Below are positions 1 to 64,000 of a stretch of 64,000 nucleotides of DNA, one piece after another. Below the pieces are notes generated by a model that was not told where the DNA came from, ran no database searches, and worked only from the letters and a program-made list of their open reading frames with translations. Every line of letters starts with the position of its first letter. Within the stretch, counting starts at the first letter, position 1. A program made the translations under genes and the position numbers. This DNA is from Bryoerythrophyllum caledonicum (lineage: Eukaryota > Streptophyta > Bryopsida > Pottiales > Pottiaceae): NCBI GenBank assembly GCA_963971425.1, contig OZ020517.1:20346462-20410461 (forward strand). Reading direction: 5' to 3'.

Positions 1-247
1 AGAGGTAGCTTTAGCCGCTTTTGAAAAGGAAGGAGAGGCCACTTTTTTTTCCTGTTTCAGCTGATTCTAGAAATTCAGAGCTATTTCGGGCTGAAAGAGA
101 AAAGATGTCAAAACTTCTCAGTATCTCTTACCTCACTTCACAAATGACTCTAAACTAGTGTGAACTTTCTTCTTTCCATTGCTACAACAATTTGGTCTCT
201 CGCTAGAATGATTTCTAGTGATTAAATGAGCTATTTAATGAGTTTAC
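1..247. repeat. Intronic sequence with inverted copy of an intron-borne repeat
   Basis: Presumed intron of the TBC gene. About 104-155 read in reverse (gtcatttgtgaagtgagg, then a gagttttgac-like run) closely matches 43877-43918 in an intron of the NAT gene. A related copy lies at about 1150-1200 in another TBC intron. Confidence 0.5.
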
Positions 248-1933
248 CATTTTGGTATTGACTGGTGTCATCTGCACCAGAAATTTCGCCCCCATGATAC
301 TCCTCCGCCGGACTCCCATCTTCATTTATACGTGGTGCAGTGGCAATCTGGCCACTGCCAATCATGTCATCCATGACCCGGCACTCTGACTTGAGCTTCG
401 CATACTGCTCTCTGCAGGTGACAACAACTCTCATCAGAAGAAGATAAGAAGAAACAGTAGCATTAGAGCTCGTTTTAAAGCCACCCAAAGTTCCAGCAAG
501 ACACCCCTCTTTTCTTCACTTCTCTTCCCTCACTCTAGATAGTTATCAGGTCAATAGAAAGAGTTTCCTACGTGGTCTGATCCTTCAATTCAGTCAATGG
601 AAGAGCTTGGTGGCCTAGAAAGAGTGGCAATACAGCTCTTTCTAAAGCCACCCAAAGTTTCAACAAGATACCCCCTCTTTGACTACTCTTTCCCCATTCT
701 AGATCTGGCCATGTGAATCATGTTCAGGAAGCGGAAAGTTATCAGACCAACAGAAAGAGCTTGGTAGTGTTCTTTTTCAATTCGGTCGATGGAAGAGCTT
801 GTTGGTGGCCTCTAAACTCAAGTCAAAGTAGTTTAGCTTTCGTTGAGAGTGAAGAAAGAGTTGCCATGTGATCAAGTATGAAAATCAGCTCCTTTGAGCT
901 GATTTTAAACTGGAAAGGGAGGGGTGTTCTGCAAACTTTGGTGGACTTTACAAAATAGCTCTAGTGATGTAAGAGCACATTTGATACCTGCGAGATTCTC
1001 GAATGGCATCTCGTTCTTGTGCAGTGCTGCTGGAAGCAAAGCAGCCCAAGAGAAACTCCCAGACTTCCGCTCGAATTGCTGGATCCACACCCTGAGTTCA
1101 CAAAAAATTAGGTGTTGATATGCACAACATATCGGATTCCGGTAAAGTTGTGAGTCAAAGATAGCGTGAGTTTTGACCTCTTTTCTCAGTTCAAATCAGT
1201 CATAAAAGCTCTGGTTTTTGCAGTGAGCAAAATGAGGTGGAAAAAGGGAACTAAGATTCATAACCTCTCCTTCATTCACTGGTTCTAACTTGAGTTTGAG
1301 ACCACTAAGTTCTCACCAAGGACTCTAGTTGGGACACCACGAAGCTCTTCCATTGATCTAATGGCTATTCAGAGTGAGGAAAGAGTGGTACTAGGGGGTA
1401 TCTTGTTGAGACTTTATGATGGAAAACATGCTCACCCCTCTTCGTATACGCTTGAGCACCCTGTCCAGCTTCAGCTGCCCTTGCTCGTTGAAGGCTCCAT
1501 GCCATGCCCTGGGGCTCAATGTCTTACCAGCCTGCAATGCAACGTAAACTCAGTATGATGTTAGGCAAACAACCTAGTCAGACCATAAACCTAACCAGGC
1601 AAAAAAAACTAAACCCTCCCCTTCGATTTTCAATAAAACCATAGCTCACATCCAAAAGGCTCATATTCTTCACAATCTGAACACGATGCGGACCTAGAAA
1701 CCCTAAACCTAACGTTCGATCTGACAATTGCACACACAAGCGAATAATACGTAACCCTCCCGTTCATAGAAGATGAGGAAACTGCTTTTATCCAAATCGA
1801 ACTTTCCACCGAAAAAAAAAAAGGAAATACTAATCACAATCTGAGGATTGTTTGATCTCCACACCTTGATGCGGAAGCGAGGCGGAGCCGAGTCGGTGCA
1901 GTCAGGCCGAAGCGCGTACGGATCGTCTCCCAT
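248..1933 (-). CDS. TBC-domain Rab GTPase-activating protein, 5' part (off left edge)
   Basis: Four coding exons on the minus strand: 1933-1865, 1531-1436, 1091-988 and 411-248. All have AG/GT borders and consistent phase, and give about 140 residues. The protein starts MGDDPYALRP at an ATG at 1933; an in-frame upstream GTG is ignored. Exons 2-4 match the start of plant Gyp7-like TBC proteins: AGKTLSPRAWHGAF, then RVLKRIRRGGVDPAIRAEVW with the conserved R..VW of TBC motif A, then EFLLGCF and a linker beginning REQYAKLKSECRVM. TBC proteins stimulate GTP hydrolysis by Rab GTPases in membrane traffic. The catalytic Arg and Gln fingers (IxxDxxR, YxQ) would lie beyond the left edge. The exon 4 reading frame meets a stop at 231 if unspliced, but a good donor at 247 (AATG then gtaaac) makes an intron more likely. 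Family is confident; exact orthology is not. Confidence 0.85.
470..830. repeat. Two direct repeats of about 170 bp inside a TBC intron, plus an inverted copy at 1340-1425
   Basis: Both units begin taaagccacccaaagtt (near 475 and 645) and continue with a pyrimidine-rich stretch, a cagaccaac/caggtcaat-like stretch and atggaagagcttg. In reverse orientation the same sequence (gtatcttgttgagactt) lies at 1340-1425 in the neighbouring intron. No coding potential is seen. Confidence 0.6.
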
Positions 1934-3015
1934 CGCCCTCGAACGCGTCACTTGCTACAACATCCACCAGATCCAAAACGCAAAACCCAACTCCCAAATC
2001 GATCTAAAAGGTCGAAAACTCGCACTACACGCCACAACACGACCGGATCGAAGTGAGAGGACAACCGCGTTCCTGCAACGGCGTAGGCTGCTTTGTTTGG
2101 CAAGAGCTTCCGGTAGGGCCAGCGGAAGCAAAATAGAGCTGCGTTACCCCATGCTCGGGAAGAAATACGATTACCGAGTGCGCACACACATGCTCCGGGT
2201 GCCTCGATACTGCGCCGAATCGAGTGCGGTTTGAAGCGGTTCGCAGCTGCGGCGTGCGAATCGCGCTCTTCGTCGGCGTCACCGGAGCATTCCTCTCAGA
2301 CAACGCATCGAATTTCTGCAGCAAACACGGCTCACCTCGCTGCCTGCAATCTCTCTCTCTCTCACTCTCTGAGGCTCCGAAACTCCAAATCCGTCCTTAT
2401 CTAACCCGAGAGTAGATCTTCACCTCCTGAATCTACATTTCCTGGAATGATATGGATAGTGTTGGTTTACGGACGCGCTATATGTCTGAATATGGGGAGC
2501 TTACTCGCGGCTTTTAAATCTCCTCCCTTTGTAGAATTTACAGCGCACGGGTATAGGAGGTGCGCCCTCATAGGCCATTGGTGTTGCTCCTCTGTGACCG
2601 TGTTTTGGTCCGATAGTTGGATGTACCTGGGTGTTGATTGTGGTGAGGGGGATTTGGGTAATTTTGACGGTGTTGGTTTTAGGCGCGCGGGGGTTAGTCA
2701 AGGCTAACTGGAGGAAGTGCAGGGAATCATCTCTAATTCGATTGCATGGCTCGCCGTGTTTTATCGAAATTAGGGGACCGCCAACTTTGCCCAGGTAGGA
2801 TAGTCTATTTCTGTTATGTTGGTGGGAATGAAAATTAATCAGTCATCCTGTTTTGTCGCTCGCATATTTTGTGTTGGGTTGTGTGAATCACTCTAATTTT
2901 TAATTAGATATCAATCTTTTCATGTAGCAGGAAATTGTATTTATTAATTATTTTTAATTTACGATTTTGATTTTAAAACTTGGTCATTTATAATTGTACT
3001 AGTATATCAACCCAT
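1934..3015. promoter_or_regulatory. 5' flank of the TBC gene
   Basis: GC-rich leader and promoter region up to about 2410, with a CT microsatellite at 2349-2373 typical of plant 5' leaders. From about 2790 onward the sequence turns AT-rich. No TATA box can be assigned with confidence, and no gene is seen in either strand. Confidence 0.4.
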
Positions 3016-3017
3016 TA

Positions 3018-3353
3018 GAGTTTTCCTGAAAGTGCTTCGTGAAGGGGCAAGTCGGAAGGAATATGGTGCTAGACAGTATGAGATGTATAAACAGCAAAAA
3101 AAAAGAGCATGAGGAAATTTCCCACCGCCTTTTTCTGCACCAATGAAAAGTTTTGCAATTAATGTTCTTGGGCCCTACCCCATGCAAGCTAAAGTTCCCC
3201 CATAGTACCCTCAGTTCTCAAAGGGTTGACCAATAGTTCCCCCAAACCTTTCCCAAGCCAAGACACCATGTGCATGTGGTCCCGGTTACTAACATAAGAC
3301 CTTAAGATTCAGGGTACCTATCCAGTGTATTTTAGTGACTTTCAGGAAAACTC
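3018..3353. mobile_element. TA-flanked MITE, copy 1
   Basis: Bounded by TA on both sides, with perfect 16-bp terminal inverted repeats GAGTTTTCCTGAAAGT. The body is 336 bp and non-coding. A second copy lies at 38048-38371, with similar internal text such as gggccctaccccatgcaagc. The TA duplication and size suggest a Tc1/mariner-type non-autonomous element. The superfamily is inferred, because no transposase copy is present. Confidence 0.75.
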
Positions 3354-3437
3354 TATTGTCGCCAACATGTAATAAAATTTAGGTAAATTAACTAAATTGC
3401 AAAAAAATAAAAGTAAATGCCCCATGTCGGTTGTCTC

Positions 3438-4348
3438 TAAGAGCATCTCCACTCCTGCCGTGGAATTTTCCATGCTAGGACGGAAAATCTTCTCCACGCC
3501 AGGAGTGGTTTAGGGTTTGGCATTTGCTTGGCTCCACCGCAAGCTCCAATTTTTTTTAATGAAAAGATGCTTTCACCTTTCACCTCCCACCACCAATGAT
3601 ACGGCGCCACGTGTCGCAAGGATATGGGTGTGTCACCAACATCAAAAAATGGCGCACTCCCCCATCCAAGGAGATTTCTCTCTGCCATGCACCAAGACTT
3701 TTAAAATTAAATAACGTTTCCCGATTTTGAGGTCTCGGGTGCAACTTTCTGTCCTTGCAAAACTCTGAATTTGTTGAATGTTCCATTTCTTTGTCTCCGC
3801 GTGGAGATGTTGTAAGGCAAATAGTGTAGGGAAGCACTTAGTGTAGAAAAGTGTTTACCCTCGAGAGGGGGGAGTAGTTCTATTACACTAGCCTATATCC
3901 CGTGGCCATATGCTTAGTAAAAAGAATGAACAAACACTATATTCACGTTGGTCTCCTTTGGAGACTGGAGTTCTTCTTCTTCTTCTTTTGGAAAAGGCTC
4001 CCCACCATCACCGCTCTAAAACTCTAATAGCACCGAGTTTTCCTCCACATGAAAATCAAACGCCACATGAAATGTTACATAGTGTCCATTTTTAGCCTCA
4101 TTGTATCTACTATTCATTGTATTTATAGCATGCAATGAGGACATGGAAGCCAATGTGATAAAGAATGTCAAACTTAAGAAGTGGCCAAGGAGATAAAGGG
4201 TGACGTAGCTATATTATAATATATGACTTGGCACGACATTTATCCAAAAACTTTTGACCCATGCAACCTTTATCCCGTGTGCAGTAGAGCGACTTGGAAA
4301 ATAATTCTTTTGTGGCTAAATTCAATATGGATGTTGGCAATGCTCTTA
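3438..4348. mobile_element. Inverted-repeat element with TAAGAGCAT ends
   Basis: The left end TAAGAGCATCTCCACTCCTG and the complement of the right end, TAAGAGCATTGCCAACATCC, form imperfect terminal repeats. This type of end (GAGCATCTCCA) is common in plant DNA-transposon MITEs. The interior at 3830-3990 carries a dispersed repeat (accctcgagaggggggagtag) also found at 23640-23790 and, in reverse, at 54640-54712. No clear target duplication was found, so borders are tentative. Confidence 0.5.
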
Positions 4349-4594
4349 CATATGAAGAGCTTGCTCTAACAACCTAATAAGTGTTTTAAAACAAATAAAA
4401 ATACAACTTGAACACGCATAATAGAATATGCTAGTGATCGATTCAAAGTGAAAAAATAAAATAAAATTCTTGTCCTTATTAAGATCAATTCAAGAGACAT
4501 TGACTTCAAGTGGTGGTATGTTTTTACCTTGTATAAGGACTAAATTTATTTCCATTATGCTTCACGTGATGTTACTTCCTTGTACACCAATTAA

Positions 4595-4944
4595 GGGGCG
4601 TTTCACACTAAGCCCAAGGGCCGAACTCCATTGAAGACCAAACTATGCCAAGGGGCCGAGTTTTGGAGTTGTAAAAAATTATTAAAATTATTTTAATGAG
4701 AAAATGTTCGGCCCCTAGGCAATAGTTTGGGTTTCTATTCTTGTTGGACCCAAACTCTCCTCGAGGGGCCAAACTATTGGCGCCAAAATTCTCAAAAAGT
4801 GATGCCATGTAAGCATTTTGGTGCCCTTCGGCCCTTGGCCCTTGGCCCCTAGTGTGAAGGCCCACAGGCCGATTTTCAACTCTAGGCCAATCAAATTGCT
4901 AGAATTGCTCGGCCCCTCGAGCTCGGCCCCTAGTGTGAAACCCC
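4595..4944. mobile_element. MITE with GGGG(CG)TTTCACACTA ends
   Basis: The left end GGGGCGTTTCACACTA and the complement of the right end, GGGGTTTCACACTAGG, are inverted repeats that continue into a GGGCCGA-type block. The motif ccctagtgtgaa recurs internally near 4847 and 4931. Length is about 350 bp, with no coding capacity. Target duplication is unclear. Confidence 0.6.
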
Positions 4945-4989
4945 TAAAAGACACATGAAGCATGATAACACAAAAACTATGCAATATGT

Positions 4990-6930
4990 GTGACGGTGCT
5001 AATGTACCGAAAAGACCCGATTTGGGAAGAATTAACAGTAACCAAGAATTACAACGAGGCACGAAGCCACAAAGGAAAACCAACATTAGGCCCCAAAAGT
5101 AAGAGCAAACCAAGGCAAGAGCTGGAAAAAGCAACCAGTGCGAAGAGAGAAACAAGACAAACCAACCAAAGAGACGAGATTGTCAACAGAAAACCCTCCA
5201 ACAAAACACCCCCAAGAAGAAGCCGCCAAGGGCTCAAAAGAATATAAACTTCAGTATGGTTCATGAGGAAATGAGCTAAAGAGCAAATAATTAGAAGAGG
5301 AAATTTCCGTTGCATGCTCTAGGGAAGGATCACAGCCACACAATGAGAGACAACTTGGAGGAGAGAATTTAGTTTCTTGCAACAAAAGTGTCATGGAAGG
5401 ATGAAACAAAGGGCCTTAGAGAGAGGGCTGCCTCTTCAAGAGAAGAGGAAGGAAAGAGGCCCTGCCATAAGAGGGCAGGTCCACTCTATCGGGAAGGGAG
5501 AAGAACATATTAGAGCAAGGAGTTTATGAAGCGCCCCAATTCAAAGGATTCCCGAGCCAAAATTTTGCTTGCTTGCAAAGATTTGAGGCCCATTGCAACA
5601 AGTCAAGCAAGGCAAGCTTGTCTTGGTCCAACGGAGGGTTATCCTTCGCTTCCAGATTAGCAAGGAAAGGACCTTAAATCTCCTCCACAAGAAGCTTGGC
5701 TTTTTTTTGCACTCTTGCCAGTCCCGGCACTTTATCCACATAATAGGTGAGAGGAGGTGCCAAAAGAGAGAGAGAAAGATGTGACGGCAAGGAGGAAATG
5801 GGAGTATCAAGGAAACCAGAGCTGGAGGTGGGTTTGGTTAAGCCCGACAAAAAGCTATTGTACCTACTTGAGAGGTTATTCGGAAGGATATCTCTATGGA
5901 GGACAACGTTCCAACAAAGGACAACATCATTAGTACAAAAGACACTGCCAAGGGACCAAATAGAACAAAAAGTTGCATCTTTCTTTGATTGATTGGCCGA
6001 CTTGAAACCATTTTTGTTGTAACAAGTAAGCTCTTTCCACACTTTTAAATAGCACTACTCTCTAAAGAATGCTACCCCAATATGAAAGTCTCTCTCTGTA
6101 AGGTTGAAGGTGCACTTCTAGCACCAAAGCTACCACAACAAACACATACTCCAAATTTCCCAAGGCCTTTCATCTACATGTTTAGGGGTCGGGAGCCTAC
6201 CACGTTAGACGTGGTGACATGCGCCACCATCATAGATGAAACCTAGAAAGCCACAAGGGTTGTGGTGGAGGGCGTCGTAACAAGCCCAAAAGTGAGATCT
6301 AGCCCAAACTAGTAGAACACATAGACACACCCAACAAGATCTCCCACAAGGAGAAGATCTTTGGTCGAATGCCTGCAAACTAATGCATCTTGCCCTCATG
6401 CTGCCAAATGCCAAAAAAATGCTCTGGGGTTTCTTCAACTTCTAAAGTACATAGGTGGCAAACTCCATCACAACTAGAGATTATTTTTTCTTTCTTCCAC
6501 TGCGCAAAGCAAAGTCCGCCGTGGCAGGTAAACCAAACCATGGTAGAGACTTTTTTAAGAACCCATTTGTCCCACATATCTTTGTAGAATTTTCCAATTT
6601 GCAAATTGTTGAAGCCTTTGCTTAGCATCAAGACCAAAAAATTGGGTTGGGCTCTAAGCTAAGAGTTCAAAATTGTATAGCCACATTTGGTGGAATAAGA
6701 GAAAAATTGCCATTGTTAGGATGTCCTACCTTGTCCCAAATGTCATTTCTTAACGTCGAACTCAAGGTCCTTGAGGCGGCCGTGTGAGATAGAAAAATCC
6801 CCTAGGCTCCATGAGGAGGCTCTTTGAGGTTGAAAGACACACGACCATCTTTTCAAGACTTCATTGGAATTTGTGCCGTAGTCAAATTTGATAAAGAGTC
6901 CCTGACATATGTCTTGTCTACGGGCTATTT
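4990..6930 (-). pseudogene. Decayed LINE (non-LTR retrotransposon) remnant with RT-associated zinc-finger region
   Basis: On the minus strand, 6637-6380 encodes a stretch like the zf-RVT module at the C-terminus of plant L1-type polyproteins: WVLKKVSTMVWFTCHGGL, then CDGVCHLC and EETPEHFF. This matches the usual pattern W..P.....FLW...., CxxC and E(E/D)xxHLF. The downstream frame continues with PKIFSLWEILLG after a stop. Upstream (6640-6900) and downstream (to about 5000) fragments are broken by stops and frameshifts. No poly(A) tail or target duplication was found. Confidence 0.55.
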
Positions 6931-7789
6931 CCTAGCTCTCATGCCGCGGGGCTATCCTCTCCAGTTTTCCATTATTGCATGACAGGTGAGTCCGCCATCG
7001 GGTGTTGACTTCGCCCGTCTTGCCACAGGTCCCCTAGGTCAGTTGTCCCATCATCGGATGAAGCGACAACTTTGATGATGAAATGGCGGCAACCAATGAG
7101 AATTCAAGAACGAGGAGTAAATGAACTATCGGAGCTTCAACCTCAAAGATGATCTCCTCCAAACAACTTCCTCGCAAAACATGAGCTCCCTCTCACACTC
7201 ACAATTCAAAGAAATCTCACAAAAATATTGCAACCTATCACACAATATTTAGTGCTAAAATTATCCGCTCCTTCCTACTCTCTTCATTTTCTACAAATTC
7301 TTCAAATGCAAAATGGTGAAAATTAAAGTAGAAATGGACGTCTTTGTCAAGAGAGAATGTAGTGTATCACTATAGTAGTCAAGCATCGTGCACTCCACAA
7401 GGCGAGAATCAATGAGTGCGAGCGGAAGTAAAGGATGCGGAGCCCTTACTATTGATAAACCATCACTTACAAGCAAAAAAACAAAACACTAATTATTCTC
7501 AAAACACACTCACAAAGCTTGACTCGACAAAGACGTCAAGTCAAGCGCATACGCGTTGTTATACGCACACGCACGGATTCCTAACGGATGAAATACATCC
7601 ATAGGTGGATGTGGTGTGGCGGACGTACATCACTAACAAACGTAAATTAGAACTATCTAATCTTTGCTAACACTATGCGATGTAGTGCGGTCGCCGACGC
7701 CACATCCCATGACAACTAGCAAGGTAGAAAGTATGCAAAATTTTGATTGAATCATTCTTGTGTAAATTGATATTCAAAATTGTCAAAAT
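6931..7789. other. Intergenic, no recognisable gene
   Basis: Mixed-composition sequence with only short spurious reading frames. A run of alternating acgcac/cacacg motifs lies near 7555-7600. I see no gene, RNA or clear repeat border. Confidence 0.4.
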
Positions 7790-8230
7790 TAAAGCTTATC
7801 TCTTTGCAGAAAGAAATGAAATGAGAGCAAAATAAAAATCTCTAGTTTACATGAGAAAATGCAATTTTTTGGTGCACCTTGCTTGAAAAGGGTGAGAAAA
7901 ACTGACTTGTCTTGAAGTGAAAGTTTCACACTATGGATTTTCTCAAAAATCTCAAATAAAATAATATTACCTACTTGTATAAAAAAAAATCTCATGTTTA
8001 GTAGAGGGTTGAAGCAACTTTTTGAAGTTGCATGAAGTGCCTGCTCCAAACAAACTTTAAAAAAGATGGCATAACTTGTTCTCTACAACTTTGATGATAT
8101 TAAAACTATTGTCCCATGGAACTCTTATCTTCTTTGTATCTTTGTACAAGCTTCGAAAAACAAATTGCAATCATGGGAACATGCCTAAGATTTACCAAAG
8201 ACCACCTCAGGACTTTTGGTCTCTAGGGGG
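7790..8230. mobile_element. Right part of a TTAA-type element (family X), copy 1
   Basis: Closely resembles 56400-56786 over several hundred bases: cttatcttctttgtatcttt, then acatgcctaagatttacc, then ttttggtctctaggggg. It ends at CTAA (8231-8234), which is probably a mutated TTAA. The left end could not be located. Non-coding. Confidence 0.55.
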
Positions 8231-8234
8231 CTAA

Positions 8235-8937
8235 GTTGGTTGACTGTAGTACTGTAGTCATAAGATATTTTGCAACAGTCATGAGATACATTAGTCAGCA
8301 CCTCCACACAAGCACATTCCATAAAAAGGCAGGTATGATGTTTTCTACCTTACCAACCATCAAAGATGAAAGTCAGAAAAGGTCAACTTGCACCGCAAAG
8401 GATTGTCCAAATGCAACAGCTACAACCAACAGATCCTTAGGTAATGCTTTTGCCGTCTTCGTCGAGACACTTAACAAAAACGATTCTTCGTCAAGACTTT
8501 CATCAGAAGCCACATGTCCTTGGTCCACAACTCGAATGTCATGATGCAAGCATGGAAGAGTCAGAGACGATACTCCAGACTTTCTCCTGATCTCTGTCTT
8601 CCTGGTCTCCTCTCATTCTTATCTCTGGAGTCCTGTCCCATGAATCCCATGTACGGCACACTACCCGACCGATTCTCGTGCAGAACAGTCATGTGGGACA
8701 AACATCTCGCCCATTCCATCCCATAAACTGTCGTGTGGGCGCGAACTACCCCTGTATTGTCACCAAATGTAGGGCCAAACACCGTAGACGGCCATATGGG
8801 GCTTCATCTCCCAGATATGGTCCCTAAAAGTCCGGGTTGGGTTCCTCATGCCCACACCGTAAAATCTGATATGGTTCCTAACCAAACCATCTAGTTACCC
8901 TCTCCCGATTTACCTTTATAACCATATTATTACCACA
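8235..8937. other. Intergenic, no recognisable gene
   Basis: Short reading frames of 70-100 codons on both strands lack family features. They overlap each other and show no splice-consistent extension. Nothing is supported. Confidence 0.4.
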
Positions 8938-9030
8938 ACGTTCCCTATGCGTTCCCAAGCAGTTCTCATGTTGTTCCTTAGATTTCCCAACATGTTCCCA
9001 AGCATGTTCCCATAGAGTTCCTCGTTCCCA
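8938..9030. repeat. GTTCCC motif array, about 11-bp period
   Basis: GTTCCC or a one-base variant starts at 8940, 8951, 8962, 8973, 8983, 8994, 9006, 9017 and 9024, so spacing is about 11 bp. The complementary motif GGGAAC forms a second array at 54437-54547. Confidence 0.7.
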
Positions 9031-9462
9031 ACGTGTTTACATTGGGAACCAATTTAAACTTTTAAAACTACATCCATATTTACCATCTGTTTAGTGGGGA
9101 TCGTTGGGGGCCCCAACACAGGCTTGTGAGCTTTGTGACGTGTAGTTTATCCATCTGGAAGATACCTGTCTTCGCCAAAAGCTTGTCACCAACTCCTCTT
9201 TGTTGTATTCAGCCGCTCTTTCCTCTTTTGCTTCCTCTTTTTGACCTTCCGCTAAGTTTTTTGCCGCCTTGTGGCAATGTCGCACATTTTGCGTGTCTAT
9301 GTTTCGAGAGGAAATTCTCCATGTTTTGAATGTGTTATTATATGATGTTTCATGCGAGAGGGAGCGGACGATGACAATGGCCCAAGGGGAGGTGCGTTGC
9401 TGTTAGTAATTGAGGTTAGGTTTTGTAGTCTGCACCCGCTTGCGATGGCGCTCAATCGGCGT

Positions 9463-9585
9463 GGAGTGACGGCGTTGTGGAATTGTAGTCGAGAGTTTTT
9501 TTTTTTGGAGTAATGGCGTCGGTTGATTGTAGTCGAGTGTTTCTGTGGAGTGATCGTGTCGAGGAGTTGTAGTTGAGTGTAAGAA
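9463..9585. repeat. Three degenerate repeats of about 40-45 bp upstream of the F-box gene
   Basis: Units start near 9463, 9507 and 9545. Each runs ggagtgaygg/ggagtgatcg, a short spacer, then tgtagtcgagagt or a variant. They lie 100-230 bp before the F-box start codon, in the likely leader or promoter. Confidence 0.55.
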
Positions 9586-9689
9586 CGGCTTCGAGGTTGG
9601 AGTTTTTTTTAAATTTTATTTCGACGTTAGGGTTAGGGAAATTTGCTTTGTGAATTAGGACTCGGAAGGCGAGGGTTTGGTTGGCAGCC

Positions 9690-10466
9690 ATGCCGGCGGA
9701 GGTGTCGTGTCCGGCGGAGGTGCTGAAGGCGGTGTTTCCGCTGCTGAGCGGGGCGGATTTGGTGGCGTGCATGTGCGTGTCGAAGCAGTGGCACCAGCTT
9801 GCCAAGGACGACTATCTGTGGAAGAAGCTGTGCGCGCAGAAGTGGCCGTCGATATGCCAGAGCCGCGGCGCGGTGCCGATAGGCGAATCCCGGGGCTACC
9901 ACAAGCTGTTCACGAGCTCCATACGGAAGCAGCGCAAGCGGCCGATGCCGGCCCCGAAGCTGTCGTTCGAGGATCTCGAGCTTTACGTGGACGTTTGGCT
10001 GGGGGCGACCTCGGTGTACTCGGCCTGCGTCCCCGGGCCGGTGCTGCGGTCGCGGATTTACAACCCACCGGACGGCATCTGCGAGGCCATGCAGATGCAC
10101 CTCACGTCGCAGTCGTACAAGCTCACCATCCCCGTGCAGAAGCCGGGGTTCGAGATCGGATTCTCGGAGGATATTCACGTTTCGTTGCTGGTGAGGCGAC
10201 GCGACGACGAGCGCGTGGCGTGCATCATCGACAAGTCGGGGTTCGATTATGTCGATGGACCAGGTTACAGAGCGCACGCTTATGATTATCTGCAGATTTC
10301 GCCTTTGTATCCATTCGTGTCTGAGATTCGAGCTTGGCTCGCGCTTCTCTTGGTCGACGGCAAGGGCGGCCAATTGGACGTCTTTGGCATCGAGGTCGAC
10401 TTCACGGACGCGGCCAATAACGACAGCGAGGTGCTCTGCTTGTTTGAAATTCTCGACTGGAAGTAA
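9690..10466 (+). CDS. F-box protein, intronless, 258 aa
   Basis: An uninterrupted frame from ATG 9690 to TAA 10464-10466. The in-frame TTG at 9681 is not used as start. Residues about 3-50 form an F-box: CPAEVLKAVFPLLSGADLVA, then CVSKQWHQLAKDDYLWKKLC. F-box proteins bind SKP1 and recruit substrates to SCF ubiquitin ligases. The remaining 200 residues have no WD, Kelch or LRR repeats. They include LYVDVWLGATSVYSACV and a C-terminal LEILDWK-like end (LFEILDWK), and recall a small conserved plant F-box family (At5g39250-like, from memory). The gene is GC-rich against an AT-rich flank, as expected for a single-copy gene. Oddity: the stop codon sits in a strong splice-donor-like context (GAAGTAAGTG), so a spliced, longer form is possible. 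A long antisense frame here is a shadow. Confidence 0.9.
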   Translation: MPAEVSCPAEVLKAVFPLLSGADLVACMCVSKQWHQLAKDDYLWKKLCAQKWPSICQSRGAVPIGESRGYHKLFTSSIRKQRKRPMPAPKLSFEDLELYVDVWLGATSVYSACVPGPVLRSRIYNPPDGICEAMQMHLTSQSYKLTIPVQKPGFEIGFSEDIHVSLLVRRRDDERVACIIDKSGFDYVDGPGYRAHAYDYLQISPLYPFVSEIRAWLALLLVDGKGGQLDVFGIEVDFTDAANNDSEVLCLFEILDWK

Positions 10467-12720
10467 GTGCTGCACACAACTACTGAGTCCCCAAGCGACT
10501 GAGTTCTTTCTTCGTCGTTGTACAATTCGTGAGGGCAAAGCCCTGGCAACAGCCTTGTTTGTGGAGATCATGATATTTGGGCTGGGAAGTGATGAGGTAG
10601 ACTTGTTAGCCTTGTAAATTACTTGTATACTTTTGTTTCGGTTCCACCACAGTAATATGTATCAAAGAATTATATCATGGGATAAATAAACCAACCTCCC
10701 AGTTACAATTTGTGTATGAATTATTACCTTGCCATGGAAAGAAGTCTCCATTGTTCTCTGGCTCGTTTTTGGAGACGATTGGTGTGATTTATTGCCTGAA
10801 AATGTATTTCTTGATGTCATTGATTGACCTCTTTCGTCTTCTGGACATGTTGAGATTGAGGGTCCATTGCTAATTATCGTGGGCATCGAGCTAGATGAGC
10901 TCAGAGTGCCACATCAGGAGCGTAATGCGACGGTCAGCGTATCACACACAAGATGATGCCGTGCTTGCCATGTAGACAGGCATGAAGAGGTTTCTGATTT
11001 TGCATCCAGATAGTGTTCTTTCATTGTGCCATCGCCTTCTTCGACGCATCGTTACAAGTGGTATGAAGCACGCAAAGTTTCAAGCTATTGCGTGGCAGGT
11101 AGTGTCTCAGTAGCTAGGTGCTCTGAAATTCCCGTGCTGCTTCTGCTTTTGGAATGGTCTTCTGGGAATCGGTGTGCGTCTCCGTTGACCCTCAACGCAA
11201 TTTGATGTTCCCTTGCTCATTTATTTCTCATGTTGATCAAGTCTATTTAGTCTGAATTGTACCTGCAATACATCACAAACATGCCATGGTTGACAGGGCC
11301 AACCAACGAGCCATGTGTCCGGGGCTTTTGTTTAGGATACTAATGAATTATGTGATGAAGGAGAGCTCGGGCGCGTTTTTTGACATGTAAGTTTGGTTGA
11401 AATTTCCATGCAGGGATTGGAATGTTCGAGGTTTGAATAAGGTGGGACCATAGCCATTGCCATGAATTAGGATAAACATGAATTAAGCCCCTGAATTCAC
11501 CTGCTGTCAGTTATTTTGTGTTCACTGCTCCATAACTAAAACTACCTTAACCTGCAAGCTCTTTGTGCATGAAACCTAAATATTTCCCACTGTTAGTCAT
11601 GGAATCGAGAGATTAATCAGTTTTTTCTGTATTCATAAGTAGCTGTCTCGGGTTTTAGTCCAAGGACGCACAAAATTGACGCAATCTAGTTATGTAGCGC
11701 TTCGATTTTTGTATTTTCCACTGGATCTCCATTATGTATGCTTTTGTCTGACATTCTTGACACTGGGCGTGCAGGATTCTGTGAAAATGCTGTCTACTTT
11801 TGGTTTTCTAAATCAATCAGCTGTTAGGTTATTTTATTCCGTACACCCCCTCAAATACTTGTTCCCTTTGGAGGTGAGAATAGATCCCGTTAAAGATGAT
11901 GTATAATGTGAAATTGGTGATTTGTAATGCTGTGACTATTTTTCTCATAAGAGGTAACTGGTGTTGTCTACAGCTTTATAATGGTTTAGTGAGAGGCTCA
12001 GACTGATCTCATAATGAAGTGTTTGTACGAAACAGTTTCGGTTCAACGCAGTTGGGAGCAGAGATCCCATCATTTTCAGTTAAGATTGTACAAAACTATT
12101 CCTTTGAAAATAGACAAGCTTTCAGTAAAATTGTGAAATGAACTTCATTTATTTATGAAGTTATATCAGAACTCATTTAAAAACGTATTGTGCACACCAG
12201 AATGTGTAGTGATTGCCAAACCTGAGGCTGTTTTTGAAGATTCTCCTTCTACATGAAGTAAATTCTACTAACCTCTAAAAAACAATTGTGCCCTTTGGGA
12301 GTCAATTTTAGTTTGGGTAGAGTCCTACAATCTCTTAGTTTGGCATTGGGTTTTGATTTTCTGTGATTTTTTTATTCAATGGCCAACTCCTTACGAGCTT
12401 CCAGTTGACATAATTTTTGTAGAAATCCAATGAAGGTTCAAAAGGTTATAAAAAAAATTTCAATGATATAATTTAGTAATTGTTACTGACATTTGACAAA
12501 TAAGTTAACTCTAAATTTAATAGAATTTAGAGTTTTAGCCCAATTTTTCAAAAATAATTTCCTATTGGAAAGGAAATGGAAATCTATGCATCCATAGTCC
12601 ATTCGATGGATCTAATTTATGTCGAAGCATCACTTGTGTACCAATTTTAAATGTAAGCTTATGTGGTGACCACTGACTGACTTTCAATGTATTCAAAAAC
12701 TTGGACGAAATTACATTGGC
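10467..12720. other. 3' flank of the F-box gene and intergenic sequence
   Basis: The 3' UTR probably extends to about 10640, where aataatg/tgtaaatt-type signals occur. The following 2 kb turns AT-rich. No coding frame longer than about 75 codons and no recognised RNA or element was found. Confidence 0.4.
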
Positions 12721-12724
12721 TCCA

Positions 12725-13665
12725 ACTTCATTGACAATTTCACACCAAAAACACTTCAAAATTGCTTGTTTTAGTGCAATGAGTAAGGACGAAACAAAAA
12801 ACTTTCACTTCTAGTTTTAACCGTAGGATCTCAATTAAGATTTATTAATTAACTTAAATTTTAAAAATTAATAAAATTTGACCGCACGGATTGTAATATT
12901 ATAGTGTTTGAAGTAGAGAAAAGGGTCCATTTTCTTCCTTGCGTTTTATGGATCAGCAGACTTTGACTTCACTTGGTGTTAAATTTTTGCACTACACAAG
13001 GTCTAAATTCATTTCCATCATGTTAAGCATGATATTTGTTCCTTGTACTCCAATTTTAAGAGGTAGAAAAAGGGTGTAGCATATTCAAAACAATTGTGGA
13101 AGGAGTGGAGGTTCAAAACTTGTCAATTTGCGTTATTATTTTTTGTGAACTTAGTATGTTTTAGAATGAGAAATCGAATGGTCAATAAGAAGGTTTACAC
13201 CACATAATGCTGCGGAAAAAATAAAAAGTAAAAAATATGATGATCTCAAAGTTTTTTGTGAAAAAGAAGTTTTTTTTGAACCTTGCCTGACATTGTGCAA
13301 TAATGTGTGAAAATGTTTGACTTGGATTTTAATAAATTTTTTCACTATAGACAAGAGGATTTTTTTGGACAATTTGAAAGGAAAAAATATTACTTGCTAG
13401 TATTGAAAATCTCACATTTAATAGTGTCCTAACAAAAGTTTTTGGAATTGCCCGACGTGCCAGCTCTCCCTATTTGAACTTCAAAACCCTATAACTTTTT
13501 CATTAAATGTCGGATTTAGGAAAAAATTGGACTAACACAAAGTTTTTAGTAATGTCCATCTACATTTAAAATATTATAGAAAAATATTATAAAATTAACA
13601 CCATAGGACTGCCCAAACCTTCTACACTCCCCCAAGGGGACTCTTGGAAATTTAGGGATTTAGAG
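12725..13665. mobile_element. Degenerate copy of the 945-bp TTAA element (family Z)
   Basis: Aligns by eye with 54760-55660: acaccaaaaacacttcaaaa, ccgtaggatctcaat, gatcagcagactttgactt, ccctataactttttcat. The left terminal repeat is missing. The right end near 13655 is decayed (ttggaaatttagggattta). Many C to T and G to A changes suggest an old, methylated copy. Confidence 0.65.
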
Positions 13666-13814
13666 ACTTTGACTTGCATCACGCACCATGTCAGGCATAA
13701 CATGTTGATTCTTGCCAAGTGATTTTAGCATGCTGCAAGAATAGCACAACTATTGAAAAAATTTCGTCTATCGTGGCCAATCACAATTTAGAGGTAAATT
13801 GCATCCGTTAGACC

Positions 13815-15093
13815 CTTTATCTAGTCTGTTGAGGCAATAGCATATTGGGTGGATAATCGACATGATCTTGTTGAGACAATAGCATATTGGGCGGATAATG
13901 GACATAATCTTCTTGAACAATGTCTAGCTTGTCTTCTCCAAGCACCAAAGCCAATCCGCAAACGTTCAACTCCCCAAACCAACAAGCGTCATAGAAGTTG
14001 CAACAACATGCATATTTTAACTTATGGTACACACTTCAACATGTTGCATCATGTAAGACTTCTTGATTGATGCTGCGACAATGTGTGGCAAGCCCTTTGG
14101 AAAAAAAGGCTGACCCCGTCAAAAATCTCCGTACATCACAAAAGTGATCTCTTCAAAGGGCATATTTTGTATGGTTATGTTGCAAAGCTTACAGTTGACA
14201 GCTTCAAAAGCAAATTTCTTGACCATTGGAGCCTCGTCAAAGAGAATGAACTTTGTACATCGTATCAATTGCATTAAGTCACTTTCCTTGCAAATATTGT
14301 ACTTAGAAGTTGGGTCCAACTCAATTGGAGTTTTAAATCTTGTGCAACGGTTTGGCCTTTGTGTAGCAACAAGAAGACAATTCTGGACAAAGCAACTGCC
14401 AACGCAATATGATTTTGGCACACACAGACTTAAGGATAAAACTATCTAAGTACATCTTCTTGGAATCACTTGGTCCATTGAAAAAATAAATCTTATTGAA
14501 GATGTCAAGAGCACTCGGTTCTATGATTGTTTTGTGAAAATCTTGTTGCTTGTTGTTCAAGGTTTCAATTTGTTGCTAAACTACTTCCCTCAATTATGCA
14601 ACATTGTTGTTGATTTGCTCCAAAATAAGTTGGTATGCTTGTAGTTCTTCCATAAGAAATGGTAGTTGGGACAAATTATTATTGATCAGAAACTTGTCAA
14701 ATGTTGCAAGCAATTCAACGATCAATTTCAATGACAGCTATGAATCTTGCTCCTCTGAAGGTTGCTCCACTCTTTATTGCTGTAACAATGTCCTCATCTC
14801 TTTGATAAGCTTTCGCAAAATTACTCCCATAGTTGTCATGGATCTGCCGGTATTCTATGCTTCAAGATGGTTAGAAAAAGTGAATGGAGGTGAGTACATG
14901 ACTACATCACTATAGCTTCATGGAGACATTTCTTGTATTATTCATTGTTCTCGTAAAGTCCACGCGCAATGCATGCATCATTCAAAAGTGTCAAAGGCAA
15001 CGCTGTCAAAAGTGCACATATTTAGAGATAGATTTTGTGCCTTTCACCACCGTCATAAGCATTCACCGATGGATTGACAAAGTAGATACAACC
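13815..15093 (-). pseudogene. Helitron RepHel pseudogene, PIF1-like helicase part
   Basis: Minus-strand fragments follow the order of a Helitron helicase: GECLWRW with a decayed TFKEAC-like segment (about 15080-14950), then LNNKQQDFHKTI and a broken Walker A (FFNGPSDSKKM) near 14560-14480. Next come CTRFKTPIELD and Walker B FDEAPM near 14330-14220, then VMYGDF followed by PKGLPHIVAASIKKS near 14130-14060, and GLALVLGEDKLD near 13970. Multiple stops and frameshifts make it non-functional. At 13826-13910 a segment is directly duplicated (agcatattgggyggataat). The TTAA element at 15098 interrupts the gene, and the upstream parts continue at 15836-16119 and 17480-18060. Confidence 0.8.
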
Positions 15094-15097
15094 TTAA

Positions 15098-15831
15098 CCC
15101 CTAAAGGCCCAAGGCATTTAAGCATCCAAACTCATTGAAAACTGCCAGTTTCAACGCATTCAACACAAAATGCAAATCAACACAATTTTTACATATCTAA
15201 CCGTAGAATCCCATATTAGGATTGTACAAGTATATGTGATGAAAGTTTTTTTGGTTTGATTGGACGGATTGAAAGATATCAGCCTTTGAAGTGAGACAAA
15301 AACTCTACTAGAGGTCATACTAAACACCTTCATCAAACTTTGACCACCTTCTATGGCTATTTTTTGCACTACGGTCCGCAATTTTCTAATTTTAAATTAA
15401 AAGGATCATGTTAGGCACATGTAAACCAAATTTTAGAACTAGAAGAGGGATAATAGATGTCTTTAAAAATCTTGCAATGCAACTATGTACTAAGAATTAA
15501 CAATACACTTCAAGTTTTGCATATATCATATCCTTCTTATATTTTTGAAATTCAAAAATCCGTATGGTAGATGCAAATATTTCCATTTCTATTTCAAGAG
15601 GAACTTTTCTTTTATAAGATGGACAAAAACTCAAATTTCTATTGAATTTAGAATTAATCAAGTTTTGCTACACTATTTGTTACATATCACACTAAACCAC
15701 TGCACTATTTGTATATGTTATTGAAATAAAATTGTAACTTTTGAACGGTATCATAAAATCATGCCTAAATTTGAACGTGGTACCCTATTCAAACTCAAAA
15801 TGTCCTTGAGGGGACATTGGGCCCTTAGGGG
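15098..15831. mobile_element. TTAA-flanked element, 734 bp, inside the Helitron
   Basis: Flanked by TTAA at 15094-15097 and 15832-15835. The left end CCCCTAAAGGCCCAAGG and the complement of the right end, CCCCTAAGGGCCCAATG, match at 14 of 17 bases. It is non-coding. The same family occupies 26108-28523, where it carries an insertion. It splits the Helitron reading frame exactly between the ...MRRFALT and GECLWRW segments. Confidence 0.85.
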
Positions 15832-15835
15832 TTAA

Positions 15836-16119
15836 TGCAAATCGCCTCATTTAAATTGTAGATTTATTCTTTGGCTGATATGTGAAGTGGGAAGGAAAGT
15901 CTTTGTTCTTTGTCTTCCTGACAAATGGAATTATCCAATTTCCCTCAAACCTTTTTGTCAAAGTTGTTTTTCTAGCTCAACCATGTTAATTGCTAGAGAT
16001 CCATTGTGTATTGGAATCCTAAAAAGCCTTTACATTGTCATAGACACGGAAACGTAGCATGCATCGATGTACTGTTGAATCTTATTGGTGCTTATGAAAA
16101 TCATAGTTTCCCGATAGTG
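15836..16119 (-). pseudogene. Helitron RepHel pseudogene, central part
   Basis: The minus strand encodes NKIQQYIDACYVSVYDN, which resembles the conserved DEIQxYLDARYVSA segment. It then encodes TTLTKRFEGN and RKTKNKDFPSHFTYQPKNK, which resemble the segment before the helicase domain. Stops interrupt the frame. The order and orientation match the flanking fragments, so this is one gene split by insertions. Confidence 0.75.
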
Positions 16120-17465
16120 ACCTTTGTACAATACCCTCACACAAGTATACGTACTTTTTTGATTTTGTACGTTACCATATTTCACGGCTGCCAACTTTGG
16201 CACCCTCTTGAGGGCTGAAAATTTGTCAATTTACCATGAAATTTTTGGCACAAGATCACCTTTATATTGAAAACATGTGCGCTAGATTTCAAGGCCAGAA
16301 GATAAATACAAAAAAAGATATTCAAAATCTACCAAGATGTGTAGTTGTGAGCCATTCACAGCAAACCAACTTTGACACCCTCCCAAGGATTGATAGAATT
16401 TTTTTTGCCCATGAAATTTTTAGCATGAGACCACCTCTATGTTTATAATGAGTGAGCCAAATTCCAAGGCCACATGATGAATAGAAAAAAGGATATTCAA
16501 AATTGTTTCTCGTAGCTACATATTTTGGTAGATTTTGAAGAGGGTTTTTTGTATTCATCTTCTGGCCTTGAATTTTGGCGCACATGTTATCAACATGAAG
16601 GTGATCTTGTGCCAAAAATTTCATGGTCAGTTATCAATTTTTCCGGCCTAGGGAGCGTGCCAAAGTTGACAATAGTGAAATGGTTTTGCTGATTGTTTCT
16701 CACAACTACACATGTTGGTAGATTTAGATTTGTTTCTTTCTTTTGTGGGTCTTTTGGACTTGAAATTAAGCACATGTATAACCAACATAGATTTGGTCTT
16801 ATGTTTAGAATATCATGGGAAAAAATAAAAAATTGAATCCTTAGGAGGGTGTCAAAGTTGGCAGCAGTGAAATGTTTCTCACAACTATACATGTTGGTAG
16901 ATTTCAAAAATCTTTTGATATGTAGATATTTTGGCCTTCAAATTTGGCACGCATGTGATCAACATAGAGATAGTCTCATGTCAAAAACTTCATGGGAAAA
17001 TACCAAAAAATCCAATCCTTGGGGGTGAGTCAAAGTCGGCTAGGAGTGGAATGTTTCTCACAACTACACATGTTGCTAGCTTTTGATGTAGTTTTAATTG
17101 TGTGGATCTTTTGGACTTGAAATTTTTCACAAATATAATCAACATAGAGTTCGTCTCATGCTAAAAATTCCATGAGCAAAAAAAATTCTTTCAATCCTTG
17201 GGAGGGTGTCAAAGTTGGCAGCTGTGAAACTTTTCTTACAGCTACCCCATGTTGGTAAATCTTGGATATCTTTTTTTGTATAAATCTTCTGGCCTTGAAA
17301 TTTGGCACACATGTTTTCAACATAGAAGCAATCTTGTGCCAGAAATTTCATGGTAAATTGACAAATTTTTAGCCCTCAGGACGGTGCCAAAGTTGGCAAC
17401 AGTGTAGTGTGGAAACGTACAAAAGCAAATAGTACGTGTACTTGTGTGAGGGTACTGTACATATA
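16120..17465. mobile_element. Foldback-type element with about 200-bp inverted arms and internal tandem units
   Basis: The left arm (about 16120-16325) and right arm (about 17265-17465) are inverted copies: ataccctcacacaagtatac pairs with a gtacttgtgtgagggtac run, and both hold a gccaactttggcac/gtgccaaagttggc block. The interior has degenerate units of about 180-200 bp containing tgtttctcacaactacac, starting near 16666, 16867, 17047 and 17225. At least two units near the left end run in the opposite direction. It is non-coding and sits in the Helitron gene between its Rep and central parts. Confidence 0.7.
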
Positions 17466-17479
17466 TTTAAATAAGCAAT

Positions 17480-18060
17480 TCAAAGCAATGATTGACAAAC
17501 ATGTCTGTTGGAAAAAATTATCAATAAACTAATAAGCTAGCCTTCAAACACCAATGTGAGGTGGTATAGAAAGCTTACGTCAACATTGATTTGCGCATTG
17601 TATGTTGATCCTAAAATATAGATTGTGCGGTATGATCCAACGGTTGTCAACCTTATGATCTTTGTTGTCAATAAAAGAGCGTCTGTCATCTCTCCTTTTG
17701 TATATGGGATTGTCATTTCTATCCGTGCATGCTTCTTTGGCAAAGTCGCACAGGTACAACTTGATGCGTTTGATATCCTTTATGCATGGGGTGCTTGAAT
17801 TTTGCGTGCCACAAGGCCTTTGCACCAAGCAGCGTGTCACTGTCTTGTATGTTTCTGGGTTTGTAACCAAATCCAAAAGTTTGGTAGTCAGTGCTTAGTT
17901 GATCTCGTCTGTAGTCCTCAATTTTGACTACTTGTGGCGAATCGGAACGATGTGCATGTGCGATAGGCCTTTGCTGTGAAATTCAATCACTGAAGTCTAT
18001 TCCACCACCTTGTCAATCACTTGGCAGTCCTTGAAATCTTGACATTTTACCTAGAAGGCT
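17480..18060 (-). pseudogene. Helitron RepHel pseudogene, Rep (HUH) part
   Basis: The minus strand encodes IEFHSKGLSHMHIV, matching the Helitron Rep motif IEFQKRGLPHxHxL. The HUH pair is retained as HMH. After a frame change come LVTNPETYKTVTRCLV, RPCGTQNSSTPCIKD, YKRRDD, VDNRWIIPHN and QINVDVS. These correspond to the conserved HGPCG, SPCM.DGKC, YRRRDDG, VDNRWVVPYN and HINVE blocks. The N-terminal half is missing. The same gene continues at 15836-16119 and 13815-15093. Confidence 0.85.
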
Positions 18061-19620
18061 TATAAAAAAATATTTGTTATAGGGCTTATAGCAGTATAAT
18101 CGAGAATTTCTACTAAAAATATACTACAACCCCCTCATCATAACTTAAACTTGAGAATCCACAACTCCTATTGATAGAAGAGATTCAATTTATATCTTAT
18201 CTTGGATCTATTCTAGTTCTTCAAATTTAAAAGAAATGAGATCCTTTCAGGATAGTTCAATAATATTCAATCAACTTTGCAGATTAAAGTTGTTTTATCA
18301 AAAAAATCTCACTAATAGAAATTCAACTCCAAAATGCCAACAATCAATCTTTTAACATTTAAACATTACAAGTTTCAAAACTATAAAGTAGTTCAAATTC
18401 AATGTCCAACAATACTACTACAAAATTGTACAATTGAGACCTTAATATCCCTCTTCCATTAATGTCTATGGTACTTTGAAAGCAACGATGTCTTCCAAAC
18501 AAAAGCAACCCTATTGGTACACCAAAGCTCATATTCTTGCGGTGGGTAAGCCATATTTACCATTGCTTGTGGCTACTGAAAAGTCAAAAGAAATTTGAAA
18601 TAGCTTCTACGGAATGGCATCCATGTGGTAGACGTACATAAGCTACTATTTGCTCATATTTTTATGACAATTTTCTTTCAAACGTGTACTTCATTTTAAC
18701 CTTCACAAGCTCTTGGCATTTGGTAGTAAAAACGCAAATCAAAACCAATTCTTGTACAATCAAATGAATGAACTATATACAGAACAACTTGAAGTATAGA
18801 TGAACAAAAACATTAAAAAGTACACAAATGGACATTTTCAGGATCAATGGGTCCCACCCCAAGTGCTACATTAGAGAATGGTATGTTGAATATTACATGT
18901 CACATGTTGGCATATGAATGTTGTGTAGATAGCTTTGTTCCCAGCCTTTGAATTGTCCACATTGATGTGTGCAATTACTACAGTCTTCGCAACAATAAAT
19001 TACCTCACATTAGAAAAGTGAAAAAAGTGAAAGAGGACAAAACCAGAATACATGATTCATGTTTGTAGAAATTCATTGAAAGACCGTAATGACAACAAAG
19101 TCGTGCCTTTGTCTCCACCTTGGATTTTTACGAAGCTGTAGCGTACAGTAATTATGGAGGAGTTACCCTTTTGCTTGGGCTAAATTTAGTTCTAAAGGAA
19201 TCTATAAATTTGGCATTTTTGGTGTATGATACATGAACATGTATTGTACTAGACCTTTCTTTACTATTTGAATTTGAATCTGACATGTTATTGTTAAATT
19301 GATTATGTATCTTACTTTCACCTTTAACTTATTAGCATACATGCCAGTCAATTTCAGCACCCACGTGTCAAAATAGTGTCAATATTCGACACAATAGGTA
19401 TCACGTAGGCTTTACATGGTTAAAATATAGGCATTCGATGAGTATTACCGAGACAAAATCTCTTGACTACATTGAAGACTACTTTATCTTAAATCCATGT
19501 AACTCTTAAATTTTGCTCACAAAATCCCATAAACTTTCAATGCACAAATTAGAAGATTATAGTGTCAGCATAACTTTGCTTCTGGAAGTTTGGTATGAAA
19601 GTAGATTTATTCCCACAAAG
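18061..19620. other. AT-rich intergenic, no recognisable gene
   Basis: No reading frame of note. Around 19340-19460 a weak resemblance to the tatcacctaga-type repeat at 50480-50560 is visible. Nothing else is supported. Confidence 0.4.
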
Positions 19621-19844
19621 CTACACTAAAGATCACATTTAGTGTATGTCACACTAATTGATTTATAAATGCTATAAGTTTTTACTCTTGATGAATATTT
19701 TTATCAACTATGTCTATAATGATGCACCTCTTTGAGTAGTATAGATAGTTGTGCTCTTAGTAAAAATATTCATCAAGAGTAAAAAGTTATAGCATTTATA
19801 AATACCTTAGTGTGACATACACTAAATGAGATCGTTAGTGTAGT
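19621..19844. mobile_element. Foldback hairpin MITE (TACACTAAAGAT ends), copy 1
   Basis: A near-perfect palindrome with arms of about 90 bp: tacactaaagatcacattta and ttttactcttgatgaatatt on the left are mirrored by aatattcatcaagagtaaaa and the acactaaatgagatcgttag run on the right. The loop is about 40 bp. Related ends occur at 30970-32575 and 37677-38468. Confidence 0.8.
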
Positions 19845-22303
19845 ACTGCGTTGTATTTTCATTAGAAATTTCAAAATTTATGATAAAATCTGAGATCTTA
19901 AGAATCCACCCAAAATGGAAAAAGCCATGTAAGGGACACATGGTCTTTTAGTGGTTAAGAACATTGTGAAGAATAAGTTGTCAAATTGTCTTCATTGTAT
20001 TTTATTTAAAAGTTGTTTATTATGAAAATGACTAGAAACGCATACTTGGGAAAAAAATTCTTGGCTTGGTTTGCAATTGGAAATTGAAGATTTTGCAAGA
20101 AAGGGCGTTGTGAAGTTTAATTAAAATTTTAATGATATTCCATCAATTACAAATGCTTAATTCCTAAAGAGCATTATTCCCCAAGATACATTTTGCATTG
20201 TGGGCAAGTTCCTATGATGTCAATTTTAATATCAAATTTTGAAGTTTTTTGTTACAGTGCCATATTTTTTTCTTCATGGAATTTGTTTTTCACATCAAAC
20301 TTCTAGATCAAAGGTTATGCTATTCTAAGGGTAGACTGTTCCCATTTAACTCCCAAGACTTTTTCTACAACCTTCTATAGACATTAAGAACGTGTTTATA
20401 ACTACATAATATCATCTTGTTTGATGTTGTGATTTTTTGTCTTTAGTGTAGAATTCCTATCTCAACTGAAGTCAAACATTTCCACACTTCTTCTTTTCTA
20501 CATAAAAAATTAGATATTTAGATATTTGTTTGAATTCTCAATCTTATAACAAATTTTAAAGATAAAAAAAAAATGTATACTTGAACCGTTGCTCTTTGCA
20601 GAATATTTTTGAATATGCTACATCCGTCTTGTACCTCTAAAATTTGGTGTACAAGTGAGTGACATCATATAAAAAGTGACATTGGCCTAAGTTATAGACC
20701 TTGTGTAATGTAAAAGTTTGACACTATGTGAAGTCAAAAAACCATTTGTCTCCATTTCTACACTTTATGCTAGAATGGGCTAATTTTTAATGAGAATAGT
20801 CAATGAACTTTAAGTGTAAAAAATGATTACACTTTTTTTTAAATTACCAACCGAGACTTAACCAAAGCTTCCTAAGGAGTCAAAGAACAATAAAAAAATA
20901 AAAAGTGAATTACAATGATTGGAGAAAATTGAAATGAATGATGGATGAAGAATGGAAGGAGTTATCAAATGAGATTTTTGTAAGTATACAAAAAACCAAA
21001 TTATACAACTTTTTGAGTTATATTCCTGATAAATCAATAGAGTACCAACATCTTCTTTGATACTATCTGTAAACTTCAATGACTTATTTAAATCTCCTTT
21101 ATTTTAACATACTTCAAATACCAAATCATTCTAAATAAATATTTATTTCTTATTTCATAATATCCCATCATTTTTTTTTGGTTTTTTTTAAGGAAAGATA
21201 AGTATAATATTTTTGTGTATAAAGGAAAACTAACATGCTTTTACATTTATATAATTTTTTTATAAGTTCAACAAAAACTTACCTCAAATATGACATACAT
21301 TATGGACCTTAAATATTAAAATGATTCAAGAACAGAAAACAATATCAGTGCCATCTTAAATATTATATATCACTTGAAAATCTTTATAAAAATGACTAAG
21401 CTAAAATTCTAGAGTACTTGATGATGTTATCATCTAATTGTCTTTTGAATTTGATGGCATCATATTTAGCAAGTTTGGAGGTAAAAATCAACTAATCCAA
21501 TCCACTAAAATTCTTTTACCAATGTTCTAGGTTGTCTTGACTACTGGTATTGTGTACTATGTACAATGTATTGTAGTTAAATATACTATATATTATATAT
21601 ATAAAGAAGATGCACCATGATATAAAATTGATTATTTTGAATGAGATTTTGTACATGAAAATGTGTGGCCATTCTCGGCCCAACACACATTGGAGAGAAA
21701 ATGAAAAATATAACAACTAGTCCGGACATTGAAACCCGTGCCTTATGGATCTTCTTCGCACTGTACAAAACTGAACAGGTGCACTTCAGTTGCAGTACAA
21801 GTCATGGCATGTTTGTTGAGAGATCCTCAATAATTTTGTCATTAAAATTCATAGATCGCATTCAACAAGTTGATGTAACTTCAAAGAATGTGACCTTGAA
21901 TTCCGCTGCCACACTCCACCATATTCATCACCTAATATGCGGTTCTCATGGCTATGGTGGTGAAACTGAAATCTTTAGACTGTCAGGTTTATCGTAAATA
22001 GTGTTATGCCACAACCACTACCCCATGTATGTATTTAACCCTTAAACATCAAATAGCACATATTTTACTCAGTATTAAATTTAAATCATATTATACTTTA
22101 GCAAGTCTTGTACCTTTGGATTGAAGATTCTTCAACTAAAATCTTTGATTTGGAGGTCATTTCAGTATCTGAACCTCATCATGTTCAAATACAACACCAA
22201 ACATGTAGAATATTGTGGCCACGAGTGGCACCTTGTGATGTTAAGGTCAAGGGTTACTATGTGAGGTACTTCACTTTGTTGATCTTAATCAAATGCATCC
22301 TAA
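19845..22303. other. AT-rich intergenic, no recognisable gene
   Basis: Long A/T tracts and short spurious frames. One isolated TTAA-CCCTTAAACATCAAATAGC end lies at 22035-22057, possibly a solo terminus of the TTAA family. Confidence 0.4.
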
Positions 22304-22600
22304 CCCTTTAAGGCCAATGAGCTTTACTGGCCTGTAAGAATCTACGAGTGTTCTAGATCATGGAGAATGACATCTATACATTGCGTACGTTTCAGTACGG
22401 AAATCTACAAACTCGTTTAATGGAAATCACCGTAGCTCGCCGATGCTTGCATTGATTGTCGTGGAAATGGTTTCAATAGATGCCCATCTTCCTTTACCTC
22501 CAAGTCATAGTCTATTTTTTCCTTTGAGGTGGCTTGTAGTGCTTGCTACAAAGGTTCTTGTGCCAAAACAACCCATATATGGTCATTCGGCCTTATAGGG
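22304..22600. mobile_element. TTAA-flanked element, 297 bp (family Y)
   Basis: Flanked by CTAA (22300-22303, presumed mutated TTAA) and TTAA (22601-22604). The left end CCCTTTAAGGCCAATGAGC and the complement of the right end, CCCTATAAGGCCGAATGACC, are clear inverted repeats. Relatives lie at 56791-57094, 57099-57679 and, partially, near 29712-29905. Non-coding. Confidence 0.8.
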
Positions 22601-22849
22601 TTAAAAGAATGCCTCGGAATTTACTTTGTTCTTGTGGTTCATATCTTCTTGCTTGCATGTTTTATTAGTACCACAAAAAAATTCATCCACCATTGTTTTT
22701 CAACCGTTCCTTTATAAATGCCATTGTTAGATCCAAATTTTATTTTTATAAAAAATAATAATAATAAATAAGTTTTTGTTTTTGTTTTTTGGTTTACTAA
22801 GTAAAAGGCTACTTTCTATACCCCAAGTCATTGCAAGTCCATTTATCTT

Positions 22850-23110
22850 ATCATAAACACCTCCATAATTTGTGATGTTTGGTGGACAATAACTTAAGTT
22901 CAGAAGGTAGGACATAGACTTATAATTTTTATGCAATGTGTAGTGGAGAATATGCCATTATCTTGAGTCAAATTATGTTGACCAAATGTCCATGCCCAGA
23001 AGAAAAACCATATTGCACTTCTCAAATGCATAAATCTTTCAATCCGTGTGGTCAAAGTTCACAAAATATTTTGAGGAATTTCTTGGAGTAGCTAACTTGA
23101 AGTTCCTATG
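22850..23110. repeat. Partial copy of TTAA family X
   Basis: Resembles 56190-56400: ttatgcaatgtgtagtggag, tgccattatcttgagtcaaa, catattgcacttctcaaatg, ggtcaaagttcac. Both termini are missing. Confidence 0.5.
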
Positions 23111-23599
23111 GTTGAAAGTAGTAGAAAATTGTGTCAATTAGTCTTGCAACATCTCATCTTGGAGAGACAATTTTTGGGTGGTTTTGGTGTAAAAAGTCTT
23201 AGGGATTTTAAGATTAATTGCACATGATTTATCATATGTATCGTTATAATCAAAATTATAATCAAAATTAATAAATACCAACCACTCATCAACGACATTA
23301 CAACACTTGGATGGAAAGTAGACCCCCTTATTGTCATTACCGCCGGAGCTAGAGCCACTACCTTTATCCCCTCTATGAAAAGTCTTGAAAAAACATGTAA
23401 TATCCCCACCAATCCAATAAAAAATACATTCACAAAAATTAACACCATCGCTATCCAACATGCAATGTCCATACTTCTACATATACGCAAACTAGAAAAT
23501 AGCCAATCCCTTCCAAATTCACATGATACACCTTAAAACCTCTTAAGACACACAATCAATTTTAACATATCACTTCTTGGAATAGAGCCGTGTGGCTCT

Positions 23600-23790
23600 T
23601 CTTTGTCTTTGGTCTCTGATTACTGGTTACTTGCGACTCGTCCCTCGTTACATAGTGTCTACCCTCAAGAGGGGGGAGTAGTTCCATACTACTACACCTA
23701 TGTCTGATGGACATGGATTTAGTGGTGGAACGAACATACACTTTATTCACTCCGGCCCCCTACGAGGACCAAAGTTCTTCTGCTTCTCTA
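23600..23790. repeat. Dispersed repeat, three copies in window
   Basis: Shares accctcaagaggggggagtag and a ttcactccggyccccta-type stretch with 3830-3990, and in reverse with 54640-54712. The purine-rich run resembles a polypurine tract next to an LTR, but no second LTR or primer-binding site is seen. Confidence 0.5.
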
Positions 23791-26103
23791 TTGTTATAGT
23801 TATTTTAGATTAGTTTTTAATATTCAAGATGATCTAAATTTTATGCACTATTGATGCCTATTGATCAATTGGAACATAAGATAAAAGCATCTAGCTTTTT
23901 GCTTTCAAAGTTGATATTTTAGAAATTGTACTATATTGCAAGAATGCTAAGGTGTGACAAACAACACGATTGACTTAATATAGCCACCGTTGCATCTCAT
24001 CACCTCGAACTGTTCTATTGATACCATGAACCTTCTCTATAAAAGCACAACAAATTCTAATATCTATTGTAACCATTTAGCCTTGTTGCTTGAGCAATGA
24101 TTGAGTGCTATTCAAGAAGATATTGGTATTGGGATGTAGAAAGTTTAATTTATCCTAAAAAAAACCTCTATGCATTCTTATACTCAAAAACATAATCAAC
24201 AAAAAGAATGATAAAGAATGATTTCTTCTTTAATAAGCTATATTCTACTTGTCCAAATCAAATTAATATAAAGTGATAATCATGGTTGGTCACAATGGGA
24301 CAAAAACTTTGCTTATATCCTACTTTAAAATCAAAATACATTAATCTCCATTTATAACAATATCTTTAATTCGTGATTAGCTCCAATGTTCCTAAGCTAA
24401 ATTCTAGGATCATCTCCATAGGACACGGGCCCTAAGAAATTTGCAGGATTGACGATCAAGTGAGCAATTCCTCCTCCACTAGGGGGGTGGGGCTCGCAAC
24501 GTAGGTCCTCAAAAACATTAGATTTTAATTTTTCCGGGACGCCACTATTTTTCTCCAATCGAAAGGACCACTCACATATCACCATGTGGCAGCGCCAAAT
24601 GCATGTGTGGCCGCTAACTTCTAAAGACTCGCGATTAACTACATTATTGGAGAACATGTTCAGGAAACACATTTTTAAAAATTTGGAAACACAGAAACAT
24701 TTGTTGCGAACACGGAAACATTTTTTGTAAACACAAAAACTTTATTTATCGATTTGATGAGCCTAAGACCCCGGTTGGCGGTAGACAAAGTTGGCCACAA
24801 GCCCGTTGGGACGCTTGCTCCAAGCGGGCGTCCGTGGCCCATTGTGGCCGAGCTGGCATTTAGTTGTGGAGCTCCTCTAAATAGGAAAAATAGATGTGTC
24901 TAATTACACCATCAATCAAGCCTTTTGAAATTGTCAACTGGCTTTTAAAATTATATATTTATCTTACTACACATGAATTTTTTTTCTCCTTAATCTTTTT
25001 TACTTAATCATAGATTCTACTTTTTTCCCACTTTTGAATGTTTTTCATGAATTGTACGCATCGGTCAATTTTGGCACCTTCTTGCCGAATCATTGAATTA
25101 TCCAAATCATAATAGTTTGCACACAATGGATATCACCTAGACATTATACGGATATCACATAGGCATTTCATTGGTATCACCTAGACAGATCTTTTGAATT
25201 TTCCAAAATTTTGGACATCCTCCATTGTTAATTAATTATGTACAAAACTGAACAATGTGTAGGGTATCTTTTCTCTTCTAAAAATATTTATCAAAATATC
25301 TTGCTCCTTTATCTTCTTAGAAAATCCTTCATCATTTTCCCTTAGGAAAAAATACAAATTTAATATAATTGTCACATAATGTGACATCAAGAGCAAAGCA
25401 TGTTGAAATGGTATGTTTAGTAGATTAGTATATTTTTGCTATATCACTTTAGTACTGAATTTTTTCATTCATTTGATCCATTGGATTTTTAAATAATTTA
25501 CCTAGAATTTGAAGGCATAATGGAAAAACCCCTTTGCCTCAATATATTTTCTAGGTCAAGTTTTTCTAGTGAGTTTAGAGAGGTGTGAATTCAACTTTGC
25601 TTGAAGATAATGTTCAATATAATCTACTTTTGATTTTATAGAAGTGTACTTTCGATTTTCCCTTTGTGAAAGAAGAACCTTTCAAAAACTATTATGTTTG
25701 TAAATCTCCACTTTCTCCTCATGTTTGTATTTGTTATGTTTTCTAATAATTTAGTATTTGATTGAATACTTGATGGTTTTAGCACTTAACTTGTTGTATG
25801 ATTGTATTAATCTATACTATAAGCATTCAATGCAATTGTTGAAAACATCACTTTCATTTACATGTGGTACTATAGAAATATCCAATCGCTAATGGAATTC
25901 TACAAGTGCCAAAATCTATAATCAGATAAATCAAACATCTATCCAATTCTTCAAAGACAATAATATCATAGAAGTTGTTATTTGATAAAATGATGGAAGT
26001 TGAAGTTAACTGAAATGATTTATAACAACATTTGATCTCACATTCTTGGACCCCTTTATTAGAAAAGTAAAGAAAATTATATTGTATATTATTATATTGG
26101 ATA
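23791..26103. other. AT-rich intergenic, no recognisable gene
   Basis: A degenerate copy of the tatcacctaga repeat (other copies at 37870-38440 and 50406-50640) lies at about 25070-25260. A small GC-rich island at 24770-24870 contains ggccacaa/ttgtggcc inverted motifs. No gene is supported. Confidence 0.4.
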
Positions 26104-26236
26104 TTAATCCCTAAAGGACCATGACATTTTAATACCTAGACTTAGTGAAAACTGCCAATTTCAATGCATTCAACACAAAATTCAAACAGACACAATTTTC
26201 ACATATCTAACCATATGATCTTGGACTAGTATTGTA

Positions 26237-27920
26237 TAGTACTTGGCAAGAGAGATATGGACAACCTTAACAAGGCCAAAAACATGGTGAACTTTTGTGA
26301 ATGCCAAAAATTATATTTTTCATAAAATTGCATAGGGCCCTAGGAGCACCTACATATTGGGGTTGTTGCCAAGTGGCAAAGGTTAGATTAATCTAATTGC
26401 AATGTCTTTATGATCAATCAAGGATTAAGTGAACATGTGTTGTTTTGGTGTTCTGAATTAAGTGAACATGTGTAATTTTGGTTGTTCTTATTTGAGACAC
26501 TTGTGTTGACATACATATGTGCATTTCAACTTGGATATGCACAACCTTCTTGTATTTATGCACCATGACATATCTCCAAGGCAAATTGAAAGAGAAATAA
26601 GGTAAGACTGGGAAATTAGTTGACTGTCCTCTTTCAAGTAGAATTGTGCCATTTTAAAGAAAGGTGGTAGCTAGCTCTTTGTTTGCAATGAAGTCGAGGA
26701 ATCTCACAATAGAAGAAAAGGGTCGTATTGTTGGTATGCACGAAGCGGGAGTCTCCGGTGCTCAAATCGGATGTGAATTAGGTATAGCGCATTGAATTGT
26801 TCCTGCTCTTATAAAGCCGTATCAGCTTCATGCTATTGTTGGTTCTCCGAAGTCTACAGGTAGAAGATGTAAGCTTGATTTCCGTAACAAGTGACAACTC
26901 AAACAACTTGTGCTTGGAGTTCGTCGTACACCTATTGCTGCAATGAAGGCCCAAATGACAACAAAAGTTTGCATTCGTACATTGAGGCGATACATTCGGG
27001 CTCTTGGCTTCAACAATCGTGTTGTAGTCAAAAAGTCTTTTTTCAATGATGCACACAAGCACAAAGGCTTGTTTTGATGAAGCTCATGCACATTGGAGTG
27101 AAGAACAGTGGAAGAATGTCATATGGACGGATGAATCATTGTTTGAGGTTGGCAAGGATTCACGGTTGATACGAGTTTGGCGTCAAGCTTACGAGACGTA
27201 CTCATGGAATTGCTTATGCCCAACCTTTAAGTCCGGAAGTGTTTCCATATGATACGGAACGCTTTTAGTGGCTATCATAAGTCTTTTATAATCATATTCC
27301 CTGCAGGTAGTTCTTTGTGAACTACTGCTGACTTTGTAAACATTGTATACGAGGGAACATTATCTACCTTTTATATCCTCCATGATCATCCAAATGCCAT
27401 GATTTTCATGGAGGATGGTGCTCCAATATATTGTAGTTCCCTACCTAACAGACCAAAAGAAGCTTATGACATGACAAAATCAAATTGGTTGCCTAACTCC
27501 CCAAATTTGAAACCTGTAGAGAATCTATGGAAAGTTGTGAAGGACCATGTTTAGAATAAGTATCGGCCACTTTCTTAGGAGAAAATGGCTTTACCCATTC
27601 AACGGGAAACGAGCCTCTAGAAGTGTGCTTGATACACTTATATCCACAATGCCGTATAGAATGAAGGCTATCATTGATGCTCAAGGTGGTAGTACTAGAT
27701 GGTAGACACCGTGTCAAAAAATATCCAAATTGTTGTATATTTTGTACTTTTCAACATGAAATATTATACAATTTGAAAATATACTCTCTACGCTTTTTAT
27801 TGCACTTTACGGTTCTCAATTTCATGCATTTTTGAATGGTTTACAACATTTTGAATTTAAGAGTTTTCACAGGGTTGAGGCTTGAAATTGCTTTGTCCAT
27901 ATCTTAGCTACTGAGTACTG
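26237..27920 (+). mobile_element. Tc1/mariner-like transposon, 1.68 kb, decayed
   Basis: Bounded by TA at 26235-26236 and 27921-27922. The left end TAGTACTTGGCAAGAGAGAT and the complement of the right end, CAGTACTCAGTAGCTAAGAT, are imperfect terminal repeats, both followed by ATGGACAA. The intact relative at 15098-15831 supplies the empty site. It contains the transposase pseudogene at 26688-27705. Confidence 0.85.
26688..27705 (+). pseudogene. Tc1-like (IS630/Tc1/mariner) transposase pseudogene
   Basis: Starts MKSRNLTIEEKGRIVGMHEA, a helix-turn-helix-like N-terminus. A stop follows ELGIAH. Later segments are TLRRYIRALGFNNRV, HAHWSEEQWKNVIWTDESLF (first catalytic Asp), MIFMEDGAP (second Asp), and WLPNSPNLKPVENLWKVVKD (third acidic residue, Glu of PVEN, DD34E-like), ending MPYRMKAIIDAQGGSTRW. 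At least five stops or frameshifts disable it. The first two catalytic Asp and the Glu are still readable. SPN replaces the usual SPD. Confidence 0.85.
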
Positions 27921-28711
27921 TACAAGTATGTGGTATGAATTTTGTTGAGTTTGAGCGCACGGATTGAAAGATAGTAGCTTTTGAAGTGAGACATAATCTC
28001 TTCTTGAGGTTGTTCAAACACCTTTAACAAACTTTGACCACCTCCAATTATGGCAAATTTTTGCACTACATGCCGTGAATTTCTAATTTTAACTTAACAA
28101 TGCAACTATGTGCTGAGAATTAACAATCACTAACAAGTTTTGCATGTATCATATTCATCTTTTATCTTTGAAATTCAAAAATCCGTATGGTGAATGCAAA
28201 TATTTCCATTCCCTTCCAAGAGAAATTTCTCTTTCTTTTAAATGGACAAAAACTCAAACTTCTATTAAATTTAGAAAATAAAAGTCTTGATGCACTATTT
28301 GTTATATGTCACACTAAACCGCTCCATTACTTGTATATGTTATCAAAAAATGTTTGTAACTATTGAACTCTAAGTCGAATTTCTATTAAAAATGATGTCC
28401 TCAAAAAGCTATTAGAAAGCTGCCCATTCAATAAAAATCTCATAAAATCATGCCTAAATTTGAGATTGAGGGACTCAATTAAAACTCAAAGTGTACCCTG
28501 AGGGAACTCTAGTCCTTTAGGGGTTAAGGAATTTTTTACCTTATTGGGGAAAAAATGAAGCTTGGAAGTGGGCATGGGAATTCAAGGGTAGATGTAGGAT
28601 TAAACAAGGAAAGTTGGGAAGTTTAAATAGTTTCATTAGCTATAAGAGACTATAGCTAGGAATAGAAGAAAATAAAGGGAATCTTTGAATAGTGAAGAAC
28701 AACTATGAAAG

Positions 28712-28972
28712 GGATCTCAATAATTTGGTTGCACAAGGTATTTCTGGGGAGGGGTAGAACCTAGCCCTTATTTTATTTTTGGACTGGGGATCTATTTATA
28801 GCAAAGGAGGCCTCGAAGAGTAATTGGGGCCACACGTCCCAAATTTGTCCCAAGTTTTCTAAAAAGTACATGTGGACTCCCTAAAACGATAGGGCTAGAA
28901 AAATGAGAAGGAGCCATTAAGACAAGGGCCCACCTCCCCAAAATACCTTGTGCAACCACGATATTGAGATCC
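28712..28972. mobile_element. Mutator-like MITE, 261 bp, 9-bp target duplication
   Basis: Both flanks carry CTATGAAAG (28703-28711 and 28973-28981). Terminal repeats begin GGATCTCAATA, continue with GGTTGCACAAGGTATTT on both arms, and extend about 48 bp. Nine-base duplications are typical of Mutator-like elements. The interior resembles parts of the 33-37 kb element (near 33690-33960 and 35300-35600). Confidence 0.8.
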
Positions 28973-28989
28973 CTATGAAAGAACTTCAT

Positions 28990-30969
28990 GTTGCATTGGA
29001 ACTTTAAAATACCTTGAAAAAAATAGTTTCAAATACAACCTAAAAAACAAGGTATTTTTATTTGCCACTCAAAATCAAAATCCAATTTTGTAGATTTTTA
29101 TCTTCTTTACTATTCTAATATGAATAACCGGACACCTTCACCGTATTTTAGTTGAAAATGAGAAGGAAGATAAATAAAAAATAGTTGATAAATAGGTTCT
29201 ACTTCAATAAAGATAAAAAAATTTAAAATACAATAATATCCACTACTCCCAAGTATTCATTTATTTTTATACTTCTTCAAAAGAAAAAGTACTATCATTC
29301 TTGAGGCTCTAATATTTTTAACTTTATTTTACTTTAAACAATTTTCAGATATTATTATCAATATTTGACAAGTTTTAAATATTTTCTTCCAAATTTCTAT
29401 GGATAACAAAAGGTTTCAACAAAAGGCTTCAGTACTTGTGAAAGCTCGGCCAATAGAAAGTGTTTGCAAGTCAACCAAGGGCTTTGCTAGAGGTAAGTTG
29501 TTCAACCTCCTGAAACTTGTGGTTCTAAAGTCTACTAGAATGCCACATTGATTGTAGCAAACTATGGTTCATGGAAATTACACGGCGCAATAAATATTCA
29601 ATGTGGTGGACAAGGTTGAAACTTTATCCCTCTTACCATTACTCATACGTAAACTTACAACTCATTATTAAATGCATATCAATCATTGATTTACCATTGA
29701 TCCATGACACCCTTTTTACCCTTTTTAGGCCTATAAGGGTGACCAAGCCTAGGAGAATCTACAAGTGTGATAGATCATGTAGAACACTGTGTAGATGAAC
29801 ATCATCTACATCAGCTACACAATGGTCATCAGAAAAATCACTGTAGTTCGCCCCTCATACTCAAGCGCACATTCTCACTGCATTCGTTGGAAGCGCACAG
29901 ACCCTTAGGTTGTGGATCAAACAAAGATAAATTATTGGTCCCAACAAATTGGGAGATTATTCTAGAAGTGACCACCTATGGGCCTCTCGTCCTTAGAATG
30001 TTAATCCGACCAACAAACGTAATCCATGTTGAAATTGACACACATGACGTGAGTTTGACTGTTTGTAAATAAACACCCTTTTGAAGTATTTTCTTGGTTA
30101 TCTCGATCCATCTTGATTCTTGAGCAATAAGTAGAATTCTTGAATTTCCGATACCTTTACGACTTGTTGCTTAGGTGTCTCAAAATATACAAAATTCAGG
30201 GAATAAGGGCACGGTGGTGCTTGAGGTACAGCATGTACTACCACATCAATACTTGGTTTTATTCATTCTGTGGGTGAATATCACATTCAATTTATTTAAA
30301 CTTGAGAAGTTTCCCAAAGAAATCATACAATGCTGGTTTTGTTGTACATTCTAAATTTAATTATTGGAGCATGACAAGTGTTCAAGCAAATACACATATA
30401 CAAATGTTGGTGTAGAAAGTAGACAAAGCGGGTTACGTAAAACGACACTTGTGAACTAAATATTTGTGATCTAAACTAAATATTTGTTTGTCCCACCATT
30501 GAACCTATGCTCACAAGACAAATGTAAGTGGTAAGGTAGAGCAACCTAAAATTCTTTTATGCTAGTCTTACAAGAGGAAAAGTGCACAATTTTAATCTTG
30601 AGCGTGTTGAATTCCATTAATAAGGCTAGATGAAAATTGATTAAGGTGCCAATCCAACATCAATTTTGAGGCCTAGGATTGCTCCATATTATCTTAGAAA
30701 GCATGTTTTCAAACACATCATTGTTTTCCATTTAAATTTGTTTGGCTTCCTTTCTCTCCATTTTTTTTTGGATTGATATATTTTTATGAAGATCAAAACT
30801 ACCTGAAATACACAAATACATGTGACCAAAGTGATAGCCTTGACACTAAAGGAAGGATGGTCTAGAACAACCACTGAGTATACCAATTAGTTGTAGTTTA
30901 TACCCCATGCTTGGTGTAAACTACCACAAAATTGACATACTTGTTGCTCGTTGAAAATCATCTTTCCAC
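28990..30969. other. Intergenic, with a partial family Y repeat at 29712-29905
   Basis: The stretch near 29712-29905 shares gaatctacaagtgtgatag, atcatgtagaacac and aaatcactgtagttcg with the family Y elements at 57099 and 22304. The remainder is AT-rich with no gene. Confidence 0.4.
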
Positions 30970-32575
30970 TAGACTAAAGATGGCATTTAGTGTAGTGGAC
31001 ACTAAATGCGAACCCGTACACTACTACTCAACTTGACAATTAGTGTAGTGACAAAACTATACACTAAATGTCAACTACTACACTAAATGTCGATCCTAGT
31101 AGATAGTGGAACTTAGGTTTTTTTACATGTGGACATTTAGTGTATGAAACATAGAAATTGATTACATGCACAATTTGAGCATCAAAGTAAAGAAGGTTAC
31201 GAGTGCATTGAAAAAAAAACAAATTTGCAAAAGAAAGATTGGAAAAAATATAACGTGGATGTGAAACCAAAAAGAAATCTCAGAAGTAGAAAAAAATAGA
31301 ATGTGCATTTGAAAGGAAATGAATTTGCAAATATAAGATTGGAAAAAATAAGAAATTGGAATTCAAAAGAAAGTGATAGAAGAAAGATATATTTGAAAAT
31401 TAAAAAAACATAGATATAAAATAAATAAAAACTAAATAAATATTAAATAAACATACAATAATTGTTCATAAAGTATAATATTGGATACTAACATAATAAA
31501 TATTAAATAATGAAATTGGTAAAAAAACAAACATTAAATAATCATGGTCCATGATAAATGAATATATATAAAAATTAAATATTCACAAAACTTACAAATA
31601 TACAAAAGTATGATATTATATTTTTAAATATTGAAATATTCATAAAAATCATGAAATACAATCTATATTCATTAAATATTCACAAATATTCATTAAATAT
31701 CAATTACGTATTAATTAAATATGAACTAAATAGTAAGTAAATATTTATTAAATATATATCATATACTACCTGAATATCATTTGAATATTAATTACATATT
31801 AAGTGAATGTGAATCAAATATTAATTACATATTCATTAAATATTCTAAAATATTCATCAATAGTCATGAAACATTTATTAAATAATTATTAAATATTCAT
31901 TGTATACTCATCAAATATTCATAAATTATCATTTACATATTTAAATATTATTTACATACTAATGAAGTATGAAATAAGCATTCATTATATATTATTTAAA
32001 TATCAAATATTCATTATTTATCTATATTGAATACTAATTTGTTATTAGTTTAATGATATTTTAATAACGTTTCAATAATATTTCAATAATATTTTAATAA
32101 TATTTAATGATATTTTAATAATATTTAATGATATTTTAATAATATTTTAATATTATTTCAATAATATTTTGATAATATTTTAATATTATTTCAATTATAT
32201 TTTGATAATATTTTAATATTATTTAAATATAATTATAAATTAAGTATTCCTTGATAATATTCATTGTGATCTTAAAATATTTCTTAAATATTCATTCAAG
32301 AATATTTAAATATTTAATAAATAGGAATTTAATGTTCATTAGATATTTAGTAAACATTCACCCAATACAAATTTATAAACTAATCACTCATGAAATATAG
32401 ATAAATTATTTAATATTCATCAAATAGTGTACTAAAGTAGGTGGATGATTGGGGGTTATTCTAAATGACAATGACGGCTAACACTAATTGCCAACTTGTT
32501 CACGAATAGTGTACTAGGATAATTACACTATTTGTACCATTACACTAAATGCCATCTTTAGTGTACACAAAAGAT
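30970..32575. mobile_element. Inverted-repeat element with AT-rich expanded core (CTAAAGATGGCATTTAG ends)
   Basis: The left end CTAAAGATGGCATTTAGTGT (30974 onward) is mirrored at 32550-32572 by acactaaatgccatctttag. Several further cactaaatg motifs cluster inside both ends. About 31380-32420 is over 80 percent A+T by eye. It is built from variants of taaatattcat on the left and of aatattttaat/aatatttaatgat on the right. No coding capacity. Confidence 0.7.
31380..32420. repeat. Cryptic AT repeat tract
   Basis: Irregular runs of attaaatattcattaaatat type units grade into ttttaataatatttaatgat units around 32050-32220. It lies within the inverted-repeat element above. Confidence 0.75.
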
Positions 32576-33078
32576 GGTAAATAGCATCATGAATTCTAAT
32601 TGTCTTTTTCAATTCTACTTGTCAATGAAGGTATTAATGCCACTAAGTTGTCAATACCGAATTTGATTGGTCCAACAAGGTACTTTGTGATTGTGATATT
32701 AAAATTAATGCTATGTTACACTAAAGATCCTTTTAGTCAATTTGGATTGTCTTACCTAAGCAACTTGGATTCTCAACACTACCATTTTTTTAAATTTTGG
32801 ACTTAGTGTCAATTGGTCATTCTTTTTATCTATGCCTAATAGAAATATTCATGAAAATATCACATTTGAGTGACGTTATAAGAAAAAAATGGTATTATTT
32901 GATTAAATGTATTGATGTTTCTAATCCAAGTGGGTGATGTGAATAGCTGTCTTGTGAATGGTACTAGGAACTCCTTCTTTGGCCACCATCATGCAGATTG
33001 GTTGCAGTTTTCAAAGTGCATTATAATCAATTGCAAAAATATTTTTTAATGACATTTTCATACACCATGTAACACTTA
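32576..33078. other. Intergenic, no recognisable gene
   Basis: A short frame at 32600-32806 has no family features. Nothing is supported. Confidence 0.35.
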
Positions 33079-33279
33079 AGGTTGTCGTAACGGGCAGGTC
33101 AGGGTTATTAGACGGGACGGGCCAACCGAATCGGACGACTTTTATTTTGTAGGCCTTCTACTTTTTTCAAGGTAAAAAAATTTGAATGCAAATGACACGT
33201 CAGAATGTGTCGTGCTAGTCCATGCTGGAACCAGGGCACAAACCTGGAGGCTTGGCGGAAACGGAAGATATTACAGTGC

Positions 33280-33475
33280 GGACATTGGGTGAGGACGTTG
33301 GGCGCGGATGGATGGATAGGGTGTGGACGTTTGGACGCGGACGAAAGTGCAGGGCGCAAACTTAGAGCGCGAACAATATGTAGGGCGTGGACGTATAGAC
33401 ACAGACGAAAGTGTAGGCCACGAACTTGGGGCGCGGACGGATGGTCTCGTGTGGACGTTCTGTTGGGGCGCGAAC
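33280..33475. repeat. GC-rich minisatellite in left arm
   Basis: Irregular units of about 20 bp built around gcgcggacg/gtgtggacg and gacgaaagtg. It is the shorter counterpart of 36475-36890. Confidence 0.7.
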
Positions 33476-34539
33476 TTTACCCAGTCGACGAAGTAGACTA
33501 GCCAGGCTAGGCGGGTCTTTGAAATGCACTTGGACTTTGGACTTGGCATTCCTCCTTTCCATGGACTCAAGAAACCATTAACTATAGGCGACTCAAAAGA
33601 TCTTGATGTACCTCAAAAAGCACATCAATTTTGTCTTTGCCAAGAAGTGGGAGGGAAATCTATATTAAAGTATAACTTTGGACCTTGGATCTCAATATTG
33701 AGGCTGAACGAGGTGTTTCAAAGAGGTGGGTCCTTGTTTTAATTGCGCCTTCTTATTTTAGGCAATCTAGAGCCTTTTTTAAGAAATTTGTTGGGCAAAT
33801 TTGGGGCCTCTGGCCACAAATTATTCTGAGAGGCCCCTATTGGATATTAATAGTTCCTCCATTCAAAAAAGAAACAGAAGCCAAGTTTTATCCCATCCCC
33901 CTCCTCCACTAGCTTGTGGCATTGTGCAACTTCAAAATTGAGATCCTTCGACCTCTAACTGTAAGCTCTTAAAAAAAAGCATCTTTGCTGTCTCCCCATA
34001 TTTTTCCGGGCCCATGTAAGTCACTAAAAATGAATCCAATGTTAACAAGGGAAATAGGAAGAGAAATGAAAAGGTCCAAAAAAATCATAAAGTATCGCAC
34101 ATGTTAGAGGTCTAAGAATAAAATGGAAACCATTTAACATCGGTGTAAAAATGGCTTTTCTATGTTTCAAATAGACTACGTATACAAAGACCAATTTTGA
34201 GTGTTTAATGTAGCAAATTAAAATTTTCTCAAAGTACTATAGCACTTAGCTTTGTAAAGGCTTGTAGAATTTTTCGTGGCTACTATAAACTAGAGACATC
34301 GACACATGAATATTTAGGGGGTGTCTTGATAACCACGTCATGTGTTTTTTTAATTTTGTATTACATGATGCATATGAAATACATATTAATCAAAGTATAT
34401 TTTTAGCCCAATATTGCATGTGTGATTTATGGATCTACTCATTTCATAAGAATTCATAGATGTGAATATAATATGAAGGTATGATCACAATTTAATTATA
34501 GTGAAAACTTTTTTTCTTCAAATAATCGGTTATTGTTAA

Positions 34540-35235
34540 CCCCTAAGAGCCCAAGACATTTCTTAGTATGAAACATTGCACAAATTCCACGCTCAAAAAG
34601 TGGCAAAATCATAAATTGGCTATAAAAATTTGGACTTTTGACTATAGGATCTAAAAAAGACTTTAATTTGAACTTACTATTTTTTTTGAGCTGCCATCCA
34701 CTGAACAAATTGAAAGATTATAGTGTTTGAGGTCAGAAAAAAGAGGATCATTCCTTCCCTACGTTGAGTGGATTTGCAGACTTTGATTTCATTTGGTATT
34801 AAATTATGTCCAAATCTTTTACCATTGTGTTAATCATGATGTTAGTTCTGTACACATCAATTTTTTGAAGTAGTAGAGGGGTGTAGCACATACAAAAAGA
34901 ATGTGCAAGGTGTGGAGGTTCAAAAACTGCCATTTCACATTTTATTTTTTGTGAACTTGATGTGTTTTAGAATGATAATCCAAATGGTTATTAAGAAGAT
35001 ATTCACCACATATTGTTATAAAAACAAACAAAAAGTGAAAAAATATGAAGATCTCTATGTTTTATGTCAAAAAGATGAAGTTCTTTTTCCCCCTTGCCCA
35101 AAATGTATGAAAGTATTTGACTTGGATTAGAATGTATCTTTACACTATAGAGAAGAATTATTTTCTGACATCTTCAAAGAAGGTAATATTCTCTCCATGT
35201 ACAAAAAATCTAAATGTCAATAGAAACTTCTAGCA
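34540..35235. mobile_element. Truncated 945-bp-type TTAA element (family Z)
   Basis: Preceded by TTAA (34536-34539) and starting CCCCTAAGAGCCCAAGACAT. The interior follows 54718-55400: ttgaaagattatagtgtttg, tagtggatttgcagactttg, ggggtgtagcacat. The right terminus is lost. Confidence 0.75.
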
Positions 35236-36474
35236 AATTTTTTTGCAATATAAAACACAATTCTTAACTTCTTTCTTCATTTTATTTCTCTGTAGAATAA
35301 CGAGAGAGCTTTGTATGGGATCTCTTTATTGACCCTGGTTGAGCGTTGCACCAAACCTCAGCCTCGGGTGGGTCCATTTTTCTGGCCCTGCCCATTTTAG
35401 GATTCTAGAGCCTTTTCATGGATTTTTTTGGGCCAAATTTGGGACCTGCGGTCCCAAATTACTCCAGGAAGATCCCCTTAAATCAAGTAGGGCCTCCCTC
35501 CAACATGAAAATAGGGCCGGTTTTGTCCCTACCCTCCCCCACCCTTGCAAGCCTAAGGCTTGATGTAACGCTCGACCGGGGTATTTAGGCAAATCCCTTT
35601 GTATGGTTTGTATTTAATTTTTTTCCTAAATAAAAATAATTTTGAACCTGTTTTGTACTATTCATATATTTTGTACATATAAAATGGGAAAGTCAATTTC
35701 TTTACGTTTAATTGGAAACTTTTACATTTCCTTTTCATTGGTCTATGTATATATGTGGTCTATTTGAAACATAGAAAAGCCATTTTTACACCGATGTTAA
35801 ATGGTTTCCACTTTATTCTTAGACCTCTAACACGTGCAATACTTTATGATTTTTTTGGACCTTTTCATTTCTCTTCCTATTTCCCTTGTTAACATTGGAT
35901 TCATTTTTAGTGACTTACTTGGGCCCGGAAAAATATGGGGAGATAGCAGAGATGCTTTTTTTTTAAGAGCTTACAGTTAGAGGTCGAAGGATCTCAATTT
36001 TGAAGTTGCACAATGCCACAAGCTAGTAGAGGAGGGGGGGGGGATAAAACTTGGCCCCTGTTTTTTTTGAATGGAGGACCTATTAATATCCAGAAGGGGC
36101 CCTTTAGAATAAATTGTGGCCAGAGGCCCCAAATTTGCCCAACAAATTTCTTAAAAAAGGCTCTGGATTGCCTAAAATGAGAAGGCGCAATTTAGACAAG
36201 GACCCACCTCTTTGAAACACCTCGTTCAACCTCAATATTGAGATCCAAGGTCCAAAGTTATACTTTAATATAGATTTCCCTCCCACTTCTTGACAAAGAC
36301 AAAATTGATGTGTTTTTTGAAGTACATCAAGATCTTGTCGGAACTAAAAATAAGAGTCGCGTGTAGTTAATGGTTTCTTCAGTCCATGGAAAGGAGGAAT
36401 GCCAAGTCCAAAGTCCAAGTGCATTTCAAAGACCCGCCCAACCTGGCTAGCCTACTTCGTCGACTGGATTAAGT

Positions 36475-36890
36475 TTGCGCCCCAACAGGACGTCGATACG
36501 TGAACCATCCGTCCGCGCCCAACCTCCGCGCCATGTACACCGTGTCCATCTGTCTGCGCCTAACGTGTACGCCTTGCCCTTTCATCTGCACACTGCTCTT
36601 TCGTATGCGCCATGTCCATCTATTCGCGCTCAACATCCGTGCCCTGTCCATCCGTCCGCACCCAACTTCTGCACCCTGTCCATCGGTTCGTGCCCTGCCC
36701 TCTATTTTGCACTGTGCCTTTCCGTTTGCACCCTATCCATCCGTCCACGCCCGACATCCACGCCTTGCCCTTCCGTCCACACCATGTCCAGCCGTCCGCG
36801 CCCTGCCCTTAAGTCCACGCCATGTCTTCTGTCGGCGCCCTCAGCCTTGTCCCACGTCCCGGCCCCTATCAATTCTGTCCCCGCCAAGTG
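36475..36890. repeat. GC-rich minisatellite in right arm
   Basis: About 20-bp units around gtccgcgccc and catgtccatc or cgccctgtcc. It is roughly twice as long as its mirror at 33280-33475, so the arms diverged in copy number. A 195-codon open frame here is a by-product of the repeat. Confidence 0.75.
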
Positions 36891-37164
36891 TCCTTTCAGG
36901 CAGTCAGGTGGCGAGAACGTCGCAACCGTGTCGCTTTTTTTACCTTACCAAACAGTCAACAATCTATTGACTGCATTGGATGGTAGGACCTCAACCGGAC
37001 GGGCAAATCGGACGGCCACCCAATATGGCAACCCTAGTGACAATCTCACAACTAATGTGTAGAGGTCCCATTTCCACCCATTCATCCATCCAAATAGAGT
37101 TCTGCTTTCTATCAAATTCATTTATATTTGGTTCGCACTTAGCGGCCACCAGCTAGACATGGCA

Positions 37165-37600
37165 ACAAACTTTGAAAATTCATAATTGATTCACATTTCA
37201 TGCGAAAAATATGAAATCACTTGAGTTTAAATTGTAATTCAATTGGCTATCACCGAAAAATAAATGTATAATTCTTTCCTCACTCCGTATATGCACATTG
37301 CTTAACTTGTTAGCTCAAAGGGGGGGGGGCATTTACCTTAAGTGAGACATTAGGTTTGTAGATCCTCTGGGTGACATGTGTTTGTTCATATGAGGTGCTG
37401 AATACCATAGTAACATGCCAGTGTCAGTCAGAACGTAGTTACACCACAAGTGTGCATGAGAGACACCAGTAGTGAATGTTGAAAATTCACAATTAATTGA
37501 CATTTCATTGGAAAAATATGAAATCACCTAGGTTGAAATTGTAATTCTATTGGCTATCAGCAAAAAATAAATGTATTATTATTTGTTCTCCTTGGCATAT
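37165..37600. repeat. Two copies of a dispersed 150-bp repeat (third at 47940-48108)
   Basis: Shared text: tgaaaattca, aaaaatatgaaatcac, ttgtaattctattggctatc. Copies lie at 37185-37310, 37478-37590 and 47945-48085. Borders are unclear. Confidence 0.55.
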
Positions 37601-37869
37601 CGGTCCTAGAGGCTTTACATTAAGTTTGTAGATGACACATGTGACATATTTGTTCACATGACGTGCCCTACACCACTACACTAAAGATGATATTTAGTGT
37701 TAACCACACTAATTTGTTTAAAAGTGCTATAAGCTTTTCCTCTCAATGAATATTTTCACCAACTATGTTAACGATGATCACTCTCTTTAGATAGTATCGA
37801 TAGTCGCGCCCTTGGTAAAAATCTTCTTCAAAAGTAAAAAGTGATTGCATTACCAAAAACATTAGTGTG

Positions 37870-38440
37870 GTTACCGTACCCCAAGGTCTAGTTCAATAGC
37901 CTTGTGTCGAAGCAACTATTTTTTCCTCGTACAGTGGTTTGGACATTACGGGTATCACCTAGATATCACACAAGTATTACATAGATATCACATGAATATG
38001 ACCTTGGCATCACATGGATATCACCTCAAACAAAAAAATATAAATTAGAGTTTTCCTGAAAGTGCACCCCAAAGAGGAAAGCCAGTAGGAATATGGTGCC
38101 AAACAGGACTAAACTTTTTTATGTACGAGAATAGTCGTCCAAAAATCTCATACTCCCTTTTTTTGCACCAATGAGATGCACAACAATCAATGCTCTTGGG
38201 ACCTACCCCATGCAAGCTAAAGCTCCCCCGAAGTACCCCAAGTTCCCAAAAGGTTGACCAGTGGTTCCCCCACACCTTTCCCAAGCCAAGTCACCATGTG
38301 CATATGGTCCCAGTTACTAACACAAGACCCTAAGATTCGTGGTGAGAGATCCTTTACTTTCAGGAAAACTCTATTTTCCAAAAAAGTTCGGACACCCTCC
38401 ATCTTGAATTTAATTATGTATGAAGTAGACCTCCACATAG
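37870..38440. repeat. Dispersed repeat (taccccaaggtctagttcaa) with MITE insertion
   Basis: Aligns with 50406-50640 on both sides of the MITE at 38048-38371: taccccaaggtctagttcaa, ttttttcctcg, gtatcacctagatat, then ttttccaa, gacaccctccat and aattatgta. The copy at 50406 has no MITE and gives the empty site. Confidence 0.75.
38048..38371. mobile_element. TA-flanked MITE, copy 2
   Basis: Terminal repeats GAGTTTTCCTGAAAGT, flanked by TA. 324 bp, non-coding, and homologous to 3018-3353. The insertion point is confirmed by the uninterrupted related sequence at about 50570 (tatattttccaag). Confidence 0.8.
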
Positions 38441-38468
38441 GGTACACTAAATATCATCTTTAGTTGTA

Positions 38469-39676
38469 AGTTGAGAAGTGTAGTGATTGAGGCGCACCTG
38501 AGAGACACCCATAGTGAATGTTGAAGGAGATGCGGGTACACAGTCGACGACAGACAGGCGCGTACGTGAGCAAGGCGCGGCAAGCGCGCTGGTTGCGCAC
38601 GGACAGTAATCAATGAACTAGCAAGGCAAGTAGACAGAGGGTGCACGTCTGGCCTGCACCGCGAAGGCGATGATGCCGGTGACTTTCCGTGCCTCGCTCG
38701 TTTTTATATAGATCGCCTTCTCCGACCGACCCCAGAGCTTCGCATTTACTGTAGTAGCGCAGGCGGTCCAAGTTCGCCTCCTGCTACTAGACTGGACGCT
38801 ACACTAGCCTATCTATGGTCTATACTGGAGCTAGTACTGTCTGAGAAGATTCTCGCGGCGTATGTGCTTTCTTGACAGGCTCAAATCTTCTTCTTCAGGA
38901 TTCCGACTGTGATTGGTCTAGGTCTGAGGGACACTTCTTAAATAACTCCTGCAGCGGGGTTAAGGCGTGATTCCTTTCTTTCTGGTGGTGAAGTGGGACG
39001 TCGCCGTCGCCGTCGCGGTGGTGGTGGTGGTGGTGTCATCAGTTGTGTGCACATGGTGGCGCCAGGTTCGTGACGGTGACAATGCTGGCGCGTTCGTTAA
39101 TTCTGCAGAGTTTCTGATCGGTGAGATGAGTTCAGGTTTTAGTTACAGACGCTTCGTGGCATCTTCATGTAAGCATGACCTCGGGGCGAGCTATGATCCG
39201 CTTGTGGATAATTAAACCCGAGGTTGCAGTTGCGTGATTAGCTTGTTCGCAGGGTACGGTATAGCTAGTTTTAATGTACCTGACACTAGATCGAACCCAA
39301 TTGCTCCAGACTACGACAATTTCAATGGAACCTAGACAAACAAGTTGACTAAGCGGTGTCCAATGAGATATGCACAATCTCGGTGTCGATCTCACCTCTA
39401 CTTTGCAGAGTCTGATAGTTCGTCCTTTCGATCAGTAACCATATGCACAACACTGTCTTCGGTGACGGTCGCTACAAAGGCAGAAACCTTCAGCATTTGA
39501 TCCAGTGCTCGAGTGGAGAGCAGGCGCGATTCCAAGCGGACGTATCCGTCGATGCGGTGCTAGCACGACCAGTGCGAGTCACGTTGGAGCTAGTTCGGAG
39601 TAGTTAATTGGTGGTTGCAGGTGGAGGCAGCCTTTATCACACCAGTCAACTGCAAGGTTCTGGCACGGTCGGTCTA
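38469..39676 (+). promoter_or_regulatory. Upstream region and probable leader of the RSL gene
   Basis: A TATATA box candidate lies at 38704-38709, ahead of GC-rich sequence that would place transcription start near 38735 and leave a leader of about 940 nt. A GGT microsatellite (39015-39037) and several short upstream frames fall within it. A leader intron is possible but not proven. Confidence 0.4.
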
Positions 39677-41562
39677 ATGGCGGATCTGAACTCCAGCCTC
39701 GAGCATGCGGGCGTGTCAGCGGACGACAAGGCCGCAGTTTCGAGCGCAGGTTGCGAGAGCATGCTCTGGGAGGGCTGGCACCCGAGCGTGGAGGCCCCGG
39801 AGCTCGTGCCCGCCTCGTCCTCGCGCCTCTCGTTCCACCAGCAGGCCGACATGCTGTCCACCATGCTCTCGCACTTGCACGCGGATGGGCAGACTTCCTA
39901 CTTCCAGGACGCGGCCGAATCAGAGGCCATGGTCTCCTTCCCTGTGATGAGCGCCCGGAATGTGTACCTGAGTGGGATTCCGTGTCCGATGCCGCCGAAG
40001 CAAGAGGTGCCGCACTTCACGTACGCATCCAAGCCGCCGCCCTTGCCGTGGGGACCCGAGTCGCCGTCGTCGCCGCTGGCGCTGCAGGGGTGGCCGCCTG
40101 TGGCGGAGAATCCGTCGTACGATCAAGAGCTGCGGGCCAAGCGGCCGCTGGAGCTCTTCTCGTTTCAAGCAGAAAGGGGAAATCACGTCACGGTGCCCAA
40201 TGTGCAGAGCGAGATTCACAACTTCGGATGGCCTCCTGCGGTGCCTCCCGCTTCGCTGTTGGAGCCGGGATACTCCCGAGGCGGTACCACCCGGTCGCAG
40301 CAGTTCATGAACTTCGTCCGAATCGCACAGGAGCAGCAAAGCGATGTTCATGGCTATGGCGAGCCGCAAGCTGGGAAGCAGCAGCACAGTGGTGCAGAGG
40401 ATCACGCGCCGGCTCCGAAGCGACCGCATCTCCAGCAACTGGTATACACATATGTCCCCTGCGAGGATCTTGACGAGAGTTTGATCAGTTGCAGTATCTA
40501 AGCAGAGAACCCGTGGGCTTAATGACGATCTTTGTGGTGGCTGTGTGCGGCTGGTTCAGGTTGATTCTGGGGCTGCATTGTGGCGGAACCCGCCGCCGCG
40601 GTCGCAGGCGATGGAGATCTACGCCATCGGCCCCGCGTTGAACACGAACGGCAAACCGCGCGCGCGTCGCGGCTCTGCGACCGATCCGCAGAGCGTCTAC
40701 GCCAGAGTAAGTCACGAATCTGAAGTCACGCTCCACAATTCAACAATGAACGTTCTTTCAATAGAGGAAGTTAAGAAGCTTTTATTACATTGTATCATAT
40801 TTCAACATGTCCAGTCGGGCAAACTGCAGTGCTCTCTTGAGATATAGTAGTTCATCACCGTGTTCGATAATCTGACACCGTGTTTCCTTTGGTGCAACCA
40901 GCATCGGCGAGAGAAGATCAACGAGCGGTTAAAGGCGTTACAGCACTTGGTTCCGAACGGCGCAAAGGTCAGTTACACAGTGAATCAACCAATCAATAAA
41001 CTAAGTGCTTCCTAATCCTCCATAGCTAGTCAGAAACACATGCCCAAAAATACTAACTTGTATCTCGAAAGCAGTAAATAAAACTAGATTACGCTAATGC
41101 AAGCAGTCCCTGATTATGAGAGTAACCTGCGTCGCCACTCCCATGCCTTGCCAAGTTTAAATGTACTAGCGTAATCAGGATCTGCATGAACGTCACTGGA
41201 TATTAACAACGTGAATTGTCTACAATCAAGACCTGCATTGACCGTATGATGAGATGTAGTCCTTGTAGATATCTATCTTACCTTTTATCTATCATCAACG
41301 CAGGTGGACATCGTGACTATGCTCGATGAAGCCGTCCACTACGTCCAGTTCCTGCAGCACCAAGTGAAGGTACACCCATTGCCTCAGGATTCTAATATAT
41401 TGAATGCAGAGCTTTTTATAATTTACATGAATTTCTGTACAACCATTGTTTTTGATGTTGTTGCAGCTATTGAAGTCAGACACTTATTGGATCCATGCAA
41501 CGCCGCACACATACAAGGGCATCGACCTCACACAGACGCAGGGACTGGGGCCAAGCGCCTAG
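39677..41562 (+). CDS. RSL: bHLH transcription factor, class VIII RSL (ROOT HAIR DEFECTIVE SIX-LIKE) type, 379 aa
   Basis: Five exons: 39677-40441, 40560-40706, 40902-40967, 41304-41369 and 41467-41562 (TAG). All introns are GT-AG, and every exon is phase 0 with exact codon counts (255, 49, 22, 22, 31). Residues 297-348 form the bHLH, with DPQSVYAR, then HRREKINERLKALQHLVPNG, then VDIVTMLDEAVHYVQFLQHQ. It is followed by the family-specific tail LLKSDTYWIHATPHTYKGID. This is diagnostic for RSL class I proteins, which in angiosperms drive root hairs and in bryophytes rhizoids, acting in the nucleus. The basic region has Ala where classical E-box binders have Glu, as I recall for the family. The N-terminal 250 residues are Ser/Pro-rich and unstructured. 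The start is the ATG giving MADLNSSLEH; an in-frame TTG upstream is ignored. The first intron (118 bp) removes an in-frame stop at 40499. Confidence 0.93.
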
Positions 41563-42383
41563 AGTCGGTAACGCTACTACTGCACAACCAGATGAAAGCA
41601 GATTGGAATAAAAGAAAGAAGTGGTGGCCAATTCCGCCATCCAGCCAGCGCCTGACCATTGCATAGGCTATATTCAGGACGTATACTGAATTGCCCTCAT
41701 CTGCCCGGTGTTGATAGCTTCAGCCCTTTCGCAACTGAGTCCATTTTTGTCAGATAATGTAGAGGAGCTGCTGAAGGCATCAAAACTGAAAATTGAGCAG
41801 TCGCCGTTGTACATATGCAGAACAGCCACATGAATATCAATTATATATGTACAAAGTTCTTACAACATAAATTATGCCTCCACTGTTTTGGTTTTCGTAT
41901 GGGTAACTTTACGAATAACTCAAATATTGGAGAGGCAAGTTATTCAAAAAAGATTTCTCTGTCTCTCTCTTATTTGAATTCTTCTTTTCGTTCCTACTTT
42001 TGTTTATTGTTTCGTTTGTTAACCCCTGAAGGACAAATATCTTCACTTTCACTCTTTCAATCCATACGGTCAAAACTCACACTGTAAGTTCAGAAGATGA
42101 TTCTATGGTTACATTCTAAAAAAAAAGTGGTCGCCCCGGGTCAAACTTCCACTTCTTATATAAGGCTTGGAGAGAATGTTCGATAGAAGATGCAGGAGAC
42201 GAATTAGTAGTGGATCACACCCAAATGTGGTAACGTTACCACTTTCGGATTAGCACGCTTACGACGCATACCACGCTTCTTCCCACATGATCCTCACTCG
42301 CGCAACCAGATGGTTTAAGTTCGTTAGCAGCCAGTCCAACGTCGGAGAATGTTGGTCACAGTATATTTAGCCCACCACCCATG

Positions 42384-42470
42384 CAGTGCGGTGTGGGCAC
42401 CCAGTTGCAACTGCAGACGCGGTGTGGGCACAGAGTTCCAACTACAGACGTGGTGTGGGCGCAACCTATC
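42384..42470. repeat. Short tandem repeat, about 33-bp units
   Basis: Units contain gcggtgtgggcaccc, acgcggtgtgggcacag and acgtggtgtgggcgcaa, each preceded by actgcag or actacag. About 2.5 copies. Confidence 0.6.
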
Positions 42471-42530
42471 TTTTTTTTTTTTTTTTTGTTTTGGACGCAA
42501 GAAAAGCAAACTTTACTTGCAAGAAGGGAT
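42471..42530 (-). mobile_element. 60-bp retroposed fragment with poly(A) and 17-bp target duplication
   Basis: Flanked by identical TGTGGGCGCAACCTATC at 42454-42470 and 42531-42547. It starts with 17 T's, which is a poly(A) tail when read on the minus strand. The short body, ttggacgcaagaaaagcaaa, resembles the end of the insertion at 57322-57600 (ctggacacaaatgaaaaaga). This is consistent with a severely 5'-truncated LINE-mediated insertion. Confidence 0.6.
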
Positions 42531-43048
42531 TGTGGGCGCAACCTATCATCCACAGGTGTTTTGTGAAATGCACTACAGTAGCAAATAGCGTCGTGTATAT
42601 TTGGGCAGGTTGAGAATGTCTGCACACTTGCATTCCGAGTTCCTTGTGCCGTTATTTTAGTCCGAAGTACGCACGCATTTCAGAGGAATCTCCTAAAAAC
42701 TGTCGAGATGAACTTTTTTGAGAGTGATCTTCTTCTAAAATTATATGAGATGATTATTAGGATATTCCACTGTGAAAAAGTAAGACTGTAAGACGAGATA
42801 TTTACTGGCCTCATTGCTAAGCATTTCGTATCCAAGAGGATAGTGATAAATTTGTTACAAGGAGACTGATATCCTCCACTCTTTGATGAGTTGATTGTAG
42901 GCTAAAATCTTAAGGAGCTTGGTATCTCTTGAATATAGGTGACGGGAATGACACGTCAAGTTCTCCGATATGTATAAGGTAGGAAGGAAAAAGATCTATA
43001 ATCCTTTCTGAACGCATTCTTCCTTAAAAAATACTTGGACGATGAATA

Positions 43049-46000
43049 TTACAAGCCCACCCACCCAACCCATGTGAAGAACCTGCTGCATCCGAACGGC
43101 AGTCCATAATCCTTCACCATCGCCGGCTCATTTCTTGCGGTCCGGCCTTTACTCCAAACGTAGACACCGCGCTCCTGTTTGCTTCCGGGCACCGTGTTGT
43201 CCAGAACAAATGCTACCGCAAACGCCACCACCATGTGAAAGGACAACACGGTGTTGAGCACAAAACTCGCCTGCCATGACCAACACAAAGCACGAGCCTT
43301 GTCAGTTCATGGCTATGCAAAACAACGCTGTAGCACTACTACTACCACAAATTGAGATCAGGAAGTGCTCTTTTTTAAACCACTAAAATAGGCACATGCT
43401 TCAATCAAAAGTGTCACTTTTTAATTAAAAAATTGGCACAATAAAAACCGAAAGGAAAACAAAGGAAAACAAAGGAAAACCAACCCAAAGCCCTCTAGCC
43501 CAAGTCAGGAACTCCCATTGTCTTTTGCACACAACCTTAAAAAAAACAACCCCAATTGGCGTCGACTTTAGAAATGTCATTTTTCTCATGTTTTTTTCTC
43601 ATTTATTCAGTTCCAAGTTTGAGAAGTGTAGCTACAGTACACTGAAACCTCTGTAAACCTCTATCTCTAGCTCTGAACTGAAGAACTTCACATGTCCCCA
43701 TTGAGAAAATAAAGAACAGATCTTAAAACAAATTTGATCTGTTTGTAACGCTCTCTTAATTTTAGGATGTGTCTGACTCTAGGGTTTTGTGGCATTAAGA
43801 TGGTGTCAAAAAGAAATTAGAGTATAGCTCACAAATTGCAAGCAGAAGAGCCAAAATCTGCGAACCCTGATAAAGTCATTTGTAAAGTGAGGTAAAGATA
43901 TCATGAGTTTTGACCTCTGTGTTCATTTAAAATAGTTAAAACCATCCCCAAATTGGATCTATTACAGAGTAGCATCAAAAGAAAAAGAGGGACAGTGCCT
44001 CATCAAAACTTTGGGTGACCTCTTATAAAGACACTCTCCAAGTTTCGGCAGTGAAGTTATTTCCCAGATTGAAAGCAGTAGCGATGAAGATGTGGCTTAC
44101 GTGCTTAGAATTGGTGTGGAAGGGGCCGTGAGCTGCAACACCATACGGTTGGAAGTAGACGGGCAACTTGGAGGCGCTTGCGCCGCCGTGCTGCTGGAAG
44201 TAGGACGGTACAGACAGAGACAGGAACAAGGAGAGTCCCACAATCAGCACATTCCGGGAGCTGCCTGTCTCACTGTAGCGCAGATTGGAGAAGCCCACGG
44301 CCGCCATCATCGTCCACATGAACACCAGCAGTGACGCTGCAATCACTTGTGGAATTGATGCTATGAACCCTGAAACTTTCCCTACAACTGATAGGAGTAT
44401 GAGGATGCATGCTCCGAACTCCACCGGGCGGCGGCTGCCCATCTTGGTGACTGCAATTGTGTGCACGTTCTCAGTCAAGGTGGTGGCGCCTGCGCCCGTG
44501 CCCCACAACCCCGCTAACATGCTCGTTATCCCTTCCAAACCGATGCCGCGGCTTACAACTCCCGGAGGTGGTGCTCTTGACGCTACCAACATCGCTGAGG
44601 CGTGGTACGAACCAACCTGCACATGATTTAACCTTATGGTCACTACTTGCAATATGTGTCAATTTTCCATGACGAGAAGGGAGTAATATGATACTGACCG
44701 AGTCGACTGAAGCGATGAGCGAGGCGACGATCATCACCGCTCCCGAGTGCCAGTTGAAAGTCGGCAGCCCCCACTGAAGCGGATACGGGAAGCGGAACCA
44801 CGCCGAGGAGGAGAGCGCGTTGGAAACATCGGTTCTGCAGCTCAACATGGTGGACATGTGTTGCTGACATCGCGGAGAAATCATCCTGGAGCTGTTCCCT
44901 GCTCTGTGGCTGTCGAAGCTGCATCCCGTGTAGGTGTAGGCTTTGGACTCCGTCAGCAGGAAAGCATAAGCCCATGTCAACGCCAGCGCCAAAGGCACCT
45001 GCCAAGGTTCGGAACTTCCATCGTCATTGAAGTAATATTCAAATAGAGCAAATCTCTGGAGCAGTGCCAGGTTAGAGAGCATTTAACTTACAGCGTAAAT
45101 AGGGAAAACCCGGTGGCCTAGGACAGTGATCTTGCGAAGGTACTGCAAAAAAGGGAGGGACATTGGTAAAGGAAGGAGTAATTGCTTGGATTCATTGTAC
45201 TCCACATATTCGAGAATGTGATCATATGGAAATGGAATAGACGGGACTTGGTGCTTACCAGGGCGAAGAGTGCGAGTAGCAGGAGCTGTGGGATGCCAAT
45301 CTCCACGCACCTGCCAACCACTGGAAATCCGTAGGCGAAGAAGGCGAGTCCTACTGCTGCTACTGTTGGCGCCACAACCACTGGGTTGATCACCCTGCAA
45401 TAGTAATATTCTGCTTCATAAGAGCATATATGACCTTACTGATACGATTAACGCATTGGAAAAAGATTCATCGCTGCAGAAATATAAAGACAGATAGATC
45501 TTGTTCAGACTGCATAATATCATAATATCACATCTTGTTCTTCTGCTAACTAAAACAACCCCCCATTTGCAGAGTCTAGTGTTGAGAGTCTGTCTGTGCA
45601 CTGGGTGTTGTAGTGTACCTAAGAAGAAGTGACATAGCTCCACTATATCCCAACAAGGCTTGAAACGCGGCGCCGACGATTACAGCACCTTGCAATTCCC
45701 TCATGGATGTCTTAAACCTCTGCAAGGAAACAGAGTAAATGGTAACATAAATTTATTCTAGATGCAACATTGTGAACGTTGAAAAAACTCCGTGACAGAA
45801 AAGGATACTACTTAGTACTCTGTTTCATGATTTTAGTGCGAATTTTCAATCTGAGAAAATCTGTAGTACTTACATCTCTGGTCAAGTTGTGAAACTCAGG
45901 ATTGAAGATGATGGCAAGTGCAGGGGCGAGGTACACAAACGACGCTCCCTGAACCAGCGGCAACCGCGACCCAAACGACGTGTGCAGCAGAGTGGAAACT

Positions 46001-46960
46001 CCCGACACCATCAGCATGCTTGACACAACTTTGGAAGTGTCCTCCTGCCAAGAAAAGCTTTCTCTCTCAGCGGTGAATGCTACCTCACAAGGTTGACAAC
46101 CCCTCTCGAGAAAAAGATATGGAGATAGGTTTACTTACAGGAGTTCCTCCCATCGCAGGCACAATGATAAGAGGAATCAAAACGAGAGAGCCAGAAATAG
46201 ACAAGTAATGCTGAATGGCGTAGATGATCAATGGAACTGCCACAAAACCTCGTGAAATCAGAAGCAAACTCGACGCTCGTGAAAGTCATGGAAGGGAGTC
46301 ACAAATTGTCAATCTCTTCAAATAGAGATTGGTCGGTGAAACCAACGTGAAAAGTTATGGCGCCAAATTCTGAATTGAATTTCAAAGCTAGAAGCCATAG
46401 CTTTCTGTAGAGTGTTGTAACGTAGAAAGTCTGAAACTTGGCCAACAGATGACGTTACAACACTCTACAGCTATGGCTGCAACAAGAGAAGACATACCAA
46501 GGCCTGGAGTTTCCCGGAGCTCGTATTTCATATGCAGGAGCTTGGCCATGATGAGGTGACCATCGTCGCCGCAATCCGACACGGCGTAGTTGGGGATCTG
46601 GCCGCTGCTAGTGCGCATCTCAGACTCCGCGCTCTTGGTCACGTTCCGAAAACTTGCAGGTTTAAAAGGCACCGTCGACTCACCGCTCTCCTTGGTCTTG
46701 TCGACTCCTGTTCCTAGATCTCCTCGCGGCTGCTCGGCTGCAGCGAGACTCGTCGACTTCAGCGTGCCATCGGACAAGTTGATCTCAATGTCGCCATTGC
46801 TGTTGCCCAGGTGATCCATGCCCCTGAATCCTGTGCGCCGCGCCCACGAGCCCATGGCGGCCGCACTGCCGTGGCGCTTTCCGAGAGACGGAGACTCCGG
46901 ATCGTGCTCTCGCGTCTGGGACACTCGCGAAGGAGGTGAACCATTCGTCAGTCCTGCCAT
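43049..46960 (-). CDS. NAT12: Nucleobase-ascorbate transporter, NAT11/NAT12 type, 685 aa
   Basis: Nine exons: 46960-46498, 46236-46139, 46044-45874, 45719-45619, 45394-45259, 45142-45092, 44998-44699, 44616-44101 and 43270-43049. Phases are continuous throughout (2058 nt). The first 150 residues are hydrophilic, as in the long NAT11/12 group of about 700 residues. About twelve membrane segments follow. The family QH motif is at residues 163-164 (YAIQHYLS), and the signature with the conserved N and T..G is at 489-500 (ENVHTIAVTKMG). Conserved C-terminal blocks are VLDNTVPGSKQERGVYVW and DYGLPF. NCS2 family members carry purines, uracil or ascorbate with H+ or Na+ across membranes; the substrate here is unknown. 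Start: ATG giving MAGLTNGSPP. A 10-codon upstream frame precedes it, and its first intron holds a striking hairpin. Confidence 0.93.
43780..44040. repeat. Intron-borne repeat in the NAT gene
   Basis: Within the last NAT intron (43271-44100). gtcatttgtaaagtgaggta and catgagttttgacctc match, in reverse, 104-155 and, directly, about 1150-1180 in the TBC gene. tcaaaactttgggtgac (44003-44020) matches, in reverse, the taaagccacccaaagtt motif of TBC introns and the tacccaaagtttgaaaaaga stretch in a CID7 intron near 52430-52450. Confidence 0.6.
46393..46479. ncRNA. Intronic hairpin, possible small-RNA precursor
   Basis: Left arm 46393-46423 and right arm 46452-46479 pair over 27 bp, with 19 bp uninterrupted (CTGTAGAGTGTTGTAACGT with its exact complement), then AGCCATAG with CTATGGCT, separated by one 4-nt bulge. 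The loop is 28 nt and can itself pair weakly. It starts 19 nt inside the first NAT intron. Size and geometry fit a plant miRNA precursor, but a young foldback or inverted duplication gives the same picture. No function is assumed. Confidence 0.45.
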
Positions 46961-46986
46961 TATCGCCCAAAAAACCTCAACCTCAA

Positions 46987-47019
46987 CTAAGCTCTCCAAC
47001 ACAGTTTGGATCGATCCAT
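46987..47019 (-). other. Upstream ORF of the NAT gene, 10 codons
   Basis: ATG at 47019 encodes MDRSKLCWRA and stops before the main ATG at 46960, if this sequence is in the leader. It could reduce main-frame translation. Transcript start is unknown. Confidence 0.4.
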
Positions 47020-48108
47020 GCGGTGAGGCTAGAAAAAGCTAGCAGGGGAAGAGATCCGATCATCAGAGAGTGGTACTTACGTGACTTGGGTCAGACTCCA
47101 CGTCGGTGATCAGGCTCCAGGCTGCATTATGCGTTGGAGGTGCTGCAGCAGCCTGAGCAAAAGATCGGAGCTCTGGACGTCAACGTTTTCTTCACGTTGC
47201 TGCTGCAGACCAAGTGGTAAGTTCTGTACTAGTACATGACCTGTGTGTACCAGCTGCTTGCGGCCATGCCATGGCGCTAGTCTCCTCTGTCAGTCGGGGC
47301 ACATGCTCCCTGACCTCCATCCTCGCCGCACATCTACGTCGACGTAGACTTCATCACTAGAAGATGATCAACTCATCGTCATCACGCCGAACAACAGATT
47401 CACATCGCTACTGCTTCTAATCCTTGCGAGTACTTATCAAACTCCACAAAAACCAGATTCGTAGCAGTGCTTTTTCAGACTCCGAATCATCAACTCACTA
47501 GAACAAATTCAACTTCTTAATTGTTTGTGACTGTTCTTTCGGCACTTTTTTTCCAACACTTCACCAAAAAGAAAAGGATCTCTAACAGCGCCACTGGTAC
47601 TATTGACTGCTTCTCTTCACACGGTTATAAGCTCCACAATTAGCACGGAATGATGAATCAAGTCATCTAAGCATAATCATGTACAGTACCACACAAAGTA
47701 CACCACCTAGTTACCTCTCCAAGTAGCCATAATTCATTGAAAAAAATGAAGTGTACCTAGTCTTGTCCAATAACCAACAAAAACCCATAGCCAATGCCTA
47801 TAAAATTGGGGTATATCCAACCCTCTTCCGTCCCATTACCAGTGCCAACTGAGCTCCGAATGGAGGTTTGCTATTAGTCAAGACCCTTACTTTTGGTCAT
47901 TGGTAACCGGGGTACCTACTGCTGGCCACCCACTGAAAATGGCTGTACAATTTGAAAATTCAGTTTTCATCAAAAAAAAAATATATGAAATCACTTGCAA
48001 TGGGTTGGAATTGTGATTCTATTGGCTATCACTGAAAAATAGTAGTACAATTATCTCCTCTCTCCATGTATGCACATTCCTTAACTTGTCGGTTTTAGGG
48101 GGCTTACC
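47020..48108. promoter_or_regulatory. 5' flank of the NAT gene and a dispersed repeat
   Basis: Probable leader and promoter of NAT to about 47800, with a possible small leader intron (donor-like gtaagt near 47078). No TATA box is assigned. The stretch 47940-48108 is the third copy of the repeat at 37165-37600. Confidence 0.35.
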
Positions 48109-48112
48109 TTAA

Positions 48113-48334
48113 CCCTTAAACGACAAATCTTTCTATAGAAATTGTATAGAATCTTTGAATTTTAACACCCATATTTAGCTACCATTTACATTCTTATTAT
48201 ATCACATGATTATTATTATACATTCAAAGAATTTTGAAAAAGAAAAATCATTAAAATGAATATCCATCGTTAGAAAATCATGGTCAAAGTGAGTTGAAAA
48301 ATGAAAAAACCAAGCTGGCTCTGACGTTTAAGGG
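48113..48334. mobile_element. TTAA-flanked MITE, 222 bp
   Basis: Left flank TTAA (48109-48112), right flank TTAG (48335-48338). The left end CCCTTAAACGACA and the complement of the right end, CCCTTAAACGTCA, are inverted repeats with one mismatch in 13. AT-rich and non-coding. Confidence 0.8.
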
Positions 48335-48338
48335 TTAG

Positions 48339-50142
48339 TAGTAGTTCGGCATTTTGGATCATAGGAATGGTACCAATCACGCCTTGAAAGCTTGAGAGAT
48401 AAGGGAAGCAGTAGGCATGTGTCAGGAGAGGAATCATACTACCTGATCCCAAGTTAGCATTATTCGTGAAGCGCTTCAATTATTGGCAAGTGAAGACTCA
48501 AGGCGCATTATCGACAGGGCCTGGCAGATTGACAGGACACCACTGAGTAGTAGTAGGCTAACTGTATTCTTGGGCGGATTGGTTTGTGGCCTTAGCCCTT
48601 TGAGGACAAGAGGCCCACTTTTCGAGGAATTTGCAGAATGTTGGATCGATACTTCATCTTTGTTTGATCCGCGGCCTAATTTAAGTTTCTTGGATTCATG
48701 TGCTTCCGACAAATGTGGTGAGGATGTGCGGCGGAGTCCGATGGGCAAATTATAGTGATGTTTGTAGTGACTGGGTAGTCGCGATGAAATGTACCCACTT
48801 GTGGCATCATCTAGGCATGGTCGCAAGTGTTGTCCCTAACCCTTTAGTGGTGAGCATGACAGAGGGGACCTAGGAGATTCTATGATTATGATAGATTATG
48901 CGAAACATCATGTACATATTGTTGCTACAGGAATTCGTGGTAATCACTTTTGGGGGGGCTATAGTGGTCAGATTTGGCATTTGAGAGTTGCTTGTGATCC
49001 CAAATTTCAAGGCGCGCCTTCGTTCGGAAAATAGGCCATGCTTATAAGTAGGTGGATTCACAGATATTCTCCCGAAAGTGATTTCCATGAATTGGTGTCG
49101 AGGAGGCTCAAACAAGGTCACAAAAATCATAGATTCTATTGAGAAAATTTGAAATTATCCTGATTCTTTGAAGAAAATGTAAAATATTCATATAAATCCA
49201 AAGTATGCGCAAAAAATCACAAATTTTTAGCAAAAGGTGTACATTAAAGTGTCAAAAAGTGTGGTGTTAATGAAACTTTGGTGTGTAGATAGAATTAGAA
49301 ATTTAGTCAACCATGGTTATAGGCCCAAAAGTTCAAATTGTTATAACTTTTTCAATTTTATGAATTTTCTAAAATGTCAAATTGGAGTAGAAACTAGACT
49401 TCACAAGATTCATTTCAATAGTTGGATTCAGGTTCAAAGAATAAAATTCTAATTGACTTGAGGGTGAAAGCACACTAGGCTGTACCACTTTTGGTGTCAC
49501 AGTGTCATAAAATAAAAATAAATCTCTACTTTTTTATTTTTAAGAGTACATAATTGAAGAAAATTATATTTTGAATATGGAGGAATGATTGACATTACTA
49601 ATGGATCCTAGGGTCCCAAGGGCGATTTGCTATTTGTAATCAATCTTAGGTTTTATTCACTAAAATCACAAAAAAATAAAAAATTCCATAAAAAATTATT
49701 TTAATGAGGTATGCAATGAGAGATCGACAGTTGCAAATCAATGAAGAATCTCTTAAAGACAAATTTAAATCAAAATTTAAGACCAAAATCATTTTGCATA
49801 TGTATGAAATACAACATAATATGTGGCATGTTATTCATTGTATTTTAGTGCATTTGATGTATGTTGCATTGTATTCCTAGTTTTCCCATGAGTTCTATAA
49901 CTCCAGATCATGATTTGATTTTTGCAGAGTGTTCACGTAATGTGTGTGCAAATCTGGACTTCAATTTCCATAACCTAATTCCTCGTGGATTACATGTAAA
50001 TTGAGATTGAACATAAGTCCACATTTGGGTCTCTTGGGCTCCAAAGGGCTCTAAAGAGTTATCCTCTATAGCAAGCCCTACAAACCACCTCTAAAAAAAA
50101 ATGAGAAAAATTTAGAGGATGAGGCATTGGTGGCAATGGTGA
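48339..50142. other. Intergenic, no recognisable gene
   Basis: A CTAA-CCCTTTAGTGG terminus at 48837-48851, followed by a gattctatgattatgataga stretch, recalls family Y, but no right end was found. The remaining frames are short. No gene. Confidence 0.4.
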
Positions 50143-50371
50143 CCACCAGTATCGATGTAAGCAATGGCAAACAACACAAGTATCAATGCAAGCAATGGCG
50201 AACTACACTAGTATCGATGTAAGCAATGATGAACTACACCAGTATTGATGTCAACAATGGCGAACTACACGAGTATCGATGTGAGCAACGGCAACTACAC
50301 CAATTTTGATGTAAGCAATGGCGAACTACACCAATATCAATGTAAGCAATGGCGAACTACACCAATTTCCA
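50143..50371. repeat. 33-bp minisatellite, about seven units
   Basis: Units resemble accagtatcgatgtaagcaa followed by tggcgaactac. Because 33 is a multiple of 3, one frame repeats the 11-residue pattern YTSIDVSNG with changes. The open frame is short and not supported as a gene. Confidence 0.85.
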
Positions 50372-50405
50372 TGAAGTGGGGTCGTGGTGATATGTATCCA
50401 ATGTT

Positions 50406-50640
50406 CTACATACCATACCCCAAGGTCTAGTTCAACAACCTTGTGTCGAATTAATTATTTTTTCCTCGCACAGTGGTTTGAACTTAATGAGTATCACCTA
50501 GATATTATCACATAGATATTATATAAGTATGACCTTGACATTATATGGGTATCACCTTAGACAAAATGTATATATTTTCCAAGAAATTCAGACACCGGCC
50601 ATTTTGAATTAATTATGTACAAAGTAGACCTCCATGTACA
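50406..50640. repeat. Dispersed repeat (taccccaaggtctagttcaa), uninterrupted copy
   Basis: Matches 37870-38440 without the MITE, and more weakly 25070-25260. It ends with a short duplication of tgtacaaagtagacctccat near 50613-50650. Confidence 0.7.
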
Positions 50641-51212
50641 AAGTAGACCTTCATGGGTTAAAACACAAATACCGATGATTGAACATTTTGCTTGAGTGGA
50701 TTTAGACCCCATTGAACCACTCATCACAACAACACAACATCTCTAGTATGTTATCATTGCTATAGACTACTATTTGACAAAGTACGTAGAAACTCAGCCA
50801 TTCCTTTTCAAAAGATTAGAAAAAGGGAGTGAAAAAAGAGAAAAAATGTTTCCCCAGTCCTAAGATCTGGGCAATAGTTGCACTCGACTTAACCGCACTC
50901 ATGAGATTTAAAAAGCGTTACACCTACAAAAGAGAGTGTCTGTCCATCTTAAGCTGCACAACATGGAAATATTTTACTTGACAGTGGGGACAAGCACTGT
51001 CTCTCGTGTCTTTCTTCAAGAGAGTAATTAAAACTTGTTCTTCTTCTTCTATGTAACTTGGGAGGTACTAATAAACCCAGTGGCTGGTGAAAAAGGGGTC
51101 CACATAACAGCCTGACAAGGGCAAAACTCATCTAGTAGTAATTTGTCAAATGTACTTTCCTAAACCCTGATGGAAGTTAGGTGCTTACAATACTACAACA
51201 ACGACAACTGCG
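50641..51212. other. 3' flank of the CID7-like gene
   Basis: Probable 3' UTR up to about 200-250 bp from the stop, then intergenic. No other feature. Confidence 0.35.
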
Positions 51213-53428
51213 TCATCTGATGATGATGCGGAGCATGCCAGCCTGGGGCTCCGTGAACTGCAAATGCTCCTCCTCTAACAAATACCTCTGCACCGCGGCT
51301 GGCAGCCGCGACGGCGTGCGTGATCCTTTGGTGTGGTGCCCTGTGCCCACGCAAATGAACACCGTCTCTCGCTGCCTGGAACTCCTCACATTGTACCGCA
51401 TCTGCGCTATCTCACGCTTCAGCAACGGGATTGCCTCACCCACGTGCAGCCCGTGTAGGTCTATCAGGCGTTGCCCCGGCGCGCTATTCGCATAAGCATT
51501 CGAGTTTCTGCACCATACAAACCAGTGTCATTACAAGATAAAAGAACAGACAGACAGGAAGTGTTGAGGGGATGGACGTCACCTTTGCCAGTAGATGGCC
51601 TCCCCAGCTTTATTGTGCGCAGCTTTCATTTGCTCATTGTGCCACTGCCCCTTTGCGCTCAACTCCTTGGCCAGGGCTTTGTTTCCTGTGAGGTACGCCT
51701 GCCTTGCCTGCATCCAACAATCATTTAGTAGAGCACCAGTTCCAAAGCCTCACACATCAAACAAAAGCTGTACCACTGTCGCACACAGCTAAGACATCTA
51801 ACTTGCTTCGTAGATGGATCGTCTCTGAACGCACCTGATCGAAATAAGCGTTTCGGACACGCGCATGATCCCGAGCTTCTTCTCTCATATCTGCATACAA
51901 GTTTGCTGCAGCATGGACGAGGAGTCAATAAACGCCGACAACTCTGCAATGCCTGAAGTTTTTTGGTATCAAATCAAGACGAAGGAATTGTGAGAGCACT
52001 CACCAACAGAGTCGCCTGTCTCCAACCAAGCCACCGGAGCCTGGACTTCATGCACGTGAAACGGCTCCACCAACCTCTCATTGTGAGCCACCCTGGCTTC
52101 CCGAGAGAATCCAGGCCCTTGAGTTAGTCCCCGAACAGCGCCTAGAGAGAGGTCCACTCCGCCGTTCCTCTCGAACTGCAACTGCGCAGCTTGCTGCGCT
52201 GCCGCTTGCTTCCTCACAGCTGCAGCGAAATCCGGTACGGCTCTAGATTCTGATCTCCCAGAAACATCAAGCCCCGCCAGAGCGGGAAAATCCCTCGGTG
52301 AAGGAGGAGCAGGTGCAGGTGGCGCCTGGTTCTGCAGCTGCAAGACACACAATGTTCCATAGATCTCTCTTAAAAAGAACAATGTAAGAAAACAAACATC
52401 CTCTTACAGACTGAGTTCTTTGTGAAGTTACCCAAAGTTTGAAAAAGATGCTTCCTTCAACTACATCTCAATGAATCTAACGTCAGCTCCAAAGAGTGAA
52501 AGGCAACTACTGATCATGGTCGATCGCATGCTAACTCTTTCTTCGCTCTCAAAGACGGCTAAAACCTGCATTGACTAGAGTTTATCTTGCTGAATTTACA
52601 AACAACTCTAATATCTAGCATGAAGGAACGACTCCATACCTCGAGCTCCGAAAGCATGTCCACCGTGAGAGCCAAATCGCCACCATTAGCATAATAAATC
52701 TCCGCCAAGCTCTCAGAAGCGAACCCCGGAAACTCCGTGGCAAGAATCGTGATAGGGTCCACCGATTCCGTCAGATCCTCCGGAAACGTGAGATCTGAGC
52801 TGCCCCACTCGGTGAACGAAGTTCCAGTTTCGCCGATCTCATTCCAAGCACGGCTCACCTGCTGCTGCGGCTGCGGCTGCTGCTGCTGCTGCTGCTGCTG
52901 CACTGGAGACCGAAGCTCAGGCAGATACGGCCTCGGCACTCCAGACGAGGTGGAGCCCTCAAACCGAGGGCTGTACGCAGTCGGTCTCTGGTCATACGTG
53001 AACTGCTCAACGTTTCCAGTCCAATCGGGGGTGCTCGGTGCAGGCTGCTCTTCGTACTCTGTGTTAGTCTCCACGAAATCTCCAAAGTCGAAGTCCGGCA
53101 TGAGATCGTCTGGAAGCTGAGCGCGGCAGAATTTGCGGTATTCGTCGTCTGAGGCGTTGGAGTTGATGGAATTCGTCCTGTTTAGCCTCGAAACTCCACC
53201 ACCAGCTGCAGGTGGTTCTGGCTCAGACTGCTCCGGGGCTTTGTACGCCATGGGAACAAATTCTGCAGCGTTAGGATTGAGATTTGTGCGGCCTAAGGAG
53301 AGAGGTGGATTGCTACTAGAACCAGAAGTACTCTGCTCTCCTACATGTAGATTCGACATGCTGCCAATGAGATCTTCACCGTTGCTCATTGTGTAAGGCT
53401 CCTGGAACTCCCTCCCATTGTACCCCAT
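51213..53428 (-). CDS. CID7: CID7-like protein (PAM2, CUE, DUF1771, Smr), 537 aa
   Basis: Five exons: 53428-52640, 52337-52004, 51905-51835, 51707-51583 and 51507-51213 (TGA). Phases are continuous throughout (1614 nt). Domains in order: a PAM2-like motif at about 49-62 (NLNPNAAEFVPMAY), which in this family binds the MLLE domain of poly(A)-binding protein; a CUE-type ubiquitin-binding helix bundle at about 221-265 (DPITILATEFPGFASESLAE); DUF1771 at about 375-440 (LYADMREEARDHARVRNAYF, then ARQAYLTGNKALAK); and an Smr domain at about 452-537, with IDLHGLHVGEA and VGTGHHTKG, the two signature motifs of Smr nucleases or nucleic-acid binders. Arabidopsis CID7 has the same architecture and similar length. 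A polyglutamine run lies in exon 1. Start: ATG giving MGYNGREF; a leader intron probably ends just upstream (tgtgcag at about 53480). Confidence 0.93.
52860..52902 (-). repeat. CAG/CCG codon repeat encoding polyglutamine
   Basis: Encodes eight Gln, Pro, Gln, Pro and three Gln between the PAM2 motif and the CUE domain of the CID7-like protein. Mostly pure CAG, so prone to length variation. Confidence 0.9.
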
Positions 53429-53539
53429 CGCTGGAGCCTTCTCAACTGATGCAAGCCAATCAGACTGAGTTTTGATCCTGCACACAAATGCCCCTGCACA
53501 CGCAAAAAAAACCACCTCAATTCACATGAAACCAAACCC

Positions 53540-53770
53540 AAACGAGTAGCGCTGGAAACGAACACAAAAACATCACCTCTCACGATCCCATTCACATGAA
53601 GCCCTACAATTCACATGAAGCCCTTGATTGTTCCAAATTCAACCAAACCCAAACGACTAACTCTGCAAACTAACACAAACACATCACCTCTCACAATCCC
53701 ATTCACATGAAGCCCTACAATTCACATGAAGCCGTAGAATTCACAACAATTGCTAAAGATCAAGCCAAAC
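53540..53770. repeat. Two direct repeats of about 113 bp in the CID7 leader or leader intron
   Basis: Units begin near 53540 and 53653 (aacgagtagcgctggaaacg / aacgactaactctgcaaact). Both contain tcacctctcac and cattcacatgaagccctaca. The nested attcacatgaagcc motif recurs within each. Confidence 0.7.
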
Positions 53771-54436
53771 CTAAACAACAACCCCTGCAAAATCAACCAC
53801 TCACAACCTGAAGCTGTAGGATTCGCAACAATGGTTCCAAACCCAAATAAGTACGCGTGCAGACCATCAGAGAAACGAAAAACCTCCCACAATGAAGCCC
53901 TAGAATTCACAACAATCCAAACCCAAGACGAAAAAACGCACCCAACATGACCCAAAAATCGCAACCCAAACCACCGAAAACCCTAACCAACATCACCCAC
54001 CTGAAGTGCTACAACCATAAGAAAACACGCCAAGTCCAAAAAAAGGCACCCCAAACCCTAATTAAAGCCCGAATTCCTTGAAGCCAAGGGTAGAGAGAGA
54101 GAGGGAGAGCTTCTCCCCTTCCTAGCAAGCGATTCTAATTCCACACCTTCGCCTACCCAACTTGCATTGATCCGACAAGATACTAGCCTGACTTGGACAT
54201 GGTTGGTACCTTATCTGATGGTCGCAACCTGCCTAGCCTCGCTCTCTCGCTCTCTGTCAGCTTATCTCCATAGCAGCAACGCACGCCGCGACGGAGGCGA
54301 TGGGTGGAGCGCAAGTGGATTCACTCAATTGCTGTCGTTGTGCTGCCTTGGCGAGCGCGGAGACGATTGCTTCGCTTGCTGGTGGGATTGTCTGGGCCCA
54401 AGTCTCCAGCGTGTGTGGGCCTCGGCTGCTCCCCTC

Positions 54437-54547
54437 GGGAACCCCGGGAACGCGGTGCCTCACTTCGGGAACGTCTACTTTCCTCCTGGGAACATGTTCT
54501 TTCCTCGTGGGAACGTGGAGTTCGAGGATGGGAACTTGGTTGGGAAC
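54437..54547. repeat. GGGAAC motif array with exact 21-bp spacing
   Basis: GGGAAC starts at 54437, 54446, 54467, 54488, 54509, 54530 and 54542. Four successive gaps are exactly 21 bp. The array lies about 1 kb upstream of the CID7 start codon. Confidence 0.8.
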
Positions 54548-54639
54548 AGAGACCTTTTGGTCCACATTTGGGGCCGTTCTAGAGGCGACGCAAACCTTTT
54601 GCTTGTGTGGGAGTTTTGATGTCGTCATTCTTTGGAGAA

Positions 54640-54712
54640 GAAGAAGAAGAACTTCCGTCTCCGGTGTGAATAAAGTGTCTATTTATTCCACCACTAAGTT
54701 TATGTCCACAAA
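54640..54712. repeat. Inverted copy of the dispersed repeat at 3830-3990 and 23640-23790
   Basis: gtgaataaagtgtctattta and ttccaccactaagtttatg match the complement of the 23700-23750 and 3905-3960 sequences. Confidence 0.6.
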
Positions 54713-54717
54713 TTTAA

Positions 54718-55662
54718 CCCCTAAGATTCCAAGGCAGTTTTACACCAAAAACACTTCAAAATTAATGGATTCTAGTGCAATGAATAAAGAAGGTAACAAA
54801 AACTTTGATTTTTAGTTCTGACCGTAGGATCTCAATAAAGGCTTATTCAGTAATACATGTTCAAAATTTCATAAACTTTGACCGCACGGATTGAAAGATT
54901 ATAGTGTTTGAAGTCAAGCAAATGGTTCATTTTCTTCCCTGCGTTTAGTGGATCAGCAGACTTTGACTTCAGTTGGTGTCAAAAAATTTCACTACACAAG
55001 GTCTAAATCTATTACCATCTTGTTAAGCATGATGTTAGCTCCTTACACACCAATTTTTAGAGGTAGAGACGGGGTGTAGCATATTCAAAACAAGTGTGCA
55101 AGGAGTGGAGGCTCGAAGTTTGTTAATTCACACTTTAATTTTTTTTGAACTTAATATGTTTTTCATTGATAATCCGAATGGTTAATAAGAAGGTTTACAT
55201 TACATATTGTTGTGGAAAAAATAAAAAGTGAAAAATATGAAGATCTCTAGGTTTTATGTGGAAAAGAAGAAGTTTTTTTGGTACCTTTCCCGACAATGAG
55301 TGAGAATGTGTGAAAATGTTTGACTTGGGTTGGTATGCTATTTTTCACTAAAGACAAGAACTTTTTTTTGACAACATGAAGGAAAATAATATTACTTGCG
55401 AGTACTGAAAATCTCACATTCAATAGAGTGTCCTATCAAAAGTTTTTGGAGGTGCCCGAGGTGCCTGCCCTCCCCATTTAAAATTCAAAACCCTATAACT
55501 TTTTCATCAAATGTCCAATTTAGGAAAAAATTGTTTTCCCACTGAGCTTTTGGTAATGTCTTTCTATAGTAAAAATTTCAAAGTGGAATGTTGGAAATTG
55601 ACACCATAGGAACCTGACCGAACTTTCAAAAAGCCCTTTTTGGACACTTGGTCCTTTAGGGG
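54718..55662. mobile_element. TTAA-flanked element, 945 bp (family Z), copy 1
   Basis: Flanked by TTAA at 54714-54717 and 55663-55666. The left end CCCCTAAGATTCCAAG and the complement of the right end, CCCCTAAAGGACCAAG, are inverted repeats. Nearly identical to 57684-58627, and related to 12725-13665 and 34540-35235. Non-coding. Confidence 0.9.
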
Positions 55663-55666
55663 TTAA

Positions 55667-56106
55667 TGGTATAGATTTAGTTTTTTTTAGTTTAGAATAG
55701 ACATTTTGAAAAGCTTCATTGTTTTTGTTTTTGTTTTTTTTTTTTTTGGTTGTGGAAAAAAGGAAATAGGAAAAAAAAGGGAAAAAAATTAAGCGCTTGA
55801 AACATCTAAAGCTAGACTTTGGGGTAGTTGGGTATAATAGTGTAGAATTGGATAATGGTGTTGTAGTGTTGAACAATACAGTTTTTTTGAGGTGGGTACA
55901 AGTTAAGGAAAGTTCTTAGTAGCCCTTGATATTTTGAATTAAAATGTGTATAGAAATTAAGGATTTTCTTTAGATTTCTTATTTTTTTGTCCTCTAATAG
56001 AGAAAGGTATGATGATTTCATCTACCATACGGATTTTGGATCCAATTGTTACTTGTTTAGATAAAAATATTAGATTTCTTTTTCAGGAGATGGTTGCATT
56101 TTATAT
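55667..56106. other. AT-rich spacer, no recognisable gene
   Basis: Holds poly-T and poly-A tracts at 55725-55790. Nothing else is seen. Confidence 0.4.
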
Positions 56107-56786
56107 CCCTAAACATTGCACAAATGTTTTTCTTATCCTGAACCTCTTCATCACATGTGGCTTTTGGCTTGCCATCACCTAGAAAACATAGTATTATAAT
56201 ATTTATGCAATATGTAGTTGAAAATCATGCCATTATGTTGAGTCAAAGTACGTTGACCCTACTTGCACATGTTAGATGCTCATGTTAGTGAAAAATCATA
56301 TTGCATTCTTCAAATGCATGTATCTTACAATTTGCTTGGTCAAAGTTCATGAAAAAATTTAGTGTCTTCTTGAAGTACTAAAAATTCAAGATGCTACAAT
56401 GAATGAGAAAACAATGAAGATCTCTATTTTTTATGACAAAATTAAATTTGTTTTTTGCACTTTGCCTAAAAAGGTGAGAAAACGTTCACTAGTCTTGGAT
56501 TGAGAGTCTCACACTGTAAAAGGTTATTTTTAAAATATTGTTATTTACTTGTATTAAATATATGGTAAGTGATAGAAGTTTTGAAGTTGCCCAAAGTGCC
56601 CACCTTTGACAATCTTTAAAGAAATGGCATAATTTTTTTTGTTATAGGTCAAATGAGAATATAAATTATACTCCCAGGTAGCTCTTATCTTCTTGCATCT
56701 TTGTACAAAATTTAATGTATTTGAAATATATGGAAACATGCTCGAGATTTACAAAAGCCCACCTCAAGTATTTTGGTCTCTAAGGG
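56107..56786. mobile_element. TTAA element family X, copy 2 (first of tandem array)
   Basis: Right end tattttggtctctaaggg followed by TTAA (56787-56790). The left end is uncertain, perhaps CCCTAAACATTGCAC at 56107. Shares its right half with 7790-8230 and its left half with 22850-23110. Confidence 0.6.
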
Positions 56787-56790
56787 TTAA

Positions 56791-57094
56791 TTCTCTAAGG
56801 CCAATGAATTTTTCTCGCTTGTTAGAATCTACAAATGTTCTAGATCATACAAAGTGACATCCATGCACCTACAAATGTTCTAGATCATACAAATTGACAT
56901 CCATGCACCAGGTATATTTCAGCACAAAAAACCTACGAACTCATTTAACAAAAATCATTGTCGTGGCGATGGTCTCAATAGATGCCCATCTTCCTCCACC
57001 TCTAAGTCATGGTCTATGTTTTCCTTTGAGGTGGCCTGTAGCGCTTGCTACAAAGGTTCTTGTGCCAAAACAACCCATATATGGTCAATTGGCC
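56791..57094. mobile_element. TTAA element family Y (second of tandem array)
   Basis: Between TTAA at 56787-56790 and TTAA at 57095-57098. The left end TTCTCTAAGGCCAATGA is the family CCCTTTAAGGCCAATGA with three transitions. The right end is ggtcaattggcc, without the outer 8 bases seen at 22593-22600. Confidence 0.75.
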
Positions 57095-57098
57095 TTAA

Positions 57099-57679
57099 CC
57101 CTTTAAGGCCGATGAGCTTTTATGGCTTGTGAGGATCTACGAGTGTTCTAGATCATGCAAAATGGCATCTACACAGTGGTTACATTTCAGAACAAAAATC
57201 TATGAACTCATTTCACAAAAATCACTGTAGCTCGTCGATGCTTGCACCAATTGCGGTGACGATGGTCTCAAAAGATGCCCACCTTCCTCCACCTCTAAGT
57301 CATGGTCAACTTTTTTCCTTTTTCTTTTTTTTCTGGACACAAATGAAAAAGAATTCATTGCAAAAAGGTTAAAAGCACATACAAGGACACCCCACCAGGA
57401 TCGGCGAGGGCCAGAAAGGGCCGACATAGGCCCAAGGGCACAAACACAAAAACAAAAACAAAAACAAAAACAAAAAAAGAGTAAACTACGTAACGCTACT
57501 GTCTCTAAAGCTAGGATCGGTGATGTTCCACTGGGGGCAGTCGCTGACCCACTGACCAATCACCGAATTGCTACACCAAGACTCCTTCAAGGCAACAGAG
57601 CTTTTTTCCTTTGAGGTGACCTCTAGCGTCTTCTAAAAAGGTTTTTGTCCAGAATCAACCCATATATGGTCGATCGGCC
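57099..57679. mobile_element. TTAA element family Y (third of tandem array), with insertion
   Basis: Between TTAA at 57095-57098 and TTAA at 57680-57683. The left end is CCCTTTAAGGCCGATGAGC and the right end ggtcgatcggcc. Interrupted at 57322-57600 by a retroposed fragment; without it the element is about 290 bp, like 22304-22600. Confidence 0.8.
57322..57600 (-). mobile_element. Retroposed LINE/SINE-like fragment, 279 bp
   Basis: Flanked by a 12-bp duplication CTTTTTTCCTTT (57310-57321 and 57601-57612). The T-rich left edge is a poly(A) tail on the minus strand. The body contains gacacaaatgaaaaagaatt and an aaaaac microsatellite at 57434-57470. The related elements at 22304 and 56791 provide the empty site. 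Confidence 0.75.
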
Positions 57680-57683
57680 TTAA

Positions 57684-58627
57684 CCCCTAAGGTACCAAGA
57701 CAGTTTTACACCAAAAACACTTCAAAATTAATGGATTCTAGTGCAATGAATAAAGAAGGTAACAAAAACTTTTATTTTTAGTTCTGACCGTAGGATCTCA
57801 ATAAAGGCTTATTGAGTAATACATGTGCAAAATTTCATAATCTTTGACCGCACGGATTGAAAAGATTATAGTGTTTGAAGTCAAGCAAATGGTTCATTTT
57901 CTTCCCTGTGTTTAGTGGATCAGCAGACTTTGACTTCAGTTGGTGTCAAAAAATTTCACTACACAAGGTCTAAATCTATTACCATCTTGATAAGCATGAT
58001 GTTAGCTCCTTACACACCAATTTTTAGAGGTAGAGACGGGGTGTAGCATATTCAAAACAAGTGTGCAAGGAGTGGAGGCTCGAAATTTGTTAATTCACAC
58101 TTTAATTTTTTTGAACTTGATATGTTTTCGATTGATAATCCGAATGGTTAATAAGAAGGTTTACATTACATATTGTTGTGGAAAAAATAAAAAGTGAAAA
58201 ATATGAAGATCTCTAGGTTTTATGTGGAAAAGAAGAAGTTTTTTTGGTACCTTGCCCGACAATGAGTGACAATGTGTGAAAATGTTTGACTTGGGTTGGT
58301 ATGCTATTTTTCACTAAAGACAAGAACTTTTTTTTGACAACATGAAGGAAAATAATATTACTTGCGAGTACTGAAAATCTCACATTCAATAGAGTGTCCT
58401 ATCAAAAGTTTTTGGAGGTGCCCGAGGTGCCTGCCCTCCCCATTTAAAATTCAAAACCCTATAACTTTTTCATCAAATGTCCAATTTAGGAAAAAATTGT
58501 TTTCCCACTGAGCTTTTGGTAATGTCTTTCTGTAGTAAAAATTTCAAAGTGGAATGTTGGAAATTGACACCATAGGAACCTGACCGAATTTTCAAAAAGC
58601 CCTTTTTGGACACTTGGTCCTTAGAGG
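57684..58627. mobile_element. TTAA-flanked element, 944 bp (family Z), copy 2 (fourth of tandem array)
   Basis: Flanked by TTAA at 57680-57683 and 58628-58631. The left end CCCCTAAGGTACCAAG and the complement of the right end, CCTCTAAGGACCAAG, are inverted repeats. Nearly identical to 54718-55662 apart from scattered substitutions, implying recent amplification or conversion. Confidence 0.9.
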
Positions 58628-58631
58628 TTAA

Positions 58632-59329
58632 AAGGTTAAAGGGTTAAAAAGGCAAGTCAGAGTCCTTTAGGGGTTGTGTCACTAGGACCTAAATAGCACA
58701 CACTCCCTTAATTGCCTCCAAGAGGAGGCAGACGGTCTACACATTCTAATCAAAGTTACATGGTATGTTCTTGCAGGATATTCTACTCTTGTACAACGTG
58801 AGACGTCTGAGTCAGTTGATATTTTGTAAGACATCACTTTCAAAAGCAGTGACAGCCTCGGTTTCTGTTCCCAAGGTGTTCATAACTGGTTCCGGAATAT
58901 CTTAAGCTCGAGAAAGGGCGTGCATGAATGGGACGTTTGATTAGAACTGGCACATGATGGCTCGGAAAAGCGGCGTTGCACACGAACAAGTCGATCACAA
59001 CCACTGTAGTGACATCACTATTTGAAAGAAGTTATTGTCTCTTGCAGTTGCCACAGAAACAGAAACTAGTAACTAAAATTGACATAGAGTAACAACAAAA
59101 AGAAACATTATTAAGAAAGCAAAACCTGCACACACATCTTATTCAAGTAACTTAAAAATCGGAGTTACACGCTTTAACAGATCAGCAGCAGATGCTAAGG
59201 AGCAAATCCTGTGATTCAGATCTGATCGTAAAAACCTCAATATGTACAGCTAAACATGAACTCCATTAAATGCCTCTGTGATCCGAAATTCTTACTTTAC
59301 ACTCAACCGAGTCAGGTCCATGTAGTGGC
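58632..59329. other. Spacer downstream of the bilin reductase gene
   Basis: A further element end (agtcctttaggggttg) lies at 58660-58676. The 3' UTR of the bilin reductase gene probably fills 59100-59329. No other gene. Confidence 0.4.
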
Positions 59330-62025
59330 TCAGGCATGAGCAGGAGCGAAGATTCCGTCCTTGTTCCAAGGCCGCACCTCATAAGCCTTCCCCACCACGC
59401 TGCGCTGCTTTATGATGCTCCCATTGGCTCCTCTGTATTCCGGGAAATAGTCCAGGAACTGCTTTTCTCCAAGAGTGTTCACCCCATTGAACAAAAACTC
59501 ATCTATATACCTCTGCAGAAGAGAAGCATAAATGGGTTGATAGGTGTGAGAAAAAGAAAGTGAGGATTTTAATGGCGGCAAAAACTAGGTTCTCTGTAAA
59601 GATATACTAAGATACAGTAAGCATGAAGCATTAATCTCGTGGTAAAATAATATGACATGCAATTCTCCCGTAACTACTCTTTACTGTTCAACAAGGGTAG
59701 TAGTTATGGAAGAACTTCATGTTTTCTCATTCGTAAGTTTGTGCTCCCCCAAGCCAAGTGAGAACCAGTTGGTACCAACCTGGTGCTGGTAAAACAGATG
59801 GAGAATGAGTTCCTAAACCCTAAACCATAAACTCTGAACGGTTGCAGTGGAGCTTACCTCGCAAAGTTCCTCCCCATAAAGACGCATCAATATATACCTT
59901 CCTGGATCCTGCATCTCCGGGGAAAAAAGGAGTATTCAGGAACAAGACATCCAAGTTGGAAACAGGATCATTTCAGTTTTTGCTTCAAATTTCAGTTTTA
60001 TGATTGCTAAAGGTGAACGGACACACCTTTGTAGCACGCCACATCAAGTACCGATGATGCGACTCTGTGTTGGCAGCAACCTCATCTGCGTCTTGGGTTG
60101 GTTTTGCTTCCTCCGCCATGTCTAGCCAAGCCTGTTAAAACAACGGGTGTAAGAGAATGAGAACTGATAAAAAAATATGCAGTATAAAACACAAACACCA
60201 AAAACTGGCTTCTGACTGTAAGGTGATTTGATTGCCCTTGTGTCATGTCTTTTACATTAATTGACCAGACCTAATGCTATCAATCTTTAACTAAGACTTC
60301 AACTACATATATAGAAGGGGACTTACAGCAAGGTAGTCTTTGAAAGCAGAGAACACTGTCTCCTGAAATTCTTCACGACTCCCTGGCCTTGTCCATAGCA
60401 CAATAGGTGAAAAGAATTGTATCGATTCTGAGGTAAGTTTGTCGCCCCATGGTAGCACCTGCGACGCCAACGACGAGAACTGTCAACTTCAATTCTTCTG
60501 TGATGTGTGGCGAAAAAAATGTTACTACCAAAATAGGGGTCTAACATACATCTCCGTTAATCACGAAAACTTTGTCGCTCAGACATACTCATCTTTTCAC
60601 TTTTTCGAACCATGATTTTACATCTCGCTCTTACCTCTGCATACTTGTTACCCATTGATAACAAAGGAGCAAAATACTTGTCTTTGTAGTCTGGCCTTTG
60701 CTCAGTATTGTATAAAGGGTTCAAGTCCCTGCGCACACAAACAGGAATTGCACTAGATTAGTTAAACCCTAATCGGACAAAAGCCTAGACATCAGCAACA
60801 AATTTGACAGTCAGACACATCTGTGTGCGCGAGAGCTTCCAAGTAAACACGAGGAAATGTGATAGCACCATAATAATCCTATAGAGAATCCTATTTTATC
60901 AGTTGCGTATATCCAGGTACTTACAGAACCACGATGTTCATCCTGGGAGTCGAGAAAAAATCCGCACAGAAGATGGGCAGGTCAAACTCAGGCCGAGCAC
61001 AGATGGCAACATTCAACACCTGCGCAACTATCCATAAACTTCCTCAGAAGAAATACGGAAATACAACCGAGACACAAAGACAAACAACCGACCTACTCGG
61101 GAGTGCAAAACGTAATCATGTAGAAAATGAACCTGCTTAAGCTACCTGCATGTTGTCGCCGCCATTTATCGTGGCACATCGAAAAAGACGAAGCTTCTCC
61201 GACTCAAACGCCACATTCCTGATAACCGACTGCCCATCCGTCGCCACCATATCCCGAAACTCATCCTGCCACAACGACCGTCACATGTCAGAATTCCCTA
61301 CAAGCAGCACAAACCCTAAACAGCACAAATGTCGTATTCCCGGCACCGATTCCCGAACAAAGAACATATTCTTATTATTCAAATAATATTATCGTAGCTG
61401 CACTATATCCTCAACACCTGAAGTTTCTTATGCGCCAAAAACCAAAACAGCCCCTCGTCAAGGCAAGGTGGAATTTGCAAACTCAGAACATGTCTAGGCA
61501 CCTCTAGCCGCAAGATCTTGTACCAGAATTGTATGTCTACGTGCTTGCGAGATCGTAACATTCAAAGTGGCGAGATCATAACATGCAAAAGTACAAAACG
61601 GATTTCAAGGAACAATAGGAGTTAATCCAAATCCGTGATCCGCCTCTCATCTCTGTGGTAAGAAAGATAAACCCTAGGGTTTCACTGCCTTGACACTCGT
61701 AACCACACCACAGGCGTCAGGTTCAGAAAATTTCTACCTGGCAGGGAAGAGGCGCCACATCTTCACGCTGCGCCACGGCCTCCACAGCGTACTCCAAATA
61801 CTTATCAAACAATCCTTCCGAATCCAACGCCTTCTCCTTCCCTTTGGTCACAACGCCTCTCCCCCTTGCGCTCACAACGAAGCGCACCTGACGTCCACCG
61901 CTGATCCAACCTCTCAAACTCTCCGGCTTTGCAACCCCGACATCTCTCCCTTGACCACTCCACGAGCTCCCAAGGCGGCCACCGAGTTCCTTCACAAGCA
62001 CACATTGCGAGCTCACGAGCGCCAT
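59330..62025 (-). CDS. HY2: Ferredoxin-dependent bilin reductase, HY2 (phytochromobilin synthase) type, 355 aa
   Basis: Eight exons: 62025-61738, 61265-61146, 61019-60925, 60728-60635, 60458-60327, 60131-60027, 59908-59858 and 59512-59330 (TGA). Phases are continuous throughout (1068 nt). Key blocks: residues 146-156 PEFDLPIFCAD, whose Asp is probably the catalytic one; MNIVVLDLNPLY; LPWGDKLTSESIQFFSPIVL; the DPGR motif at 279-282, with a second conserved Asp; and FLFNGVNTLGEKQFLDYFPE followed by RSVVGKAYEVRPW. The enzyme reduces biliverdin IXalpha with electrons from ferredoxin to make the phytochrome chromophore, in plastids. The first 70 residues are rich in Ser, Gly and Arg with few acidic residues, suiting a chloroplast transit peptide. 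Arabidopsis HY2 is about 330 residues. Phycourobilin synthase (PUBS), known from mosses, is an alternative within the same family. Confidence 0.92.
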
Positions 62026-63756
62026 CGCTCTTCCCTTAACCGACGCTCAAACTCACAAAAACCAAGTCGTTTCCGAAGAGAAAATTTCCGCGGCGCACGC
62101 ACACCATCAACGAGAGTGAAGAAACATAGAAACTCATGAACGCAATTTGCACAAGTTGGTGAGTCTAGGATGGGCTTCGCAATAGCTTCCCATGCTGTGC
62201 AAGGTGCAAGACGACAACGTAAACCCGTTACATCGCTCCTAAAGCCAGCTTTGTGTTAGAAATCTACAGCAACAGTAGATAGTGACGGTTTTGGGTATAG
62301 TGACGGGTTTTGGTTTAGCTATTTCAGGAAACTGGAACACTTGGATGCTTTTTGCGAGCGGCGGTGATTTATCATCCAAAAGATGACTTCTGTCAGCGGC
62401 GTGTTGGAGATTTGGATGATGTTATTTTGGATGACGACTGTGGATTCTTTGTTTGTGGAATGAACGCCTCTTCTAAAACCGTGGTGTCTACGACCGTGGA
62501 TTCCTTATTTCTATGACCGTGGAGAGGTGCCTTCTTGAGCTTCTTGATGGGAGAGCTCGTTTTCTGAGCATCTTTGCAAGTATTTCAATTCTTAAGCGAT
62601 CGTTGTATTCGTGACTGCGATGATGGAGCGCGAGACATGCGTGCAGCGGCAGCAGACGGCAGCGGGAGGCGTCATCAGCTTCCTGAGATTTTCTGCGGTG
62701 GACAATGGTGATGGAGCGCGCTCAACAACTGTTTTCTCAGTAGCTTATCGCTTTCTATTAATGGCGGAAGAATGCGCAGTTTGAGATTTGAGTCACACTA
62801 GCCAACGGTAGAACTCTTGAGCTTCGTTGTTAGCCTCTTTCTCAATGCCGTGTCTGCAATGGCGGAAGACGAGTTAATATGTAGACGGCGGAAGCAGATG
62901 TACAATCCGGAATTTGAACGTCAATCGTCACGGTTGGATGGCAATGGAACGTCTTTGTTAACCGTTTCCGTTGTGTTTTATGCTTTCCTCTTCTGTGTTT
63001 GCCAGTTCTTGACGCGTATTTTGATATAATCTATGAATTCCAGGGATGTTTCTGCGAGTTCAATTGGACTTAGTTCAGCTCCGGCATTCGGACTTGCTCT
63101 TCTGATTCTTGGAGTATGACGAGTTAGGTACACGGCGGGAGCAGACGTGCGAGAAGAAATCGTCAGCTGTAGGCTTCATTTGGTTGGAAGGTAATGGAGT
63201 GTCTTTGTCAATTGGTTCAGTTATGTTTCTGATTCCATCTTCCAGGTCCGCTGCGTTTTGATAAGAACCGTTCAGTTTCAGAGATCATTGAGCGAGTTTC
63301 TTTTGCGTTTAGGCTGCGTTCAGTCTTGGCGTTTGGTTCATCCTTACTCGCTCTCTTCTGATTTCCCTACCCCGGCTGTGACTTCACTCAAAAATGTTCA
63401 TTCTTCGTCGGTTTCTTGTGCATTTGAGAGCACCTGAGGTTGTTGAGCATACCATGCATTCAAGCGGGTCCGTCTATCTGATGTTTTCAATTGTTTGATG
63501 CTTTTGCATTGCTTTGGATAGTGCATTGAATCGTCTGTGCATCGCTTTCAGCTCTTTAGATGAAGAGAACTTAGTCTAGGTTAGTAGCTCCCAAGGTTTT
63601 CTCATATTGATGTGAGATGAAGTTCTTCTCTTGATTTGATGTTCTTTTGGTTGTTAAATTTACTTGATAATTCCGTGGAAGCGACTACTGTTGACTCACT
63701 TGGTTTTATGTTTGTTGCCAGAATCATGTCAAAGCTGGACTGAAATTGGATTAGAG
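62026..63756. promoter_or_regulatory. Divergent spacer between HY2 and the coiled-coil gene
   Basis: About 1.7 kb shared by two divergently transcribed genes. The right half probably holds the leader, and possibly leader introns, of the rightward gene (acceptor-like tttgttgccag at about 63722). Two degenerate direct repeats lie inside. No TATA box is assigned. Confidence 0.4.
62859..63280. repeat. Two degenerate direct repeats of about 170-180 bp
   Basis: Unit 1 (62859-63042) and unit 2 (63115-63280) share gacgagttaatatgtagacg / gacgagttaggtacacgg, ggcggaagcagatg / ggcgggagcagacg, ggatggcaatggaacgtctt / ggaaggtaatggagtgtctt, and a gcgtattttgata / gcgttttgata end. A weaker third unit may lie at 62633-62722. 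Confidence 0.65.
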
Positions 63757-64000
63757 ATGGAAGACAACGAAGCAGCAAACTCATGGAAAGAAATGTTCTA
63801 TGAGGCACTATCCAGTATGAAAGCCCTCGAGAAGGAGATCGTACTCAAAGACGGGGAGATTGAGTCACTATTAAGGCGAATCAGGGTTTCAGAAACAGGA
63901 CAGGTGATTCCGCCTGCTTCATCAATATCTAAAGAAAGGCTTATAGACGAGGTGAAAGACTTGAAAGGTGAGGTAAATGAACTGCAGGAACTCGCTCACA
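63757..64000 (+). CDS. Coiled-coil protein, N-terminal part (off right edge)
   Basis: An open frame from ATG 63757 to the window end, 81 codons and still open. It begins MEDNEAANSWKEMFYEALSS, continues MKALEKEIVLKDGEIESLLR and ERLIDEVKDLKGEVNELQEL. The heptad pattern of Leu, Ile and Val with many Glu and Lys predicts a long coiled coil. Codon use and composition look genic. The sequence before it has a good acceptor (ttgttgccag then AATCATG), so at least one leader intron is likely. The family is not recognised; coiled-coil similarity alone does not define a function. Confidence 0.65.
   Translation, partial: MEDNEAANSWKEMFYEALSSMKALEKEIVLKDGEIESLLRRIRVSETGQVIPPASSISKERLIDEVKDLKGEVNELQELAH

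Follow-up and report, generated by a model that had tools for sequence, protein, structure and literature searches.

The short TTAA-flanked elements carried by this stretch of DNA are almost certainly miniature non-autonomous cut-and-paste DNA transposons of the piggyBac superfamily, in a host that is probably a moss. A non-autonomous piggyBac-like family had been put forward in the original prediction, and this assignment is now supported by TTAA flanks, by unfilled sites and by transposase genes that are themselves bounded by TTAA. The TTAA target copies, the unfilled sites, the transposases within matching ends and their catalytic aspartates are all read directly from the DNA. The window, that is, the whole stretch of 64,000 nucleotides that was analysed, corresponds to positions 20346462-20410461 on contig C4 of an assembly of 437 Mb in 894 contigs, and it contains the following elements of this kind and their relatives:

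54714..55666, + strand: 945-bp non-autonomous piggyBac-type element (54718-55662), given with both TTAA copies
57680..58631, + strand: second 945-type copy (element 57684-58627), 98% identical over 940 bp, TTAA on both sides
57095..58647, no strand given: older element of the CCCTTTAA type (297/581 family), whose left TTAA is at 57095
56787..57098, + strand: probable additional 297-type relative (TTAATTCTCTAAGGCC ... GGCC-TTAA), located between the 945-type copies 54718-55662 and 57684-58627
22300..22604, + strand: 297-bp CCCTTTAA-type element (22304-22600), left flank CTAA, right flank TTAA
15094..15835, + strand: 734-bp CCCCTAA-type element (15098-15831), TTAA on both sides
26104..28527, + strand: 2416-bp relative of the 734-bp element (26108-28523), ends TCCCTAAA / CCCCTAAA, TTAA on both sides
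48109..48338, + strand: 222-bp CCCTTAAACG element (48113-48334), left TTAA, right TTAG; family length about 231 bp
12735..13622, + strand: older 945-family copy (81%), ends not intact
34709..35245, + strand: 945-family fragment (75%) within a long inverted repeat

The 945-bp element at 54718-55662, with TTAA on both sides, is exactly as first described. Seven elements had been proposed to end at TTAA or a one-base variant of it; four of them (15098-15831, 26108-28523, 54718-55662 and 57684-58627) have TTAA on both sides together with inverted ends, and two more have a one-base variant on one side, but the right end assigned to the element at 57099-57679 was wrong, as its right side reads GGCCGATCGACC inward and not a CCC end. 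The 945-type copy 57684-58627, whose own right end is CCTCTAA, appears to have been inserted just inside the terminus of this element and so deprives it of a proper right end. The sequence just after that copy reads AAGG-TTAA-AGGG-TTAA (58632-58647), and the true right end of the CCCTTTAA-type element that begins at 57095 is likely near 58643. The proposed CCC(C)T starts with inverted copies hold for most of the elements, the exceptions being 57099-57679, without its right end, and the element at 26108, which starts TCCCTAAA (TCCCT) and not CCCCTAA. Terminal inverted repeats starting CCY, the form found in the piggyBac superfamily, are present, with one window copy starting TCC. The interior of the 2416-bp element, about 1.7 kb in length, gave no match among the other sequences compared in this analysis, and the relative at 56787..57098 contains 141 bp that are 91% like the 297-bp element.

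On both strands of the window, 15 motifs of the form TTAA[C/T]CC[C/T]T were observed, against a mean of 3.4 and a maximum of 7 in 100 first-order Markov resamplings, and inverted pairings of the motif 150-2600 bp apart numbered 7, some of them joining neighbouring elements, against a mean of 0.13 and a maximum of 1. The short elements had been described as carrying no coding sequence, and in agreement with this, two transposases had no significant tblastn match in the window (best E 2.5). Elsewhere in the window, 33445-36503 forms a long inverted repeat with four arm blocks (about 0.75 kb per side, 91-96% complementary), and the 945-family fragment at 34709-35245 sits mid-way in it. At the right edge of this repeat, overlapping open frames of 165-203 codons (36451-37062) are Ser/Pro/His/Cys-rich by eye; they are probably repeat sequence, not a gene.

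A genome-wide search with the terminal sequence, one of the checks suggested with the original prediction, comes out in its favour. A 29-base pattern of the left end, allowing up to two mismatches, has 1,105 matches in the genome (550 forward, 555 reverse), and the reversed control of the same pattern has 0. The exact left end preceded by TTAA has 413 matches (200 + 213), and among the first 100 perfect 945-type left ends listed, TTAA stands directly before 99, the only one without it being at C2:38750189. When the 945-bp element was compared with the genome, all 40 scored candidates cover query positions 1-944 or 1-945, and the 39 other than the query itself are 96-97% identical to it; these 40 were scored out of 5,304 first-look candidates, which are not confirmed copies.

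Flanks were read for 25 copies with a length of at least 900 bp, which came from 24 of the 28 loci examined, one locus contributing two; the loci L049, L050, L061 and L062 gave no such copy and were dropped. TTAA is found on the left of 23 copies, on the right of 21 and on both sides of 20, some of the 25 being segmental duplicates and one (L048) being cut off on the right. The variant flanks are TTAG on the right only (L003), TTGA on the right (L051) and TTAG on both sides (L008); TTAG is among the variant piggyBac target sites reported in PMC10813416. At L057-L060, one 945-type insertion with identical near flanks recurs on C1 in four places 16.6-17.1 kb apart, and it therefore lies within a tandem or segmental duplication.

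The 297 and 222 families are also present elsewhere in the genome. For the 297 family, with 40 scored of 2,041 first-look candidates, 41 match rows were obtained at 83-86% identity, apart from the element itself (100%) and one row at 77%. For the 222 family, with 40 scored of 108 first-look candidates, identity is 93-98% apart from the element itself; 33 of the 39 other copies span 229-232 bp and 6 match 203 bases only, and the window copy therefore seems to be short by about 9 bp.

Alignment to empty sites, a further check suggested at the outset, was possible through three filled 945 copies with the same flanks (L052, L054 and L056), which are probably one insertion that was duplicated afterwards. 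The flanks of L054 were joined at one TTAA to give a query of 300 bases, and 40 scored of 2,942 candidates in the genome match it at 94-97% across the junction, from about 44-56 to 274-278. TTAA is present once in each of the 12 unfilled sites that were fetched, against twice in the filled copies, the target being a high-copy repeat. The 41 bases around the junction are gap-free in all 12, and over the 231-235 matched bases 9 of the sites align without a gap, whereas each of the other 3 has one, outside the junction region. Filled and unfilled sites differ directly after TTAA, where the former carry C and all 12 of the latter carry A. TTAA on both sides of the element and single in the empty site is the target arrangement of the piggyBac superfamily. 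Within the window, a cluster of direct and inverted repeats at 16158-17429 is akin to this target repeat (best piece 85%).

The original prediction had also called for a search for DDE_Tnp_1_7 genes bounded by TTAA and CCC(C)T ends, and such genes were found in three lineages. A PF13843 (DDE_Tnp_1_7) profile search gave at least 120 match rows in the genome, from 116 scored of 305 candidates and with a few genes giving two rows, and 0 in 14 control genomes. Long elements were delimited in three lineages, by aligning two copies per lineage up to the end of homology:

4.9 kb lineage: C9:3124490-3129422 (4,933 bp) and C4:15096672-15101613 (4,942 bp), 97.2% identical
6.5 kb lineage: C3:17753132-17759686 (6,555 bp) and C9:9718676-9725151 (6,476 bp)
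10.9 kb lineage: C3:16507305-16518192 (10,888 bp) and C4:9618410-9628990 (10,581 bp), three blocks at 91.7-95.5%

In all three lineages the homology ends at TTAA or no more than 9 bases from it, the outside flanks differ, and the elements are bounded by TTAA and have ends of the CCC(C)T form, namely TTAACCCTTAAACGCCCA or one base different in the 4.9 kb lineage, TTAACCCCTAAAGTTCC and TTAACCCCTAAAAGACAA in the 6.5 kb lineage, and TTAACCCCTAAAGGACCAAG (one base different in the second copy) and TTAACCCCTAAGGTACCAAGG in the 10.9 kb lineage. In the 4.9 kb copies the transposase domain lies in frames of 465 aa, and another frame, of 279-280 aa, lies apart from these on the upstream side. The 6.5 kb copies, whose identity is 99.4% in the main block of 5.8 kb and 100% in a left block of 355 bp, have open transposase frames of 793 and 785 aa, and the longest Met-started frames of the 10.6-10.9 kb copies are 496 + 208 aa and 441 aa. 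A third 6.5 kb-type copy (on C1) begins at the same TTAA; its right end was looked for and not found. An end of the 10.9 kb element at an internal 953-bp copy was considered and dropped after alignment extension. Two of the long elements are themselves placed in 945-type sequence, so that the 945 family also supplies empty sites of another kind: the 6,555-bp element sits at an internal TTAA of a 945-type copy, pieces of which flank it on both sides, with a 3-base alignment gap one base past TTAA, and the 4,942-bp element sits in a more diverged 945-type copy with a less clean junction alignment.

For the two transposases checked, the Pfam match to DDE_Tnp_1_7 has E 1.9e-81 and 6.5e-77, and the solved relatives are piggyBac (6x67/6x68, E 1.3e-28 and 5.5e-29) and piggyBat (9c0f). 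Both have Asp at the D268, D346 and D447 positions, and both have a C-terminus that is Cys/His-rich by eye; a cysteine-rich domain is C-terminal in piggyBac transposases (PMC8086355). A DDE_Tnp_1_7 domain within such ends and the catalytic aspartates, which belong to the definition of the piggyBac superfamily, are found in the long elements only. A PDB row for the 793-aa protein (8tm0, E 0.00098, 27 residues) was taken as a chance match.

Comparison of the short and long elements centres on their ends. At one end, the 10.9 kb element and the 945-bp element have 60 of their first 67 bases in common (TTAA included), and at the other end the first 20 bases of the 10.9 kb element (TTAA included) are identical to those of the window copy 57684-58627, with looser similarity beyond. 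Judged by these termini, the 10.6-10.9 kb lineage is the closest transposase-bearing relative of the 945 family seen, and the family therefore has a good candidate partner lineage. With short, non-coding members of homogeneous length whose ends are in common with a transposase-bearing relative, the 945 family has the attributes of MITEs. The transposase frames of the 10.6-10.9 kb copies read as broken or shortened against the 785-793 aa of the 6.5 kb lineage; therefore no intact source of the 945 family was identified, and an intact transposase partner was not found among the three delimited lineages. The 222-bp element and the 4.9 kb element have the terminal 10 bases or so after TTAA in common and little more, and for the 297 and 734 families none of the three delimited lineages provided a transposase-bearing partner.

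The 945 family may instead have been moved mainly by the 6.5 kb lineage, or by a lineage other than the three delimited here, and not by the 10.9 kb lineage, a possibility we take seriously but regard as rather unlikely. Open frames of 785-793 aa in two near-identical copies speak for the 6.5 kb lineage, as does a right end with 69% similarity to that of the 945 family across some 170 bp, and only 3 lineages were delimited out of at least 120 transposase match rows; terminal identity to the 945 family is, however, clearly higher in the 10.9 kb lineage. Separately, an origin of the 945 family by internal deletion of the 6.5 kb element, with its 945-like piece as the true right part, was tried and dropped; that piece is internal (945 positions 22-886), and some 1.9 kb still separate it from the right end.

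On the main reading, the transposase group of the 10.9 kb lineage is inferred to move the 945 family. A DDE_Tnp_1_7 transposase from longer relatives elsewhere in the genome would recognise the ends of the short elements, which in the 945 family are CCCCTAAGRTWCC... and CCCCTAAAGGACCAAGTGTCC..., would excise the elements and would then insert them at TTAA, leaving TTAA on both sides. By analogy with animal piggyBac, this movement presumably proceeds by hairpin-mediated precise excision, and in the 945 family it appears to be recent.

A TA-duplicating Tc1/mariner-like element, with ends starting ACCCC and a preference for T-TA-A targets, had been named at the outset as an alternative, and it is now very improbable. 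At a perfect TTAA palindrome, duplication of TTAA and duplication of TA (with terminal A...T) yield filled sites, and likewise empty sites, that do not differ in sequence, and the palindrome by itself cannot separate the two modes. What disfavours the alternative is the transposase superfamily, as elements with such ends encode a piggyBac transposase (PF13843) and not what a Tc1/mariner assignment would call for, together with the four TTAA bases, which are all near-invariant, and, weakly, as one case, the TTAG on both sides of L008, which is what duplicating four bases at a variant target would produce. The Kolobok and Sola3 superfamilies also use TTAA targets, a property that is by itself common to them and piggyBac, but an origin of the short elements from one of these, with the piggyBac genes as unrelated neighbours, is hardly credible, given that a transposase-bearing piggyBac element agrees with the 945 family at 60 of the 67 first bases of one end and that the elements bearing piggyBac transposases are themselves TTAA-bounded.

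A land-plant host had been proposed together with the piggyBac assignment, and the LEAFY locus supports it. The genome contains 7 LEAFY-domain matches, and the locus of the best one also encodes NKPKMRDYVHCYALHCLD; an Asp at that position is of the moss type. The window also carries an F-box gene and a xanthine/uracil permease gene, neither of which is plant-specific. On the LEAFY residue together with these two genes, the host is probably a moss.

Several 945-type copies (L005, L055, L065 and the window copy 57684-58627) are inserted at the terminal TTAA of another element of piggyBac type, either within it or next to it. Such terminal positions make up 4 of 20 distinct contexts, whereas among control TTAA sites they make up 21 of 378 for the window and 10 of 239 for the loci L066-L081, in a count that uses a loose motif test, includes among the 4 the window copy that prompted the idea and draws on a window that is itself enriched. 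These numbers are no more than suggestive of a tendency to insert into the ends of other elements of this type. On a broader and more doubtful reading, which we offer tentatively, mosses might harbour a diverse and recently active native piggyBac radiation that prefers TTAA in or beside the ends of its own kind and forms nested clusters. Such a radiation would comprise several lineages of transposase, elements as long as about 11 kb and well over a thousand miniature copies, and the cluster at 54.7-58.6 kb of the window might then be an example of its nesting.

The elements of this genome resemble piggyBac of Trichoplusia ni and piggyBat in their TTAA target copies and CCC-starting ends, and the transposases are alike in the DDE_Tnp_1_7 domain and the equivalents of D268/D346/D447 and, as judged by eye, may be alike in a cysteine/histidine-rich C-terminus. 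They differ in the probable moss host, in a 793-aa transposase with a long N-terminal part and in the distance of the match to solved piggyBac, and the long elements measure 4.9-10.9 kb, some with nested copies, against about 2.5 kb for piggyBac (2,472 bp according to PMC10813416). MITEs of piggyBac type are described in corals (PMC2872659) and insects (PMC9033116), and MITEs of angiosperms have been assigned to piggyBac (PMC10004981). In outline, the published elements are similarly short, without coding sequence and with piggyBac-type target sites, and ours differ in the probable moss host, the range of 222-945 bp and the transposase-bearing relatives in the same genome.

The statement in the original prediction that this superfamily is not well described in plants is correct only in part. 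Published papers already name piggyBac among plant transposon superfamilies and piggyBac-type MITEs in angiosperms (PMC10004981, PMC10794571, PMC8086355), and a fern repeat table has 1,230 piggyBac entries amounting to about 122 kb (PMC6890710). For full-length TTAA-bounded piggyBac elements of mosses, in contrast, no description was found among the papers listed; most subscription journals lay outside the search, which is therefore weak evidence of absence. The piggyBac kind itself is known, and the added value of this well-supported finding lies in the plant host and in the transposase-bearing elements alongside miniature ones.

As a widely used seamless transposon tool, piggyBac is best studied in animals. 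The present analysis indicates that it has expanded in a land plant, with TTAA-bounded elements, some of which have open transposase frames, and with more than 1,000 miniature-element ends. It gives reason to check bryophyte repeats that have TTAA flanks and CCC(C)T ends as piggyBac, and it would provide a native plant system for testing target choice, silencing and possible domestication.
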